Shown: positions 1-49,621 of the stretch, one piece after another
Position numbering within the stretch: position 1 is the stretch's first letter
Layout: the number at the start of each line of letters is the position of its first letter
Assembly (NCBI GenBank): GCA_017452325.1
Contig: JAFTMR010000073.1
Coordinates: 1-49,621 of the forward strand
From: Phascolarctobacterium sp.
GTDB taxonomy: Bacteria; Bacillota; Negativicutes; Acidaminococcales; Acidaminococcaceae
Length of the DNA stretch: 49,621 nt
Reading direction: 5' to 3'
Translations under genes and position numbers: made by a program
The notes under the pieces: generated by a model
Told to the model about the DNA's origin: nothing
Databases searched by the model: none
Seen by the model: only the letters and a program-made list of their open reading frames with translations

Positions 1-131
1 CGCCCAAAGATGCCACCATCACCTAACACTTCCTTGTTATGAGCATATACAACTTCCCAACCCAAAGTGTTTTGCAATAAATTGGCAGCACTACCTTGTA
101 TTAACTTGTTTTCGCAGTACTCGTTACTCAT
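1..131 (-). CDS. hsdR: Type I restriction enzyme R subunit, N-terminal fragment
   Basis: Only the first 43 or so codons are inside the window; the gene continues past base 1. The peptide begins MSNEYCENKLIQGSAANLL and continues with LGWEVVYAHNKEVLG, which I recognise as the usual start of type I HsdR proteins, the subunit carrying the PD-(D/E)XK nuclease and the ATP-dependent translocase. The start ATG at 131 has an upstream GGTAGGTG that can serve as ribosome-binding site. It is third in the order hsdM-hsdS-hsdR, separated from hsdS by about 110 bases holding two palindromes. Function rests on the short peptide plus the adjacent hsdM and hsdS; whether the rest of the gene is intact cannot be seen. 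Confidence 0.85.
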   Translation of the reverse strand, partial: MSNEYCENKLIQGSAANLLQNTLGWEVVYAHNKEVLGDGGIFG

Positions 132-173
132 AAACTACACCTACCAAAATAAATCTTTCGTTATAATTTTGCA

Positions 174-191
174 ACCGACATTATTGTCGGT
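174..191. repeat. Palindrome A between hsdS and hsdR
   Basis: A 7-bp perfect inverted repeat, ACCGACA / TGTCGGT, with a four-base loop TTAT. It shares the core CCGACATTA-TGTCGG with palindrome B about 30 bases away. It could be an RNA hairpin in the hsdS-hsdR transcript or a protein-binding site. There is no T-run, so it is not a standard terminator. Confidence 0.6.
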
Positions 192-211
192 CACAAATAA
201 AATTTTCACTG

Positions 212-243
212 ATATGTTCCCGACATTAGTGTCGGGAACATAT
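212..243. repeat. Palindrome B at the 3' end of hsdS
   Basis: A 14-bp perfect inverted repeat with a four-base loop TTAG (arms ATATGTTCCCGACA and its complement), touching the hsdS stop codon. Its core matches palindrome A except for one loop base. The pair could form hairpins that stabilise the upstream mRNA or reduce expression of hsdR relative to hsdM and hsdS; this is inference. Confidence 0.65.
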
Positions 244-1457
244 TACACCTCTACTTCTCCACGCATAAGCTTCGGTAACAAGCGGTCACGTGCTTCTTGC
301 AGAAATTTACATTGCTTATTCAACAATGAAATCCTTTCAAAAATTGGTCTTACCATCTTATCAAATCTATTTAAAACACTATTTTCAGGAACAATAATCT
401 TTGCTTCTTCAAAGTGACTTGGTTTTACAGCAGGATAAGCTGCACCATTAGTACAGTTTATCAAGTAACCTACAAACTCATCTCTTGTTACCAAACAGTA
501 CAAAAACGAATAAGGCACTTTATTTGAAGATATTATCGCAAATCCTGTAGAATATACATTAGTATACTCTGGGTTCAAAATCAAAGCATAAGACCTTAAA
601 TTCGGTCGAACCATTCCCCAAATTATATCTCCATTTTTCGCAATCCTTTTCGCTCTACCTGGAGCATCATTTATACTATAACGTTTTACATTTGTTATTG
701 TTCCCTTACTTACACTACTTAAATCTATATAATCAATAAAACTTTCGTTATAATCATTCGTCATATAATTTGTATTAACAGAAGCAATTTCATCTAACCT
801 TTTTTCTTCCCACCCCACTGGCAATCCATCAAAAATCTCAACATCTTCATGTCCAGGAAAGCGCAAATCAACAAACCACTCTCTATATAATCTTTGAGCA
901 GCTTCCTCTAAAAGTTTTATTTGTTTCTGGTTGTTTTCGATAAGATTGTCATAATGACTTAGAATATTTGCTATATTATCTTGAACATTTAGAGTTGGAA
1001 CATCGACTTCTATTTGGGATAACTCACTCGATCTTATTCCTTTAACATTTGTTCCAGATACAATGGCACCTATCGCAGTTCGTCCTGCTAACGATTTCAT
1101 CCAATAATAATAAAATAAAGGATTGCATTCTCTTTTATTTAATCTAACCCTAATAATAGATGACTCAAACACCATATCTTCTTTGGGTTTTTTTATAATA
1201 CTTACTTTTCCAGCACCTGATTCTACCAACGAACGTCTAGCAAATAATAAGTCTCCGTCCAAAAGGTTATAGTTATCTTTCTCTTGTTCAGTAACTTCTA
1301 TTCTCTGTGTATCATAATTGTTAAAAACGCCATAAGCAAAGATTTCTCCCATATTTATTATTTTAGTCCCGGTACCATGAAATTCTTTGCTTTTATACAA
1401 ACCATTCTTTGTAGGTATTAAAAACAGTTCTGAAAAAACTTTTTTCTCCCACTTCAT
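243..1457 (-). CDS. hsdS: Type I restriction-modification specificity subunit
   Basis: 404 residues, normal for HsdS. Two target-recognition domains (about 1-150 and 200-350) are each followed by a helical spacer; the first spacer contains the typical LLEEAAQRLYREWFVDLRFPG stretch and the second ends LQEARDRLLPKLMRGEVEV. The subunit sets which bipartite DNA sequence the HsdM2S methylase and HsdR2M2S nuclease recognise. Its ATG overlaps the hsdM stop by four bases (ATGA), so translation is coupled. No second hsdS or recombinase is visible in the window, so there is no evidence here for shuffling of specificity. The target sequence cannot be read from the protein. Confidence 0.93.
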   Translation of the reverse strand: MKWEKKVFSELFLIPTKNGLYKSKEFHGTGTKIINMGEIFAYGVFNNYDTQRIEVTEQEKDNYNLLDGDLLFARRSLVESGAGKVSIIKKPKEDMVFESSIIRVRLNKRECNPLFYYYWMKSLAGRTAIGAIVSGTNVKGIRSSELSQIEVDVPTLNVQDNIANILSHYDNLIENNQKQIKLLEEAAQRLYREWFVDLRFPGHEDVEIFDGLPVGWEEKRLDEIASVNTNYMTNDYNESFIDYIDLSSVSKGTITNVKRYSINDAPGRAKRIAKNGDIIWGMVRPNLRSYALILNPEYTNVYSTGFAIISSNKVPYSFLYCLVTRDEFVGYLINCTNGAAYPAVKPSHFEEAKIIVPENSVLNRFDKMVRPIFERISLLNKQCKFLQEARDRLLPKLMRGEVEV

Positions 1458-3331
1458 AACCCCATCTCCTTCAAATTCTTGGAAATGGTTTCCATCAGTA
1501 CGTTACTTTCCTCTTGCAAAACCAAAAGTTCTTGGTGAATTTCTTGCATACGTTCTGCAAAATTCACACCATCATCAGCGACAGGTGCTACGCCAACATA
1601 AGCACCAGGAGTAAGACTGTAGTTCTTTTCTGCAATTTCACTTCTGCTTGCAATTTTGCACAAGCCAAGTACATCTTGGTATTCGCCTTCTCCAAATTTA
1701 GAGTAAAGCCAATCCGCTTCCTTAGCCACGGTAAGTACTTCTCCAAAAAAGGCAATCTCTTCATCGTATTGTGCACGCAGATATTTTTTCTCTTTCTTTG
1801 GTGCTTCTTCCACAGCTTCTTTAGCCTTAGTACGCACACTTTCAATAAAGGATTGCAAATCTACAATGGTATTAGCAAAATCCATACCGTCATGCAAAGC
1901 CAAAGCAAAGTCTTTATTTTGTTTTACTGTACCATATTCTCGTAAAACCACACGATATTCAGCAATCAAGTTTTGATATTTGCTTACTTCCCCACGATAC
2001 AACCAAACTATAGCGTTCAAGTTTTTCAGTTGCCAATCAGTCCATTCGTTCAAGGTACGGTCAACAACGGTAAAATAGTTACGCGCATCAATGAATAAAA
2101 CTTTATCCCTAATTTCTTCTTTTTTCGCCTTATCAAAGAACCATAGAGAGCATGGCAAGGAAAGCGTGTAGAAGAAATTGTTTCCAACGCTTATCATTAC
2201 ATCAACATCACCAGTTTCAACCAGTTGTTGTCTAATATCTTTATCTTTGCTTTGACTATCAGTAGCAGAAGAAGCCATAACAAAGCCTGCTCTGCCGGTT
2301 TCTTTCAAGTAGGCATAGAAGTATTGAATCCACAAATAGTTGGCATTACCAACCATCTTGCTCTTTTTGTTCACGCTTGGCAAGCCAAAGGGTAACCTGC
2401 CTGCGTTGCTTGCAGTTTCAGAATTTACTTTGTCAACATTAAACGGTGGGTTAGCCATTACATAATCACATTGACCAACCAAGTTATGAGCATCATTGTA
2501 AAAAGTATTTGCTTCGTCACCAGATTTAATTTTACCGTTCAAACCATGAACAGCAATGTTCATTGCACAAAGCTTGGCATTAAATTCTGCCTTTTCTTGT
2601 CCGTAGAAAGTCATTTGGGTATTAGCAACCATTCCTGCAGAATTTACAAAGTCACCAGTTTGGACAAACATACCACCGCTGCCACAAGCAGGATCAAGAA
2701 GTACGCCTTTCTTCGGTTCCAGAATGTTAACAATCATTCTAACCAAGGACTTGGGAGTAAAGAACACTCCATCGTCAGACGCAACACTCTTTGCAAATTT
2801 GCCAAGGAAGTATTCGTAAATACGACCAAGCACATCACCGCCAACATCGTTGAGCGCATCATTGTTAAAGTTTTTCAGCAAGTCGTACAATACTTTGTCA
2901 GGCAAGCTATTGTAATTTTTCGGAAGTACGCCTTTTAACTGCTCACTTTGCGCTTCAATCAAAGTCATTGCATTATTCAAGGCTTCGCCCAAACTGTTAA
3001 TAGGTTGTCCGTTTTCAGCAATTAGCCCCATGGAAGCAACATTCTCTTTCAGTTCCAACAAATATTTATATTGTGCCATCTCCGGTAGAAAGAGCGCACT
3101 TTTTTCTTTGAAATGAGATTCTTGTACCTTGAAAGGACGGTCAGGACGAGAAGGATGTTCTTTTAAAATTTGTTCGTACACCATTACATATCTGCTGTAT
3201 GCGTAACGCAAGAACAACAAGCCAAGTACAGGCATACAATATTCAGCAGAAGTTAATTTGGAATTAGCACGCAGGTCATCTGCCGCATCCCACAGTTGTG
3301 CTTCTAATACTTTAAGACTTTTATTATCCAT
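1454..3331 (-). CDS. hsdM: Type I restriction-modification DNA methyltransferase subunit
   Basis: About 625 residues. An N-terminal HsdM helical domain is followed by an N6-adenine methyltransferase domain with the SAM-binding motif DPACGSGG (about 213-220) and the catalytic motif NPPF (about 294-297). It methylates adenine in the site chosen by HsdS and is also the structural core of the restriction complex. I chose the ATG at 3331 (MDNKSLKVLEAQLWDAADDL) because a GAGG lies about seven bases upstream; an in-frame GTG at 3343 overlaps that site and is less likely. First gene of the hsdMSR operon, divergent from the AlbA_2 gene. Confidence 0.95.
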   Translation of the reverse strand: MDNKSLKVLEAQLWDAADDLRANSKLTSAEYCMPVLGLLFLRYAYSRYVMVYEQILKEHPSRPDRPFKVQESHFKEKSALFLPEMAQYKYLLELKENVASMGLIAENGQPINSLGEALNNAMTLIEAQSEQLKGVLPKNYNSLPDKVLYDLLKNFNNDALNDVGGDVLGRIYEYFLGKFAKSVASDDGVFFTPKSLVRMIVNILEPKKGVLLDPACGSGGMFVQTGDFVNSAGMVANTQMTFYGQEKAEFNAKLCAMNIAVHGLNGKIKSGDEANTFYNDAHNLVGQCDYVMANPPFNVDKVNSETASNAGRLPFGLPSVNKKSKMVGNANYLWIQYFYAYLKETGRAGFVMASSATDSQSKDKDIRQQLVETGDVDVMISVGNNFFYTLSLPCSLWFFDKAKKEEIRDKVLFIDARNYFTVVDRTLNEWTDWQLKNLNAIVWLYRGEVSKYQNLIAEYRVVLREYGTVKQNKDFALALHDGMDFANTIVDLQSFIESVRTKAKEAVEEAPKKEKKYLRAQYDEEIAFFGEVLTVAKEADWLYSKFGEGEYQDVLGLCKIASRSEIAEKNYSLTPGAYVGVAPVADDGVNFAERMQEIHQELLVLQEESNVLMETISKNLKEMGL

Positions 3332-3373
3332 AGTGTTCCTCACTGATTAGTTTTTCAAAATATACTTATAAAA

Positions 3374-3402
3374 ATTATAGCACATCCGTTGCGTTTCTAA
3401 AA
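3374..3402 (-). promoter_or_regulatory. Probable hsdM promoter
   Basis: On the minus strand a perfect extended -10, TGCTATAAT, lies about 45 bases upstream of the hsdM start. The element 17 bp upstream of it is TTTTAG, a weak -35, as is common with extended -10 promoters. Confidence 0.5.
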
Positions 3403-3461
3403 CAACATAGAAACTATATCTGCACATAGCTTTTCGCAATTCTTTCACTATTACAATTATG

Positions 3462-3485
3462 ATTTTCACCACCCAGAGTGAAAAT
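3462..3485. promoter_or_regulatory. Inverted repeat in the hsdM / AlbA_2 divergent region
   Basis: Arms ATTTTCAC and GTGAAAAT (8 bp, perfect) separated by eight bases, ending just upstream of the -35 of the plus-strand gene. The position suits an operator, possibly bound by the AlbA_2 protein itself; this is inference. Confidence 0.4.
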
Positions 3486-3489
3486 TCAC

Positions 3490-3517
3490 TTGCGTATAGT
3501 GATTTTTTATATATAAT
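3490..3517 (+). promoter_or_regulatory. Promoter of the AlbA_2 gene
   Basis: TTGCGT, 16 bp, TATAAT. A strong AAGGAGG at 3528-3534 sits eight bases before the ATG at 3543. Confidence 0.65.
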
Positions 3518-3542
3518 ATAATTATAGAAGGAGGTTTTACGA

Positions 3543-4862
3543 ATGGCTTTATTTGAATCTGAAAAAGTAGAATTTAAATTACAAGTAACTGATGATTTAT
3601 ATAAAGAAGTAATTGCCTTCGCTAACACTATGGGCGGAACTATTTATGTTGGTATAGATGATAATGGTAATGTAGTTGGAGTAAACAATATTGATGAAAC
3701 ATCCAATCGTATAACAAATGGAATACGCGATTCTATTCATCCAGATATTACTATGTTTGTAAAATATACTCTGCAAGAAGATAGTGTCATTCGCATAAAT
3801 GTTTCTGAAGGCACTTACAAACCTTATTACTTAAAATCAAAAGGATTAAAACCTACTGGCGTGTTTATTCGTCAAGGTACATCTATTGCTCCAGCTTCTC
3901 CAGAACAAATTAGACAGATGATTAAAAACACTGATGGCGATGTATTTGAAGAGATGCGTTCCATAGAACAAGAACTTTCTTTTAACGATGCAAAAAAAGA
4001 TTTTGCACTTCGTGATATCGCTTTTGATGAAAGTAAATATGTAGCTTTAGGACTACGTAATATTTACGATAACTCATATACAAATTTAGCTTTAATTTTA
4101 TCTGACCAATGCCCTTACACAACGAAAGTCGCTATTTTTGGAGACGATGATAACACTGCATTAAAAATAACCAAAGAATTTTCCGGTTCCATCTTCAAAC
4201 AACTCAATGAAGCATATTCTTTTATTAGTCTTGCCAACAATACTCGTTCAGATATACAGGGATTATATCGCATTGATAAAAAAGACTATCCAGACGAGGT
4301 ATTACGCGAAGCATTGCTTAACTCCTTAATACACAGGGACTACAGTTTTAGCGGTAGCGTTATCATAAACATTAATGATAGTAATATGGAATTTATTTCA
4401 CTCGGTGGATTAGTCCCAGGATTATCTCCTGAAGATATCCGTGCCGGAATTTCTCAACCACGTAACAAAAACTTAGCAGCCATCTTCCATAGATTAAAGC
4501 TCATAGAATCTTACGGTACTGGCATTAGAAAAATATTTAAAAATTATAAAGACCTTGCTTATGAACCACGTATCCTTACGACACCAAACACCTTCAAACT
4601 CGTTGTACCTAATATGAATAAAACATTACGGGTTTCAGAAAGCAAAGACGCTACTAATGTTTATTTGCCCGTCACCCCTCAAATGAAAGCTGTTTTAAAA
4701 TATTTAGAAGAGCATAAGGAAATAAGAGACGACGAACTGCAAAAATTATTAGGTATCAAAAAAACTCGCGCCTATCTTTTAGTAAAACAAATGGAAAAAT
4801 ATAATCTCATTTCTACAATAGGTAGAGGCGCACACAAATACTATGTTATGAAAGACAAATAA
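3543..4862 (+). CDS. AlbA_2 (Schlafen-like) DNA-binding domain protein with ATPase-like C-terminal region
   Basis: 439 residues. The N-terminal 120 residues match the AlbA_2/Schlafen-type domain: ESEKVEFKLQVTDD, then AFANTMGGTIYVGIDDNGNVVG, a classic signature. The middle contains a region like the ATP-binding fold of AlbA_2 transcriptional regulators (DEVLREALLNSLIHRDYS, ESYGTGIRKI). The last 70 residues look like a winged helix (LPVTPQMKAVLKYLEEHKEI and onward). Members are annotated as putative transcriptional regulators or ATP-dependent helicase-like proteins. It has its own promoter and a bidirectional terminator, and is divergent from hsdM. Proteins of this type recur next to type I restriction loci, so a defence or regulatory role is plausible but unproven. 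Confidence 0.8.
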   Translation: MALFESEKVEFKLQVTDDLYKEVIAFANTMGGTIYVGIDDNGNVVGVNNIDETSNRITNGIRDSIHPDITMFVKYTLQEDSVIRINVSEGTYKPYYLKSKGLKPTGVFIRQGTSIAPASPEQIRQMIKNTDGDVFEEMRSIEQELSFNDAKKDFALRDIAFDESKYVALGLRNIYDNSYTNLALILSDQCPYTTKVAIFGDDDNTALKITKEFSGSIFKQLNEAYSFISLANNTRSDIQGLYRIDKKDYPDEVLREALLNSLIHRDYSFSGSVIININDSNMEFISLGGLVPGLSPEDIRAGISQPRNKNLAAIFHRLKLIESYGTGIRKIFKNYKDLAYEPRILTTPNTFKLVVPNMNKTLRVSESKDATNVYLPVTPQMKAVLKYLEEHKEIRDDELQKLLGIKKTRAYLLVKQMEKYNLISTIGRGAHKYYVMKDK

Positions 4863-4871
4863 ACCTACAAA

Positions 4872-4907
4872 AACAGGCTCCAACTTCCGAAGAAGTCAGA
4901 GCCTGTT
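4872..4907. terminator. Bidirectional terminator between the AlbA_2 gene and aroQ
   Basis: Hairpin arms AACAGGCTC and GAGCCTGTT with an inner ACTTC/GAAGT extension. A T-run follows on the plus strand (ATTTTTTATT) and also on the minus strand (TTTTTG), so it can end both the AlbA_2 transcript and the ten-gene aromatic operon. Confidence 0.85.
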
Positions 4908-4912
4908 ATTTT

Positions 4913-5353
4913 TTATTCTTCCCCTTGATAAACGGAAAGTGCTTCCAACGCCAGTGCGTAGCCTGCAAAACCTAAACCGCAAATTTGTCCGATACAGCCT
5001 GCCGCAGTTACGGATTTATGACGGAACTCTTCGCGAGCGTGAATATTGCTGATATGCACTTCGATAGCAGGGATATTCACTGCCTTCAAGGCATCAAGTA
5101 CTGCTACGCTGTAATGGGTAAGCGCCGCCGGATTTATAACAATACCATCGTAAACGCCGTAAGCTTTTTGGATGGCGGTGACAATATCGCCCTCGTAATT
5201 GCTTTGCACCAAATCCACATGCACGCCTAATTTATCGGCAGCAGACTCGATATATGCACACAAGCTTTTAAAATCACGACGACCATAAATATTTTTCTCA
5301 CGCACTCCCAACATATTGATATTGGGACCATTCAACACTAAAATCTTCTTCAT
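4913..5353 (-). CDS. aroQ: Type II 3-dehydroquinate dehydratase
   Basis: 146 residues, the normal length of the dodecameric type II enzyme. It removes water from 3-dehydroquinate to give 3-dehydroshikimate, step 3 of the shikimate pathway. Visible family marks: LVLNGPNINMLGVRE with the following IYG (active-site Tyr and flexible Arg loop), NPAALTHYSVAVLDAL and EVHISNIHAREEFR with the catalytic His. Last gene of the operon; its ATG overlaps the aroK stop by one base (TAATG). The operon terminator follows immediately. Confidence 0.96.
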   Translation of the reverse strand: MKKILVLNGPNINMLGVREKNIYGRRDFKSLCAYIESAADKLGVHVDLVQSNYEGDIVTAIQKAYGVYDGIVINPAALTHYSVAVLDALKAVNIPAIEVHISNIHAREEFRHKSVTAAGCIGQICGLGFAGYALALEALSVYQGEE

Positions 5354-5850
5354 TATTTTACCCCCCTGACGTAGTTAACCAGTTTTTCCACTGTTTCTTC
5401 AGACGGACCATTGTTACCAATGATGTAGGTTGCGTACTCTTTATAAAGAGCAATGCGGTCTTCGTACAACTTGAACAAGCGCAGCTTGTCTTCGCACAAA
5501 AGGGGACGCACCACATCGTTAATGGTTTCGTAAATTTTTTCCGGCTTACGGTCGATGAAAACGATAACTCCGTTTTCGGAAAGCAGCTTCATATTTTCAG
5601 GACGGATCACTGCCCCGCCGCCAGTTGCAATGATTACGCCATCCTTCTCCGCCAGATATTTTAGCGTGCGGGTCTCTGCTGCGCGGAAGGCCTCTTCACT
5701 TTCCGCAAAGAAGTCCTCAATGCTGCGATGCTCCCGCATTACCAGCACTTCATCTGCATCAAAGAAGTCACGCTGCATTTCTTCTGCCAGTTTTCTACCG
5801 AAGGTCGATTTACCACAGCCAGGCATACCAATCAAAATTATATTTTTCAT
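5353..5850 (-). CDS. aroK: Shikimate kinase
   Basis: 165 residues. Phosphorylates shikimate to shikimate-3-phosphate with ATP. Walker A is GMPGCGKSTFG near the N-terminus; FDADEVL supplies the shikimate/Mg-binding Asp, and IATGGGAV is the conserved GGG shikimate loop. A short lid region precedes the C-terminus. The start ATG overlaps the aroE stop (ATGA). Confidence 0.95.
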   Translation of the reverse strand: MKNIILIGMPGCGKSTFGRKLAEEMQRDFFDADEVLVMREHRSIEDFFAESEEAFRAAETRTLKYLAEKDGVIIATGGGAVIRPENMKLLSENGVIVFIDRKPEKIYETINDVVRPLLCEDKLRLFKLYEDRIALYKEYATYIIGNNGPSEETVEKLVNYVRGVK

Positions 5851-6668
5851 ATGCTACGCTCCAATTCAGTCATAATCCTTACGATTAGCTGACTATCGTA
5901 AGTTTTTCCCTGCCAAATTTCCTGCGCCGCCACAGCCTGCGCCACAAGCATAAACAAACCATTCACGTATTTCTTGCCTGCGTCCTTCGCCTGTTTCAAG
6001 AACAAGGTTTCCACAGGATTATAGATTAAATCTACTGCTGCCTCGAAGTTTGCGCACACCTTAGCGCTTACGGGAGCAGCTTCCACTTTGGGATACATAC
6101 CAACGGGAGTGCAGTTAATGATTACATCCCCTCGCGAATCTTCCAAAGTAGCGTAGTCAATTACTTTACAATTAGGTGCTATTTCCAGAAAGTGTTGGTC
6201 AACGCTTTGAGGCTCGCGGGTTACAAGGTAAATCTCCTCAGCTTCCTTATCTGCCAAATATTTCATTACTGCGCGGGCAGCACCACCACTACCTAAAACC
6301 ACAGCAATTTTTCCAGTGATGGCAATGTCGTTGTATTCTAACATTCTGCCAAAACCGAAGTAGTCAGTGTTAAAACCAAAAGCACCCTCCGCAGTGAACT
6401 TGATGGTATTCACTGCGCCAATAGCTTTCGCTTCGGGAGCAATGCTATCTAACAAAGGCATTACGGAAATTTTATGGGGAATGGTTACGTTACTGCCTGC
6501 GTAGGTAGTGCGCATTCCCATTACTCTTTCAGGCAAAGCTTCCAGTTCCGTTTCCAGTAAACCGTAAGTGCCTTCAACACCAGTATATTTAAAAAACAGT
6601 TCATGAATTTTGGGTGATAAGCTGTGTCCCAGCTTGCCACCTAACAAACCATACTGCATAAAGCTCAT
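5847..6668 (-). CDS. aroE: Shikimate dehydrogenase
   Basis: 273 residues. NADPH-dependent reduction of 3-dehydroshikimate to shikimate. The N-terminal substrate domain has YGLLGGKLGHSLSPKIHELFF and SNVTIPHK, with the catalytic Lys and shikimate-binding Ser residues. The Rossmann motif is VLGSGGAARAV, and the C-terminal part has NGLFMLVAQAVAAQEIW. Overlaps pheA by four bases. Standard member of this operon. Confidence 0.96.
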   Translation of the reverse strand: MSFMQYGLLGGKLGHSLSPKIHELFFKYTGVEGTYGLLETELEALPERVMGMRTTYAGSNVTIPHKISVMPLLDSIAPEAKAIGAVNTIKFTAEGAFGFNTDYFGFGRMLEYNDIAITGKIAVVLGSGGAARAVMKYLADKEAEEIYLVTREPQSVDQHFLEIAPNCKVIDYATLEDSRGDVIINCTPVGMYPKVEAAPVSAKVCANFEAAVDLIYNPVETLFLKQAKDAGKKYVNGLFMLVAQAVAAQEIWQGKTYDSQLIVRIMTELERSI

Positions 6669-7783
6669 TCCTTTCGGTCGTCAGCACGATAGTTACCCAA
6701 AATTTTGAAATAGGTACAATTATTGCGTACTGCTTCAAAACCGTCTATTACGTCCGGATCTTCCAAATTTCCTTTCAAATCAACATGGAAGAAATATTCC
6801 CAAGATTTCCCCTCCATAGGGCGGGATTCTATATTTACCATGTTCAAACCGCGATGATGCAAATGTCCCAAAGTTTTATACAAGGAACCGGCTTCGTGCT
6901 TAACTGCAAAAACAATGGTGATCTTATTCGCCACAGGCACCTTCTCCTGTTTTTTGGCGATAATAACAAAACGGGTAGAGTTATTGGAATTGAAGTTAAT
7001 ATTTTCTGCCAAGATTTTTAAGCCGTACAGCTCCGCTGCCTTCTTACCTGCAACTGCAGCAAGGGTAATATCCTTTTGTTCAGCAACGGTTTCCGCACTC
7101 TTGGAAGTGCTAAAATAAGGGATTTGTTCAATCTGGGGATGGTCTTTAAAAAATTCCTTGCTTTGAGCCAAGCCTTGGGGATGGCTATAAACCTTGGTAA
7201 TAGTATTCAGGGTAGCATCACCGTAACCCAAAAGGTTCTGTTCAATCTTGATGCAACGCTCGCCCACGATACTGCAATCAAATTTACGCAGCAAGTCGTA
7301 AACCTCTGTAATACCGCCAGTAGATGAGTTTTCGATAGGGATAACACCGTAATCAACTTCACCCCTGCTTACGGCAGTAATTACTTCTTCAAACAGATTG
7401 AAGTGCTTGCGCTCGTAATCCTGCCCAACAAAATAATCTTCCAAGGCTTGATGGGTGAAGGAACCGGGAACACCAAAGCAGGCGATTTGCAAGGTGCGGT
7501 CGCTTACCTTCGCCAGTTCTGCTTCTTCCAGCACACAAGCAGCGTCCATAATGCTGTGCATAATGGTTTCTACCGCAGGCACGTAATCCTTGTTTTCCAA
7601 AAATCCCGTTACCTTTTCTACAACCTTTGCTTCGCGCGCCTTGTCTTTTACCGGAATCCCCTTAGATTTTTTGTATTCGGCAACCTGCATTACCAAGCCC
7701 AAACGTGCTTCCAAAATAGCAGCAAGCTGTCGGTCAACCTTATCTATTTCTTTGCGGATAACTTCCAAATCCAATTCTGCCAT
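6665..7783 (-). CDS. pheA: Bifunctional chorismate mutase / prephenate dehydratase (P-protein)
   Basis: 372 residues with three parts: an AroQ-type chorismate mutase (about 1-85, LEVIRKEIDKVDRQLAAIL), a prephenate dehydratase domain (about 95-280, CFGVPGSFTHQALEDYF and the catalytic STSKSAE region), and a C-terminal ACT domain (AGSLYKTLGHLHHRGLNMV and ESRP), the usual site of Phe feedback inhibition. It converts chorismate through prephenate to phenylpyruvate. It lies between aroC and aroE, placing the Phe branch inside the shikimate operon. The upstream ribosome-binding site is weak, with only a four-base gap after the aroC stop. Confidence 0.95.
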   Translation of the reverse strand: MAELDLEVIRKEIDKVDRQLAAILEARLGLVMQVAEYKKSKGIPVKDKAREAKVVEKVTGFLENKDYVPAVETIMHSIMDAACVLEEAELAKVSDRTLQIACFGVPGSFTHQALEDYFVGQDYERKHFNLFEEVITAVSRGEVDYGVIPIENSSTGGITEVYDLLRKFDCSIVGERCIKIEQNLLGYGDATLNTITKVYSHPQGLAQSKEFFKDHPQIEQIPYFSTSKSAETVAEQKDITLAAVAGKKAAELYGLKILAENINFNSNNSTRFVIIAKKQEKVPVANKITIVFAVKHEAGSLYKTLGHLHHRGLNMVNIESRPMEGKSWEYFFHVDLKGNLEDPDVIDGFEAVRNNCTYFKILGNYRADDRKE

Positions 7784-7787
7784 AGTA

Positions 7788-8879
7788 TCATTTCCATTTC
7801 TTCGCTTCTAAAAGTAAATCCCACATAGTCCAAGCAGTTACTGCTTCAATAACGGGTACTGCTCTTTGCACAATGCAGGGGTCGTGTCTGCCGACAATGG
7901 TTAAAGTGGTATCCTTATGCTCCTGCAAGCTAATAGTTCTTTGCTCGCGGGAGATGGAAGGTGTCGGTTTAATCGCCACTCGGAAAATTACAGGCATACC
8001 ATTGGTAATGCCACCGGTAATACCGCCATTGTGATTAGTTTCTGCCACAACCTTACCGTCTTCATAATGGAGCTGGTCATTGGCTTCTGCACCGGTCATA
8101 GTGCTAATAGCAAAACCGTCGCCAAATTCTACACCCTTTACCGCAGGCACGCTAAAGAGGACGTGACTCAAGCGGCTTTCCACAGAATCAAAATAGGGAG
8201 CGCCTAAACCAGCAGGCACGTTGGTAACAGCTGCTTCGATAACGCCGCCAACACTATTCAGATTTGCCTTGGCTTCTAAAATCTTTGCCTGCATTTTTTC
8301 GCCAATAGCATCATCCAGTACGCAGAAGTCTTTACCATTAAGCTCTGCAATTTTCTTATCATCAATCCCCAATGGGTTAAAGTTTTCTTCCTTTATATCT
8401 GCAATTTGCAGAATATGTGCGCCAACTAAAATTCCTGCTTGCGCCAGCGCCTGCTTCGCTACCGCACCCATGAAAACCAGAGGCGCAGTCAGGCGACCGC
8501 TAAAATGCCCGCCACCACGATAATCGTTAAAGCCCTGGTAACGGACAAAGCCTGCGTAATCCGCATGGCCGGGACGCATCTTATCTTTCAAAATGCTATA
8601 GTCCTTAGAATGTTGGTCACTATTTTTAATTACCACGCACATGGGAGTACCTGTGGTGTAGCCTTCAAAAAAACCACTTTGAATGGCAAAACTGTCACTC
8701 TCCTTGCGTTGGGTAGAAAGCTGGTTCTTACCCGGAGCGCGACGTGCCATTTCTTTTTCGATGGCTTCTAAATCTAATTGTAATCCGGGCGGTACACCAT
8801 CAATAACCAGACCGATGGAAGCGCCGTGGGATTCGCCATAGATTGCCATTTTGATATTTATTCCGTAAATTCCACTCAT
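7788..8879 (-). CDS. aroC: Chorismate synthase
   Basis: 363 residues. Uses reduced FMN to eliminate phosphate from EPSP, forming chorismate. Family signatures seen: YGESHGASIGLVIDGVPPG, the MRPGHADYAG segment with RGGGHFSGR, and the C-terminal HDPCIVQRAVPVIEAVTA. Its start overlaps the aroA stop by four bases (ATGA). Confidence 0.97.
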   Translation of the reverse strand: MSGIYGINIKMAIYGESHGASIGLVIDGVPPGLQLDLEAIEKEMARRAPGKNQLSTQRKESDSFAIQSGFFEGYTTGTPMCVVIKNSDQHSKDYSILKDKMRPGHADYAGFVRYQGFNDYRGGGHFSGRLTAPLVFMGAVAKQALAQAGILVGAHILQIADIKEENFNPLGIDDKKIAELNGKDFCVLDDAIGEKMQAKILEAKANLNSVGGVIEAAVTNVPAGLGAPYFDSVESRLSHVLFSVPAVKGVEFGDGFAISTMTGAEANDQLHYEDGKVVAETNHNGGITGGITNGMPVIFRVAIKPTPSISREQRTISLQEHKDTTLTIVGRHDPCIVQRAVPVIEAVTAWTMWDLLLEAKKWK

Positions 8880-10180
8880 GCCAGCACCTCAATCTTACCG
8901 CCAACCTGTTTGTAATCCTGCCAGAATTCAGGATAGGATTTTTGCACGCTGCTTGCACCTGTCAGGGTGAAAGGTTCAACGCACTTTTGCGCAGCGATCG
9001 CCAAGCTCATGGCAATACGATGGTCGTTCCAGGCATCAACCTCTGCGCCACCACGCAAGCCTTCAGGCTTACCTTTTATAATCAAACCTTCGGGAAGTTC
9101 AGTAATATCTGCTCCCAATTTGTTAAGCTCTTGAGTAATCGCCGCCAGTCTATCACATTCCTTAATACGCAAGCGACCGGCGTTGATGATTTCTGTTGTG
9201 CCTTCGCTTACCGCAGCCAATACGGTCAGCACAGGGATAATGTCGGGGCAGTTAGCACCGTCAATAATTGTTGCCTTGGTAGTTTTGCTAATGGTTACTA
9301 CATCAGTACCTTGAACGGAGATATCCGCAGCCATACCTTCCATAATAGGAACTACTGCCTTATCCCCTTGCAGGGAAGTGTAGTCAACACCGCTACAGGT
9401 TACTGCTTCGCCCAAGCTTCCACCTACTGTCCAGAATGCTGCTTGAGACCAGTCGCCCTCAACATTACTATCCATTGCTTGATATTTTTGTCCACCGCGT
9501 ACAAGATAACGACGATGAGCATTGTTTTCATTAATAATTTTGATACCGTATTTTGCCAAACAGCTTAAAGTCATATCCACATAAGCTGCAGATTCCAACT
9601 CAGAAGTAATTTCGATAACAGAGTCACATTCAAGTAAAGGCAGTGCAAAAAGCAAACCGCTAACGTATTGACTGCTTACATTGCCGGGCAATTGGTACAA
9701 ACCTGCTTGCAAGCGACCGTTAACGGTCAAAGGCAGTTGTCCACCCTCTGCAGTTGCGTATTCTAAACCTTGCTTAGCAAAAATATCATAGTAAGCATTC
9801 AAAGGACGGCTCACCAATTTACCATGACCGGTAAAGGTGAAAGCTTCGTTCAAAAGTGCTCCCAAAGGAATAAAGAAACGCAAAGTAGACCCGGATTCAC
9901 CACAATCCGCGCCTGCTTCTGCTGCTCTTAACTTTCCTGTGCCAGTTACCTTCAACGCGCTACGCCCTGCAAATTTGCTAGGCACATCCTCAATGACTAC
10001 GCCCAAAGCACGCAAGCAACGACAAGTTGCCTCAATATCCTTGGACATACTGATATTATCTACAACACTAGTGCCTGCTGCCAGCCCTGCACAGATAATT
10101 TCCCTGTGCCCCATACTTTTGGAGGAAGGAGCAAGCACTGTTCCTTTTAACTTCGTCGGAATGATACGGATTTTTTCCAT
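8876..10180 (-). CDS. aroA: EPSP synthase (3-phosphoshikimate 1-carboxyvinyltransferase)
   Basis: 434 residues. Transfers enolpyruvate from PEP to shikimate-3-phosphate. Motifs: LAPSSKSMGHREIICAGLA at the N-terminus, then the substrate-binding DCGESGSTLRFF and VSSQYVSGLLFALPLL, and near the C-terminus DAWNDHRIAMSLAIAA. Two-lobed fold expected from length. In the glyphosate-binding segment the sequence reads GESGSTLRF rather than the class I GNAGTxxR, so it is closer to class II enzymes. Confidence 0.95.
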   Translation of the reverse strand: MEKIRIIPTKLKGTVLAPSSKSMGHREIICAGLAAGTSVVDNISMSKDIEATCRCLRALGVVIEDVPSKFAGRSALKVTGTGKLRAAEAGADCGESGSTLRFFIPLGALLNEAFTFTGHGKLVSRPLNAYYDIFAKQGLEYATAEGGQLPLTVNGRLQAGLYQLPGNVSSQYVSGLLFALPLLECDSVIEITSELESAAYVDMTLSCLAKYGIKIINENNAHRRYLVRGGQKYQAMDSNVEGDWSQAAFWTVGGSLGEAVTCSGVDYTSLQGDKAVVPIMEGMAADISVQGTDVVTISKTTKATIIDGANCPDIIPVLTVLAAVSEGTTEIINAGRLRIKECDRLAAITQELNKLGADITELPEGLIIKGKPEGLRGGAEVDAWNDHRIAMSLAIAAQKCVEPFTLTGASSVQKSYPEFWQDYKQVGGKIEVLA

Positions 10181-10183
10181 GAT

Positions 10184-11248
10184 TTACCCCAGATAGTTTG
10201 GCACTTCCTGCCAATTTATTTTATGCAATCTACCGTTGCCAATTTCATCTAACACAATCAGCGTAATGCTGTTGCCACTTTTCTTCTTATCCTTCGCCAT
10301 TGTGCCTAAGAGTTCAGACTTCGCCACACCTGCTTCGATAGGAAGATTATATTTTTTCAAGACCTCTGCAATTCTTTCCGCAGTACCATCAGGAGTCATA
10401 CCCAATTCTTCAGTACGCTTAGTGATTTGATACATACCGATAGCAACACCTTCACCATGAGTATATTCCCCATAGCTATAGTGCTGTTCTACAGCGTGAC
10501 CTAAGGTATGTCCAAAATTCAAAATACCACGCAAGCCTGTATCAAACTCATCTTGTTCAACGATGCTTGCCTTAATAGCGCAACAAGTTGCTACAACGCT
10601 ACCAATGTCTGCCAACAGCTCTGCATCATTTTCGTAAGCAGCAATCTTGTCAAACAGAGCATCATCTTGAATACAGCCATACTTAATTGCTTCTGCCAGA
10701 CCGTCGTGCAAGAAACGGACGGGCAAAGTCGCCAACAGATTAGTGTCAATGAACACGCCCTTCGGTTGATAGAAAGCACCTGCCAAATTTTTGCCAGCTT
10801 TTAAATCTACGGCTACCTTACCGCCAACGCTACTATCTATTTGCGCCAGTAAAGACGTTGGAACTTGCACAAAAGCAATGCCACGCATGAAGCTTGCAGC
10901 CGCAAAGCCACCTAAGTCACCTACAACGCCGCCACCTAAAGTTACCAGCACGTCACTGCGGGTCAAGCCACTTTCTGCAATTTGCTCCAACACATTGCTA
11001 AGCACTTGCATATTCTTGCTTTGTTCCCCTGCTTCGATGGTAACAATAGTTGCAGGCAGCCCTGCTTCCGTCAAAGATTTTTGCAATGCTTCTCCGTAAA
11101 GAGGTGCAACATTAGTATCGCTGACAATTACCGCCTTCTGTGCCTTGGGTACGAGGGCAGCTACCTTACCGCCAATTTGCGGTAAAAGTCCTGCACCAAT
11201 TTCTATATCATATGCATGTTTTCCTAAATCAACATGAATCTTCTCCAT
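10184..11248 (-). CDS. aroB: 3-dehydroquinate synthase
   Basis: 354 residues. NAD- and metal-dependent conversion of DAHP to 3-dehydroquinate, step 2 of the pathway. Seen: EAGEQSKN, VTLGGGVVGDLGGFAAASFM (NAD binding), VPTSLLAQIDSSVGGKVAVD and the metal-binding LNFGHTLGHAVEQ with a later HGEGVAIGM. The start codon shares a base with the tyrA stop (TAATG), so translation is probably coupled. Confidence 0.97.
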   Translation of the reverse strand: MEKIHVDLGKHAYDIEIGAGLLPQIGGKVAALVPKAQKAVIVSDTNVAPLYGEALQKSLTEAGLPATIVTIEAGEQSKNMQVLSNVLEQIAESGLTRSDVLVTLGGGVVGDLGGFAAASFMRGIAFVQVPTSLLAQIDSSVGGKVAVDLKAGKNLAGAFYQPKGVFIDTNLLATLPVRFLHDGLAEAIKYGCIQDDALFDKIAAYENDAELLADIGSVVATCCAIKASIVEQDEFDTGLRGILNFGHTLGHAVEQHYSYGEYTHGEGVAIGMYQITKRTEELGMTPDGTAERIAEVLKKYNLPIEAGVAKSELLGTMAKDKKKSGNSITLIVLDEIGNGRLHKINWQEVPNYLG

Positions 11249-12312
11249 TAGTAGAGTTCCTTTCTTCTGGCAGCAGCAACACGCATCATATCCTTCATCT
11301 GCTCGCCATCACCTGCACGCAATGCCTTACGCCACAGGTCAAGCTGTTCAATATATTTATCAATTTCGTCAGCAACCTTTTCCTTATTGGCAAGGAACAA
11401 GCTACACCACAATTCCGGATTAATATCTGCTACGCGAGAACCATCCTTAAAGCTGCCTGCTACAAAGAACTTGGTCTTATCATTGTAAGAGATACTGTTC
11501 ATCAACGCCACTGCAGTAACGTGAGTCAAATTACTGGTGTAGGCAATGATACGGTCGTGTTCTTCGGGAGTTACCCTTACAGTATTACGACAGCCTAAAG
11601 CCATGGCAAATTTTTCTAGCCACTGTACAGTTTCTTCCCTGTTATGTTTTTCAGGAACAATGATGTAATTGGCATCACGGAAAATTTCTGCCTCAGACAT
11701 TCCCAGTCCACTGCCTTGACGCCCCGCCATGGGATGACCGGAGATAAATTCCATACCAACCTTCAATTCAGCATGAGCATCCTTAGTCAATGTTCCTTTA
11801 ATACCGGAAACATCCGTAATCAAAACATCATCTTTAAAATATTGCACATTGTTGCGTAAGAAATCCACGATGCTTTCCGGATACACAGCGCAAATAATTA
11901 CATCTGCTTCTCGCAAAGCCTCGTTAGGCTCCGTCAGTACAAGGTTAGCAAGTCCCAAACGTTGCACTTGCAGAGCAACCTCTTTATCAATTTCTACTGC
12001 AATTATATTTTTAACACCGAGGTTGCGTAAAGCCTTGGCATAGGAACCACCTATAAGTCCCATACCGATAATGGCAAACTTTAGCTGTTCCCACTTGGTG
12101 CTTCTACCGCGCTTGGTAATCTCTACAACTTGCTCTATGACTTCATCTTCGCCCAAGGTACTAACTTCAAAACCGCTAGTATCACCTACGATACCAAACA
12201 AAGTAATATTAGCACCTTTACTTTCGTGAATGATAAAGCCCTGATTTTCTAGTTTAACTCTAACCCTTAGCTTCGCTTCTTCCGGAACATTGGGTTTAAA
12301 TACGATTATCAT
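11248..12312 (-). CDS. tyrA: Prephenate dehydrogenase with an N-terminal DAHP-synthase-type domain
   Basis: 354 residues. From about residue 76 it is a prephenate dehydrogenase: NAD motif IIGMGLIGGSYAKAL (about 81-95), ISGHPMAGRQGSG, TPEEHDRIIAYTSNLTH. It oxidatively decarboxylates prephenate to hydroxyphenylpyruvate, the Tyr branch. Residues 1-70 (MIIVFKPNVPEEAKLRVRVK, then IVGDTSGF) are plainly homologous to the first 70 residues of the two adjacent DAHP synthases, the ferredoxin-like domain that in Thermotoga-type DAHP synthase carries feedback control. I see no C-terminal ACT domain, so the N-terminal domain may be its Tyr sensor. The fusion is visible in the sequence; the regulatory role is inference. 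Confidence 0.93.
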   Translation of the reverse strand: MIIVFKPNVPEEAKLRVRVKLENQGFIIHESKGANITLFGIVGDTSGFEVSTLGEDEVIEQVVEITKRGRSTKWEQLKFAIIGMGLIGGSYAKALRNLGVKNIIAVEIDKEVALQVQRLGLANLVLTEPNEALREADVIICAVYPESIVDFLRNNVQYFKDDVLITDVSGIKGTLTKDAHAELKVGMEFISGHPMAGRQGSGLGMSEAEIFRDANYIIVPEKHNREETVQWLEKFAMALGCRNTVRVTPEEHDRIIAYTSNLTHVTAVALMNSISYNDKTKFFVAGSFKDGSRVADINPELWCSLFLANKEKVADEIDKYIEQLDLWRKALRAGDGEQMKDMMRVAAARRKELY

Positions 12313-12337
12313 AATCTTTTCTTCCTTTATATACTAA

Positions 12338-12376
12338 CCCATCAGCCACTTTATGACAGCTTCCCCAACAAGGACG
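12338..12376. repeat. Degenerate tandem-hairpin repeat between aroF and tyrA
   Basis: The intergenic sequence (TCAGCCACTTTATGACAGC, then TTCCCC) resembles the clearer dispersed element at 32371-32405 but its arms are decayed. No T-run follows, so it is probably not a terminator. Confidence 0.35.
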
Positions 12377-12379
12377 TCA

Positions 12380-13393
12380 TTAAAGCTCTCTACCCACAAT
12401 TTGAGCAATGCCTTTCAGCTCACCCATCAAACGAGCGAAGCGTTCCGGTTTTAAAGATTGGGCACCGTCGCACAAAGCATGTTCAGGATCGTTATGTACT
12501 TCAATCAACAGACCATCTGCACCAACAGCCACTGCTGCTTTTGCCAAAGGCTCTACCATCCACCACAAACCTGCTGCATGACTGGGGTCAACAACTACGG
12601 GCAAATGGCTCAACTTTTTAACCGCAGGGATGGCACTCAAATCCAAAGTGTTACGAGTGTAAGTTTCAAAGGTTCTAATACCACGCTCACACAGAATAAC
12701 ATTTTCGTTACCACCAGCCATAATGTATTCTGCGGACATAATCCATTCCTCGATAGTCGCGGAAAGACCACGTTTCAGCAAAATCGGAGTGCGGGTTTTA
12801 CCCAACTCTTTTAAAAGTTCAAAGTTTTGCATATTACGAGCACCTACTTGGATAAGGTCAACATCTTCTACGAAGCGTTCAATCTTATCAGCGCTCATAA
12901 TCTCGGTAACGATTGGTAAACCTGTTTCTTCTCGAGCAGCCTTCAAATAATCTAAGCCTAATTCCTTCAAGCCTTGGAAGCTGTAGGGAGAGGTTCTAGG
13001 TTTAAAAGCACCACCACGCAACAATGAAGCACCACCCAATTTAACAGATTGTGCTACAGAAGTTACCTGTTCAACGCTTTCAACTGAGCAGGGACCGGCA
13101 ATAACCTGAATCTTACGACCGCCAATAGGTACTCCTGCCACGTCAATAACACTGTCTTCTGGATGGAAGGCACGATTAGCACGTTTAAACGGCTCCTGCA
13201 CGCGCATAATCTTTTCAATGCAATCATCAGAAATCAAAGTGCGCATATCAAAGGCACTGGTATCACCAACAATACCATACAGGGTAACATTCAAACCATT
13301 ACTTTCATGAATCTGAAAGCCTTGATTTTCTAATTTAGCTCTTACCTTCAATTTTGCTTCTTGGGCTGCACCTGGTTTAAATACAATAATCAT
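12380..13393 (-). CDS. aroF: 3-deoxy-7-phosphoheptulonate (DAHP) synthase, second copy
   Basis: 337 residues, type I-beta DAHP synthase. Condenses PEP with erythrose-4-phosphate, the entry step of the pathway. Residues 1-70 form the ferredoxin-like regulatory domain (MIIVFKPGAAQEAKLKVRAK); the TIM barrel follows with IQVIAGPCSVES, RGGAFKPRTSPYSFQG and VDPSHAAG. The barrel is almost identical to that of the next gene upstream, but the regulatory domain is clearly diverged, suggesting duplication with different feedback properties. Good ribosome-binding site (AAAGGAGCG) before the ATG. The symbol is used for the family; these are sometimes called aroG. Confidence 0.94.
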   Translation of the reverse strand: MIIVFKPGAAQEAKLKVRAKLENQGFQIHESNGLNVTLYGIVGDTSAFDMRTLISDDCIEKIMRVQEPFKRANRAFHPEDSVIDVAGVPIGGRKIQVIAGPCSVESVEQVTSVAQSVKLGGASLLRGGAFKPRTSPYSFQGLKELGLDYLKAAREETGLPIVTEIMSADKIERFVEDVDLIQVGARNMQNFELLKELGKTRTPILLKRGLSATIEEWIMSAEYIMAGGNENVILCERGIRTFETYTRNTLDLSAIPAVKKLSHLPVVVDPSHAAGLWWMVEPLAKAAVAVGADGLLIEVHNDPEHALCDGAQSLKPERFARLMGELKGIAQIVGREL

Positions 13394-13483
13394 AATTTGT
13401 TCGCTCCTTTACTATCCTACAATTCTACAATACTACTCTATAGCTTAAGCGAAAGCTTAACATAGACAACTACAATTCTACGA

Positions 13484-13514
13484 ACCCCTTACAGCTCCCC
13501 TATCAGAGGAGCCA
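13484..13514. repeat. Dispersed hairpin repeat between the two DAHP synthase genes
   Basis: The sequence GCTCC CCTATCAGA GGAGC preceded by CCCCTTACA resembles the second hairpin of the element at 32371-32405. On the plus strand it is followed by a T-run. The same intergenic region carries the 12-mer CTACAATTCTAC twice (13417-13428 and 13470-13481). Confidence 0.45.
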
Positions 13515-13524
13515 TATTTTTTAC

Positions 13525-14538
13525 TTAGAGGTCGCGGCCTACAATTTGGGCGATACCCTTCAATTCGCCCATCAAACGTGCGAAACGCTCCGGTTTCAAA
13601 GATTGAGCACCATCACATTTTGCATGTTCAGGGTCATTGTGTACTTCAATAAGTAAGCCGTCTGCGCCAACAGCAACTGCTGCTTTTGCCAAAGGCTCTA
13701 CCATCCACCACAGACCTGCTGCGTGGGACGGGTCAACGATTACCGGCAAATGGCTGAGCTTTTTAACTGCGGGAATAGCGCTCAAGTCCAAAGTGTTGCG
13801 GGTATAATGTTCAAAAGTACGAATACCGCGTTCACACAGGATAACGTTTTCGTTACCGCCAGCCATAATATATTCTGCGGACATAATCCATTCCTCGATG
13901 GTTGCAGAAAGACCACGTTTCAGCAAAATCGGAGTACGGGTTTTGCCCAGCTCTTTCAAAAGTTCAAAGTTTTGCATATTGCGTGCGCCTACTTGGATAA
14001 GGTCAACATCTTCTACAAAACGTTCAATCTTATCGGCACTCATAATCTCGGTTACGATGGGTAAACCAGTCTCTTCCCTTGCTGCTTTCAGATAATCAAG
14101 ACCAAGCTCTTTTAAACCTTGGAAGCTATAGGGAGAAGTTCTAGGTTTGAACGCGCCACCACGCATCAAGGTTGCGCCACCAAGCTTAACGGATTTAGCA
14201 ACAGTGATTACCTGCTCTTGACTTTCAACAGAGCAAGGACCTGCAATAACCTGAATCTTACGGCCACCAACTGGTACTCCAGAAACGTTAACAACACTGT
14301 CATCCGGATGGAAAGCACGGTTAGCACGTTTGAAAGGTTCAGAAACACGCAGTACTTTTTCAACGCAATCATAAATGCGCAACATATTGATATCTAAAGC
14401 ACTGGTGTCACCGATAATTCCGTAAATAGTAGTATTAATACCGTTAATTTCATTAATCATATAGCCTTGATTCTCAAGGTTTTGCTTAATACCAGCCTTA
14501 GTTTCTTGGGGTGCATTAGGTTTGAATACTATTACCAT
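13525..14538 (-). CDS. aroF: 3-deoxy-7-phosphoheptulonate (DAHP) synthase, first copy
   Basis: 337 residues from the ATG at 14538, which has AAGGAGAG eight bases upstream; an in-frame ATG at 14562 lies before that site and is rejected. First structural gene of the aromatic operon. Same architecture as its neighbour: N-terminal ferredoxin-like domain (MVIVFKPNAPQETKAGIKQN) and type I-beta barrel with IAGPCSVES and RGGAFKPRTSPYS. The two barrels differ at only a handful of positions after about residue 115, whereas residues 1-70 differ much more. It is expressed behind a Phe/Tyr leader peptide and attenuator. Confidence 0.94.
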   Translation of the reverse strand: MVIVFKPNAPQETKAGIKQNLENQGYMINEINGINTTIYGIIGDTSALDINMLRIYDCVEKVLRVSEPFKRANRAFHPDDSVVNVSGVPVGGRKIQVIAGPCSVESQEQVITVAKSVKLGGATLMRGGAFKPRTSPYSFQGLKELGLDYLKAAREETGLPIVTEIMSADKIERFVEDVDLIQVGARNMQNFELLKELGKTRTPILLKRGLSATIEEWIMSAEYIMAGGNENVILCERGIRTFEHYTRNTLDLSAIPAVKKLSHLPVIVDPSHAAGLWWMVEPLAKAAVAVGADGLLIEVHNDPEHAKCDGAQSLKPERFARLMGELKGIAQIVGRDL

Positions 14539-14659
14539 AAAAATTCTCTCCTTTGTGTTCATGTAAGCTTAATTTTACCCTGCAGATGATGCTGTAAGTA
14601 TCATTCTTAAAAGCTTACTACCACGATTATTTACCTCCCTAGGTAATGTATCGCCGCTC

Positions 14660-14695
14660 GCTTAAAATAAAAAGGGCTCTCGTAAGAGAGCCCTT
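14660..14695 (-). terminator. Attenuator terminator of the aromatic operon
   Basis: Minus-strand hairpin with 10-bp perfect arms AAGGGCTCTC / GAGAGCCCTT, loop TTAC, followed by TTTTATTTT. It lies between the leader peptide stop and the first structural gene, so full-length transcription requires readthrough. A GCCTTT about 45 bases upstream could pair with AAGGGC (one G-U) as an antiterminator. A separate hairpin GGTGAT/ATCACC lies between them at 14716-14735. Confidence 0.85.
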
Positions 14696-14754
14696 GTAAA
14701 AAACATATCTGTCGTGGTGATTATAACCTATCACCTAAAAGGCACTGTTTACGA

Positions 14755-14865
14755 TTAATCTGCATATGAATCTTGGCAAGCAAAAAAGCCGGTGCTAAAG
14801 TAAAAGCTAAAGTCCGGTGCAAAGTAGCCGTATTCAATTGCAGAATTTCTTAAAACAATGTCCAT
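14755..14865 (-). CDS. Phe/Tyr-rich leader peptide of the aromatic operon
   Basis: A 36-residue ORF with AGGTG about nine bases before its ATG, lying 48-55 bases downstream of a near-consensus promoter. It begins MDIVLRNSAIEYGYFAP, has FSFYFSTGFF in the middle and ends CQDSYAD. Six Phe and four Tyr codons are concentrated in the central part, the amino acids made by the operon. The stop precedes the attenuator hairpin. This is the classic layout of transcription attenuation: ribosome stalling at Phe or Tyr codons when charged tRNA is short would favour the antiterminator. Too short for an ordinary gene call. The mechanism is inferred from layout. Confidence 0.82.
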   Translation of the reverse strand: MDIVLRNSAIEYGYFAPDFSFYFSTGFFACQDSYAD

Positions 14866-14919
14866 TTCAATTCACCTGCAAAAAAGATTACACCTTTGTG
14901 TTCAAAAGCTATTGAGGTA

Positions 14920-14948
14920 ATTCTATACTTTTAGTGCACAACAGTCAA
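14920..14948 (-). promoter_or_regulatory. Promoter of the aromatic amino acid operon
   Basis: Minus strand TTGACT, 17 bp, TAGAAT. Transcription from here would begin about 45-50 bases before the leader-peptide ATG. The remaining sequence up to the end of pepT (14949-15087) is A/T rich and shows no further gene. Confidence 0.8.
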
Positions 14949-15087
14949 GAAAAACGCAACATTTAGTTTTCTGAATTTTATTTTGACACAGAAGTGTAAA
15001 CTTCTTTACATAGACAACAAACATTACAAGCATAAACTTGAAAGCTAGTAAAGCTTAGATAACAGGAAATTTGTGAATCGCTTTTAA

Positions 15088-16335
15088 TTATTTTGTGATT
15101 AACTCAATAAGTTTTAAGGTCATACGGCAGGATTTCTCGCCTGCTCCCAAGGGCCAGAACTCACAATTAGAGTGGAAGTTGTGCGCTCCGGTGAAGTAGT
15201 TGGGGGTCAAAATACCTTTGGTAGAAATAAAGCTACCATCAGTGCCGCCACGCATAGCAATTGTTTTAGGAGTAATCTCCAACTCTTCCATAGCTTGATA
15301 AATGTAATCAATACATTTTTTGTTATCTTCGCGGATGGCATCAGCAATATTTCCGTAGGTGTCGCTCATGGTCAGCTCGATAACTGCCTTAGGATGGCGC
15401 AGCTTCAAGAAGTTAACAGCATTTTTAATTTGCTCCTTCCGAGCTTCATACAAGGCTTTGTTGTGGTCACGAATGGCCATGCTTACACGTGCTTCGGACA
15501 CATTGGAGGTAATACCTGTTACCCAAATGTAGCCTTCAGTACCTTCGGTGTGTTCCGGAGTTTGCATTCTGTCGAAGCTGTTAACCAAATCAGTTGCAAC
15601 TAAGGTGGGGTTTACCAACACACCTTTAGCACTCATGGGGTGAGCAGTAACACCTTTGATATAAACCTCTGCGCTGCCAGCGTTAAAGGTTTCGTAAACT
15701 ACTTCACCCAACTCGCAACAGTCAATAGTGTAAGCAAAATCCACAGGGAATTTTGCAAAGTCAATGTTCTTCGCACCTAAAAGACCAATCTCTTCATCAG
15801 GTACGAAGGCAACGTGAATATCTCCATGATAAATAGTTTCATCATTAGCCAAAGTTTCCAAAGCAACCATGATATTGGCAATAGCAGCTTTGTCATCCGC
15901 ACCTAAAACGGAAGTACCATCACTAACAACAATATCTTCGCCAATATACTTCTCAATTTCAGGATGCTCGCTTACTTTCAAGAAGATTTGTTTTTCTTCG
16001 TTCAGGCAGATGTCACCGCCTTGATAGTTTTTTACAATGTGAGGATGAATATCTGCGTTGAGGCACACATCAACAGTATCAAGATGTGCACACCAACCAA
16101 CTACAGGAACAGGGTGATGACCTTCCGGCAGATTAGCAGGCAGCTTGCCGGTCAGTACGGAATGCTCGCTAATTTCCAAGTCTACCAAGCCCAGCTCTGC
16201 CAATTCAGTTTTAAGCAGTTCAGCCAACTGGCGTTGTCCTTGGGTGGTAGGAACAGTTTTTACAGAAGCATCGCTTTGACTGGTAACTGCAACATAACGC
16301 AAGAAGCGTTCTAATAATTTAGCTTGCATAGTCAT
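15088..16335 (-). CDS. pepT: Peptidase T (tripeptide aminopeptidase)
   Basis: 415 residues, M20 metallopeptidase family. It removes the N-terminal residue from tripeptides in the cytoplasm. Zinc and active-site segments: VVGWCAHLDTVDVC, LGADDKAAIANIMVALE, AFVPDEEIGLLGAKN, and late NYFTGAHNFHSNCEF. AGAGG lies eight bases before the ATG at 16335. It follows an AbgT-type transporter by about 20 bases, suggesting uptake and cleavage of a peptide-like substrate as a unit. No strong terminator is evident after it. Confidence 0.95.
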   Translation of the reverse strand: MTMQAKLLERFLRYVAVTSQSDASVKTVPTTQGQRQLAELLKTELAELGLVDLEISEHSVLTGKLPANLPEGHHPVPVVGWCAHLDTVDVCLNADIHPHIVKNYQGGDICLNEEKQIFLKVSEHPEIEKYIGEDIVVSDGTSVLGADDKAAIANIMVALETLANDETIYHGDIHVAFVPDEEIGLLGAKNIDFAKFPVDFAYTIDCCELGEVVYETFNAGSAEVYIKGVTAHPMSAKGVLVNPTLVATDLVNSFDRMQTPEHTEGTEGYIWVTGITSNVSEARVSMAIRDHNKALYEARKEQIKNAVNFLKLRHPKAVIELTMSDTYGNIADAIREDNKKCIDYIYQAMEELEITPKTIAMRGGTDGSFISTKGILTPNYFTGAHNFHSNCEFWPLGAGEKSCRMTLKLIELITK

Positions 16336-16356
16336 TTATAAAACCTCTTTTCCAAA

Positions 16357-17904
16357 TTAACGTCTGGGATATACATAATCTGCTTGGAAGCCCAGAGGAA
16401 TATCCAAACCCCAGAACAGGTAAAGCATAATAGTCAAGGTAATCAAAAGAGCAATGGTGTAAGGTAACATCATGGAACTTAATGTACCAATGCCTGCACT
16501 CTTACAATATTTTTGACAGTACAGAATAATCAACGGATAGAAGGCAAACATAGGAGTTACTACGTTTACAGCACTATCACTTACACGGAAAGCAACTTGG
16601 GTCAGCTCTGGAGAAATACCTACAGCCATCAACATAGGTACGAAGATGGGAGCAAGGATTGCCCATTTTGCAGAAGCGGAGGTGATAATCAAGTTCAGTA
16701 AGCCTACCAGAACAATAATACCGAAAACAGTAATTTGCGGGGGCAATGCCAAGGATTTCAAGAACTCTGCACCTGCAATTGCGATGAGTGCACCCATATT
16801 GGAGGCACCAAAAGCCCACAGGAATTGAGCAGCAAAGAAATAGAATACGATGAGCTGTACCAAGGTTTTGGTAATATTTTCCATAGCGTTGGTAACATCT
16901 TTAGGAGATTTAAATTTACCAACCAAGATACCATAAACCAAGCCAACAGTACCGGTGAAGACAAAGAGCAGGGAAACGATGGATTGCATTACGGGAGCTT
17001 TAAAGCTGGCAATAACACCTGCCTTGTCGCGCCAAATGGAATCTTCCGGCATCAGAGCGATACCCAAGGCAACGGTCATTGCCAAAAGCACGCCGGAAGC
17101 AATGTAGAAAGCACGGTTTTCTTTGGGGGTAATTTCAGTATTAGCGTCCTCCCCTACGTCGATATCAGCATCCAAGGGGCAAGCTTTCCACAGCCAGGGT
17201 TCAGTAATTTTTTCAGTAACATACCAGCAGCTGGCAATTACGCCAAAGGTAGAAGCAAAAGCAAAAAAGTAATTGCACAATACGTTTACTTGATAAGTGG
17301 GGTCAATCAACTGCGCCGCACTTTGAGTGAAGCCTTGAATAACAGGGTCAATTGCGGACGGAGTATAGTTTGCCGCGAAAGCACCTGCAATACCGGCAAA
17401 GGAAGCTGCAATGCCGGACAAGGGATGCTTGCCGGAAGCATAGAACATATAAGCAGCAACAGGAATGATAATAACGTAACCGGTATCAGGGCCAATGTGG
17501 CTAAGCATGCCAGCCAAAATGATAATCGGGGTCAAGAGGAATTTGGGAGTAATAGCAAGCAGCTTTTTCAGACCGGTGTTGATATAGCCGGAGCCATCAG
17601 CAATACCGATACCCAAGGTAGCAACAATTACCATACCCAAGGGAGGGAATCCAGAATAATTGGTAACCATCTTACTCATCAGTAAAACGATATTTTCACC
17701 GCTGAGCATATTATTTACAACAATGTTTTTACCAGTGGTAGGATGCACATAATCAAAATGCATTTGGGAAAGAATTGCGGAGATTACGCAAACCAAAACA
17801 AATGCACCTACAAACAAAATGGTAATGTCAGGAATTTTATTGCCGACACGCTCGATAAGACCGAGAATGCCACCAACCTGTTGTTTTTCCTGAGTGTTCT
17901 TCAT
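16357..17904 (-). CDS. abgT: AbgT-family transporter (p-aminobenzoyl-glutamate type)
   Basis: About 515 residues from the ATG at 17904, which has AAGGAG ten bases upstream (an in-frame start at 17937 lacks a site). Hydrophobic throughout with about a dozen predicted membrane segments. AbgT marks include GLIERVGNKIPDITILFVGA, LSHIGPDTGYVIIIPVAA and ANYTPSAIDPVIQGFTQSAA. Family members take up p-aminobenzoyl-glutamate or export sulfonamides. Pairing with pepT suggests a peptide or folate-breakdown product as substrate, but the substrate is not provable from sequence. Confidence 0.88.
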   Translation of the reverse strand: MKNTQEKQQVGGILGLIERVGNKIPDITILFVGAFVLVCVISAILSQMHFDYVHPTTGKNIVVNNMLSGENIVLLMSKMVTNYSGFPPLGMVIVATLGIGIADGSGYINTGLKKLLAITPKFLLTPIIILAGMLSHIGPDTGYVIIIPVAAYMFYASGKHPLSGIAASFAGIAGAFAANYTPSAIDPVIQGFTQSAAQLIDPTYQVNVLCNYFFAFASTFGVIASCWYVTEKITEPWLWKACPLDADIDVGEDANTEITPKENRAFYIASGVLLAMTVALGIALMPEDSIWRDKAGVIASFKAPVMQSIVSLLFVFTGTVGLVYGILVGKFKSPKDVTNAMENITKTLVQLIVFYFFAAQFLWAFGASNMGALIAIAGAEFLKSLALPPQITVFGIIVLVGLLNLIITSASAKWAILAPIFVPMLMAVGISPELTQVAFRVSDSAVNVVTPMFAFYPLIILYCQKYCKSAGIGTLSSMMLPYTIALLITLTIMLYLFWGLDIPLGFQADYVYPRR

Positions 17905-17945
17905 AGTTAAATCACTCCTTTTAAAATTTTCAGACACATTTTAGT

Positions 17946-17974
17946 ATTATAGCATCTTTCTATGTTTATTTCAA
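17946..17974 (-). promoter_or_regulatory. Promoter of abgT-pepT
   Basis: Minus strand TTGAAA, 17 bp, TATAAT, with the extended -10 TGC immediately before it. About 40 bases before the abgT start. Confidence 0.75.
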
Positions 17975-17989
17975 AGCCTAAGCTCAAAT

Positions 17990-18024
17990 TTTACAAAAGA
18001 AAAAGACGAGCTGTAGCTCGTCTT
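17990..18024 (-). terminator. Terminator after the bioY-eamA unit
   Basis: Minus-strand hairpin AAGACGAGC / GCTCGTCTT (9 bp, loop TACA) followed by TTTCTTTTG. Ten bases after the EamA stop codon. Confidence 0.85.
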
Positions 18025-18033
18025 AAAATAACA

Positions 18034-18909
18034 CTACTCTCTTTCTGCCAGCTCGCTTACAAAGGTAGAGCCAAGCACTAACACAGCACCAATGATACTG
18101 TAAATATCCATGCTTTCATTAAGCAGCACTGCAGAAAGTATTATTGCCACAATGGGATCGATATAGCTAAAGATGGCAACAGTTTGCGCCTTTAAACTTT
18201 GAATAGAGGAAAAGTACAGTGCATAGGTAAAACCTGTATGGACTATACCCACAACTGCCAAAAGCAACAGGCTTGTAGTATCAGGATGGAGAACTCCAAA
18301 ATTTTCTACAGCCATTGTATAGGGAAACAATACCAGCGCCGCCAACCCCAACTGCATGATGGTCATATCATAGGCAGATATATTCTTAATAAACTTGTTG
18401 AGCAAGATTACAGTTGCGTATAAGCTTGCTGCCCCCACACCGCACAGGATACCGGTAAAATCCACGCCTGCCGTACCGCTTTGAACAACACCACTAACAA
18501 GCACCATACCTGTAAGCGCCATGGCAACGCAAAGCAATTTAATAGTCGTCAAACGCTCCTTTAGCACAAAGGGTGATGCCATCATTACGAAGATGGGAGC
18601 CATGTAATATGCAAGAGTAGCAGTTGCCACTGTGGTATAACGATAGGCCTCAAAAAGCAGAATCCAGTTAAAACCAATGCAAGCACCACTCATACCTAGG
18701 ACCAACAGATTACGCTTAATAGCAGTTCTATCCAATCCCTGCCCTTTTGCGAAAACTATCAGCAGTAAAAACAAGGTACCTATAATGCCGCGTGCCAATG
18801 CAATAACCGTAGAGGGCAAGTCAATATTACGCACCAAGATACCAATGGTACCAAAGGTAATCATAGCAAAAATTATTTTAAACTTGGCCTGCAACTCGTT
18901 GTTAGTCAT
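18034..18909 (-). CDS. EamA / DMT-superfamily permease
   Basis: About 291 residues with ten predicted membrane helices in two EamA repeats, as in RhaT/EamA drug-metabolite transporters. Visible: MTNNELQAKFKIIFAMITFG at the start, ATATLAYYMAPIFVMMASPF in repeat one and VAIFSYIDPIVAIILSAVLL in repeat two. I chose ATG 18909, with AAGGA seven bases upstream. It follows bioY by 21 bases in one transcript, so a link to biotin or a related vitamin is possible but not shown. Substrate unknown. Confidence 0.85.
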   Translation of the reverse strand: MTNNELQAKFKIIFAMITFGTIGILVRNIDLPSTVIALARGIIGTLFLLLIVFAKGQGLDRTAIKRNLLVLGMSGACIGFNWILLFEAYRYTTVATATLAYYMAPIFVMMASPFVLKERLTTIKLLCVAMALTGMVLVSGVVQSGTAGVDFTGILCGVGAASLYATVILLNKFIKNISAYDMTIMQLGLAALVLFPYTMAVENFGVLHPDTTSLLLLAVVGIVHTGFTYALYFSSIQSLKAQTVAIFSYIDPIVAIILSAVLLNESMDIYSIIGAVLVLGSTFVSELAERE

Positions 18910-18930
18910 AAACACACGTCCTTATAAAAA

Positions 18931-19476
18931 TTATCTGTCAAAAATTCTATGAATGGGTCCTGCTAGCCACGCTGCCCCCACAACCTTGAAGATATCCAAA
19001 GGTGCAAAGGGTAGCACTCCTACAAAGAAAGCCTCCTGCAAATCCATACCTGTCAACAGCATAAGCTGTCCTGCCCCCATGGCGTAAATTACAGGAATCC
19101 ATATGCATACACCCACCAAGGAGTAACGCAAAAAATTGTAGCCCCTACCTTTTAAAAAGGCAATGGCAGTTGCCGCCACAAGGAAACCTAAAATGTAACC
19201 GCCCGTAGGGCCAAAGAGTTTTCCTGGGCCGGCAGTACCGCCGGTAAACACAGGTATGCCTGCCAAGCCGACCAGTATATAAACCAGCATTGTCATGAAG
19301 GCTTGTTTTGGGGTAAGCAAGAAGCCTACCAAATTTACAATTAAAGGTTGCATCGCTATGGGGGAAAGAGCGAATGGTAAGGGAATAATTATATATGCAG
19401 AAACACAGTTCATTGCTACCAAAAGAGCAATCTTCGTCATTTCAGCCGCCTTACTTACGGAACGGGTACGGGACAT
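18931..19476 (-). CDS. bioY: Biotin ECF transporter S component BioY
   Basis: 181 residues, six predicted membrane helices. BioY is the substrate-binding membrane subunit that works with the shared EcfT/EcfA energising module, not present in this window. Marks: TGGTAGPGKLFGPTGGYILG and the preceding LVYILVGLAGIPVF, typical of BioY. It has its own near-perfect promoter, overlapped by an inverted repeat resembling a BirA operator, so biotin-dependent repression is likely. Confidence 0.93.
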   Translation of the reverse strand: MSRTRSVSKAAEMTKIALLVAMNCVSAYIIIPLPFALSPIAMQPLIVNLVGFLLTPKQAFMTMLVYILVGLAGIPVFTGGTAGPGKLFGPTGGYILGFLVAATAIAFLKGRGYNFLRYSLVGVCIWIPVIYAMGAGQLMLLTGMDLQEAFFVGVLPFAPLDIFKVVGAAWLAGPIHRIFDR

Positions 19477-19511
19477 TTCTTCACCAGCTTTTCAAAAATT
19501 TAACTGTCCCT

Positions 19512-19540
19512 ATTATAATAAAAGCAGCAGGCTTAGTCAA
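19512..19540 (-). promoter_or_regulatory. bioY promoter
   Basis: Minus strand TTGACT, 17 bp, TATAAT. The -35 lies inside the left half of the inverted repeat at 19534-19565. Confidence 0.8.
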
Positions 19541-19565
19541 CTTATAGTTTATGTTAAGTTAACTA
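19534..19565. promoter_or_regulatory. Probable BirA operator for bioY
   Basis: Inverted repeat TAGTCAACTT - 12 bp - AAGTTAACTA, equivalent to GTCAAC/GTTAAC half-sites with long spacing, resembling the known BirA operator layout of GTTAAC-type half-sites separated by about 14-16 bp. It overlaps the bioY -35 and the dinB stop codon. Assignment to BirA is inference from pattern and from the gene it precedes. Confidence 0.6.
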
Positions 19566-20704
19566 TGTCTGCCACCTCTTTGAATAATCTTCTCGCCAAA
19601 ACGCTTCTTTAAACTATCAACAGTAGCGTTTCGCTGTAGAAGCCTTGTATCTTCCTCAAAGCCAAGGCTACCACATCTCCCGTCTGATAAATTAGAAACC
19701 GTCACTCCTAAAAGACGTACTCCGTTTTTATAATTAACCTCTTGCAGAAGCTTCACTGCCAAAGCAAAAATCTCCTCGTCGCAAGAAATATCCCCCTCGC
19801 CACTGATGCTACGGGTAATAATTTTAAAATCAGAAGACTTTATTTTTAAAGTAACAGTCCTACCGCTATACCCTTTATTACGCAAACGGAAGCCTGTTTG
19901 TCCACTAAGCTCCAGCAGCGCCGCCTTACACTCCTCAAAAGTATATAAATCTTTACCGAAAGTTGTCTCTCTGCCAATGGACTTAGGTGCTGTTTCCGAT
20001 ACAACTGGTCTATCATCCAAGCCCATTGCCAAAAGCTGTACCTTATCCGCATTTTTACCAAAGACCTTCTGCACAATTCTTTTATCTGCTTGCGCCAGCT
20101 GCCCAATAGTTGTAATGCCGAACTGTTGCAGAGCCTGCTTGGCTGCACTGCCAATACCAAAGATTTTCGTCACCGGCAAAGGTGCAATAAAACTGCGTGC
20201 TTCCTCATGTCGGATGACAGTAAAACCATCAGGCTTTCGTAAATCAGAAGCCAGCTTTGCCAAAAATTTATTGGGAGCCAAGCCTACAGAACAGGTCAAG
20301 CCAATTTCATTTTTAATACGCTCCTTAATGCGCCAACCTATATTGAGAATATCCCCCGCCAAAAGCTCCATTCCACTTACATCAAGAAATGCCTCATCAA
20401 TGGAAAGCTGCTCCACTAAAGGCGCCTCCTCTTGGAAAATACCCATTATCTGTTGGGAAACTTCTTTATAACGCCACATACGCCCAGGTAAAAATTCTGC
20501 CTGCGGACATAAGCGGCGGGCTTCCATCATAGACATTGCAGAATGTACGCCAAACTTGCGTGCCTCGTAGGAGCAGGTGGATACCACCCCACGACAGGAA
20601 AGGCCGCCAACGATTAAAGGCTTCCCCCGTAATTCAGGATTATCTAATTGTTCTACGGAAGCAAAGAAGGCATCCATGTCGATATGAAGAATATACCTTT
20701 TCAT
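19559..20704 (-). CDS. dinB: DNA polymerase IV (Y family)
   Basis: 381 residues. Translesion polymerase. The catalytic Asp motif is at the start (ILHIDMDAFFASVEQ), followed by GVVSTCSYEARKFGV and the second acidic motif LSIDEAFLDVSG. Thumb and little-finger domains are present by length, with no beta-clamp motif inspected in detail. The last gene of recD2-comF-permease-dinB; only four bases separate it from the permease. Its stop codon lies inside the bioY operator. Confidence 0.95.
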   Translation of the reverse strand: MKRYILHIDMDAFFASVEQLDNPELRGKPLIVGGLSCRGVVSTCSYEARKFGVHSAMSMMEARRLCPQAEFLPGRMWRYKEVSQQIMGIFQEEAPLVEQLSIDEAFLDVSGMELLAGDILNIGWRIKERIKNEIGLTCSVGLAPNKFLAKLASDLRKPDGFTVIRHEEARSFIAPLPVTKIFGIGSAAKQALQQFGITTIGQLAQADKRIVQKVFGKNADKVQLLAMGLDDRPVVSETAPKSIGRETTFGKDLYTFEECKAALLELSGQTGFRLRNKGYSGRTVTLKIKSSDFKIITRSISGEGDISCDEEIFALAVKLLQEVNYKNGVRLLGVTVSNLSDGRCGSLGFEEDTRLLQRNATVDSLKKRFGEKIIQRGGRHS

Positions 20705-20708
20705 ATTA

Positions 20709-21887
20709 TCACCAATGTAGATACTCTGACATTTCCCTAAAAGCAGAAACGTCCAGATAATCAGTATAATTCACAATGCACACCAGATAGGTTACCAATC
20801 CAATGATTATCAATCCCAGAAAATTATAATATAGGAACATACGCAAATATCCCCCTGCCTGATAAGGATGCTCTGCGGCGAAAAGCTTGTAGGAAATAAC
20901 ACTCGCCATAGAGGCGATCAAGGTTCCCAAGCCTCCGATGTTCACACCCAACAGCAAGGCATCTGCTTCGCGGGTAAGACCCGCCAGCAGCATTGCCGCC
21001 GGTACATTACTAATGAACTGGCTACTGACAAGCGCCGCAAGGTAGGTTCCCTCGGTACTGCCTAGAACATTGTCTCGCAAATAGCTAACCACATCCGTAT
21101 GACTAATGTTGCCAATAAAAATAAAGAAACCTATAAAAGTCAAGAGCAGACTGTAATCTACCTGCTTCACCAAGCTACGGTTTACAGCCAACACCACCAC
21201 CGCAGTAATCGCCAAGGCAATGTGCTTATCCAACAGATGCAGTACTGCCCCCACATTTAACGCCAGCAAAAATAAATAGATGGTTGTCAGCTTGCGGTTA
21301 GGTTTTTCCAGAACAGGAAGCACTAGCTGCAAGGGTCTGTTATGCTGAAAATAAATTATCCAACCGATATATATAATGGAAAGAAAAGTAGGAATGAGCA
21401 TCACCTTAAAGAATCCTAAAGCAGAATAATTATAGTGAGCATACAAAAATAAATTTTGAGGATTTCCCGGAGGTGTAAACATGCTCCCCAAGTTTGCCGC
21501 CAAAGTCTGCAGGATAATTACCTGGGGCATATCCATTTTGATTGTTCTGCCAATAACCAAAGCCAAGGGTACAAAGGTTAAAAGTGCTACATCGTTGGTA
21601 ACAAACATTGAGGAAACAAAGGTTATCCCCACCAACGCTACTACTACCTGCTTGTAGGTATGACAGCAGTTCAAAAGTTCAAGGGCTGTCCAGTCTAGGA
21701 ACTTAACTGTTTTTAAGCCAGCCACTACCACCATTAGTGCCCATAAAACACATAGCACATCCCAATCTATATAATATAAATGAGGAGTATTGAAAAGCGA
21801 AGACACTCCTCCCAGAAGCAGGGCAATGGTCAGTACCAGCTCCTGTTTAAGCCACATTTTTATTTTCGTCAAACTTATCTTGCTCAT
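20709..21887 (-). CDS. ArsB/NhaD/SLC13-superfamily ion permease
   Basis: 392 residues, about ten membrane helices. The ion-transporter signature is visible: SSMFVTNDVALLTFVPLAL and LGSMFTPPGNPQNLFLYA, with the matching second half SSQFISNVPAAMLLAG and VNIGGLGTLIASMASVIS. The pseudo-symmetric pair of membrane re-entrant motifs (TND..PPGNPQN and SNVP..GGLGT) is typical of this superfamily, including YbiR/ArsB. The ion or carboxylate moved is unknown. It sits between comF and dinB in one operon with no obvious functional link. Confidence 0.8.
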   Translation of the reverse strand: MSKISLTKIKMWLKQELVLTIALLLGGVSSLFNTPHLYYIDWDVLCVLWALMVVVAGLKTVKFLDWTALELLNCCHTYKQVVVALVGITFVSSMFVTNDVALLTFVPLALVIGRTIKMDMPQVIILQTLAANLGSMFTPPGNPQNLFLYAHYNYSALGFFKVMLIPTFLSIIYIGWIIYFQHNRPLQLVLPVLEKPNRKLTTIYLFLLALNVGAVLHLLDKHIALAITAVVVLAVNRSLVKQVDYSLLLTFIGFFIFIGNISHTDVVSYLRDNVLGSTEGTYLAALVSSQFISNVPAAMLLAGLTREADALLLGVNIGGLGTLIASMASVISYKLFAAEHPYQAGGYLRMFLYYNFLGLIIIGLVTYLVCIVNYTDYLDVSAFREMSEYLHW

Positions 21888-21909
21888 TTCAACCAGCTTC
21901 TATCTAAAT

Positions 21910-22593
21910 TTACCAATTATCCTTGCTCGCAGTAAAAGCTAAGCCGCTTACGCTCCTTGCTCCTGCCATCCGTAAGGCAAGAGCCCCTTCGGACATGGTA
22001 CTTCCCGTTGTAAAAATATCGTCGCAAATTAAGACGCGCTTTCCCAAAACGGAACCTTGCACCTGAAAACAACCCGCTACCTCCTGCCTACGCAAGCTTG
22101 GGTCCAAATCAAAGAGAGGTGTGGTATTCCGCACTCGCTTTAGCAAATCAGCCTGCCAACGTCCGTCAGCCAAAAAGCCAAAAATTTCCTGAGGCACGTC
22201 AAAGCCACGCTCCTTCTTCCGCTCCGGAGAGGTTGGCACGCAGGTAATTACATCAAAATTTGCAAGAAAGCTTCCCATATCAGTCTCCAATGCCAGCCAA
22301 GCTTCTTCCTTTAATAATGGAAGTAAATCCTTCTGTCCTGCAAACTTTATGTTTTGGATAGCAGTCTGTAATTCCCGCTGATACTTGTAAAGCATAAGCA
22401 CTGTGTCCAAAGCTTCCGCCTGAGCTACAAATTTACCAAGAGCAAAACTTTTACGACAGCTCTCACAAAAATAACCGGTATCTATCTCATTAGCACACAC
22501 TGCGCAACGTCTTGGATAGATTACCTCAGCAAGCAATCTACACTGATAGCCTGCGTCCCGATAAATTGCCTGCACTACCTTTAAAAGGCTCAA
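21910..22593 (-). CDS. comF: ComF-family phosphoribosyltransferase-like protein
   Basis: 227 residues. A four-cysteine zinc site (RRCAVCANEIDTGYFCESC) is followed by a PRTase fold ending in the PRPP loop VLICDDIFTTGSTM. YKYQRELQTAIQNIKF is the usual ComF central motif. ComF proteins act in uptake of single-stranded DNA during transformation. The ATG overlaps the recD2 stop by four bases, so comF and recD2 are translated together. Whether this organism is competent cannot be told from the window. Confidence 0.9.
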   Translation of the reverse strand: MSLLKVVQAIYRDAGYQCRLLAEVIYPRRCAVCANEIDTGYFCESCRKSFALGKFVAQAEALDTVLMLYKYQRELQTAIQNIKFAGQKDLLPLLKEEAWLALETDMGSFLANFDVITCVPTSPERKKERGFDVPQEIFGFLADGRWQADLLKRVRNTTPLFDLDPSLRRQEVAGCFQVQGSVLGKRVLICDDIFTTGSTMSEGALALRMAGARSVSGLAFTASKDNW

Positions 22594-24752
22594 AAAATAT
22601 CACTACTTTCCTGCAACCGCTCCGCCAACAGTGAATAACGACGGCGAGTTTTATCATTTTCTACAGCAGTGCGCACTGCAGTCCTGGTACCAACTAAAAG
22701 CACCTGCTTCTTGGCGCGGGTTACTGCCGTATAAAGTAAATTGCGTTGTAACATAATATAATGACTGGGTACCATTAGCAGAATAACATTGGGGTACTCA
22801 CTGCCCTGGGATTTATGCACGCTCATAGCGTAGGCAAGCTGCAATTCTTCCAGCTCGCTTTGCGCGTAGGTAACATTATCTCCCTCCGCACGCTCCGGGT
22901 AAGCAACGGTTACTGACTTGCCCTCCACTCGTACCACTCTGCCAATATCCCCATTGAACACTTCCTTCTCGTAGTTATTACGAATCTGCATTACCTTATC
23001 CCCCACCCGCAACACATTACCGGGAATATTTACCTCCGGTTTGTTGCTTCCGGGAGGATTCATATACTGCTGTAAAATTTTATTCAGATTCTGTACGCCA
23101 CAGGGGTTCTTGTGCATAGGCGAAAGCACCTGTACGCTACGCCAGTCACTTGCTGCTACCAGGTCCGCATAGGTACGGGCAACATGTTCTGCCGCCGCCA
23201 GCTCATTGGCAAATTCTATCAGCTTAAACTCGTCGTTATCAGTGAATTCCGGCATACGCCCTCGGTTAATGCTATGGGCATTGCGAACGATGGGGCTAAC
23301 CTCTGCCTGACGAAAAACATTTTCCAGACGAACAACCGGCATCTTCTTACTACGAATAATATCTTTCAGTACAGAACCAGCACCTACAGAAGGAAGCTGG
23401 TCAACATCACCTACAAAAATTAAGCGACAGCCTCCGGGTACAGCCTTGAGCAAATGATAAGTCAGGCTAATGTCTAGCATGGAAGCTTCATCTATAATAA
23501 TCGCCTCTGCATCCAAAGGGTCCTGGTCATCCTTACCAAAATCAAAGCCGCTGCCACCACTGGGTTGATACTCTAACAGACGATGCACTGTCAGCGCAGG
23601 ATGTCCGGCACTTTCAGCCAAACGGCGGGCAGCACGACCAGTGGGTGCCGCCAGTAAAATTCTGCAGCCTGCTTTTTCCAGTACATTCAGAATCCCTTTG
23701 ACAACAGTGGTCTTACCTGTACCGGGTCCTCCCGTCAGAACAAAAACGCCATGCTCCAAGGAGGTATAGATTGCTTCCTTCTGTGCCTCTGCCAAGGTAA
23801 TACCTGCTTCACGCTCCCATTCTGCAATAACCCTATCTGCATTTACCCTGCCCAAGGGCTTCGCCTGATCGCGCAATGCTAACAGACGACGGGCAGTACC
23901 TACCTCTGCCTTATATAAATATTCAGGATAAATTAAACGCATACCGCTAACCTCTTCGGTACGCAGCAAATCCTTACTCAATAATTTAGAAAACACTTCC
24001 TGCACCTGCATACTATCAATGACGAGAGCACGCTCTGTCTCCCGAACCAGTAGCTCTTCCGGCACGCAGGTATGCCCTGCAGCAGCAGCCTGAGTCAGGG
24101 CGTAGCTCAAGCCTGCAATAATGCGTTCATCACAATCGCGCTCCATCCCCATGGCCATAGCAATTCTATCTGCAGTCTTAAAGCCAATGCCATTTACATC
24201 GTTAGCCAGACTGTAAGGATTTTCTTTAATTCTGGTGATGGCAGTATTCCCATAGGTTGCCTGCAGCTTTGTTGCGTAACCGCTACTCACACCATGGGAC
24301 TCTAAGAACAACATCAGCTCCCGCATTTCAGAAAGCTCCGCATAGGCTTCGCCAATAGCACTGGCCTTTTTAGCGCTAACCCCTCTCACCTCTGCCAAAC
24401 GTTCCGGGAAGCTTCCCAATACTTCTAAAGTTTCTTCGCCAAAACGCTCCACAATCCGGGCAGCAGTAACGGGGCCTACCCCCTTGATGGCGCCACTGGC
24501 AAGAAAGCGCTCAATGCCAGCCGCAGAGGTGGGCTGAACAACGCGACACACTACTGCGTCAAACTGCCTGCCAAAACGGGGGTGCTCCACCCAACGACCT
24601 TCCAGAACTACGTTCTCTCCCAGATAGGGGGCGGCTCCATGATAAACCGCACTGGTGTGACCATTCTGCTTGCTGCCAACACGCAACACACAAAACATTC
24701 CATCTTCACTTTGAAAAATAATATCTTCTATTAAGCCTTCCAGCTGTTCCAT
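22590..24752 (-). CDS. recD2: RecD2-type 5'-3' DNA helicase
   Basis: About 720 residues from the ATG at 24752, preceded by GGTGA at six bases (a longer start at 24776 lacks a site). An N-terminal OB-like and helix-hairpin-helix region (FGEETLEVLGSFPERLAEVRG) marks the RecD2 form that works without RecBC. Helicase motifs: Walker A TGGPGTGKTTVVKG, Walker B IIDEASML, then FVGDVDQLPSVGAGSVL, and the SF1 motif AYAMSVHKSQGSEYPNV. Role in DNA repair or recombination. First gene of its operon. Confidence 0.95.
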   Translation of the reverse strand: MEQLEGLIEDIIFQSEDGMFCVLRVGSKQNGHTSAVYHGAAPYLGENVVLEGRWVEHPRFGRQFDAVVCRVVQPTSAAGIERFLASGAIKGVGPVTAARIVERFGEETLEVLGSFPERLAEVRGVSAKKASAIGEAYAELSEMRELMLFLESHGVSSGYATKLQATYGNTAITRIKENPYSLANDVNGIGFKTADRIAMAMGMERDCDERIIAGLSYALTQAAAAGHTCVPEELLVRETERALVIDSMQVQEVFSKLLSKDLLRTEEVSGMRLIYPEYLYKAEVGTARRLLALRDQAKPLGRVNADRVIAEWEREAGITLAEAQKEAIYTSLEHGVFVLTGGPGTGKTTVVKGILNVLEKAGCRILLAAPTGRAARRLAESAGHPALTVHRLLEYQPSGGSGFDFGKDDQDPLDAEAIIIDEASMLDISLTYHLLKAVPGGCRLIFVGDVDQLPSVGAGSVLKDIIRSKKMPVVRLENVFRQAEVSPIVRNAHSINRGRMPEFTDNDEFKLIEFANELAAAEHVARTYADLVAASDWRSVQVLSPMHKNPCGVQNLNKILQQYMNPPGSNKPEVNIPGNVLRVGDKVMQIRNNYEKEVFNGDIGRVVRVEGKSVTVAYPERAEGDNVTYAQSELEELQLAYAMSVHKSQGSEYPNVILLMVPSHYIMLQRNLLYTAVTRAKKQVLLVGTRTAVRTAVENDKTRRRYSLLAERLQESSDIF

Positions 24753-24789
24753 TTTTTCACCGCCACATTTAAACAAATGTTCTGCTACA

Positions 24790-24818
24790 ATTATAACACG
24801 AAACCACTCCTAAAGGAA
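24790..24818 (-). promoter_or_regulatory. Possible recD2 promoter
   Basis: Minus strand TTCCTT, 17 bp, TATAAT about 38 bases before the recD2 start. The -10 is perfect, the -35 is poor. Confidence 0.45.
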
Positions 24819-24828
24819 CATTATCACT

Positions 24829-24857
24829 TTGACAAACACAAATATTTTAGCTATAAT
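24829..24857 (+). promoter_or_regulatory. Promoter of the speD-like gene
   Basis: Consensus TTGACA, 17 bp, TATAAT, followed by AGAGGTG before the GTG start at 24888. One of the strongest promoters in the window. Confidence 0.85.
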
Positions 24858-24887
24858 TAAATATACTTTAAAAACTAGAGGTGTACC

Positions 24888-25358
24888 GTGAAAGTAAAGA
24901 AATTTATCGGCAAACTGATTGCTGTTGATATGTATAATTGCAGCGACGCCATCATTGGCGACGAAAACTCTGCCAAAGAGCAATTGCAACATGCTTGCAA
25001 TGCCTTTGCTCTGCATCCCTGTGAAATTGTTATTCGCAAAGAGGAAGAACAAAGTGAATATTCCCTGTTCGCCATTTGCCAGCAGGGGCATGTAACCTTG
25101 CATATTTACCCTGAGCTTGGTTTTGCTACTGCAGATGTATTCAGCTGTCTGGAAGGTGCAGAGCCTGAAAATGTTGCCAAGTACCTGCGTACCTATTTTG
25201 ATGCTGATAAATCTAAGATTACCCTCTTAGACCGCGGTGACTTCGGTACCTTGAGCGATATGAAACCTCATCGTCGTTCTACCGTTAAATTTATTCGTCG
25301 TACCCAAAACCTTGGTGGCAAATTAAAAAATATTATGATGAAACCTCGTTCTATCTGA
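24888..25358 (+). CDS. SpeD (S-adenosylmethionine decarboxylase) homologue lacking the pyruvoyl serine
   Basis: 156 residues, GTG start with a good ribosome-binding site. The fold matches prokaryotic AdoMet decarboxylase: IAVDMYNC at the start and HVTLHIYPELGFATADVFSC in the middle (compare [22 protein letters not shown] in the Bacillus enzyme). In active SpeD the Glu-Ser bond before that His is cleaved and the Ser becomes the pyruvoyl cofactor. Here the pair is Gln66-Gly67, so self-cleavage cannot occur. His68 and the catalytic-type Cys87 remain. The C-terminus is basic (MKPHRRSTVKFIRR). It may be a pseudoenzyme, perhaps needing a partner, or a protein with another role. Expression looks strong, with its own terminator. 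Confidence 0.8.
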   Translation: MKVKKFIGKLIAVDMYNCSDAIIGDENSAKEQLQHACNAFALHPCEIVIRKEEEQSEYSLFAICQQGHVTLHIYPELGFATADVFSCLEGAEPENVAKYLRTYFDADKSKITLLDRGDFGTLSDMKPHRRSTVKFIRRTQNLGGKLKNIMMKPRSI

Positions 25359-25365
25359 TATAATT

Positions 25366-25393
25366 AAAGCTGTCTCGTTGAGACAGCTTTTTC
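25366..25393 (+). terminator. Terminator after the speD-like gene
   Basis: 11-bp perfect stem AAAGCTGTCTC / GAGACAGCTTT with a three-base loop and a T-rich tail, eight bases after the stop codon. Confidence 0.9.
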
Positions 25394-25518
25394 TTCGATT
25401 AAAAATTAATAATTGCTCCCTCCATAATCACAAAAGGGATACCACTCCCACAACGCTGGAGTTTTTCTCAACTAATATTTATAAAGAAGACCGGGGAAAC
25501 ATGAAAGGAATATTAAGA

Positions 25519-26211
25519 ATGAAATACATCTTCTGGGATATAGACGGAACTCTACTCTTGACCGGCGGTGCCGGCGTCATGGCAATGATTGACGTCATTA
25601 AGGAACATTATTTTTTGAAAGACTTTAAATTTGAACAGACCCTTGCCGGTAGAACGGACTCTGACATTATCAGAGGCGCTGTTCTACAAATCAAAGGCAA
25701 GTTTAATGCAGCAGACGCAGCCAATCTGCTCATCCGTTACCATATGGCATTGCCCAAATTCTTACCCCAATGCTTTGGCAGTCTGCTCTACAATGTGGAA
25801 GAAACCCTGAAATTTTTTGATGACCCTGCTCATGGCTACAAGAACTGCCTGCTTACAGGCAACACTAAAACCGGAGCCAAGCTCAAACTTGCTCACTATG
25901 GTATTGAACAGTATTTTGATTTCAATCGCAGTGCCTTCGGAGAAATGAGTGAAAACAGGGAACAGCTGGCAAAAATTCTTTGGCAACGCTTCTACAATGT
26001 TGACCCTACCATCACTCCCGACCAATTTATTTTTGTAGGTGATACTCCCAATGATGTACGCTGTGCCAACGCTATTAATGCCAAATGTCTAATCGTACTC
26101 AACGGCTCTAGCTACGACCGCGCAGATTTCGAGCAAGTTAAGCCTTGGAAGATTATCGAGCATCTTCCTGATGACCCCCAAGAATTAAAAGCTCTCTTTG
26201 ATGAAGCATAG
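25519..26211 (+). CDS. HAD-superfamily hydrolase
   Basis: About 230 residues from the ATG at 25519 (AAAGGA nine bases upstream); another in-frame ATG at 25501 is possible. HAD motifs: I, FWDIDGTLLLTGGAG with both catalytic Asp residues; II, CLLTGNTK; IV, FIFVGDTPNDVRCAN. The alpha-helical cap between motifs I and II suggests a phosphatase of the phosphoglycolate-phosphatase type. The substrate is not identifiable. It overlaps nothing and is followed closely by the pentapeptide-repeat gene. Confidence 0.85.
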   Translation: MKYIFWDIDGTLLLTGGAGVMAMIDVIKEHYFLKDFKFEQTLAGRTDSDIIRGAVLQIKGKFNAADAANLLIRYHMALPKFLPQCFGSLLYNVEETLKFFDDPAHGYKNCLLTGNTKTGAKLKLAHYGIEQYFDFNRSAFGEMSENREQLAKILWQRFYNVDPTITPDQFIFVGDTPNDVRCANAINAKCLIVLNGSSYDRADFEQVKPWKIIEHLPDDPQELKALFDEA

Positions 26212-26224
26212 AAAGTGTGAAAAT

Positions 26225-26959
26225 ATGAAACGACTCTTTATTTTAGGTGTCTGCCTTTGCCTGAGCAGTACCGCTTTTGCCTACAGCAACGAAGATCTGG
26301 CAAAGGTGCAAGCAGGTGGTAACTGCGTAGGTGGTGACCTCTCCGGTGCAGACCTGTCCGGCTTAGATCTGTCCGAGCGCGACTTTACAGGCACCAAGTT
26401 TAACCAAGCTCGCCTGATTGGCACAAACTTTAATAACGCTCTTCTCAATGATGCAGTTTTTGACAATGCTCTTATGAACAATGCCACCTTCCGTAGTGCA
26501 GATATTACTGGAGCAAGCTTTAAGTATGCTTACGCAGGCAGTGCAGATTTTACCAATGCAGATTTAAGTGCCAGCAATTTTTACCGCGCACAGCTTGGCT
26601 CTGCTAAATTTCTGAACACCAAGCTTCAACATCTCCAGGGTCAGGAAGCCTCTATGGACAGCATCATCGCAGATTACGCAGACTTCAGTAATGCCAACCT
26701 TCCCTACAGCTGGATGTACAAAGCACAACTGAAAAACTCCTGCTTTACTAATGCGAACCTTTACAGTGCCAAGATGCAGCACTCCGATTTAACCGATGCA
26801 GATATGAGCAGTGCCAAGATGGGTAAAACTATTTTGCGCAGTGCCATTTTAGCCAATACTAAATTCAACGCAGCAGTTCTGGATAATGCAGACCTACGCT
26901 ACGCAGATCTGACCTATACTGAGTTCGGCACTGCAACCAAGGTCAATGTAAAGTTCTAA
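26225..26959 (+). CDS. Secreted pentapeptide-repeat protein
   Basis: 244 residues from the ATG at 26225. A signal peptide is clear (MKRLFILGVCLCLSSTAFA, cleavage after AFA). The rest is a right-handed beta-helix of pentapeptide repeats of A(D/N)LxX type (for example GGDLSGADLSGLDLSERDF and DADMSSAKMGKTILRSAIL). It should be exported to the periplasm. Such proteins range from scaffold-like to topoisomerase-protecting; no Qnr-like context is present and no specific role can be given. The upstream ribosome-binding site is weak and it may be translated with the HAD gene, whose stop is 13 bases upstream. Confidence 0.85.
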   Translation: MKRLFILGVCLCLSSTAFAYSNEDLAKVQAGGNCVGGDLSGADLSGLDLSERDFTGTKFNQARLIGTNFNNALLNDAVFDNALMNNATFRSADITGASFKYAYAGSADFTNADLSASNFYRAQLGSAKFLNTKLQHLQGQEASMDSIIADYADFSNANLPYSWMYKAQLKNSCFTNANLYSAKMQHSDLTDADMSSAKMGKTILRSAILANTKFNAAVLDNADLRYADLTYTEFGTATKVNVKF

Positions 26960-26989
26960 GCTTTTCCAAAATCTTATCCTAAACACACA

Positions 26990-27022
26990 AAGCGCCCTCG
27001 CTTTCGCGAGAGCGCTTTTTTA
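26990..27022. terminator. Terminator between the pentapeptide-repeat gene and rpe
   Basis: GC-rich hairpin AAGCGC-CTCGC / GCGAG-AGCGCTT with loop TTTC-type and a run of six T on the plus strand. In the minus direction the tail is TTTGTGTG, so it may also slow transcription coming from rpe. Confidence 0.85.
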
Positions 27023-27026
27023 TTAG

Positions 27027-27668
27027 TTATCTCAAACTTTCAATGGCAGCTTTAACATCTTGGGCGCCATATACATAGGAGCCTGCTACCAGAATATTCG
27101 CACCTGCTTCTTTTACCAGTACCGCAGTCTTGTCATTTATACCGCCATCTACTTGGATATCAACATCAAGACCGGCATCAGTAATCATCTTACGCAAGCG
27201 TGCAACTTTAGGAACCATGCTTTCGATAAAGGATTGTCCACCAAAACCGGGGTTAACAGTCATCAGAAGAACCATGTCAACATAGGGCAGGATTTCCTCT
27301 ACGGTAGAAAGCGGTGTCGCAGGGTTCAGAGCTACGCCTGCTTTCATACCCTCGCCTTTAATTTGTTGAATGCAACGGTGCAAATGCTTGGTTGTCTCCA
27401 CGTGTACAACCATTTGGTCTGCGCCTGCTGCTTTGAAGTCCGCAATATATTTTTCAGGATTCTCTACCATCAGGTGGCAATCAAAGAACATTTCTGTAGT
27501 TTTACGAATGCATTTTACTACAGGTGCACCAAAGGTAAGGTTAGGTACAAACTGACCATCCATTACGTCAATATGTACCCAGTCTGCACCGGCAACTTCA
27601 ATTTTTTTAATTTCGTCTGCCAAAAAAGCAAAGTCAGCGGACAAAATGGAAGGAGCAATTTTTACCAT
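27027..27668 (-). CDS. rpe: Ribulose-phosphate 3-epimerase
   Basis: 213 residues, TIM barrel. Interconverts ribulose-5-phosphate and xylulose-5-phosphate in the pentose phosphate pathway. Marks: IAPSILSADFAFL, HIDVMDGQFVPNLTFG with the metal-binding His and Asp, VNPGFGGQSFI and VDGGINDKT. Overlaps rsgA by seven bases; last gene of the long priA-to-rpe series. Confidence 0.97.
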   Translation of the reverse strand: MVKIAPSILSADFAFLADEIKKIEVAGADWVHIDVMDGQFVPNLTFGAPVVKCIRKTTEMFFDCHLMVENPEKYIADFKAAGADQMVVHVETTKHLHRCIQQIKGEGMKAGVALNPATPLSTVEEILPYVDMVLLMTVNPGFGGQSFIESMVPKVARLRKMITDAGLDVDIQVDGGINDKTAVLVKEAGANILVAGSYVYGAQDVKAAIESLR

Positions 27669-28555
27669 AAGCGTTTACCCTCTTTCTCTTTAATTTCTTT
27701 TATTTCCTGAAGTATATCCAAATAAGATTGATAGCGACTGGCAGCAATCTCGCCATTTGCTACTGCTTCCTTTACACCACAAACAGGCTCGTGGGTGTGG
27801 TTGCAGGGACAGAACTTACAGCCGTCCTCATAGCTTGCAAATTCCCGGAAGCAATCTACTAAATTCTTTTCGTCAAAGTCTTCAAAAAGCAAATTACCAA
27901 AGCCCGGAGTATCTGCAATATAGCCTTCGTCAAAGGGTAATAGTTGTGCGTAACGGGTAGTGTGCTTGCCTCTACCAATCTTCTCACTTACTTCACCCGT
28001 CCTCAGCTCGACGGTACTATCAATGGCGTTAATCGTAGAAGACTTCCCTACGCCCGAAGGTCCACCAAAAGCACAAATCTTGCCACGCAATCTCGTGCGC
28101 AGGGGCTCCAGCCCCTCCCCATTATCAGCAGAGATGGCATAAACCTCATAACCAATTCTTTCGTAGGTTGCCTTAACTTCTTCAAGCAATCCCTCAGGCG
28201 CGATGTCCTTTTTGTTCAGTACTAAAATTGCCGGAATCTTCGCCAGCTCTGCCAAAGCAAAAAGCTTATCTGCTAACAAGTAACTAAAATCTGGTGAAGC
28301 ACAGGCAAAGGTTACAACTAGCAAGTCAAGATTGGCAATGGTGGGACGTAACAGGAAGTTCTTACGGGGCAAAACCTTTTTAATCATGCCTTCGTCCTTC
28401 TCGCCCAACTGGAAGCTTACCATATCCCCCGTCGCCAAGGAAAAACGATTCTGCTTCATCTTCCCCTTAACCTTACAAGTGTAGATTTTATCTTCCACAC
28501 TTACATAGTAGTAACCATTATAATTCTTTAATACTCTTCCTTGTAATTCACTCAC
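27662..28555 (-). CDS. rsgA: Ribosome small-subunit GTPase RsgA
   Basis: 297 residues, GTG start overlapping the prkC stop. A circularly permuted GTPase that matures the 30S subunit. N-terminal OB domain, G4 VLNKKDI before G1 GGPSGVGKSSTINA, then DTPGFG, and the C-terminal zinc site (CKFCPCNHTHEPVC). Order kinase-RsgA is common in Firmicutes, and RsgA is a known substrate of PASTA kinases in other species. Confidence 0.95.
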   Translation of the reverse strand: MSELQGRVLKNYNGYYYVSVEDKIYTCKVKGKMKQNRFSLATGDMVSFQLGEKDEGMIKKVLPRKNFLLRPTIANLDLLVVTFACASPDFSYLLADKLFALAELAKIPAILVLNKKDIAPEGLLEEVKATYERIGYEVYAISADNGEGLEPLRTRLRGKICAFGGPSGVGKSSTINAIDSTVELRTGEVSEKIGRGKHTTRYAQLLPFDEGYIADTPGFGNLLFEDFDEKNLVDCFREFASYEDGCKFCPCNHTHEPVCGVKEAVANGEIAASRYQSYLDILQEIKEIKEKEGKRLW

Positions 28556-30573
28556 AGAGATTTATCCTCAATCAAGCTTCCGTCAGCATATACCTTAATT
28601 CTTGCGTTGCCAACAATTTCTTTTTTCTTGCGAATATTATCGCCAATCTTGCGTTTGCCGCTGAACACAAGGTCTCTTCCCTTGTCGTCCACAACGTAAA
28701 TCTGTAGCTCGTATTTTCTATCTTTATTTTTTTTCAGATAGTTGGAGTACAGCTCGTTCTTTCTTTTTTCGTTTTCGGCTTCTTTCTTCTTATCCTTATC
28801 GTAGGTATCAATATAGCCTACCAGTTTTTCCACACTAAGGGTAAAGTCAACATAAACATCCTTGGGTTTGCTTGCTTCACCGTCAGAAACAGTCAAGTCA
28901 ACCTTTTCAAACTCTACAATTTTTTGACCAGCCATCGGAGTTGTAGATACAACAGTATCCTTAGCAGGTCTATCTTCAACGTAGCGCACTTCGCCCAAGC
29001 GTAAGCCTGCTTCTTTCAAAAGCTTTTCAGCTTCCTTAACCTTCTTGCCTACCAAGTTAGGAACAGGTCTGTCGCCTTCGTTGATTACCAAGTTGATCTT
29101 GCTGCCTTTGGGAAGCTTGCTTGCTCCCTTGGGCTGTTGACTTAAAACAGTGCCTATAATTTCCGTACGCACATATTTTCTACTAACCTCACCCACTTCA
29201 AAGCCCGCGTATTCAATAAAACGTTTGGCTTTTTCCAGGCTCATAGTACGTACTTCGGGAACACTTTTCAGCTCTGCACCCTTGCTTACAACCAAAAGCA
29301 CCTTGCTGCCTTCCTTACGCTCCTCGCCGGCAGCCGGAGTTTGCTTCATAACAGTACCCGGCTGTACATTCTCTCCAAAACCTTCTTCCAAATCCACAAT
29401 AAATTTCTGTGCTTCCAAAAGATTTTGGGCCTCAACCACTGTCATCTTCAAAACATTGGGTACCTTTACTACAGCGCGGTTACTGCCAAATATAAAGTTA
29501 GCAACCAAGGAAGCCAGCACCACAACCGCTGTAGCTAGAATCATAATACCATTTATGCCTAATTTCTTCTTAGTTTTTCTTTTTCTCGCCATCTCATCCT
29601 CACCCAAGGGAGTATCATTGCCAAAGGCTTCCTTATAGGAACGTACCGGCTGCATAATCATGGTTGCACCATCTGCTTCCGTTTCGCTAAGGCGCGGTTC
29701 CGTAGGAATGGCAATAGTCATTTCCTTCATATAATCATTACTACTAAAGGGGAACAGCTGCATCTTCAAATCCAGCAAATCACGACGCAAAGCACCTGCA
29801 TTACGATATCTATCCGCAGGGTTCTTCGCTAATGCTTTATCCAAAATTTCCTGCAAACCCGCAGGTACCTCTGCCAAATAGTCGCTCAAGGGAGGAACCT
29901 GTTTCTCCGCATGCATCATGGCAACTGCTACCGCAGTATTACCATCAAAGGGAACTCTACCGGTAAGCATCTCAAAAAGCACTACGCCTAAGGAATACAC
30001 GTCACTGCTGGCAGTAACTTGTCCGCCGGTCGCCTGCTCCGGAGAAAGATAATGTACAGACCCCATAACCGTAGAAGTGTAGACCATAGTCTGATTACTC
30101 ACCATCTTAGCAATACCAAAATCCGCAATCTTAGGATTCAAATTTTTATCAATCAAAATATTTTGAGGCTTGATATCGCAGTGGATAACGTTTCTACTAT
30201 GAGCATGCTGTAGGGCATCCGCAAGTCGCACTCCTATTTCCAGCACTGCATTCAGAGAAAGTCTATTGCTTTGCAGATAGTCTTTCAACGTAATGCCTTC
30301 TACATATTCCATAACTATGTACTGTTTATCGCCCTCGGAAACTACATCATAAATATTGATGATGAAGGGATGTACCAGCTTCGCCGCAGATTTTGCTTCT
30401 CTGCGGAACTGTTCTAACAGCGCCTTATCTGCTACGAACTGATCTCGTAGCATTTTAATTGCCACATAACGATCAAGCAGAAGGTCATGGGCAAGATAAA
30501 CCTCTGCCATTCCTCCCTGACCAATGTTTTGGAGGATTTCATAACGTCTATTCAATATGGTTTTTTCTTCCAT
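28552..30573 (-). CDS. prkC: PASTA-domain Ser/Thr protein kinase (PrkC/Stk1)
   Basis: About 673 residues from the ATG at 30573, with GGAGG nine bases upstream (an ATG at 30582 overlaps that site). Hanks-type kinase at the N-terminus: GQGGMAEVYLA, AIKML Lys, HCDIKPQNIL (HCD in place of HRD) and DFGIAKM. A single membrane helix follows (IMILATAVVVLASLVANFIFG, about 345-365), then three extracellular PASTA repeats (KVPNVLKMTVVEAQNLL, SVPEVRTMSLEKAKRFIEYA, PVPNLVGKKVKEAEKLL) and a basic C-terminal extension. PASTA repeats sense peptidoglycan fragments. Paired with the phosphatase upstream. Confidence 0.95.
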   Translation of the reverse strand: MEEKTILNRRYEILQNIGQGGMAEVYLAHDLLLDRYVAIKMLRDQFVADKALLEQFRREAKSAAKLVHPFIINIYDVVSEGDKQYIVMEYVEGITLKDYLQSNRLSLNAVLEIGVRLADALQHAHSRNVIHCDIKPQNILIDKNLNPKIADFGIAKMVSNQTMVYTSTVMGSVHYLSPEQATGGQVTASSDVYSLGVVLFEMLTGRVPFDGNTAVAVAMMHAEKQVPPLSDYLAEVPAGLQEILDKALAKNPADRYRNAGALRRDLLDLKMQLFPFSSNDYMKEMTIAIPTEPRLSETEADGATMIMQPVRSYKEAFGNDTPLGEDEMARKRKTKKKLGINGIMILATAVVVLASLVANFIFGSNRAVVKVPNVLKMTVVEAQNLLEAQKFIVDLEEGFGENVQPGTVMKQTPAAGEERKEGSKVLLVVSKGAELKSVPEVRTMSLEKAKRFIEYAGFEVGEVSRKYVRTEIIGTVLSQQPKGASKLPKGSKINLVINEGDRPVPNLVGKKVKEAEKLLKEAGLRLGEVRYVEDRPAKDTVVSTTPMAGQKIVEFEKVDLTVSDGEASKPKDVYVDFTLSVEKLVGYIDTYDKDKKKEAENEKRKNELYSNYLKKNKDRKYELQIYVVDDKGRDLVFSGKRKIGDNIRKKKEIVGNARIKVYADGSLIEDKSL

Positions 30574-30574
30574 C

Positions 30575-31300
30575 TTATTCATCCTCCTCTACAGCAATCA
30601 TAATTAAACTTATATTGTCCTTGCCACCATTATCAAGGGATTGCTCCATTAAATTGGTAGCAGCATCTTCAAAATCAGTTGCTTCCAGAATGTTAGCTAT
30701 CTCAACATCCCGAAGCATATCGGAAAGTCCATCACTGCACAGGAGAAGTATATCCCCCTGCTCCAAGGCAAAGTGGACAGTGTCAGTATTAACCTCTTCT
30801 TCCACTCCCAAAGCCTGCAAAAGCATATTGCGTTTGGGATGGTTAAAGGCTTCATTATCGGTAATCTTTCCTTGGGCAAGTAAATCTGCCACATAGGAAT
30901 GGTCCTTGGTAATCTGGCTTAGAGTTTTGTTACGATAAAGGTACAGCCTACTATCACCCACATGTGCAGCGTAAGCAGTGTTATCCCCCGGCAGATACAA
31001 GGCTGTCAAAGTTGTACCCATGCCATTGTAAGCATTATTCTTCTGCGCCATTTTATGGGTGTGAGTATTTGCCTTAGCAAAAGCCTCCCGTAGCACCTCC
31101 ACAGGATTGCCCACCTGACCATGACGCAGTTCGTAAGTTGCTGCTTCAAAGGCCTTCAAGGTTTCGCGGCTTGCCACCTCACCTGCTCTATACCCTCCCA
31201 TACCGTCAGCAACAGCAAAGAGAAAAGGCTCACGCACCAGTAAGCTATCTTCATTATTATTTCTGACCATACCCACATGGGTCTTGCTAATAACTTTCAT
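30575..31300 (-). CDS. prpC: PP2C-type Ser/Thr protein phosphatase (PrpC/Stp1)
   Basis: 241 residues from the ATG at 31300 (AAGGA ten bases upstream); the start lies just after the rlmN stop. Metal-binding motifs of the family: RNNNEDS, VADGMGGYRAGEVAS, LLCSDGLSDML and GGKDNISLIM. It dephosphorylates PrkC and its substrates. The stop overlaps the prkC ribosome-binding region. Confidence 0.95.
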   Translation of the reverse strand: MKVISKTHVGMVRNNNEDSLLVREPFLFAVADGMGGYRAGEVASRETLKAFEAATYELRHGQVGNPVEVLREAFAKANTHTHKMAQKNNAYNGMGTTLTALYLPGDNTAYAAHVGDSRLYLYRNKTLSQITKDHSYVADLLAQGKITDNEAFNHPKRNMLLQALGVEEEVNTDTVHFALEQGDILLLCSDGLSDMLRDVEIANILEATDFEDAATNLMEQSLDNGGKDNISLIMIAVEEDE

Positions 31301-31301
31301 C

Positions 31302-32360
31302 TTAGTTTTTTCCTTGCTCCTTGGCAAACTTAGCACGCAGCTGTCCGCAGGCAGCGTCAATATCCTTGCCCATTTCCTTGCGCACAGTAGCGTTCACTTT
31401 ATTTTTTTGCAGTACCTTTACAAAACGCTCAATGGCATTCTTGCTAGGACGTTCAAAGCCCTTTTCAGGTACGGGGTTAGCGGGAATAAGATTTACTGTA
31501 GCGTGCTTATAGCGCAGGAAGTTACTTAAAAGCTCTGCGTCCTGCACGCTGTCATTTTTATCCTTAATCAAAATATATTCGTAGGTAACCTGTCTACCGC
31601 CAGCTTCGCTGTAGCCTTCGGCAGCAGTGATAACATCCACAAAATTAAAGCCTTTATTGACTGGCATCAGCTCTGTACGCAGCTCGTTCTTTACTGCGTG
31701 AAGGCTGATTGCTAAATTGATAGGCTTGCCCTCAGCTTTAAGCTTTTCAATACCAGGAATGATACCGCAGGTAGAAATGGTCATATTACGATAGCTCATA
31801 AAGCTGGTGTCCTCACGATGGAGGAAATCCAAGGCACCCAGTACGCTGTCAAAATTAAGCATAGGTTCACCGCTACCCATAACAACCACGCGGCTAACCA
31901 TCTTACCGGTAGCACGCAGGCGTTCATTAAAGAGGTAAATCTGCACGATAATTTCCGCTGCAGTAAGATTGCGCACGCAACCATTCAAACCGCTGGCACA
32001 AAAGGCGCAATGCATATCACAGCCAACTTGACTGGAAACGCACACGCTATAGCCATAATCGTGGTGCATCAAAACAGTTTCCACAGAATTACCGTCAGGA
32101 AAAGCAATGAGCAGCTTGCTGGTCATCCCGTCGCTGGAGTTTTGCTCACGCAAAATTTTAAGTTCACGAGGCAGTACGGTAAAGTTTTCTTCCATTATAT
32201 TGATATCTGCCTTACTCAGATTATGCATTTCTGCAAAATCAAAGACGGACTTTTGATACATCCATTGGAAGACTTGCTTCGCACGAAACTTTTTCAAGCC
32301 GATGGCAACAAACTTTTCCTGCAATTCTTCTATTGTTAAACCAAAGATATCTTGTTTCAT
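31302..32360 (-). CDS. rlmN: Dual-specificity 23S rRNA / tRNA adenine C2 methyltransferase RlmN
   Basis: 352 residues. Radical-SAM enzyme methylating A2503 of 23S rRNA and A37 of some tRNAs. The cluster motif CDMHCAFC is seen after QVGCD, with MGSGEPMLN and NLAISLHAVKNELR; the C-terminal Cys (DAACGQLR) is the second catalytic cysteine. One base separates it from the prpC start. A tandem-hairpin repeat lies in its upstream region. Confidence 0.96.
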   Translation of the reverse strand: MKQDIFGLTIEELQEKFVAIGLKKFRAKQVFQWMYQKSVFDFAEMHNLSKADINIMEENFTVLPRELKILREQNSSDGMTSKLLIAFPDGNSVETVLMHHDYGYSVCVSSQVGCDMHCAFCASGLNGCVRNLTAAEIIVQIYLFNERLRATGKMVSRVVVMGSGEPMLNFDSVLGALDFLHREDTSFMSYRNMTISTCGIIPGIEKLKAEGKPINLAISLHAVKNELRTELMPVNKGFNFVDVITAAEGYSEAGGRQVTYEYILIKDKNDSVQDAELLSNFLRYKHATVNLIPANPVPEKGFERPSKNAIERFVKVLQKNKVNATVRKEMGKDIDAACGQLRAKFAKEQGKN

Positions 32361-32370
32361 GTAATTCCTC

Positions 32371-32405
32371 AGTCAGCTACGCTGACAGCTCCCGCACGAG
32401 GGAGC
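32371..32405. repeat. Tandem-hairpin intergenic repeat upstream of rlmN
   Basis: Two hairpins in series: GTCAGC-TAC-GCTGAC and GCTCCC-GCACGA-GGGAGC, the pattern of a widespread Firmicutes intergenic repeat (GGCTCCC...GGGAGCTGTC...GCTGACTGAGG). Degenerate relatives lie at 12338-12376, 13484-13514 and 36033-36080. It sits between rsmB and rlmN and could affect the mRNA. Confidence 0.6.
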
Positions 32406-32411
32406 CTTCTT

Positions 32412-33758
32412 TTATTTCTTCTTCAACTTACAAATATAGAACCCATCTACATTATCAACTTGGGGCAGGAGCTGCAGTTCCTCAACCAATTCGCCAGTCA
32501 GCGGGTGCGGGAAAGGTTCAATGTACCAATCAGGGTTCGCCGCCAAAAATTCCTGTACCAAGTAATGGTTCTCTGCCTGCTCGATGGTACAGGTGCTATA
32601 CACCAAGGTACCACCTGCTTTTACATAGCGAGCAGCGTTGTTCAAAATTTTTAATTGCAGTGGCGGGAAGATTTTTAAATCGTTCCTAGTCTTACGCCAA
32701 CGGGCTTCCGCACGACGACGCAACACCCCCATACCGGAACAGGGCGCGTCAACCAGCACTTTATCTGCTTTGCCTTCCCAAGCTTCTACAAATTGAGTGG
32801 CGTCTTGGATTTGCGCCTTAATTATCTTAATGCCCAAACGGGCAGCGTTTTCTTCAATAAGTTTTATTTTATGCTCGTGTACGTCACCGGCGTAAATAAT
32901 GCCTTCATTTTGCATCAGCTGCGCCAAATGAGTAGTCTTACCGCCGGGAGCACTGCACATATCAATTACGGTCTCCCCTGCTCGCGGAGCAAGCACTGCA
33001 CCTACAAGCATACTGCTTTCGTCCTGCACATAAAAGGCATTGTGCAAATTAGCAAAGACCTCGCTTAATGCAGGAAGCTTGTCGCAAACGATACCATCCG
33101 CACTCCATTTAGAAGTACGCACCTCCGCACCAGCCTTAGTTAATTCAGCCACCAGCTTATCGCGGGTAGTAACCAAGGTATTTACACGTAGGCAGACGGG
33201 GGCGGGAGTATTGTCAAAAGCACATAAGGCTTCCGTTGCTTCCCGTCCGTAATTTTTCAGCCACTTCTTTACCAACCAACGAGGGTGGTACATTTTTAAA
33301 GACAAATAATCGGCAGCTTCCTTTTCACTATCTGGCAAAGTGAAGCTGTCTTTTTTACGCAGTAAACCACGCAATACACCATTCACAAATTTGGCAGTGC
33401 CTTCATGGCTAAAAAGGCGCGCCAAATTAACGGCTTCGTTACAAGCCGCGGAATCAGGAATCTTATCCATATATAAAAGCTGGTACACGCTTACACGCAA
33501 AATATTCAAAACCAGCTTATCAATCTTTTCCAAAGGGCGGGTCACACATTGTGCCAAATACCAATCAATGGTTCCCACAGCCTTCACCGTACCATAAACC
33601 AGCTCCGTCAGCAAACGACGGTCCATATCCTTTAGTGAATTGCTGCGCAAAAACTTATTCACTGCGATATTGGTATATGCACCCTCGCCCAAAACCTGCT
33701 GCAAAATTTCTACAGCACCGCTACGGGCAGTAGCAGTTTTCTTCTCAATTTTTGCCAT
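32412..33758 (-). CDS. rsmB: 16S rRNA cytosine-967 C5-methyltransferase
   Basis: About 448 residues from the ATG at 33758, with GAGG six bases upstream (a longer start at 33773 is less likely). N-terminal NusB-like RNA-binding domain, then the RsmB/Fmu methyltransferase: DMCSAPGGKTTHLAQL, DAPCSGMGVLRRR and STCTIEQAEN (the two catalytic Cys). It overlaps the DUF116 gene by 14 bases. Confidence 0.95.
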   Translation of the reverse strand: MAKIEKKTATARSGAVEILQQVLGEGAYTNIAVNKFLRSNSLKDMDRRLLTELVYGTVKAVGTIDWYLAQCVTRPLEKIDKLVLNILRVSVYQLLYMDKIPDSAACNEAVNLARLFSHEGTAKFVNGVLRGLLRKKDSFTLPDSEKEAADYLSLKMYHPRWLVKKWLKNYGREATEALCAFDNTPAPVCLRVNTLVTTRDKLVAELTKAGAEVRTSKWSADGIVCDKLPALSEVFANLHNAFYVQDESSMLVGAVLAPRAGETVIDMCSAPGGKTTHLAQLMQNEGIIYAGDVHEHKIKLIEENAARLGIKIIKAQIQDATQFVEAWEGKADKVLVDAPCSGMGVLRRRAEARWRKTRNDLKIFPPLQLKILNNAARYVKAGGTLVYSTCTIEQAENHYLVQEFLAANPDWYIEPFPHPLTGELVEELQLLPQVDNVDGFYICKLKKK

Positions 33759-34530
33759 TAGCTTCCTCTTCATCTAAAAATGCTAAAATAGCAGCTTCCA
33801 ATTTCTTTTTATCCACACGCGTATTAAAGCAGGGTCCAAAGGGACGCTCGTTTAACACACCCAAAACAGGCAGGGGGAATACATCTTGAATACCGCTGGT
33901 CAAATCGCGCTCGCAGGCAACAGCAACAATAGCCTTCGGTCTCGCCTGCATTACCATTTGGCGCGCCAAGGTACCGCCTGTAGCAACCGCCAGCTTACAG
34001 CCGTACTTATGCGCCAGCTCTAACATATCACCAACACTACAAGCTCCACATTGCTTACAGTTTTCTACATTGCGGGTAATCTTGTGGACACAGGTATCTC
34101 TTTGAATACAATGGGGTGTTAAAATTAAAATACGTTCTGCCGGAACTTTAAGCTTGTGCTGCATTACCAGATTATTGCTAACCTCGATAAAGGACTGCTC
34201 AATTTTGACGCGGGGAATATTAAAAATCCTGCCCAATACTACGGCGAAAGGAAAGAGAATATTGATTGCCTTCCACGCCCAAAAATACAATAGTTTAAAA
34301 ATGGAAATCCCCAGAAGCGCCATGACAATACCCACAACGCCCGTCATCAGTGCTAAAGCAATGAAAGCACCAATAACGCCCATAATCTTGGGCAAGAGAT
34401 GGTGAACCTGCTCCAAGCCGGGAACAGTTACCTTCCAGACAACGTAAATCATGAGCGCACCCAACAACGCACTAAAAGAAGTGAGGGCCATAAATATTCG
34501 TTTCTTCGGTTTAAAAATAATTTCTTCCAT
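33745..34530 (-). CDS. DUF116 membrane protein
   Basis: 261 residues. Two hydrophobic helices near the N-terminus, then a cytoplasmic domain with cysteines reading TPHCIQRDTC and CKQCGACSVGDML, like a metal or Fe-S site, and the family segment VAVACERDLTSG. DUF116 genes regularly lie between fmt and rsmB in Firmicutes; function unknown. Position suggests a link to translation or envelope but nothing more can be said. Confidence 0.88.
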   Translation of the reverse strand: MEEIIFKPKKRIFMALTSFSALLGALMIYVVWKVTVPGLEQVHHLLPKIMGVIGAFIALALMTGVVGIVMALLGISIFKLLYFWAWKAINILFPFAVVLGRIFNIPRVKIEQSFIEVSNNLVMQHKLKVPAERILILTPHCIQRDTCVHKITRNVENCKQCGACSVGDMLELAHKYGCKLAVATGGTLARQMVMQARPKAIVAVACERDLTSGIQDVFPLPVLGVLNERPFGPCFNTRVDKKKLEAAILAFLDEEEANGKN

Positions 34531-34539
34531 TATATATGG

Positions 34540-35481
34540 CTACTCCTTGCCTAATACATCCTCTGCTTGTACGCCACGCCCGTTGATGAAAACCTGCGCC
34601 GCCATACGTTTTTTAGATTCCGGCTGTACTTCGATAATTTCCAATACGCCGGTACCGCAAGCCACAAAGAAGCTGTGCTTGGTAACCTCAACTACAGTAC
34701 CCGGTTCAGCAGTAGTAACCTTGTCAGTTAAACGACTGCCCCAAATTTTTAAATTCTTGCCATCGGGTAATTTAGTAAAGGCACCGGGAGCAGGGTTAAA
34801 GCCACGAATCAAATTATGAATATCCGTAGCAGCTTTGCTCCAGTCAATTTTTTCCATATCACGTTTTAAAAGGGAGGCATAGGTAGCTTCCTCTTCCTTT
34901 TGCTTTTCAGGACTAGCCTTACCAGCTTCAATATCTTCGATAACTTCCAGTAACAGCTCTGCGCCTTTCACTTTCAGCTCATCGTGCAGCTCGCCCATGG
35001 TCATGTTTTCGCCAATGGGTACAATAACCTTTTTAAGCATGTCACCGGTATCCATACCGATATCCATTTGCATAATGGTTACGCCACTTTCCTCTTCGCC
35101 CTGCATAATTGCATAGTGAATGGGCGCAGCACCTCTGTACTTTGGAAGTAAGGAAGCGTGCACGTTGATGCAGCCATATTTCGGCATTTCCAATATTTCC
35201 TGGGAAAGTAATTGTCCAAAGGCAGCAACTACAATCAAATCAGGATTCATTTCGCGCAGCTGCGCAACAAATTCCGGAGTCTTAACCCTTTGGGGCTGGA
35301 ACACCTCCAAGCCTTGACCCAAAGCATATTCCTTAACAGGAGTCATCAGCATTTGGCGACCACGTCCCTTAGGTCTGTCCGGTTGAGTAATAACACTTAC
35401 AATTTCGTATTTACCTGCTTCCACCAGCGCCTGCAAGCTGCCTACGGCAAAATCAGGAGTTCCCATAAAAACTATACGCAT
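34540..35481 (-). CDS. fmt: Methionyl-tRNA formyltransferase
   Basis: About 313 residues from the ATG at 35481 (AGGTG six bases upstream, overlapping the def stop). Adds the formyl group to initiator Met-tRNA. FMGTPDFAVGSLQAL at the start, INVHASLLPKYRGAAPIHYA with the catalytic residues, and a C-terminal tRNA-binding OB domain. Adjacent to def, whose product removes the same group. Confidence 0.96.
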   Translation of the reverse strand: MRIVFMGTPDFAVGSLQALVEAGKYEIVSVITQPDRPKGRGRQMLMTPVKEYALGQGLEVFQPQRVKTPEFVAQLREMNPDLIVVAAFGQLLSQEILEMPKYGCINVHASLLPKYRGAAPIHYAIMQGEEESGVTIMQMDIGMDTGDMLKKVIVPIGENMTMGELHDELKVKGAELLLEVIEDIEAGKASPEKQKEEEATYASLLKRDMEKIDWSKAATDIHNLIRGFNPAPGAFTKLPDGKNLKIWGSRLTDKVTTAEPGTVVEVTKHSFFVACGTGVLEIIEVQPESKKRMAAQVFINGRGVQAEDVLGKE

Positions 35482-35490
35482 ATCTTTCAC

Positions 35491-35964
35491 CTATTTATCA
35501 AATTTTTCTTTTTGCTTGGGCATAATGGTTTGCGCCTTATCAATGAACAGAATACCGTCCAAATGATCCAGCTCGTGTTGGATTGCGATTGCCATCAAAC
35601 CACTTGCTTCCATTAAATAGCGTTTGCCTGTACGGTCGGTAAATTCGCATTCTACTTTTTCAGCGCGCTCTACTTCGCCCTCGTATTCAGGTACGGAAAG
35701 GCAGCCTTCGCCGCCAACCACGCTACCTTCCTTCTTAACGATGACTGGGTTAATCATTTCCACCAAGCCTTCGCCAACGTCAATGACAACGATGCGTTTG
35801 GAAACACCAATCTGGGGAGCAGCCAAACCTACGCCGTCAGCAGCGTACATAGTCTCTGCCATATCCTTCAATAATTTAATCAACTTTTTATCTATACGCT
35901 TTACTTCTTCAGCAATTTTACGAAGTACAGGGTCACCTGCAGTAACAATTTTTAATTTAGCCAC
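35491..35964 (-). CDS. def: Peptide deformylase
   Basis: 157 residues. Metal enzyme removing the N-formyl group from new proteins. Three motifs: GVGLAAPQIG, EGCLSVP and QHELDHLDG, carrying the Cys and two His metal ligands. Upstream AGGAGG-like site (TAGGAGGCAC). Paired with fmt. Confidence 0.97.
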   Translation of the reverse strand: MAKLKIVTAGDPVLRKIAEEVKRIDKKLIKLLKDMAETMYAADGVGLAAPQIGVSKRIVVIDVGEGLVEMINPVIVKKEGSVVGGEGCLSVPEYEGEVERAEKVECEFTDRTGKRYLMEASGLMAIAIQHELDHLDGILFIDKAQTIMPKQKEKFDK

Positions 35965-36032
35965 AATGTGCCTCCTATGTTTATGTTAAATTTAGTACCT
36001 TATATTGTACCATATTTTAAAACATCTAACAA

Positions 36033-36080
36033 ACCCCTCAGACGCAACTTCATTGCGCCAGCTCGCCTTTCAGGGCACTT
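36033..36080. repeat. Degenerate dispersed repeat between priA and def
   Basis: CCCCTCAGACGCAACTTC with a hairpin CGCAA-CTTCA-TTGCG (36043-36057) and a following GCTCGCCTTTCAGGGC. It resembles the CCTCAG(T)CAGC-type repeat at 32371-32405 in decayed form. Confidence 0.4.
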
Positions 36081-36084
36081 TTCC

Positions 36085-38352
36085 CTAGATAACATTTACC
36101 GGGTCCACATCAAAAAAAAGATTACGTTGCTCCCTGAACTCGCTATTCAAAAGAGCATCCTTCACCGGCTGTAAGTCCTTCGCCTTGACAAGAATGTTAT
36201 AGCGGTACATATCCCTAACCTTGGCAACAATCCCCGGGAAGGGACCAAGCACAAGCAAATCCTGCAGCTTACCTTCCAACTGCAAGCCCTGCAGATAAGT
36301 GGTAACCCTTTTCGCCAACGCCAGAGCAGCTGCTTCATCCTTGTCCCAAACAGTCATCTTTAACATCTGGGCAAAGGGAGGATAGAAGAAAGTCTCCCGA
36401 TCTTTTAATTCATCAATGGCAAAGCTGTCGTAATCCTGACGTGCCGCCTGCTGTAACACCTTGCTTTCCACATCATAAGCCTGGAAAATAACATGTCCCT
36501 TCTTATCGCCACGTCCCGCCCTTCCGGCAGCCTGTGTTAAAAGCGAAAAGGTACGCTCTGACGCGCGAAAGTCCGGCAAATTCAGGGCACTATCTGCGGA
36601 AAGCACGCCAACCAAAGTTACGTTGGGAATGTCGTGCCCCTTGGCAACCATCTGAGTTCCAATCAGAACATTACGCTCGCCACGAGCAAAACTGCTCAAA
36701 ATATCTGCGTGAGCAAATTTTTGCGCTGTGCTATCCTGATCCATACGCAACACTCTAACTTCCGGCAGTTCCATCAGCTCAGCCTCTGCCTTTTGGGTAC
36801 CTGTTCCAAAAAATTTAATACGCCTGCTATGGCAGGTAGGACACTCCATAGGAATTTCCGCTGTATTACCGCAGTAATGACAACGCATCGCCTCCCCTGC
36901 GCTGTGATAAACTAACGCCACCGCACAATGAGGACAAACAATGGACGCACCGCAGTCTCGACACATCACGAAAGTAGAATACCCACGCCTGTTCAGAAGC
37001 ACTATTCCCTGCTCCCCATTGGCAGCAGTTGTAACGAGAGCCTGCTTCAGCTTGCGGGAAAGCACGCTAAAATTACGCTCCTGCAATTCCTTACGCATAT
37101 CTACGATTTCAACATCGGGCAATTGGCTTCCCGTAGCACGCTTGGTCAAACGCAAATGCTGATACTCACCTTGCACTGCCTTGTAATAAGTTTCCAAATC
37201 AGGAGTAGCACTTCCTAAAATCAAGGGTGCGCCTGTAAGCTTGGAGCGTTCCAACGCCACATTCCTTGCGTGGTAGTTGGGGCGTTCCTCCTGCTTGTAA
37301 CTACTTTCATGTTCTTCATCTATAATAATCAGTCCGAGATTCTCAAAGGGTGCGAACACAGCACTGCGCACGCCAATTAAAATATTCGCTTGATGAGTGT
37401 GCATCTTGTACCACACGTCACCACGCTCATTTTGAGAAAGCTTGCTGTGAGCAACCGCTACCAAATCACCAAACCAAGCTTTAAACCGCTTCACCAATTG
37501 GGCGGTCAAAGCAATTTCCGGCACAAGCATTAAGACCTGTTTGCCCTGCGCTACCGCTTCTGCCGCGGCACGCAGGTAAACCTCCGTCTTACCACTGCCT
37601 GTAATGCCCTGCAGTAAAAAAGTTTCGCCATCTGCATTTTGCACAGAAGCGTTAAGCTTTTCCAAAGCATTTGCCTGCTCGTCAGTAAGAGTAAAAATTT
37701 CACCACGCTTATGAGGATTAACGTAGCTGTTCCGTAATATACGCTTTTGTCCAACTTCCGCCCAAGCTTTTTCTGCCAAAGTACGGGCTGTGGCAGCACT
37801 CACCTTGTATTCGGAAAGTTCATTTACAGTTAGCCACTCACCTTCGGACAGCACTGCCAGCGCCGCCATCTGAGCCTTCGCCCTGCTGTCGCCAAGTGCG
37901 AGGGCGGCGCGACCGGATTCCGTAATGCGGTAAGCAAGCACAGTTTTTTCTTTCAAACGCTCTTCGTAAGCGTAATAAAGCAGTTTGCCATTTTCATCCT
38001 TCACAGCCTGACGTTTAATACTGGTCTTACCGGGAACAAAAAGGCGCATTGCCTCCGCCAAAGAGCACATATAATAATCAGCCAACCATTTGGCTGTAGC
38101 AAGCATCTCTTTGTAGAACCAAGGTCTGTCGCCCAAGGCTGCTTCAACATTTTTCAGTTTTGCTTGTGCCTGCAGGGGCAAGCTTGCCAGTTCCCTGCGC
38201 TGCACAACAAAGCCTTCCACCTTTTGCGCGCCAAAGGGAACAACCACGCGCCAACCACTGTCCAAAAAATTTAACTCCGCAGGTACGGCGTAAGTAAACT
38301 GCTTGAACAAACTCTTTACAGGCAAATTAATCGCAACATCAACGCAGAACAT
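36085..38352 (-). CDS. priA: Primosomal protein N' (PriA helicase)
   Basis: 755 residues. Restarts collapsed replication forks. N-terminal 3'-DNA-binding domain (VDVAINLPVKSLFKQFTYAV), helicase Walker A GITGSGKTEVYLRAA, DEEHE box, zinc-binding cysteines (CRDCGASIVCPHC and CHYCGNTAEIPMECPTC) and motif VI AAGRAGRGDKKG. Clear GGAGG eight bases before the ATG. First gene of the priA-to-rpe operon. Confidence 0.97.
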   Translation of the reverse strand: MFCVDVAINLPVKSLFKQFTYAVPAELNFLDSGWRVVVPFGAQKVEGFVVQRRELASLPLQAQAKLKNVEAALGDRPWFYKEMLATAKWLADYYMCSLAEAMRLFVPGKTSIKRQAVKDENGKLLYYAYEERLKEKTVLAYRITESGRAALALGDSRAKAQMAALAVLSEGEWLTVNELSEYKVSAATARTLAEKAWAEVGQKRILRNSYVNPHKRGEIFTLTDEQANALEKLNASVQNADGETFLLQGITGSGKTEVYLRAAAEAVAQGKQVLMLVPEIALTAQLVKRFKAWFGDLVAVAHSKLSQNERGDVWYKMHTHQANILIGVRSAVFAPFENLGLIIIDEEHESSYKQEERPNYHARNVALERSKLTGAPLILGSATPDLETYYKAVQGEYQHLRLTKRATGSQLPDVEIVDMRKELQERNFSVLSRKLKQALVTTAANGEQGIVLLNRRGYSTFVMCRDCGASIVCPHCAVALVYHSAGEAMRCHYCGNTAEIPMECPTCHSRRIKFFGTGTQKAEAELMELPEVRVLRMDQDSTAQKFAHADILSSFARGERNVLIGTQMVAKGHDIPNVTLVGVLSADSALNLPDFRASERTFSLLTQAAGRAGRGDKKGHVIFQAYDVESKVLQQAARQDYDSFAIDELKDRETFFYPPFAQMLKMTVWDKDEAAALALAKRVTTYLQGLQLEGKLQDLLVLGPFPGIVAKVRDMYRYNILVKAKDLQPVKDALLNSEFREQRNLFFDVDPVNVI

Positions 38353-38449
38353 GGTTCCTCCAAAAAATAGGTTAATCTAATAATATTCTCGAAAGGACTG
38401 GTAAATCCTTTTTTAATTACTAACTTAATCCTAAAAAGCCCGTATATGC

Positions 38450-38480
38450 AAAAGTCAGGAAGACATTGTATCTTCCTGAC
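38450..38480 (-). terminator. Terminator downstream of the Cas9-like gene
   Basis: Minus-strand hairpin GTCAGGAAGA / TCTTCCTGAC (10 bp perfect, loop of seven) followed by TTTTGC. It lies about 100 bases after the Cas9-like stop codon and would give any transcript from this region a defined, structured 3' end. Confidence 0.8.
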
Positions 38481-38494
38481 CATAACCATTCTTA

Positions 38495-38531
38495 CTTGCA
38501 AGCTCATCAATATCCAACAAAGGACTAAAAC
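38495..38531 (-). repeat. CRISPR-repeat-like direct repeat, distal copy
   Basis: On the minus strand it starts GTTTTAGTCCTTTGTTGG and ends GATGAGCTTGCAAG (37 bases). The GTTTTAGTCC start resembles type II CRISPR repeats; the Campylobacter repeat reads GTTTTAGTCCC in the same orientation. About 28 bases of it recur at 38542-38571. One isolated unit plus a partial copy is not an array, so this may be a remnant, part of a guide-RNA gene, or coincidence. Confidence 0.45.
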
Positions 38532-38541
38532 AAATAAATAT

Positions 38542-38571
38542 CTTGCATAAGCTTATCAATATCCAACAGAG
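38542..38571 (-). repeat. Direct repeat, proximal copy
   Basis: Shares TGTTGGATATTGAT-AGCTT and the terminal GCAAG with the distal copy (offset 49 bases), but lacks the GTTTTAG start. It begins about 11 bases after the Cas9-like stop codon. Confidence 0.55.
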
Positions 38572-38582
38572 TTTCTTTTACT

Positions 38583-40835
38583 TCAATACATATCTTCCAG
38601 CAACATAAAGGGAGCAGAACTTTTTACTTCACCACCAAGCTTACCAAGAATATCCACATCATATTTTTTAATTACGTCCTTCTTAGTTACATAATATGCA
38701 ATATCCATTAAAGAATTCCTTTCTCTAACATTCAGTAAACTTCTTGTAACCGCCCTTACGCTTCTGTAGTAACCCTCAAATTTTAAATTTTCCTTTGCGT
38801 CAAATATCTTTATATAATCATTAGTAAAAAGATACATCACGTGCTCCTTATAATTTTCCGGATAAGGAGCAGCTAAATATAATTTCTTACCTTCCTTTTT
38901 GAAATCTACGTACCGTAATCCGCGGAACGCAGTTTTATTATCTTTATTCTTATAAATTTCAACGCAATAATATTTATTGGCACTCAAAACATTTTCGTTG
39001 CCATTGGAATCCATCTTAACAATGGAAGAAGCTTTCCGTTTAACTTTGGGAATGGGATTGTCATCGGTGAGCTTACCTTGAAACTTTTTATTTTGCTTAT
39101 AGCTTATCAAAGGCTGCTTGTCATAATCCTCACACTTCTCCCCATTCGACCAAGCTTTATAAATTTTAGTAGCAAGATTGCTTTTAGCCATATGCACATG
39201 CTTATCATCACTACTGTCAAACAAAAGGTTACCTTCCAAATAATTGGCAAAATATTTGGTAATAAAATTAGTAACCGCTATATTTATATAACTTGGAGAA
39301 TCATACCTTCTAACAATCGCATTAATAACCTTGCGAGCTTCGTTAATAGTTTTAAAAGCAACTACATCCTGCATTATTTCTTCATCAACCTTTTGGGTAA
39401 AGGCTGGTAAAATTTTATGCTTACGTTCAAGTTTAAGCTTTAGCTTGTTATCAGCTAGACGCCTTTCCCGAAGCCATCTTACTTTAAAATTACCGTAAAC
39501 CTCTCCATCTAAGAAAGCATTGATTGCTTCCGTCATATAACGGTCGCAAACATTAACAGTTCCACCAAAATTACTGTAAAGCAATTTTTGGCAAAGCATT
39601 TCATTCCAGCCTGCCTCTTGTAAAACTTTCTCCCTCCGCTTAGGAGTAATATTTTCAGAAAGCAGCACGCTTAACTTTTGCAGCTTGGAAGGATGTTCCA
39701 AAGTAAACAGTTCTTCTGAAATTAATTCCTGATAACTGTAACCACTTGCTTCCAAAGCTTCCTTCAATACATTTAAAGTCTCAAGCGTATCATCAAGCTT
39801 TACCTTATTCCTACCGCTCCGTACTTCTATACCAAAAGTTTTTAAAATTGTCTTTACTGATTTTGTAGAAGCTCTTGCGTTTAACAAACTCTCTTTTAAA
39901 AGTGCGTGCATAGCATCCCGAGGCAAACCGATAGCTTCACCTTTCGCATCAATAAATTTATAGCGTGATAACCTATTAACTAAAATAAACACATCTGCCA
40001 GCACAGTACTCTTAAAACTACGCTTTTCTTCCTTGTAAAACCTGCACTTGCCAACAGAATCTAAATACCCCATAAATTTACGCAACTTATCGTTTTCAGT
40101 ACCAGGTCCTGTTTCAAAATCACGTTGGGCAAAAACTATCCTATCACACAAAAAATTAATATTTTCTGCCGTAAATTGCGGGTAATATTTTGCCTGAGAA
40201 TATAAAATATCTAAAAGTTCCTTCCTAATATATGCACGCTTAATCAGCACAAACCTACCGGTATTCTTATGGTTGTGATAATCAGGAAAGCTTGTCGCAG
40301 TTTTAAAAGCTTCATCATTTAAAATCATATCCGCAACGCTACGATACCGCCCTGCTTGGAAACGCTCTTCAAATTCTGCCAAGCCTGCCTTCACCAAACC
40401 TGCGTCTTTAGAACTAATTTCTTCATTATAATAGTCACTGTAACCACGATGATTACAAATATGAATAATACAATCAGTAATTTCTTCCGCAGTAAGCTTT
40501 TCAGTTAACCCTTTCAAGCGAAGAGCAAAAATATTTTGGTTACCATTCTTCTCCTGCCATAGCCTTAAAGCAGCATCAGTAAGCAAACCAATCTTTTGCA
40601 AAAAGCTTTTGACCCTATCCTTACGATGGGCGCGACGGCGAACCAATCTTCTTAAATTGCGGTACACCCTGCGTTCCTGATTCTTCCTTACTCTACCGTC
40701 AGCAATTTCACCAGAAGCAAATAACCGTATCCCAACATCCTCAACCTGTGCATTATCTTCACCAGTTTGCAAGGCTACGGCAAAGCCAACATAACCAATA
40801 CCAATATCTAAATCGATACCATATTTCCTAGTCAT
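38583..40835 (-). CDS. Miniature Cas9 homologue lacking HNH and RuvC catalytic residues
   Basis: About 750 residues from the ATG at 40835, with GGAGG six bases upstream; an ATG at 40841 abuts that site. RuvC-I is present (KYGIDLDIGIGYVGFAVA; Asp10 kept). The Arg-rich bridge helix (about 48-83) and REC-type motifs HICNHRGY, DSVGKCRF and EEKRSFK follow. The segment before RuvC-II is normal (ARKVINAIVRRYDSPSYINI), but the catalytic Glu is Ala (INIAVTN, about 520). Only about 25 residues separate it from RuvC-III, so the whole HNH domain is missing. RuvC-III reads KHVHMAKSN, with Met at the catalytic Asp position (about 549). The WED and PAM-interacting regions persist; the end VIKKYDVDILGKLGGEV resembles SaCas9. 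Probably an RNA-guided DNA-binding protein that does not cut. No cas1 or cas2 is nearby. Confidence 0.88.
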   Translation of the reverse strand: MTRKYGIDLDIGIGYVGFAVALQTGEDNAQVEDVGIRLFASGEIADGRVRKNQERRVYRNLRRLVRRRAHRKDRVKSFLQKIGLLTDAALRLWQEKNGNQNIFALRLKGLTEKLTAEEITDCIIHICNHRGYSDYYNEEISSKDAGLVKAGLAEFEERFQAGRYRSVADMILNDEAFKTATSFPDYHNHKNTGRFVLIKRAYIRKELLDILYSQAKYYPQFTAENINFLCDRIVFAQRDFETGPGTENDKLRKFMGYLDSVGKCRFYKEEKRSFKSTVLADVFILVNRLSRYKFIDAKGEAIGLPRDAMHALLKESLLNARASTKSVKTILKTFGIEVRSGRNKVKLDDTLETLNVLKEALEASGYSYQELISEELFTLEHPSKLQKLSVLLSENITPKRREKVLQEAGWNEMLCQKLLYSNFGGTVNVCDRYMTEAINAFLDGEVYGNFKVRWLRERRLADNKLKLKLERKHKILPAFTQKVDEEIMQDVVAFKTINEARKVINAIVRRYDSPSYINIAVTNFITKYFANYLEGNLLFDSSDDKHVHMAKSNLATKIYKAWSNGEKCEDYDKQPLISYKQNKKFQGKLTDDNPIPKVKRKASSIVKMDSNGNENVLSANKYYCVEIYKNKDNKTAFRGLRYVDFKKEGKKLYLAAPYPENYKEHVMYLFTNDYIKIFDAKENLKFEGYYRSVRAVTRSLLNVRERNSLMDIAYYVTKKDVIKKYDVDILGKLGGEVKSSAPFMLLEDMY

Positions 40836-40902
40836 TGCCATCCTCCAAACTTCATAAACAAGCTAAACTTTTAAAATATCATTACTGGAAAATACAGCCC
40901 TC

Positions 40903-40931
40903 TTGTTGTACGTATAAATACGTGCTATAAT
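40903..40931 (+). promoter_or_regulatory. hicAB promoter
   Basis: TTGTTG, 17 bp, TATAAT with an extended -10 (TGC before it). The predicted leader before the GTG of hicA is very short, about 16 bases, with AGGAGG at 40941-40946. Confidence 0.8.
40910..40923. promoter_or_regulatory. Palindromic operator between hicAB -35 and -10
   Basis: Perfect inverted repeat ACGTAT-AA-ATACGT, lying exactly in the promoter spacer. HicB antitoxins with ribbon-helix-helix domains repress their own promoter, so this is the likely HicB site. It is also in the upstream region of the divergent Cas9-like gene. Confidence 0.65.
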
Positions 40932-40953
40932 GATTGTTACAGGAGGCGATACA

Positions 40954-41136
40954 GTGAAGCCGAAAGAACTTATTAAAATTCTTGAAGCGAATGGTTGGCA
41001 GCTGCAGCGTTCTCGTGGTTCACATTACACATATAAACACGATAACATTCCTGCTTTGCTAACCATACCAGTTCATAACAAAGATATGAAAATTGGTACG
41101 CTCAATCAACTTCTGAAAGCAGCAGGACTGAAATAG
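40954..41136 (+). CDS. hicA: HicA-type mRNA interferase toxin
   Basis: 60 residues from the GTG at 40954, eight bases after AGGAGG; an upstream in-frame ATG at 40930 lies inside the -10 box and is rejected. Small double-stranded-RNA-binding-like fold: KPKELIKILEANGWQLQRSR, then GSHYTYKH with the catalytic His24, and the ending HNKDMKIGTLNQLLKAAGL. It degrades mRNA when not held by HicB. Complete and apparently active. Located directly upstream of hicB and divergent from the Cas9-like gene. Confidence 0.93.
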   Translation: MKPKELIKILEANGWQLQRSRGSHYTYKHDNIPALLTIPVHNKDMKIGTLNQLLKAAGLK

Positions 41137-41170
41137 TCCTGCTGTACATATCGCAAAGGAGCTTATTGAT

Positions 41171-41566
41171 ATGGAAAAAAGAATTTATCCTGCAATATTT
41201 CATAAAGAAGAAGTTGGCTACTCCGTAACCTTTCCTGACCTTCCTGGTTGCATAACAGAAGGCGATACTTTAGAAGAAGCCTTTACCATGGCACAAGATG
41301 CTTTGGGTATTTATCTCTACACCTTAAAAGAAGATAAAGTAGATTTACCTAAATACGTCGCGCCAGAAGTTTTAATTCTTGATAAAGATAGCTTCATTAC
41401 CCTTGTTGAATGGGATGAGCTAGAATACCTTAAACGTACCAGTAATAAATCTGTCAAAAAGACTCTAACAATTCCAGAATGGCTTAACACCAAAGCAGAA
41501 GAAGAAAATATTAACTTTAGTCAAACTTTACAAAAAGCTTTATTAGAACAATTAGAAGAAGCTTAG
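41171..41566 (+). CDS. hicB: HicB-type antitoxin
   Basis: 131 residues, AAAGGAG before the ATG. N-terminal partial RNase H-like HicB domain (YPAIFHKEEVGYSVTFPDLP, then GCITEGDTLEEAFTMAQDAL) that masks HicA, and a C-terminal ribbon-helix-helix-type DNA-binding segment (KKTLTIPEWLNTKAEEENIN). It should neutralise HicA and repress the promoter through the palindrome at 40910-40923. Confidence 0.93.
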   Translation: MEKRIYPAIFHKEEVGYSVTFPDLPGCITEGDTLEEAFTMAQDALGIYLYTLKEDKVDLPKYVAPEVLILDKDSFITLVEWDELEYLKRTSNKSVKKTLTIPEWLNTKAEEENINFSQTLQKALLEQLEEA

Positions 41567-41620
41567 ATTAGTTATCCTACCTACCGCCACACTTACCCCT
41601 ACTGCAGTAATAAAAATCCC

Positions 41621-41765
41621 CTCACTCTTATAATGGGTCCAAAAACACTAAAAAGGGACATAATTTGCTAAAAATATTTTTAGAATCCACTTTTTCTTAG
41701 ATTTTGAAAAAAATTTGCAGATTGATGTCCCTTTTTGCTAAAAAAATACCCATTATAAGAGTGAG
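41621..41765. repeat. Long inverted-repeat element (MITE-like or structured RNA)
   Basis: 145 bp with outer arms CTCACTCTTATAATGGGT (41621-41638) and its exact complement (41748-41765), and inner arms AAAAAGGGACAT (41650-41661) and its complement (41725-41736). The centre holds a perfect 16-bp palindrome CTAAAAATATTTTTAG (41668-41683). It could fold into one long hairpin. No transposase ORF and no clear target-site duplication; it may be a MITE or a terminator for hicB. Confidence 0.7.
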
Positions 41766-41954
41766 ATTTCTTTTTTCCTCTCTTCTTTTGTTGGTTTTCT
41801 TCTCTCCTTTGTTTCTTTGCCCTGTTCAAGCAAAGCTGAAAGCTTTGCATCCTATTCCTAATATAGTCTTTAATCTAAGTAATGCGTAAGCGTTACTAAC
41901 CTTGTTCCCCAAAAGAAATATTAAATTTTTATTAAAAGCATGTCCCCCTCTACA

Positions 41955-41976
41955 AAATGTTTCACGTGAAACATTT
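41955..41976. promoter_or_regulatory. parS centromere-like site for ParB/Spo0J
   Basis: Contains the exact 16-bp consensus TGTTTCACGTGAAACA (41958-41973), extended by three more palindromic bases on each side. ParB binds such sites and, with SMC and ParA, segregates the origin region. Sites usually cluster near oriC, so this part of the chromosome may be origin-proximal. The palindrome is also followed by a short T-run on the minus strand just after rmlB. Confidence 0.88.
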
Positions 41977-41990
41977 AAAGAACAAGCTCC

Positions 41991-43010
41991 TCACCTATTC
42001 CCATACATCTTTTCATAATAGTTTTGATACTCACCACTGATGATGTTCTCCCACCAGTCGCGGTTATCCAAGTACCATTGAATAGTCTTCTTAATACCAT
42101 CTGCAAACTTAGTTTCAGGCAGCCAACCTAATTCGTTGTGAATCTTAGTCGGGTCAATGGCGTAACGCATATCATGACCTTTGCGGTCAGCAACGTAAGT
42201 AATCAAGCTTTCCGGCTTGCCCAGTTCCTCGCAGATAAGCTTAACGATATCAATATTGCGCATCTCGTTATGACCACCAATATTATAAACTTCGCCAACT
42301 TTACCTTTATGCAGAATCAAATCTATCGCCTTGCAATGGTCTTCAACATAGAGCCAATCACGCACGTTAATGCCTTCACCGTAAACAGGCAAAGGTTTGT
42401 CGTTCAAAGCATTGGCAATCATCAAGGGGATAAGCTTTTCTGGAAAATGGTAAGGTCCGTAATTGTTGGAGCAACGGCTAATAGTCACAGGCAAACCATA
42501 AGTACGGTAATAAGCCAACACCAATAGATCCGCACCAGCCTTAGAGCTGCTATAAGGAGAGCTAGTGTGGATTGGAGTTTCTTCCGTAAAGAACAAGTCC
42601 GGTCTGTCCAAAGGCAGGTCACCATAAACTTCGTCAGTAGAAACTTGATGATAACGTTTAATACCAAACTTACGACAAGCATCCATCAGTACAGCAGTGC
42701 CCATTACGTTGGTTTGCAAGAAAATTCCAGGGTCTTCAATGGAACGGTCAACGTGGCTTTCCGCAGCAAAGTTAACCACGATATCAGGACGTTCTTCCTT
42801 AAAAAGCTGCTCCACTGCCTCGCGGTCACAAATATCTGCCTTCACAAAACGGAAGCTAGGAGCATCCATCACACCTGCCAAAGTGGAAAGATTACCCGCG
42901 TAAGTAAGCTTGTCCAAGCAGATGATACGATAATCAGGATACTTCGCAAGCATATGAAATATAAAATTAGAACCTATAAATCCGGCACCGCCGGTGATGA
43001 TGATTGTCAT
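41991..43010 (-). CDS. rmlB: dTDP-glucose 4,6-dehydratase
   Basis: 339 residues, extended short-chain dehydrogenase. Converts dTDP-glucose to dTDP-4-keto-6-deoxyglucose on the way to dTDP-rhamnose. Marks: TGGAGFIGSNFI (NAD binding), FAAESHVDRSI, STDEVYGDL, YSSSKAGADLLVLAYYRTYG with catalytic Tyr-x3-Lys, and NYGPYHFPEKLIP. Last gene of the surface-polysaccharide cluster; no rmlA, C or D is present here, so the other steps must be encoded elsewhere. Confidence 0.96.
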   Translation of the reverse strand: MTIIITGGAGFIGSNFIFHMLAKYPDYRIICLDKLTYAGNLSTLAGVMDAPSFRFVKADICDREAVEQLFKEERPDIVVNFAAESHVDRSIEDPGIFLQTNVMGTAVLMDACRKFGIKRYHQVSTDEVYGDLPLDRPDLFFTEETPIHTSSPYSSSKAGADLLVLAYYRTYGLPVTISRCSNNYGPYHFPEKLIPLMIANALNDKPLPVYGEGINVRDWLYVEDHCKAIDLILHKGKVGEVYNIGGHNEMRNIDIVKLICEELGKPESLITYVADRKGHDMRYAIDPTKIHNELGWLPETKFADGIKKTIQWYLDNRDWWENIISGEYQNYYEKMYGNR

Positions 43011-43023
43011 ATTAAATTAATAT

Positions 43024-43413
43024 CTATCCTTTTATATCCCTCTTGATTTTAGTAGTACTTATTTCAGGAGTTCTTGGTAAATAAACAACTTCACAATAAT
43101 CTTTTAGAAAATCAAATTTACCTTCCCAATCGTCACCCATAACAAACGTATCAATATGATATTCTTTTACATCATTTATTTTTTGGTCCCAAGCATTTTC
43201 AGGAATCACTAAATCGACATACCTGATAGCTTCCACAAGTTGTTTCCTTATTTCGTATGAAAAATAACACTTCTTACTTTTTTCATTCCAATTAAATTCA
43301 TCGCTTGATACTACAACAACCAAATAATCACCTAAAGCTTTTGCACGTTTAAGTAAATTAATATGACCATAATGCAGTAAGTCAAAAGTTCCATACGTTA
43401 TAACTCTTTTCAT
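43024..43413 (-). CDS. tagD: Glycerol-3-phosphate cytidylyltransferase (TagD type)
   Basis: About 129 residues from the ATG at 43413, with GGAG six bases upstream; the longer start at 43452 lacks a site. Makes CDP-glycerol, the donor for glycerol-phosphate polymers. The nucleotidyltransferase motif is [20 protein letters not shown], and the C-terminal signature is [13 protein letters not shown]. It supplies the substrate of the CDP-glycerol transferase in the same cluster. Confidence 0.92.
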
Positions 43414-43459
43414 CTTCGTCTCCATAATCATATAAATCCATAAAACATTCAAAAATCAC

Positions 43460-44354
43460 TCATTTGTAATAGTCTTTTAATTTTTCCTTATATGAAACTT
43501 CCGCATCAAAAATTTCCATTGTATGCACCGCTGTTCCCTTTTTATAAACCATATAATCTCCATACTCTCTTTTTAAAATAAGGTCATATTCTTTTGGCAC
43601 TCTAATAGTTGTATTTTCAAACGGAAAATCTAGTGCGAAATTATACCATTGTTTATTATAAATATATTTATCTTGTAACAAACCAAATAATGAAATCTGA
43701 CCTACCAACGTAGACTTTTCACACTTAGCAAATTCTTTTTTATATATGCTTAAATACTCATCATAGTCATAAAACAGATTAAATAATTTCCATAGAGCAA
43801 CAGCTTTAGAAAAATAAAATTTCCAATATTTTCTTGGATTGTTCTTAAGTAATCCATTCTTTGTGTATCCAGCACCTACTCTTTCCAGAATGCGTAACCT
43901 AAATTTGTGTACTAAACGTAACAATTTATTATCATATACATAATGTAATGGAAATATATCTATAAAAATTCCACAATTATAATTCTTATCAAACTTCAAT
44001 TTTCGTAAATCACTACTAGTAACTGCTGTAGTAAGACTATTTCTTATCCTTGTCATATTATGCATAATTTGAATATAATATGGTGCCTCCAACTCATCAC
44101 TAGCAATTTGGCAAAACCTTTCATAATCTTTAGCATCTATATATATCAATATCATCATCCCAAGGAATAAACCCTCTATGCCTCACTGCACCTAATAAAG
44201 TTCCTCCACCAGCAAAATAATTTATATTATGTTTCTCACAAATCTTTTTTAATTGTTCCAATAAATCTAATTCAACAGACCATAATTTTTTTACATCACT
44301 AGTAACATAATGTCCACAACGTTCTTCTGGTTCTAAGCTAATATTGTTAAACAC
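43460..44354 (-). pseudogene. licD: LicD-family phosphotransferase gene split by a frameshift at a TA repeat
   Basis: Two adjacent frames together give one LicD protein. The first part (GTG at 44354 onward) has the nucleotidyltransferase motif GGGTLLGAVRHRGFIPWDDD then IDI and stops at Cys-TAA. The second continues from YIDAKDYERFCQIASDELEA to the normal C-terminus (to 43460). The break is at a short TA repeat (44138-44146, TATATATAT on the plus strand). Adding one TA unit joins the frames and restores exactly five residues between DIDI and the conserved Asp-Tyr, the usual LicD spacing. LicD enzymes add phosphocholine or related phosphodiesters to surface glycans. It may be phase-off here, or a sequencing error. 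Confidence 0.85.
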
Positions 44355-44372
44355 TCAAATCATCATCCTTGT

Positions 44373-45527
44373 CTAATTTTTATTTTTTATAATTTCCCAA
44401 ATTAGTTGGGCACACTTCTTACTAGCTTGGCCAGGCATAACCATCCCTACAGCATCAAAGAATTCTTCTAACGATTTTTTATAAATCTCATCGTTAAAAT
44501 CAAGTATATTTTTTTGTAAAGCTTCATTTGTCTCAGCTACAGAGAAAGGTAATTTGAACAAGTCTAAATAAAAATTGCGATCATTTCTATAACTATCTAT
44601 ATCTGTTGCAAATAAGAAACAAGGTTTTCTAGAAAGCGCAAAATCAAAAATCAATGAAGAATAATCAGAAACAACAACATCAGCAACAAATAGTAATTCT
44701 TGTAAGTCTTGATATAGATTTGCATTTATAAGTTGTTCCCCATCAAAATTAATATCTAAATTTTTATCAGATATACTTGGATGCAATCTGACAAGTATTA
44801 CAAATTCTTTTCCAAACTTATTCTTACATGCTTTCTTTAATATTTCATAATCTATGGAATAGGCATGTAATGACTTATCAGCACGAAATGTAGGTGCGTA
44901 CAATGCAACGGCCTTTTCATTCCCTATTCCAAAATACTTAAAGACTTTCCTTTTGATTTCATCACTTTTTTGTACAAATACATCATTACGAGGTGCTCCC
45001 AGTTCTAAAACCTTACCATCATACCAAAATGAATTTCTATATAGTTCAGTCATAAACTTACTACATGATACGATTAAATCTATATGCTTTGAATCTCTGA
45101 TGGCACCTTTCACATAACCTTTACTAAGATTTTCTTGCACATCCTGCTCAATACGTTTCAATGCAAAACCATGCCATGTTTGTAAATAAAACTGCTCTGA
45201 ACGTTTGTACCGAAACGATTTCCTGCAATTATCAATCCAAATTTTTGCTGTTCTAAGGTGATAGGTAGACATAAAGCTCTTTTCAAGACAATAATTTACT
45301 TCTTTTGGAAGACTACTTTTATCTTCCTCATTCTGCAATAACCATATAATTTCTAGATTAGCATTAATCTTAAGTAACTCATTAACAATATATTTAGGAT
45401 TATCACCATATCCTTTGCCAGAAAAATTAGACACAACTATTTTTTTATCGTTTATCGGCATCAATAATCCAATTAGATATGCTAAAGGTCTTATGAACCT
45501 AGATACCTTCCTTAGAATAATATTCAT
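44373..45527 (-). CDS. CDP-glycerol glycerophosphotransferase (TagB/TagF-like)
   Basis: 384 residues. Family marks: WHGFALKRIEQD in the acceptor region, and DVVVSDYSSLIFDFALSRKPCFLFATD, the typical CDP-glycerol-binding segment with catalytic His nearby. It would add or polymerise glycerol phosphate on a lipid-linked or sugar acceptor, using CDP-glycerol from TagD. Peripheral membrane protein; no signal peptide. The coding sequence is visibly richer in A+T than the housekeeping operons, suggesting horizontal origin. Good ribosome-binding site GGAAGAGAG. Confidence 0.9.
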   Translation of the reverse strand: MNIILRKVSRFIRPLAYLIGLLMPINDKKIVVSNFSGKGYGDNPKYIVNELLKINANLEIIWLLQNEEDKSSLPKEVNYCLEKSFMSTYHLRTAKIWIDNCRKSFRYKRSEQFYLQTWHGFALKRIEQDVQENLSKGYVKGAIRDSKHIDLIVSCSKFMTELYRNSFWYDGKVLELGAPRNDVFVQKSDEIKRKVFKYFGIGNEKAVALYAPTFRADKSLHAYSIDYEILKKACKNKFGKEFVILVRLHPSISDKNLDINFDGEQLINANLYQDLQELLFVADVVVSDYSSLIFDFALSRKPCFLFATDIDSYRNDRNFYLDLFKLPFSVAETNEALQKNILDFNDEIYKKSLEEFFDAVGMVMPGQASKKCAQLIWEIIKNKN

Positions 45528-45552
45528 GTAAATCTCTCTTCCTCCAAAACCT

Positions 45553-46521
45553 TTAAACCCTCTTGCTTACTCCAGACAACTTTGCATACAATTTATGTAC
45601 ACTCTTACAATTTTTAAAACTCCATAGCAAAAATTTATGTTTCGAGTGCATCCTGTTAACATACTTAATATTGAGATGTTCATTTATAAAATTGGAAACA
45701 TCTATAAATCTTTCAGAAGCCTTATTTTCATCATTAGCATAGAAAGCAGTTAGAACTGCTAAAGCCGTTTCCAAAGCAAGCAATTCACAATCGTTAATAC
45801 AACTAAGGTTATTCTCTTTAGCAAAATTTAATCTTTCTCTATATCCAAGGAAGCAATCATATCTGCTCTTACTGTTAAAACCGGAAGCAACTATGCTTCC
45901 TTTTCTTTTTAAGTAGTTATAGTATGGTTTTGAAATATAACCCACTTTTTCTGAATTAGATATAAATTTATAAGTTGTTGCTACATCTTCATAAATTCTT
46001 CCTTTTGGATAACGAACATTACCAATAACACTACGCTTGTAAATTTTATTCCATGCAGCATTATCCAATGTTCCATTCAAAATTTCACAGGTAGCTTCAT
46101 CTTTCAACCAGATTTTATTTTTGGAATATCTTGGTTTAAACTTAGCCTTTCCATCTTTCACTTGATTGGTATCTGCACATACAATGTCTAAATTATTTTC
46201 TTCCATATAATTCAGCATTTCTTGATACATGTATCGTTCAACCCAGTCATCACTGTCAATGAAGCCTATTACTTCACCAGTAGCAACATCTATACCAGCA
46301 TTACGAGCATCACTCAAACCGCCATTCTCTTTATGAATTACTCTTACACGTTCATCTTTTTGTGCATATTCATCACAAATCTTTCCGCAGTTATCCGGTG
46401 AACCATCATCAACAAGAATGAGCTCAAAATCTGTAAAGGTTTGATTCAAGATAGAATCAACGCATTTATGAATATACTGTTCTACTTTATATACGGGTAC
46501 TATGATAGAAAGTTTAGGCAT
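45553..46521 (-). CDS. Family 2 glycosyltransferase
   Basis: 322 residues. GT-A fold: SIIVPVYKVEQYIHKCVDSI, LVDDGSPDNCGKICDEYA, ENGGLSDARNAGID, and the metal-binding FIDSDDWV. The C-terminal part is as in capsular or LPS glycosyltransferases. Sugar donor and acceptor cannot be told. One base from the upstream glycosyltransferase. Confidence 0.92.
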   Translation of the reverse strand: MPKLSIIVPVYKVEQYIHKCVDSILNQTFTDFELILVDDGSPDNCGKICDEYAQKDERVRVIHKENGGLSDARNAGIDVATGEVIGFIDSDDWVERYMYQEMLNYMEENNLDIVCADTNQVKDGKAKFKPRYSKNKIWLKDEATCEILNGTLDNAAWNKIYKRSVIGNVRYPKGRIYEDVATTYKFISNSEKVGYISKPYYNYLKRKGSIVASGFNSKSRYDCFLGYRERLNFAKENNLSCINDCELLALETALAVLTAFYANDENKASERFIDVSNFINEHLNIKYVNRMHSKHKFLLWSFKNCKSVHKLYAKLSGVSKRV

Positions 46522-46522
46522 A

Positions 46523-47269
46523 TTATTTTTCCTCGTTAAGCATCTTTAGAAAAATGTATTTATTTAAGGTATAGTTAGCGTAGTTAAGACATAACACGAA
46601 ACCAAGCCATCCTTCCAAGAAGCCTAACTTCAAAATATACATCTTGATAAAGGCAAAGAATGGTCTAAAAACAAAGTCTTTGATTACACTAACCTTTTTA
46701 TTTTTAGCTTTATTGTTTTGCGCGCCAATAGCAGCATAGGAATTCATTTTGCTCAGGTACTGGCTAAAGTCTTTGTAAGTATAGTGTTGGATAAATCCCT
46801 GTAAAGTTTTTACCGGCAAGTTACCTACCGGACTTTCATGCACCTTACCTTCCCATTTAACTAAATCTGTCGGGAACATTCTTACAACGCTATCCGGGCC
46901 CAATACCCCGTATTTAAACTCTCTGCCAAAAGCGCTGTTTCTTCTGATGAAACGGTACATTTCCTTTTCAGAAGCTTGCAGTTCTTTTTTAATATTGGTA
47001 GCTAATTGGTCATCGATGTGTTCATCCGCGTCAAGGTACAGCACCCATTCAGTATCAATGTGTTCTAAAGCAAAATTGCGTTGTGCGGCAAAGTCATTGT
47101 CCCACGCGCGGTAAACTACTTTCGCTCCGTTTGCTTTCGCAAGCTCCACAGTTTTATCCGTACTCCCGGAATCTACAATTAAAATTTTGTCACTTACTTT
47201 GTTAGCATTTTGGATTGCTGCGACAATATTTTCTTCTTCGTTTTTAGTTAAAATTACAATCGTAAGCAT
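46523..47269 (-). CDS. WaaE/KdtX-like family 2 glycosyltransferase
   Basis: 248 residues. Starts MLTIVILTKNEEENIVAAI, then VDSGSTDKTVELAK, FAAQRNFALEHIDTEWVLYL, and the metal-binding DADEH. A conserved tail with EGKVHESP and a C-terminal hydrophobic anchor-like region matches the LPS-core glycosyltransferase group (WaaE). First gene of the cluster, behind a promoter with a poly-G spacer. Consistent with a bacterium having LPS. Confidence 0.9.
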   Translation of the reverse strand: MLTIVILTKNEEENIVAAIQNANKVSDKILIVDSGSTDKTVELAKANGAKVVYRAWDNDFAAQRNFALEHIDTEWVLYLDADEHIDDQLATNIKKELQASEKEMYRFIRRNSAFGREFKYGVLGPDSVVRMFPTDLVKWEGKVHESPVGNLPVKTLQGFIQHYTYKDFSQYLSKMNSYAAIGAQNNKAKNKKVSVIKDFVFRPFFAFIKMYILKLGFLEGWLGFVLCLNYANYTLNKYIFLKMLNEEK

Positions 47270-47339
47270 CTATACCAACCTATCGGAATTTTATTTCTAA
47301 TTTCAACTTTACATTTTTGTTACACATATAGTTAATTAG

Positions 47340-47368
47340 ATTATAGCACTCTTGTCCCCCCCCGTAAA
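47340..47368 (-). promoter_or_regulatory. Promoter of the polysaccharide cluster with a poly-G spacer
   Basis: Minus strand TTTACG, 17 bp, TATAAT, with extended -10 TGC. Eight consecutive G (47356-47363) lie at the upstream end of the spacer. Changing the run by one or more bases would change -35/-10 spacing. The remaining intergenic sequence (47369-47562) shows no gene I can support. Confidence 0.65.
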
Positions 47369-47562
47369 GACGCTTCGATTTAGAATGTACCCTAATTTTA
47401 CCCTTCGTTGCGAAGCGACTTACTATTGTTCGCAATGCCACTTAGTTCGTTTTTTGGAAAGCTCTCAATTTTACAGCTCTCTTTGTTACATACTCAACGC
47501 CAGTCTGCAAGCAACGTTTGTCAGCAAAACTTCCGAAGACCTTACAAATCCTAAAAAGGGTA

Positions 47563-47594
47563 TAAAAAACACCGTCCCGAAATTCGGAACGGTG
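47563..47594 (-). terminator. Terminator after the AAA/DUF234 ATPase gene
   Basis: Minus-strand hairpin CACCGTTCCGAA / TTCGGGACGGTG followed by six T. Nearly identical to the hairpin at 49072-49101 on the other side of the ATPase gene. Confidence 0.85.
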
Positions 47595-47599
47595 AATTG

Positions 47600-48985
47600 T
47601 TAATCCCATAACTGCTGTGCAGAAACAAGAAAAGTGTTTTCCGGCGCTTCTTGCTTTAGTTCATCAGTAAAACCATTTTTAGAAAACAACCAGTAAAAAT
47701 AAGTTGTATCTGCCGTATTAAATTTTTCTTTTAAACGAGTGTAGTCATTTAAAGTTAGCTTGCTATTTTTATATTTACATTCTGCCAAAATATATTTTTT
47801 ATTTTGCCTATCCACTGCCACGATATCTATCTCGTTTGTTTTATTCCACCAGCGTCCTATTTTGACAAAGTGAAATGGTAGTTCATTCGCTTTATTCTTG
47901 CGGCGCAAGTATTGCAAGCAAACATCTTCAAATATTCTGGAAGTGTATTGCTCCAGCTCCGGTTGAATTACATATTCTAAAATGCCACGTGCGTCGCCAG
48001 CTTCAAGTTCCGACAAAGTTGGAAATACAAAAGCATACCAAAAACGGAAGAACTTATCCGTTACCTGATACAATCCACGTTGAACATTAGCCTGCTCTTT
48101 CGTGCCATCAGTTACTGGAAATTCCCGCTGTATAATTCCTAAATCTATAAGATTCTTTAAATAGGAAGAAAGTTTGCTTTTTTCTATTTGTGTTTTTTGG
48201 TAGATGTCATTTAATTTAGTGTTTCCTAATGCCACTGCGGTAATTATAGTATTATAGACCGCTGTTTCTCGCAACTCCTGTCGCATCAAGAATTCAACTT
48301 CGCTATACAAAATACTTCCCGGTGTCAAAATATTTCTAACGATATTTTCATCAAGGCTTGCCTTATCACTAAACTGCTTTAGATAATGAGGTATTCCTCC
48401 CAGAATAGCATATGCTGTAATTTTATCATTGTAAGTATAGTTAGGAAAGAATTTTACTGCATCGTAAAAATCCATTTCCTTCATTTTTAAAATACCAGTG
48501 GTACGTCCATAAAGAGGATTTTTTTCTGCCAAGATTTCTTTTTCAATAAATGACATGGCACTACCACAAAGTATTATCATGACGTTGGCTTTATTTAATT
48601 TTTCATCCCATAGCGCTTGTAAAATGGAAGGTATACTTTGGTTGCCTTTTACCATATAAGGGAACTCGTCAATTACTAAGACAAGCTTTCTGTTTGTAGG
48701 TATATCTCCAAGACTACTAAAGGCTTGGTTCCAATCGCTGAACTGCTTGATATATTTTGCAGCGTTGGTATTTTTTTGCAAAATCCTTTCACTAAAAGCT
48801 TTAAGCTGCTGCTCGTCAGGACTTTCTGTGCAAGCATAAAAAATATATTCCTTGTCTTGGCAAAATTTACGCAAGGTTTCTGTTTTACCCACGCGTCTTC
48901 TACCGTAGACAACTACCAATTGCCCACCAGAGGCTTTATATTTATCTTCTAAAAATTGAAGCTCTGTCTCTCTGCCGATGAACAT
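47600..48985 (-). CDS. AAA-type ATPase with C-terminal DUF234 domain
   Basis: About 461 residues from the ATG at 48985 (GAGGTG six bases upstream). Starts MFIGRETELQFLEDKYKA, then Walker A VVYGRRRVGKTETLRKF and Walker B LVLVIDEFPYM. A winged-helix region follows (KLNDIYQKTQIEKSKLSSYL). The C-terminal DUF234 part contains WWNKTNEIDIVAVDRQNKKY followed by ILAECKYKN, a D..ExK pattern like PD-(D/E)XK nucleases. Such archaeal-type ATPases occur widely in anaerobes with unknown function. It stands alone between two near-identical terminators, behind a promoter packed with palindromes. Confidence 0.88.
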   Translation of the reverse strand: MFIGRETELQFLEDKYKASGGQLVVVYGRRRVGKTETLRKFCQDKEYIFYACTESPDEQQLKAFSERILQKNTNAAKYIKQFSDWNQAFSSLGDIPTNRKLVLVIDEFPYMVKGNQSIPSILQALWDEKLNKANVMIILCGSAMSFIEKEILAEKNPLYGRTTGILKMKEMDFYDAVKFFPNYTYNDKITAYAILGGIPHYLKQFSDKASLDENIVRNILTPGSILYSEVEFLMRQELRETAVYNTIITAVALGNTKLNDIYQKTQIEKSKLSSYLKNLIDLGIIQREFPVTDGTKEQANVQRGLYQVTDKFFRFWYAFVFPTLSELEAGDARGILEYVIQPELEQYTSRIFEDVCLQYLRRKNKANELPFHFVKIGRWWNKTNEIDIVAVDRQNKKYILAECKYKNSKLTLNDYTRLKEKFNTADTTYFYWLFSKNGFTDELKQEAPENTFLVSAQQLWD

Positions 48986-49002
48986 TTCTTTCACCTCTTT
49001 TT

Positions 49003-49031
49003 ATAATCACGATTATTATAATCTTGATTAT
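49003..49031. promoter_or_regulatory. Two tandem 14-bp palindromes at the ATPase gene start
   Basis: ATAATC-AC-GATTAT (49003-49016) and ATAATC-TT-GATTAT (49018-49031), 15 bp apart, covering the likely transcription start. This is the arrangement of a cooperative repressor site, possibly for the ATPase's own winged helix. Confidence 0.65.
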
Positions 49032-49060
49032 AATATAACACAGTTATATTTTTGCGACAA
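49032..49060 (-). promoter_or_regulatory. Promoter of the ATPase gene with an internal palindrome
   Basis: Minus strand TTGTCG, 17 bp, TATATT. A third palindrome ATATAAC-ACA-GTTATAT (49033-49049) covers the -10 and spacer. Confidence 0.6.
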
Positions 49061-49071
49061 GAGTTGCCAAT

Positions 49072-49101
49072 AAAAAACACCGTCCCAAATTTGGAACGGT
49101 G
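49072..49101 (-). terminator. Terminator downstream of glyS
   Basis: Minus-strand hairpin CACCGTTCCAAA / TTTGGGACGGTG followed by TTTTTTATT. Same family as 47563-47594. Confidence 0.8.
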
Positions 49102-49121
49102 TTTATATAATTCATTTCTAT

Positions 49122-49244
49122 AAAATTTGTCAGAAGTGCTGGAAGGCGCGAAGCAGTGAAGCTTATTCAGCGAAGGCGTACTTAGCGTACGTCGAGCAAG
49201 TAAGCAAGCTGCGACAAAGCATAACAGTGCTTATGGCAAATTTT
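49122..49244. repeat. Imperfect long inverted repeat after glyS
   Basis: Outer arms AAAATTTG and CAAATTTT bracket 123 bp; inside, partial complementarity continues (CAGAAGTGCTG against CAGTGCTTATG) around a centre with GCGTAC-TTA-GCGTAC. It is non-coding and probably a dispersed intergenic element. It begins one base after the glyS stop in the direction of glyS transcription. Confidence 0.5.
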
Positions 49245-49245
49245 C

Positions 49246-49621
49246 TTATACGATGCAGCTCAAATCGCCCACTGCATGAGTAACATCCTTAACTGCGGAG
49301 AGCAATGCCAAACGATTATTTTTAATTTGTTCGTCGTTGTCCATAACCATTACGTCTTCAAAGAACTTGTTAACCGGGTCTACCAGCTTGCAAGCGATTT
49401 GGAGAACTTCTGCGTAGTTAAATTGAACGGTTGCCAACAGCATTTCGTTGTTAAGGGAAGTAACTGCTCTATGCAATTCACCTTCTGCCGGATTTTGGAA
49501 AAGGTTGGTGTTGATGGCAGTTTCTTGTTCAATTTTCTTGCACAGGTTAGCAACGCGAGTTGCAGCTTGAATGAGAGCAGGAGCTTCTTCAGTTACAACA
49601 AAAGCGTTGAGTGCTTGAGCA
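49246..49621 (-). CDS. glyS: Glycyl-tRNA synthetase beta subunit, C-terminal fragment
   Basis: The reading frame is open from the window edge to a TAA at 49246. The visible 124 residues include LVDPVNKFFEDVMVMDND and then RLALLSAVKDVTHAVGDLS, the conserved C-terminal anticodon-binding region of GlyS. The upstream part and glyQ lie outside the window. Confidence 0.93.
   Translation of the reverse strand, partial: AQALNAFVVTEEAPALIQAATRVANLCKKIEQETAINTNLFQNPAEGELHRAVTSLNNEMLLATVQFNYAEVLQIACKLVDPVNKFFEDVMVMDNDEQIKNNRLALLSAVKDVTHAVGDLSCIV

Follow-up and report, generated by a model that had tools for sequence, protein, structure and literature searches.

A DAHP-synthase FXD domain on the prephenate dehydrogenase of a Phascolarctobacterium lineage, a probable tyrosine sensor

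In a 1.80 Mb Phascolarctobacterium sp. MAG of 119 contigs, from which the 49,621-nucleotide stretch analyzed here (the window) comes, TyrA is a DAHP-synthase FXD domain joined to a complete prephenate dehydrogenase. The probable explanation is that tyrA received at its start a copy of the 5′ part of an adjacent Tyr-type (H29/S31) aroF, so that its product, a prephenate dehydrogenase, now bears the ACT-like FXD found at the N-terminus of type I-beta DAHP synthase, and that the copied domain makes TyrA subject to inhibition by tyrosine through FXD pairing, in parallel with AroF1, the product of the neighboring gene. The fusion is rare within the family, and the domain on TyrA is under purifying selection.

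The tyrA frame and coordinates of the first-pass annotation are correct (Table 1), and its ATG start at 12312 has AAGGAA about 9 nucleotides upstream. The first 67 residues of the protein match all 67 positions of the Pfam profile DAHP_snth_FXD (cut-off 27 bits, E 9e-14). Both PDH_N and PDH_C score over their cut-offs, the catalytic part has Foldseek matches to the prephenate dehydrogenases 3ggo, 4wji and 7mqv, and the motifs GHPMAG, TDVSGIK and FKDGSRVA are present in the sequence of this predicted dehydrogenase. The profile search found the DAHP_synth_1 barrel in AroF1 and AroF2 and not in TyrA. It gave no match to ACT (PF01842) on TyrA at E 0.001, the chain ending 10 residues past PDH_C, which bears out the earlier remark that a C-terminal ACT domain is lacking, and no amino-acid sensor other than the FXD was found on TyrA by that search.

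Table 1. Features of the tyrA neighborhood, in positions of the window
Feature	Position	Strand	Basis
tyrA, FXD-prephenate dehydrogenase fusion	11248..12312	minus	354 aa ORF, domain profiles
FXD domain of TyrA, residues 1-67	12112..12312	minus	PF18152 51.4 bits; whole-genome scan; AF2 with Foldseek/VIA to 4grs, 1rzm, 1vr6
PDH_N nucleotide-binding domain of TyrA, residues 92-242	11587..12039	minus	PF02153 90.7 bits
PDH_C dimerisation domain of TyrA, residues 248-344	11281..11571	minus	PF20463 75.5 bits
TyrA codons H29-E30-S31, presumed Tyr-site signature, as in AroF1	12220..12228	minus	alignments
aroF1, DAHP synthase, H29/S31 (Tyr-type) FXD and catalytic barrel, likely donor type	12380..13393	minus	
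FXD of AroF1	13193..13393	minus	profile, genome scan
aroF2, DAHP synthase, N29/I31 FXD and catalytic barrel	13525..14538	minus	
FXD of AroF2	14338..14538	minus	profile, genome scan
Operon remainder: aroB, aroA, aroC, pheA (CM-PDT-ACT), aroE, aroK	5353..11248	minus	
Intrinsic-terminator-like hairpin and T tail, after leader	14672..14695	minus	
Leader peptide MDIVLRNSAIEYGYFAPDFSFYFSTGFFACQDSYAD, 36 aa, 6 Phe and 4 Tyr	14755..14865	minus	
Sigma-70-like promoter TTGACT-17-TAGAAT, upstream of leader	14920..14948	minus	10/12 consensus matches; consensus only

Homology of the TyrA N-terminus to the N-terminal domains of both adjacent DAHP synthases, claimed at first sight of the sequence, is upheld by Pfam, by pairwise scores and by fold. 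The TyrA and AroF1 domains are 63% identical over 65 amino acids with a local score of 218, against a mean of 23 (sd 4.4, maximum 48) for 2000 shuffles; with AroF2 the score is 172 and the shuffle maximum 55. The AroF1 and AroF2 domains themselves score 63.8 and 64 bits, and a genome-wide scan finds exactly three copies, those of TyrA, AroF1 and AroF2. The shared segments noted earlier are there in all three proteins, IVFKP being common to them and GIVGDTS of TyrA and AroF1 being GIIGDTS in AroF2. The full-length match to PF18152 over its gathering score is accompanied by the fold of the Thermotoga maritima domain. The top PDB match of the AlphaFold model of the TyrA FXD is 4grs (E 8.5e-6, TMq 0.85, Z 12.2), Foldseek matches with E <0.001 are to DAHP synthases only (the 4GRS chimera and T. 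maritima 1rzm and 1vr6), and VIA-align gives Z of 11.0-12.2 for these three entries versus 9.0 for the next, which is unrelated. A structural comparison showing the region to be unrelated had been proposed as what would undo the homology; as the best matches are all DAHP synthases, the homology stands. The predictions are single-chain, and in the full-length model the FXD and Rossmann parts are good and the C-terminal dimerisation part is poor, with stretches of pLDDT <50. A PDB search by sequence took AroF1 to the FXD-bearing T. maritima enzyme and TyrA to prephenate dehydrogenases only, aligned from residue 65 on.

The first-pass annotation had called for a domain search among Negativicutes TyrA proteins, and this places the fusion in one lineage of them. 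Of the family genomes, 54 have a TyrA match, and in six of these the match runs from the start of the FXD; four are MAGs of the window's genus-level group and two (G032 and G034) are placed in a sister group of the Phascolarctobacterium lineage. The TyrA FXDs of the second-group MAGs, Horse_feces175 and S28M_St_metabat_98, score 61.3 and 60.9 bits, above the Pfam cut-off. The nearest named relatives of the window's genome, all Phascolarctobacterium sp. MAGs of deer-gut origin, have TyrA identities of 95, 93 and 81%. The other 48 TyrA proteins lack the domain, their matches beginning at about residues 34-79, although an FXD-bearing AroF is encoded next door. The low values in that range are read-through of a stop, and G027, G057 and similar cases were rejected as fusions on finding an internal stop, what precedes being read-through of the upstream region. 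In a phylum sample 298 of 398 genomes have a TyrA match (E 1e-25), and the domain itself is common (305 of 398), yet among the approximately 150 TyrA matches listed the window's alone covers the FXD; both the family and the phylum lists hold the top 150 or so matches, where a fused protein should rank high. Further afield, the Neomarinimicrobiota loci L069, L070, L073 and L075 were rejected as FXD-PDH fusions, as aroF and tyrA-pheA are separate overlapping genes there. In L068-L070, L073 and L075, aroF is followed by an overlapping tyrA-pheA fusion of about 440 amino acids, with a PDH-like and a prephenate dehydratase-like part.

The minus-strand operon has the order aroF2-aroF1-tyrA-aroB-aroA-aroC-pheA-aroE-aroK, the aroF2 start being taken at 14538, preceded by AAGGAG, within a predicted ORF that extends to 14562. 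AroF FXDs in the family are of two types at residues 29 and 31, H-x-S and N-x-I, and often there is one of each per genome. In the window TyrA and AroF1 share H29/S31, as does T. maritima DAHP synthase when numbered by alignment, and AroF2 has N29/I31. H29, E30, S31, G33 and GDTS are invariant in all four window-group TyrA FXDs; S31 and G33 are in all six TyrA FXDs and H29 is in five, D29 replacing it in one second-group protein. Residues 29 and 31 of the T. maritima enzyme reportedly help to choose tyrosine over phenylalanine, from the work of Cross and Parker, and by that enzyme we take the same positions of TyrA to be in its tyrosine site. The thought that one sensor might govern the entry enzyme and the Tyr-branch enzyme stands insofar as TyrA and AroF1 carry homologous domains, but the three FXDs are not equivalent and, given N29/I31 in AroF2, a shared sensor would couple TyrA to AroF1 only. 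The Phe branch has its own sensor, a weakly scored ACT region in PheA. AroF1 and AroF2 have barrels about 94% identical and FXDs only 57% identical, and in trees the barrels sort mainly by lineage, the FXDs mainly by sensor type across genera. This pattern, one enzyme with two sensors, is what would be expected from gene conversion confined to the barrel, combined with selection on sensor specificity, and suggests such conversion.

As to origin, the donor of the FXD was most likely the adjacent Tyr-type aroF, as proposed earlier, but since AroF1 is intact the domain was copied rather than moved. Probably this happened twice independently, the H/D29-x-S31 type of sensor being acquired on each occasion. 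The four TyrA domains of the window group make up one clade of the FXD tree (99/97) adjoining that group's AroF1 FXDs (joint set 87/94), and the G032 TyrA domain groups with its own group's H-x-S AroF FXDs (98/96). It seems unlikely that there was instead a single ancestral fusion, followed by losses in sister lineages and by local gene conversion from the adjoining aroF, an alternative that concerns origin and not function. On the PDH tree a single fused clade escapes clear rejection (p-AU 0.075), but one clade of all TyrA FXDs is disfavored (p-AU 0.034, or 0.035 when the long-branched G034 is left out), and in the tree from the remaining operon genes the two fused groups are separate, its starred branches forcing two changes. 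Junctions differ too. Fused TyrA proteins have three linkers of differing length and sequence. In the window group EITKRG is followed by RSTKWEQL, the latter being the native N-terminus of unfused relatives, and G032 has retained ESFRGGFRPEKG, which is suggestive of the AroF linker EPFKRANRAFHPED. Synonymous divergence is near saturation and so shows no recent conversion in the window group. That the fusion is an error of assembly or annotation could be entertained for so fragmented a MAG, but the same fusion in six MAGs of two groups, which include separately assembled ones from water deer, roe deer and horse, refutes it, and tyrA has a ribosome-binding site before the FXD start and no internal stop.

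Comparison of the window-group species with one another gives the TyrA FXD a dN/dS of 0.09-0.22 at dS of about 0.8-1.5, and such values at dS near 1 mean that the domain is maintained. It is nevertheless less constrained than the AroF1 FXD (0.04-0.08 in the same comparison, with 0.02-0.06 for the TyrA catalytic part), and its amino-acid sequence evolves about 2-4 times faster, which leaves room for a change of ligand or partner.

That this type of domain senses tyrosine or phenylalanine, as the first-pass annotation stated, is published for T. maritima DAHP synthase, where two FXDs come together to bind tyrosine (PMC5493349) and aromatic amino acids bound at them restrict access to the active site (PMC5526877). 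By the favored explanation, L-tyrosine would likewise be bound at the interface of two FXDs in a TyrA dimer or tetramer, and the tyrosine-bound pair would close or restrict the TyrA active site. TyrA and AroF1 would then answer to the same ligand through homologous sensors, and AroF2 would respond to something else, probably phenylalanine. We infer the binding and the inhibition, the geometry of gating and the AroF2 specificity; since TyrA catalysis takes place in a Rossmann-type dimer where DAHP synthase has a barrel, the gating geometry cannot carry over directly. Support for a tyrosine-sensing TyrA comes from the identity and fold of the domain, its lineage, purifying selection, the conserved signature and the lack of any other sensor on TyrA. 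The faster evolution of its FXD and the D29 of one second-group protein count against it.

The domain could instead be kept for folding, solubility or assembly with no sensing of a ligand, tyrosine inhibition, if any, being competitive at the TyrA active site. TyrA of sister lineages does without the FXD, the domain evolves faster on TyrA than in AroF, and tyrosine complexes exist for FXD-less TyrA (3ggg and 4wji, by their titles). But a domain with no sensing duty would not readily account for the conserved signature residues in the window group, for the probable acquisition of the same sensor type twice, or for purifying selection, and this alternative has a low probability. A lower one attaches to the suggestion that the TyrA FXD serves mainly for hetero-association with AroF1, giving a tyrosine-gated complex of the entry and Tyr-branch enzymes. 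The two proteins are of the same H29/S31 type and are encoded by adjacent genes of one operon, pairing of FXDs is known from T. maritima DAHP synthase (PMC5493349), and PMC5526877 mentions a non-covalent complex of Mycobacterium tuberculosis chorismate mutase and DAHP synthase, by which regulation is altered. Against such pairing, in each genome the FXD of TyrA has drifted from that of AroF1 to some 60% identity, and between these paralogues synonymous changes are nearly saturated. It would be a distinctly long shot for there to be a natural TyrA-AroF1 hetero-complex through the FXDs, with one tyrosine-binding interface that switches both enzymes off and a wiring that evolved twice in sister lineages.

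Compared with known systems, the fused TyrA has the same domain in the same N-terminal position as type I-beta DAHP synthase of T. maritima (TM0343; 1rzm/3pg9; PF18152 and PF00793), with 31-32% identity to the modeled TyrA FXD, Z of about 11 and H29/S31 in both, but there the domain sits on the DAHP synthase barrel and here on prephenate dehydrogenase. The 4GRS chimeric DAH7PS, in which the T. maritima domain was engineered onto an unregulated DAHP synthase, has the same module and is the best structural match, but it is man-made and keeps the same catalytic fold, in contrast to a natural fusion to a different enzyme. TyrA-ACT of Bacillus (5uyy from B. anthracis) likewise has a small amino-acid sensor of ferredoxin-like form on its prephenate dehydrogenase; that sensor is C-terminal and PF01842, whereas that in the window is N-terminal and PF18152. 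In the available portion of Song et al. (PMC1173090), the TyrA fusions listed are AroQ-TyrA, TyrA-AroF (EPSP synthase), HisHb-TyrA, ACT, TyrA-REG and an A. fulgidus four-domain protein, and independent ACT fusions are noted; these are aromatic-pathway or regulatory domains on tyrA, some acquired more than once, and no DAHP-synthase regulatory domain is among those in that portion. A literature search mostly outside subscription papers yielded no report of a DAHP-synthase FXD on TyrA, which is weak evidence. Regulatory TyrA fusions are thus known, and the FXD on TyrA suggests a further variant, with no report found. It is a natural counterpart of the 4GRS graft, made apparently twice and on a catalytic fold unrelated to the original one, and both ends of the pathway are likely under one kind of tyrosine sensor in some Phascolarctobacterium-related gut bacteria. 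With matched fused and unfused TyrA proteins in sister species, the coupling of an allosteric domain to a new enzyme is directly testable, and the three versions of one sensor in a single operon are material for work on tyrosine versus phenylalanine specificity.

Ahead of the operon, a promoter-like site, leader and terminator (14672-14948, minus strand) probably constitute a Phe/Tyr attenuator. A similar leader is upstream of the first aroF in all 10 genomes checked, and a short ORF as aromatic-rich arose in 2 of 300 shuffles. A match to Rfam STnc100 in this region (29.9 bits, threshold 47) was taken as chance. The leader of G034 (L064, about 2420-2518) has 6 Tyr and 1 Phe, and only an H-x-S aroF was found in that genome; leaders are Phe-richer in genomes with N-x-I type aroF than in G034. 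The attenuator could track the sensor make-up, on what is anecdotal evidence. Elsewhere in the family, the two genomes G026 and G027 of group g9 have an FXD-less DAHP-synthase paralogue between aroF and tyrA (L043:5494-6378 and L044:1380-2246). Its AGPCS and KPRTSPYSFQG active-site motifs are lost, yet purifying selection maintains it (dN/dS 0.17), and it looks like a pseudoenzyme.

Follow-up and report, generated by a model that had tools for sequence, protein, structure and literature searches.

A one-spacer mini-array beside a nuclease-dead Cas9 in Phascolarctobacterium is a likely fixed guide for DNA binding

Just downstream of a cas9-like gene in the window, that is the whole 49,621-nt stretch of Phascolarctobacterium DNA analysed, two repeats, A and B, enclose a short spacer, x. 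We consider it likely that this A-x-B element is a one-spacer mini-CRISPR gene, whose fixed crRNA is dedicated to the adjoining nuclease-dead Cas9 (Table 1). At the level of sequence, this reading draws on homology to CRISPR repeats, loss of both nuclease centres, pairing potential, covariation of the pairing in trans, and conservation of repeats and seed; from these we infer transcription, processing, complex formation, DNA binding and repression. Dead Cas9, mini-array and tracrRNA would together probably provide one permanent DNA address, i.e. a natural form of CRISPRi, and the system is most likely a non-adaptive regulator that an RNA guides to DNA, corresponding on the Cas9 side to TldR.

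In the model that we propose, the mini-array is probably read through from the cas9 gene and would end at the hairpin. Its repeats would pair with a shared tracrRNA supplied by the second dead-cas9 locus of the genome (G000:C96), B binding the inner anti-repeat (b') beside the nexus and A the outer one (a'). The A:a' duplex, which we take to serve RNase III processing, would most likely let this enzyme generate the 5' end of the guide. The mature guide would then comprise a few repeat bases followed by the spacer of 13 nt, or of 18-19 nt in paralogs. With this guide, dead Cas9 may find a DNA site that matches the seed TATTTATT(T/A); bound there, the complex would leave the DNA uncut and block transcription.

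Table 1. Features of the window and positions at compared loci
Feature	Position	Strand	Basis
Nuclease-dead Cas9, 752 aa, P0001	38583..40841	-	TIGR01865 profile, alignment with active relatives, dN/dS
Element A, 5'-truncated CRISPR repeat, CTCTGTTGGATATTGATAAGCTTATGC	38545..38571	-	Homology; 27-nt complementarity (G-U allowed) to a'
Spacer x, candidate guide, 13 nt, AAGATATTTATTT	38532..38544	-	Tail shared by five paralogs
Element B, full 36-nt CRISPR repeat, GTTTTAGTCCTTTGTTGGATATTGATGAGCTTGCAA	38496..38531	-	Homology to G017/G018 and G106/G114 arrays
10-bp hairpin then TTTT, terminator-like end of predicted mini-array transcript	38450..38480	-	
HicA-like toxin gene, between rfbB and dead cas9	40954..41136	+	Sequence pattern only
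HicB-like antitoxin gene	41171..41566	+	ORF; family search matches weak
rfbB (dTDP-glucose 4,6-dehydratase), last gene of preceding polysaccharide cluster	41991..43010	-	
Toxin-antitoxin-like genes at three loci	Window 40954-41566; L012 8053-8932; L014 9036-10297		
tracrRNA loci showing tandem anti-repeats	L059, L060, L061, L137, L138, L139		

A Cas9 family without its nuclease centres

The 752-aa protein matches the TIGR01865 Cas9 signature with an E-value of 3.9e-73 and 247 bits (cut-off 100), the best stretch corresponding to the N-terminal half of the profile. Alignment with active relatives revealed that the entire HNH region including the DHI motif is absent, that the segment carrying the RuvC-III HHAADA (HHxxDA) motif is deleted and that the RuvC-II Glu is replaced by Ala. 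The RuvC-I Asp, the Arg-rich bridge helix and the REC and WED/PI regions are retained. HNH and HHxxDA segments are likewise missing from all five paralogs found in two species, so that none of them retains a type II nuclease centre. These paralogs are C63 (the window) and C96 in the source genome (G000), and C30, C36 and C14 in its congener Phascolarctobacterium sp. RGIG4568 (G002). An AlphaFold model built from four sequences was set aside because its mean pLDDT was 34.5.

In the tree, the five dead Cas9s form a single clade with 100% support, in which C63/C30 and C96/C36 are ortholog pairs; hence, at least these two paralogs are older than the species split. Pairwise dN/dS values range from 0.12 to 0.23. 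For the ortholog pairs they amount to 0.20 (C63/C30) and 0.18 (C96/C36), indicating that the genes are under purifying selection and are not pseudogenes. Indeed, the open frames are intact in all five.

Only these two genomes carry the family, which counts against the mini-CRISPR reading. In the source genome, which is about 90% complete, we found no Cas9 other than the dead C63 and C96 proteins, and no active one. The searched viral contigs contained neither the dead Cas9 protein nor the repeat, and phages and plasmids yielded only distant Cas9-like matches. A full-length Cas9 is also encoded by G002 (L016, G002:C12), together with an unrelated repeat and a 17-copy array, and active and dead Cas9s thus occur together in one genome. 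No cas1 or cas2 gene adjoins any of the dead cas9 genes. Since nuclease centres, a multi-spacer array (see below) and adaptation genes are all missing, we class the loci as a derivative of type II and not as a type II CRISPR-Cas immune system.

The mini-array and a tracrRNA encoded in trans

On the minus strand, element A begins 11 bases past the dead cas9 stop codon and is followed by x, B and the hairpin. The direct repeats at 38500-38522 and 38549-38571, whose starts are 49 bases apart, are identical at 21 of 23 positions; dinucleotide shuffling of the intergenic region, repeated 2000 times, gave 19/23 at best. The distal copy opens with GTTTTAGTCC (38531 down to 38522), and A is missing the nine bases with which the CRISPR repeat begins. 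The hairpin is perfect over 10 bp, with arms at 38454-38463 and 38471-38480, a loop of 7 nt and TTTT at 38450-38453; a strict terminator scan gives it no score because the T-run is short. In the C30 ortholog the hairpin is retained with one compensatory change from G-C to A-T. An Rfam scan gave no match within the window.

The same repeat unit builds ordinary arrays in relatives. The nearest active Cas9s are those of G017 and G018, a different genus of the Acidaminococcaceae, followed by those of G102, G106 and G114 from a different family, and the locus order in these genomes is tracrRNA-cas9-cas1-cas2-array (the G102 array is masked). Their array repeats read GTTTTAGTACTCTGTTGGATATTGATAAACTTACAC, in the closest relatives, and GTTTTAGTTCTATGTTGGATATTGATAAACTGATAC, with spacers of 28-31 nt and a period of about 66 bp. 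Judged by this homology, A and B are CRISPR repeats, and the dead loci are, relative to the arrays, shrunk to one short spacer. Compared with the type II-C-like loci G017:C1 and G018:C2, the dead loci have a homologous Cas9 (about 50-58% identity in shared regions), a homologous 36-nt repeat and a homologous tracrRNA with tandem anti-repeats. However, the former retain HNH, RuvC-III, cas1, cas2 and a multi-spacer array, whereas the latter lack all of these and hold a single short spacer. G018 has, in addition, a second, distinct type II locus (L063, G018:C2:66000-80000) with a Cas9 of ~1070 aa and at least 25 repeats (GTTTTAGTACTTTGTAAATTCTTAATGTGATAAAAC).

A-x-B lies 3' of dead cas9 in all five loci, each with two repeats and one short spacer and thus no multi-spacer array. 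At zero mismatches, the repeat unit occurs in G000 in only six copies, each adjoining a dead cas9. Spacer x measures 13 nt in C63 and C30, and 18-19 nt in C36, C96 and C14. Its distal portion varies among the paralogs in length and sequence, whereas all five share, without change, the last 8-9 nt at its PAM-proximal end (TATTTATT plus T or A). A and B are almost invariant as well, although synonymous sites are near saturation. Between C63 and C30, for example, A-x-B is 96% identical against 44% of synonymous sites being different, and the bases from the stop codon to A and from B to the hairpin have drifted. This is the pattern expected for a Cas9 guide with a PAM-proximal seed under selection.

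These results bear out much of the original prediction, which had been made from the window's letters. It had described two imperfect direct repeats, the distal one opening like a type II repeat, and a hairpin with a T-run, and had proposed a guide locus for the dead Cas9, made up of a potential guide segment, a handle resembling a repeat, and a hairpin at the end. This proposal is supported, and its idea of a fixed, non-adaptive guide agrees with dead loci that combine an invariant seed and strongly conserved repeats with the absence of cas1/cas2 and an array. The sharing of TTGGATATTGAT by both copies, then unexplained, is accounted for by its being the core of the CRISPR repeat. A decayed coding duplication, offered at the time as another origin, is excluded by the regular arrays that this unit forms in relatives. 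The likeness to a natural single guide such as long-form tracrRNA did not hold up either, as A-x-B includes neither an anti-repeat nor a nexus and depends on the C96 tracrRNA. Finally, its remark that no separate array or anti-repeat is seen is correct for the window; elsewhere in the genome, C96 encodes a tracrRNA with two anti-repeats.

The tracrRNA genes are located upstream of dead cas9, on the opposite strand, at G000:C96 (positions 11912-12088) and G002:C14. They comprise a sigma-70-like promoter (TTGACA-17-TAGAAT), the outer anti-repeat a', the inner anti-repeat b', a nexus (GTTCTAAGATAAGGC), further stems and a terminator. Comparison of eight relatives revealed compensatory changes, on both sides of the terminal stem and of one pair in the middle stem. 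Each genome with dead cas9 has exactly one tracrRNA locus; G001 and G003, two sister species that lack dead cas9, have none. The two genes are 97% identical over 177 nt and yet stand upstream of different paralogs, showing that the module moved between paralogous loci. Active type II tracrRNAs of the Acidaminococcaceae and of another Negativicutes family have tandem anti-repeats about 40-44 bases apart; a literature search for such tandem anti-repeats in tracrRNAs found nothing. As active relatives also possess them, tandem anti-repeats are ancestral. Neither C63 nor C30 has a tracrRNA nearby, so that both must borrow one, which we count against the mini-CRISPR reading.

Calculated pairing energies suggest that the two repeats divide their partners. 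B and b' form a duplex of -49.2 kcal/mol as compared to -39.5 for the ancestral repeat, and A and a' form a continuous 27-bp duplex of -41.2 kcal/mol, the crossed A:b' pairing being weaker (-32). The one repeat of G017 shows no such preference between a and b (-39.8 and -39.5 kcal/mol), in comparison with which A/a' and B/b' look specialised. Moreover, the partners change together. The G000 tracrRNA has CAAAGG and ATCAATATCC, and C63 and C96 have the counterparts CCTTTG in B and GGATATTG in A; the G002 tracrRNA has CAAGGG and ATCAACATCC, and C14 and C36 have CCCTTG in B and GGATGTTG in A. Both pairings covary in trans between the genomes. The exception is C30 of G002, which retains the alternative A and B variants and pairs more poorly or via G-U, and this counts against the reading. 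Gene conversion between loci may contribute and could mimic part of the covariation. On topological grounds, A:a' and B:b' are probably not formed simultaneously within one pair of molecules.

Targets, genomic context and rival explanations

The original prediction had proposed a genome search for guide matches. None above chance emerged for any guide in the genomes, which likewise weighs against the mini-CRISPR reading. A composite guide, made of the 3' end of repeat A plus the seed, matched the mini-arrays only, and spacer-length patterns with mismatches occurred about as often as the reversed-pattern control, the intergenic sites being few and in no way conspicuous. Exact 13-nt matches fell into the purF coding sequence and an AbiH-like gene (named from sequence patterns) and were discarded. 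We also dismissed a 12-nt site for the C36 guide in an aminotransferase-like promoter (TTGTATTTATTA), which lies in an apparent operator palindrome and is unremarkable against background; the seed site in this promoter is conserved in both genomes. Three spacers from active relatives, used in a search for a PAM, had no exact match in viral contigs.

Among the alternatives, autoregulation is a tentative possibility. It proposes that the spacer is an old copy of a tracrRNA or cas9 promoter, and that repression by the complex is aimed at its own tracrRNA or at a related active system's promoter, for which tracr-L and CreR provide precedents. Indeed, A-x is similar to the part of the active G017 locus that comprises outer anti-repeat and promoter (TAATTTTGTATTTATT versus TAATTTGTATTTATT), and it is possible that this likeness of the spacer to a tracrRNA promoter is a trace of a self-targeting origin. 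However, the shuffle P values of the three longer spacers, uncorrected for multiple comparisons, are 0.01-0.05, and the matching locus belongs to a different genus; nor do the guides of the dead systems match the tracrRNA promoters of these systems.

The genomic surroundings raise a slightly less probable scenario, in which each dead Cas9 is made along with one polysaccharide cluster and silences the promoters of the others, as TldR does for flagellin. Dead cas9 genes close polysaccharide clusters in all five loci, which are distributed over three sites of the chromosome, preceding priA, rpsB and a speA-like gene (window 41991-43010; L012, L013, L014, L015). At G002:C30 and G002:C36, rfbB is directly upstream of dead cas9 on the same strand, ~57 nt apart, whereas toxin-antitoxin or other insertions precede dead cas9 at C63, C96 and C14. 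Furthermore, ATTTATTT is found just past the -10 box in two cluster promoters of G002. Against this, the ATTTATTT match covers 8 nt only (P about 0.1 per promoter by a rough estimate), the promoter of the window's own cluster lacks it, and full cluster starts are visible at some loci only. Surface-polysaccharide control would be an attractive role, the cluster location being an association. We regard as similarly speculative the wider picture of a Cas9-derived regulator family with three ancient paralogs, each with its own guide, which share a tracrRNA with two anti-repeats, sit at polysaccharide-cluster ends and select the polysaccharide that is expressed.

Two further features of the neighbourhood may be recorded. 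At three loci, genes of toxin-antitoxin type (HicAB-like and RelE-like, judged by sequence pattern) separate dead cas9 from the polysaccharide genes (Table 1). Elsewhere in the window (12380-14562), two adjacent, similar DAHP-synthase-like genes are found within an aromatic amino acid cluster.

It is improbable that dead cas9 and mini-array are functionless leftovers of a lost, decaying type II system. The deleted nuclease domains, the truncated A, the shortened spacer, the missing cas1/cas2 and the lack of an identified target would fit such decay. However, dN/dS is about 0.2 in both ortholog pairs, five open frames are intact, A, B and seed are nearly unchanged despite synonymous near-saturation, and the pairing covaries with a single tracrRNA. 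Equally hard to sustain is a role as tracrRNA sponge or anti-CRISPR, with dead Cas9 and A-x-B sequestering tracrRNA from type II systems that are resident or newly arriving. In its favour, B pairs strongly with tracrRNAs of this type, and phage II-C2, in which RuvC is inactive, has been suggested as an anti-CRISPR (PMC12669027). Against it, both genomes have a specialised tracrRNA gene of their own, the repeat that serves the active Cas9 of G002 is unrelated, G000 has no active Cas9, and the conserved seed is left unexplained.

Relation to known RNA-guided systems

Nuclease-dead Cas9 is familiar as a laboratory tool. IsrB, an HNH-less OMEGA nickase guided by an omega-RNA, is likewise devoid of HNH and differs from the dead Cas9s in being a nickase, whereas here RuvC-III is missing as well. 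Our literature search, which covered passages of the 2025 CRISPR classification and a library without preprints and most subscription journals, found no Cas9 lacking both nuclease centres. In that classification, the II-C2 phage Cas9 is RuvC-dead with an apparently active HNH (PMC12669027), whereas in the family described here HNH is deleted and RuvC-III lost.

Closer likenesses exist at the level of the guide. In S. pyogenes, tracr-L is a fixed, host-encoded RNA with which active Cas9 binds DNA without cutting via a short match, and 11 matching guide nucleotides suffice for promoter repression by Cas9 (PMC11417352). A 14-nt guide supports stable Cas9 binding and hardly any cutting (PMC11724282). 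The A-x-B system resembles tracr-L in combining a fixed RNA with a short guide match. However, tracr-L unites anti-repeat and guide in one RNA and employs an active Cas9, whereas here the mini-array is separate, A-x-B carries no anti-repeat beside its guide, and Cas9 is dead. With regard to the cas promoter addressed by tracr-L, the systems' own tracrRNA promoters are unmatched and the match to the G017 promoter is weak. CreR and CreA are crRNA-like regulators with partial complementarity to a promoter (PMC12737573). As in CreR-type loci, partial repeats surround a short spacer that is not extended by adaptation; CreR/CreA belong to types I and V-A and act with a working Cas effector, whereas a dedicated dead Cas9 is present here.

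The nearest counterpart is TldR, a nuclease-dead RNA-guided protein encoded beside its guide locus and adjoining surface-structure (flagellin) genes (PMC13418256). The dead Cas9 loci share with it a nuclease-dead effector encoded beside its own guide. TldR, however, derives from TnpB with its own guide RNA, whereas the effector described here is of Cas9 and not TnpB ancestry and would use crRNA plus tracrRNA. Repression has been demonstrated for TldR, and dead Cas9 is known here from sequence; host promoters matched the searched guides no better than chance. With so few parts, namely one protein and two RNAs, what dead Cas9 binds is directly testable. If the proposed function is true, a natural Cas9 family with both centres dead and with selected guide, tracrRNA pairing and seed would be evolution's own dCas9, paralleling the same move that evolution made with TnpB (TldR) and Cas12.

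What the first reader, a model, noticed from the sequence alone, without database searches (positions are those of the whole stretch)
38583..40835. A natural, HNH-less, catalytically dead miniature Cas9
The protein keeps RuvC-I (with its Asp), the Arg bridge helix, REC motifs (HRGY, VGKC) and a WED/PI C-terminus ending like SaCas9. RuvC-II and RuvC-III are joined by only about 25 residues, so HNH and its linkers are absent. The RuvC-II Glu is Ala and the RuvC-III Asp is Met. Two of three RuvC catalytic residues are gone, yet the 750-codon frame is intact with a good ribosome-binding site, which argues for retained function. The likely activity is RNA-guided DNA binding without cleavage: a natural CRISPR-interference-type repressor, a decoy, or a domesticated regulator. 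I know of engineered dCas9 and of TnpB-derived dead regulators, but not of this arrangement.
Basis: partly seen in the sequence, partly recalled or inferred. Interest (0 to 1): 0.96.

Follow-up and report, generated by a model that had tools for sequence, protein, structure and literature searches.

The report
Natural dead Cas9 with fixed guide
A gut bacterium carries an intact, selected Cas9 gene that has lost its DNA-cutting activity and whole HNH domain but keeps the RNA- and DNA-gripping parts and one conserved guide RNA, so evolution seems to have turned a DNA cutter into an RNA-guided DNA binder.

Summary
Confirmed. The gene at 38583-40835(-) is an intact type II-C Cas9 descendant without HNH. 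RuvC-I Asp is kept, RuvC-II Glu is Ala, and the RuvC-III strand is deleted (not Asp to Met). Its genome has a second HNH-less Cas9; a sister species (Phascolarctobacterium sp. RGIG4568) has three. All five form one clade (100/100) beside full-length Cas9s. dN/dS is 0.2 between orthologues, and relaxation is concentrated in RuvC.

Apart from these, the repeat occurs in either genome only in one tracrRNA locus, whose anti-repeat pairs along the whole repeat with compensatory changes. All five sit at edges of surface-polysaccharide islands.

Best explanation: a domesticated, RNA-guided, non-cleaving DNA-binding regulator. Target and PAM were not found; control of polysaccharide genes is inference. 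Nearest known are phage II-C2 Cas9 (dead RuvC, active HNH) and TldR (dead TnpB).

The parts
38583..40835 (-). HNH-less, catalytically dead type II-C Cas9 (dCas9-like), about 750 aa; ORF is open from 40841
38545..38571 (-). mini-array repeat copy 1 (CTCTGTTGGATATTGATAAGCTTATGC), lacks the 5' GTTTTAG part; complementary to tracrRNA anti-repeat a (27 of 27 standard pairs incl. 3 G-U with the own-genome tracr)
38532..38544 (-). 13-nt spacer AAGATATTTATTT; its 3' end TATTTATT is conserved in all five mini-arrays (putative seed)
38497..38531 (-). mini-array repeat copy 2 (GTTTTAGTCCTTTGTTGGATATTGATGAGCTTGCA); pairs along its length with tracrRNA anti-repeat b encoded at G000:C96 (33 of 33 positions standard pairs incl. 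4 G-U)
38450..38480 (-). hairpin GTCAGGAAGA-TACAATG-TCTTCCTGAC followed by TTTT; possible end of the dcas9-guide transcript (not reported by the terminator scan; tail only 4 T)
   Evidence: sequence; scan did not list it
40930..41566 (+). hicA-hicB toxin-antitoxin pair between dcas9 and rfbB; absent from the orthologous island of G003, but a 99% identical hicB lies beside the dead cas9 L025
41991..43010 (-). rfbB-type dTDP-glucose dehydratase at the end of the polysaccharide island; in G003 two dead cas9 genes follow rfbB directly (about 50 bp, same strand)
43024..47269 (-). surface-polysaccharide genes: cytidylyltransferase, LicD, CDP-glycerol glycerophosphotransferase, two glycosyltransferases
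36085..38352 (-). priA, the core gene on the downstream side of the island
49246..49621 (-). 3' end of glyS, the core gene on the upstream side; in G001 and G002 glyS is directly followed by priA (empty site)

Best explanation
It is a domesticated type II-C Cas9 that works as an RNA-guided DNA-binding protein without cleavage, most likely a transcriptional repressor (a natural dCas9). Model: the 3' untranslated region of the dcas9 transcript carries a mini-array. Its second repeat pairs with the single genome-encoded tracrRNA, is matured (probably by RNase III) to a crRNA with a fixed short seed ending in UAUUUAUU(U/A), and loads the dCas9 encoded just upstream. The complex binds a PAM-flanked chromosomal or mobile-element site and blocks transcription. 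Shown: homology, loss of catalytic residues and HNH, purifying selection, guide RNA conservation, repeat:anti-repeat complementarity with compensatory change, one tracr serving several loci, no array, island location. Inferred: expression, processing, DNA binding, repression. The target is unknown; the polysaccharide genes are a guess from linkage.
For: Five HNH-less homologues in two species, one clade 100/100, sister to full-length Cas9s with array, cas1, cas2 and tracr. 15/15 full-length relatives keep D/E/D and HNH; 5/5 dead ones lost HNH and at least one RuvC carboxylate. dN/dS 0.20 (window-L027) and 0.19 (L023-L026). Relative to active enzymes, RuvC parts are clearly relaxed (RuvC-II 53% vs 80%, rest of RuvC 33% vs 59%), while REC parts 81-300 (51 vs 51, 63 vs 60) and WED/PI (50 vs 53) are not. 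Mini-array 88-93% identical between paralogues with about 40% identity at four-fold sites, p 1e-15 or lower, though gene conversion is not modelled. Repeat copy 2:tracr b duplex has 0 mismatches with the own-genome tracr in 4 of 5 loci, against 4 unpaired positions in the active system on the same register; A-U to C-G relative to active relatives and U-A to C-G between G000 and G003. In each genome the only repeat copies are one tracr locus and the mini-arrays. Fold matches Cas9 throughout, including an engineered small dead SaCas9 (8ywh, Z 23.8).
Against: No target: no full-length match of the guides in either genome beyond themselves, and 11-nt seed matches are not more frequent than the reversed control. 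PAM not derivable. Spacers are short (13-19 nt) and only the last 8 nt are conserved among paralogues. L027 copy 1 and copy 2 each have one mismatch with the only tracr found in its genome. No promoter specific to the mini-array was detected. No expression data. Only two species are known.
Confidence: 0.66

Rival explanations
1. Decoy or anti-CRISPR: the dead protein and its tracrRNA soak up crRNAs of other type II-C systems, as proposed for the phage II-C2 Cas9.
For: Precedent in PMC10910872: array-less dead-RuvC Cas9 with a tracr whose anti-repeat is perfect for host repeats. The dead tracr still pairs well with the active repeat of G004 (30 Watson-Crick, 2 mismatches). The islands look mobile.
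Against: No active Cas9 with this repeat is found in G000 or G003; the full-length Cas9 of G003 (L028) uses an unrelated repeat. Each dead gene keeps its own conserved mini-array, which a crRNA thief does not need, and its duplex coevolved with its own tracr.
Confidence: 0.1
2. RNA-targeting or RNA-only function: the complex binds an mRNA, or the mini-array is a sponge or 3'UTR control element for tracr/dcas9, without DNA targeting.
For: tracr has two anti-repeats, a and b, matching copy 1 and copy 2; copy 1 is as conserved as copy 2 although it lacks the crRNA-type 5' end. In the duplex model the seed GUAUUU can pair with AAAUAC of the tracr in three loci.
Against: WED/PI, which reads the PAM in DNA, is conserved as in active enzymes and strongly selected in the window orthologues (dN/dS 0.06 in residues 601-700). 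Copy 2 keeps the full crRNA repeat start.
Confidence: 0.11
3. Part of island mobility: dead Cas9 and fixed guide position or protect insertion of polysaccharide islands (analogy to Cas12k in CRISPR-associated transposons).
For: All five lie at the edge of polysaccharide islands next to different core genes; the glyS-priA site is empty in G001 and G002.
Against: No transposase seen beside the genes; the seed is shared by islands at different sites, so it cannot encode the individual site.
Confidence: 0.06
4. Decaying CRISPR remnant without function.
For: No cas1, cas2 or array beside it; loss of HNH and of RuvC catalytic residues; only two species.
Against: dN/dS 0.2 at dS 0.67 with intact frame in 5 of 5; mini-array conserved far above four-fold sites; compensatory pairing.
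Confidence: 0.04

Closest known systems
Type II-C CRISPR-Cas9 (full-length relatives in G004, G066, L115-L117)
   Same: 51-52% (L029, L076) and 49-50% (L115-L117) identical overall, same tracrRNA architecture with two anti-repeats, closely related repeat, same bridge helix, REC and WED/PI
   Different: No HNH, dead RuvC, no cas1/cas2 beside it, no array; instead one two-repeat mini-array per gene and one tracr per genome
Variant II-C2, phage-encoded Cas9 with inactivated RuvC and active HNH (PMC10910872, PMC12669027)
   Same: Array-less Cas9 with impaired nuclease and a tracrRNA
   Different: Opposite loss (HNH gone here), chromosomal polysaccharide islands, no SNF2 helicase seen beside it, own conserved mini-array, no host array to mimic
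TldR, nuclease-dead TnpB repressors (PMC13418256)
   Same: Inactivated RNA-guided nuclease with intact frame, fixed guide and linkage to a surface-structure locus; guides of 6 nt suffice for TldR, so an 8-nt seed is plausible
   Different: Derived from TnpB, not Cas9; no tracrRNA (own knowledge); TldR targets are known, this one's is not
tracr-L / scaRNA use of active Cas9 as a repressor (PMC11417352; Francisella scaRNA, own knowledge)
   Same: Cas9 directed by a short match (11 nt for tracr-L) to repress transcription
   Different: There Cas9 remains an active nuclease; here cleavage has been lost by evolution
IsrB (HNH-less IscB; own knowledge and PMC10910872)
   Same: RuvC without HNH insert
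   Different: IsrB has an active RuvC; this protein is a true Cas9 with REC lobe that lost HNH secondarily
Engineered small dead SaCas9 (PDB 8ywh)
   Same: Fold match over residues 4-746, Z 23.8
   Different: Engineered, 886-aa chain; this is natural and smaller

Membership tests
Cas9 (type II effector) by descent | Sequence homology to Cas9 beyond chance | tested here: met
   TIGR01865 E 3.9e-73; tree inside II-C-like Cas9s of this class
Cas9 (type II effector) by descent | Arg-rich bridge helix, REC lobe, WED/PI | tested here: met
   Alignments; fold match residues 4-748
Cas9 nuclease | HNH domain inserted in RuvC | tested here: not met
   Columns gapped in all five short proteins
Cas9 nuclease | RuvC carboxylates Asp, Glu, Asp | tested here: not met
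   D kept, E to A, third motif deleted
Type II-C CRISPR-Cas immune locus | cas1 and cas2 beside cas9 | tested here: not met
   Neighbours are polysaccharide, toxin-antitoxin and core genes; rest of the genome not searched for cas1/cas2
Type II-C CRISPR-Cas immune locus | CRISPR array with several spacers | tested here: not met
   Only two repeat copies per locus; no other copies genome-wide apart from the tracr
Type II-C CRISPR-Cas immune locus | tracrRNA with anti-repeat | tested here: met
   One tracr locus per genome, at G000:C96 (L023) and G003:C14 (L025), not beside the window gene
Variant II-C2 (phage dead-RuvC Cas9) | Active HNH retained | tested here: not met
Variant II-C2 (phage dead-RuvC Cas9) | Encoded in phage genomes | tested here: not met
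   Flanked by priA and glyS in the chromosome; no hit in IMG/VR at pattern level, no close hit in phages
TldR | TnpB homology | tested here: not met
   Cas9 homologue
RNA-guided repressor (functional class) | Guide-dependent DNA binding at a known target | not testable with these tools
   Target and PAM not found

The most novel reading that the evidence does not exclude
The first natural, fully nuclease-dead Cas9 family: HNH excised and RuvC destroyed, duplicated into several paralogues that share one tracrRNA in trans, each with a hard-wired guide in its 3' untranslated region, acting as RNA-guided transcription regulators of surface-polysaccharide loci.
Probability: 0.4. Interest if true: 0.95.

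Novelty: new variant of a known kind. Interest (0 to 1): 0.92.

Why it matters
Dead Cas9 is a major laboratory tool made by mutation. Natural dead versions are known for TnpB and for some Cas12 proteins (own knowledge), and for Cas9 the literature read here gives only a phage variant that keeps HNH. A selected lineage of HNH-less Cas9s with a coevolved fixed guide would show that Cas9 too has been domesticated as an RNA-guided binder, would give a natural 750-aa dCas9 scaffold, and would allow a direct test of why a bacterium keeps two or three of them next to its surface-polysaccharide genes.

Tried and rejected
Guide targets: 18-19-nt matches with up to 3 mismatches gave only the loci themselves plus scattered weak hits (14 per genome against controls of 5 and 2). 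Exact 11-nt seeds were no more common than the reversed control. One orthologous promoter hit in both genomes (G000:C101:46143, G003:C12:161456, before an aminotransferase gene) is kept only as a weak lead. The seed motif looked rare in G000/G003 DNA, but it is equally rare in relatives without dead Cas9, so there is no avoidance signal. Autoregulation of the tracr promoter: the seed matches the active relatives' tracr promoter (10 nt) but that stretch is lost in the dead loci. PAM from spacers of the active relatives: no true protospacer found in phages or IMG/VR. tracr-L type natural single guide: the tracr 5' arm pairs with its own anti-repeat, but the stretch before it is short and not conserved, so it is unlikely to be a guide. 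Other HNH-less Cas9s: none in 380 Negativicutes genomes outside these two species, none in a 398-genome sample of the phylum, none in plasmids. First AlphaFold model (9 rows, pLDDT 64) was replaced by one with 20 rows. L021 and L022 looked like further members but are full-length or ordinary active loci. Rfam gives no match at the dcas9, mini-array or tracr. Full-text searches found no paper on a natural HNH-less dead Cas9; subscription papers and preprints are not covered.

Full report
OBSERVATION. The ORF at 38583-40841 on the minus strand is open over 752 codons. The protein is a Cas9: NCBIfam Cas9 model E 3.9e-73, PADLOC Cas9 models, and solved II-C Cas9s over residues 7-529. An AlphaFold model built with 20 related sequences (pLDDT 75, pTM 0.44) aligns with solved Cas9 structures over residues 4-748, Z up to 23.9; the engineered small dead SaCas9 8ywh is second with Z 23.8. 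The low pTM and 7-9 A rmsd mean that domain placement is uncertain, not the fold.

WHAT IS MISSING. In an alignment with 15 full-length Cas9s, every full-length protein has RuvC-I Asp, RuvC-II Glu, RuvC-III Asp and the HNH His and Asn. All five short proteins lack HNH. The window protein keeps RuvC-I Asp (LDIG), has Ala for RuvC-II Glu (INIAVTN), and has lost the RuvC-III strand. The paralogue L025 shows an earlier stage: Glu kept, RuvC-III kept with Asp to Asn. L023 and L026 have Glu for the first Asp and Gly for the Glu. The simplest history (inference) is one HNH deletion, then trimming of the idle RuvC.

NOT A PSEUDOGENE. The own genome (G000) has a second short Cas9 on contig C96 (787 aa). 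A sister species, G003, has three: 79% identical to the window gene at the same locus, 64%, and 58%. The contig lengths of G003:C30 and C14 equal those of NCBI records of Phascolarctobacterium sp. RGIG4568, roe deer rectum. All five form one clade with 100/100 support, sister to the full-length Cas9s of G004 and G066. dN/dS is 0.20 for window against orthologue at dS 0.67, 0.19 for L023-L026, and 0.06 for window residues 601-700. Compared with the divergence between two groups of active enzymes, the dead ones are clearly relaxed in RuvC-II (53 vs 80% identity) and the rest of RuvC (33 vs 59%), mildly in RuvC-I, the bridge helix and the central REC part, and not in REC parts 81-300 or WED/PI. 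That is the pattern expected if RNA and DNA binding are selected and cleavage is not.

GUIDE RNA. The full-length relative in G004 has two genes of cas1 and cas2 size behind cas9 (conserved in G066 and in L022), an array with repeat GTTTTAGTACTCTGTTGGATATTGATAAACTTACAC, and a divergent tracrRNA gene upstream of cas9. In G000 and G003 the dead genes have no array. Within about 20 bases after each dead gene lies a mini-array: a truncated repeat (copy 1), a spacer of 13-19 nt ending in TATTTATT plus T or A, and a repeat starting GTTTTAG or ATTTTAG (copy 2). A genome-wide pattern search with up to 3 mismatches shows that these and one tracr locus are the only repeat copies in each genome. The mini-array is 88-93% identical between paralogues whose four-fold degenerate sites are 37-44% identical (p from 6e-16 to 1e-23). 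Gene conversion could contribute, but the copies are not identical and mostly follow their genome's tracr.

PAIRING. The tracr, at L023 about 11905-12090 and upstream of L025, has a TTGACA-17-TAGAAT promoter, two anti-repeats (a, b), a nexus and a strong terminator. Copy 2 pairs with anti-repeat b along the repeat. With the own-genome tracr there are no mismatches in four of five loci (one in L027), while the active system has four unpaired positions on the same register. The dead lineage changed A-U to C-G at one position, and G000 has U-A where G003 (L025, L026) has C-G. Copy 1 and anti-repeat a show a similar A-U to G-C change, again with L027 as the exception. The window locus has no tracr of its own, and neither has L026, the G003 orthologue of L023, so one tracr must serve all loci in trans (inference).

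CONTEXT. All five dead genes lie at the edge of a surface-polysaccharide island: rfbB, glycosyltransferases, LicD, CDP-glycerol transferase. In G003 two of them follow rfbB by about 50 bases on the same strand. In the window the island fills the glyS-priA interval, which is empty in G001 and G002. The window copy has hicAB between rfbB and dcas9; the same hicB (99%) lies beside L025. Whether linkage reflects regulation of polysaccharide genes, or only that such islands collect genes, is open.

MECHANISM. Most likely: dcas9 and its 3' mini-array are transcribed together, tracr pairs with copy 2, a crRNA with a short fixed seed is made, and the complex binds DNA next to a PAM and blocks transcription. 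TldR shows that a dead RNA-guided protein can repress with a 6-nt seed (PMC13418256), and tracr-L shows Cas9 repression with 11 matched nucleotides (PMC11417352). Expression, processing, DNA binding and repression here are inference. Target search failed and the PAM could not be derived.

KNOWN OR NEW. The 2025 classification describes II-C2, a phage Cas9 with dead RuvC but active HNH, as a rare variant (PMC12669027; original PMC10910872). In the passages read it does not describe an HNH-less Cas9. Literature searches found none, within the limits of an open-access library. I therefore call it a new variant of a known kind: a Cas9 by descent, not a Cas9 nuclease, that probably works like TldR or engineered dCas9. 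HNH-less forms were not seen in 380 Negativicutes genomes or a 398-genome sample of the phylum outside these two species.

Noticed in passing
L023 about 11905-12090; upstream of cas9 in L025, L029, L076, L115, L116, L117: The tracrRNA of this whole Cas9 lineage carries two anti-repeats in the same orientation. In the dead tracrs the 5' arm is predicted to pair with anti-repeat b, a self-folded form reminiscent of tracr-L; the active relatives have a similar 5' sequence. Function unknown.
   Followed up: partly
window 38532-38544 and L023 tracr: In the duplex model the conserved spacer seed GUAUUU can pair with AAAUAC just before the tracr terminator in three loci; it could be a lock or chance.
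   Followed up: no
window 38545-38571: Repeat copy 1 is conserved in all five loci (26 of 27 columns), with a palindrome ATAAGCTTAT not present in the active G004/G066 repeat, although it lacks the 5' part needed for a normal crRNA.
   Followed up: partly
window 40930-41566 and L025:13036-13431: A hicB antitoxin is 99% identical at two different dead-Cas9 islands in two species, pointing to recent movement.
   Followed up: no
G000:C101:46143 and G003:C12:161456: An 11-nt seed match (TGTATTTATTA) in the conserved promoter region of an aminotransferase-like gene in both genomes; weak candidate target.
   Followed up: partly
L076:10682-11144: The active array of G066 contains an exactly duplicated block of three spacers.
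   Followed up: no
L023:7029-7213: Cobalamin riboswitch (Rfam RF00174) near the second dead-Cas9 locus.
   Followed up: no
phage record MT837457.1:1786-3345: A 6.8-kb phage record from human faeces encodes a distant Cas9 homologue (25.8% identity).
   Followed up: no
L022:1-3526: A Clostridia MAG contig from goat rectum carries the Cas9 C-terminus, cas1- and cas2-sized genes and an array with a repeat one base from that of G004; its C-terminus is 65% identical to the window protein.
   Followed up: partly
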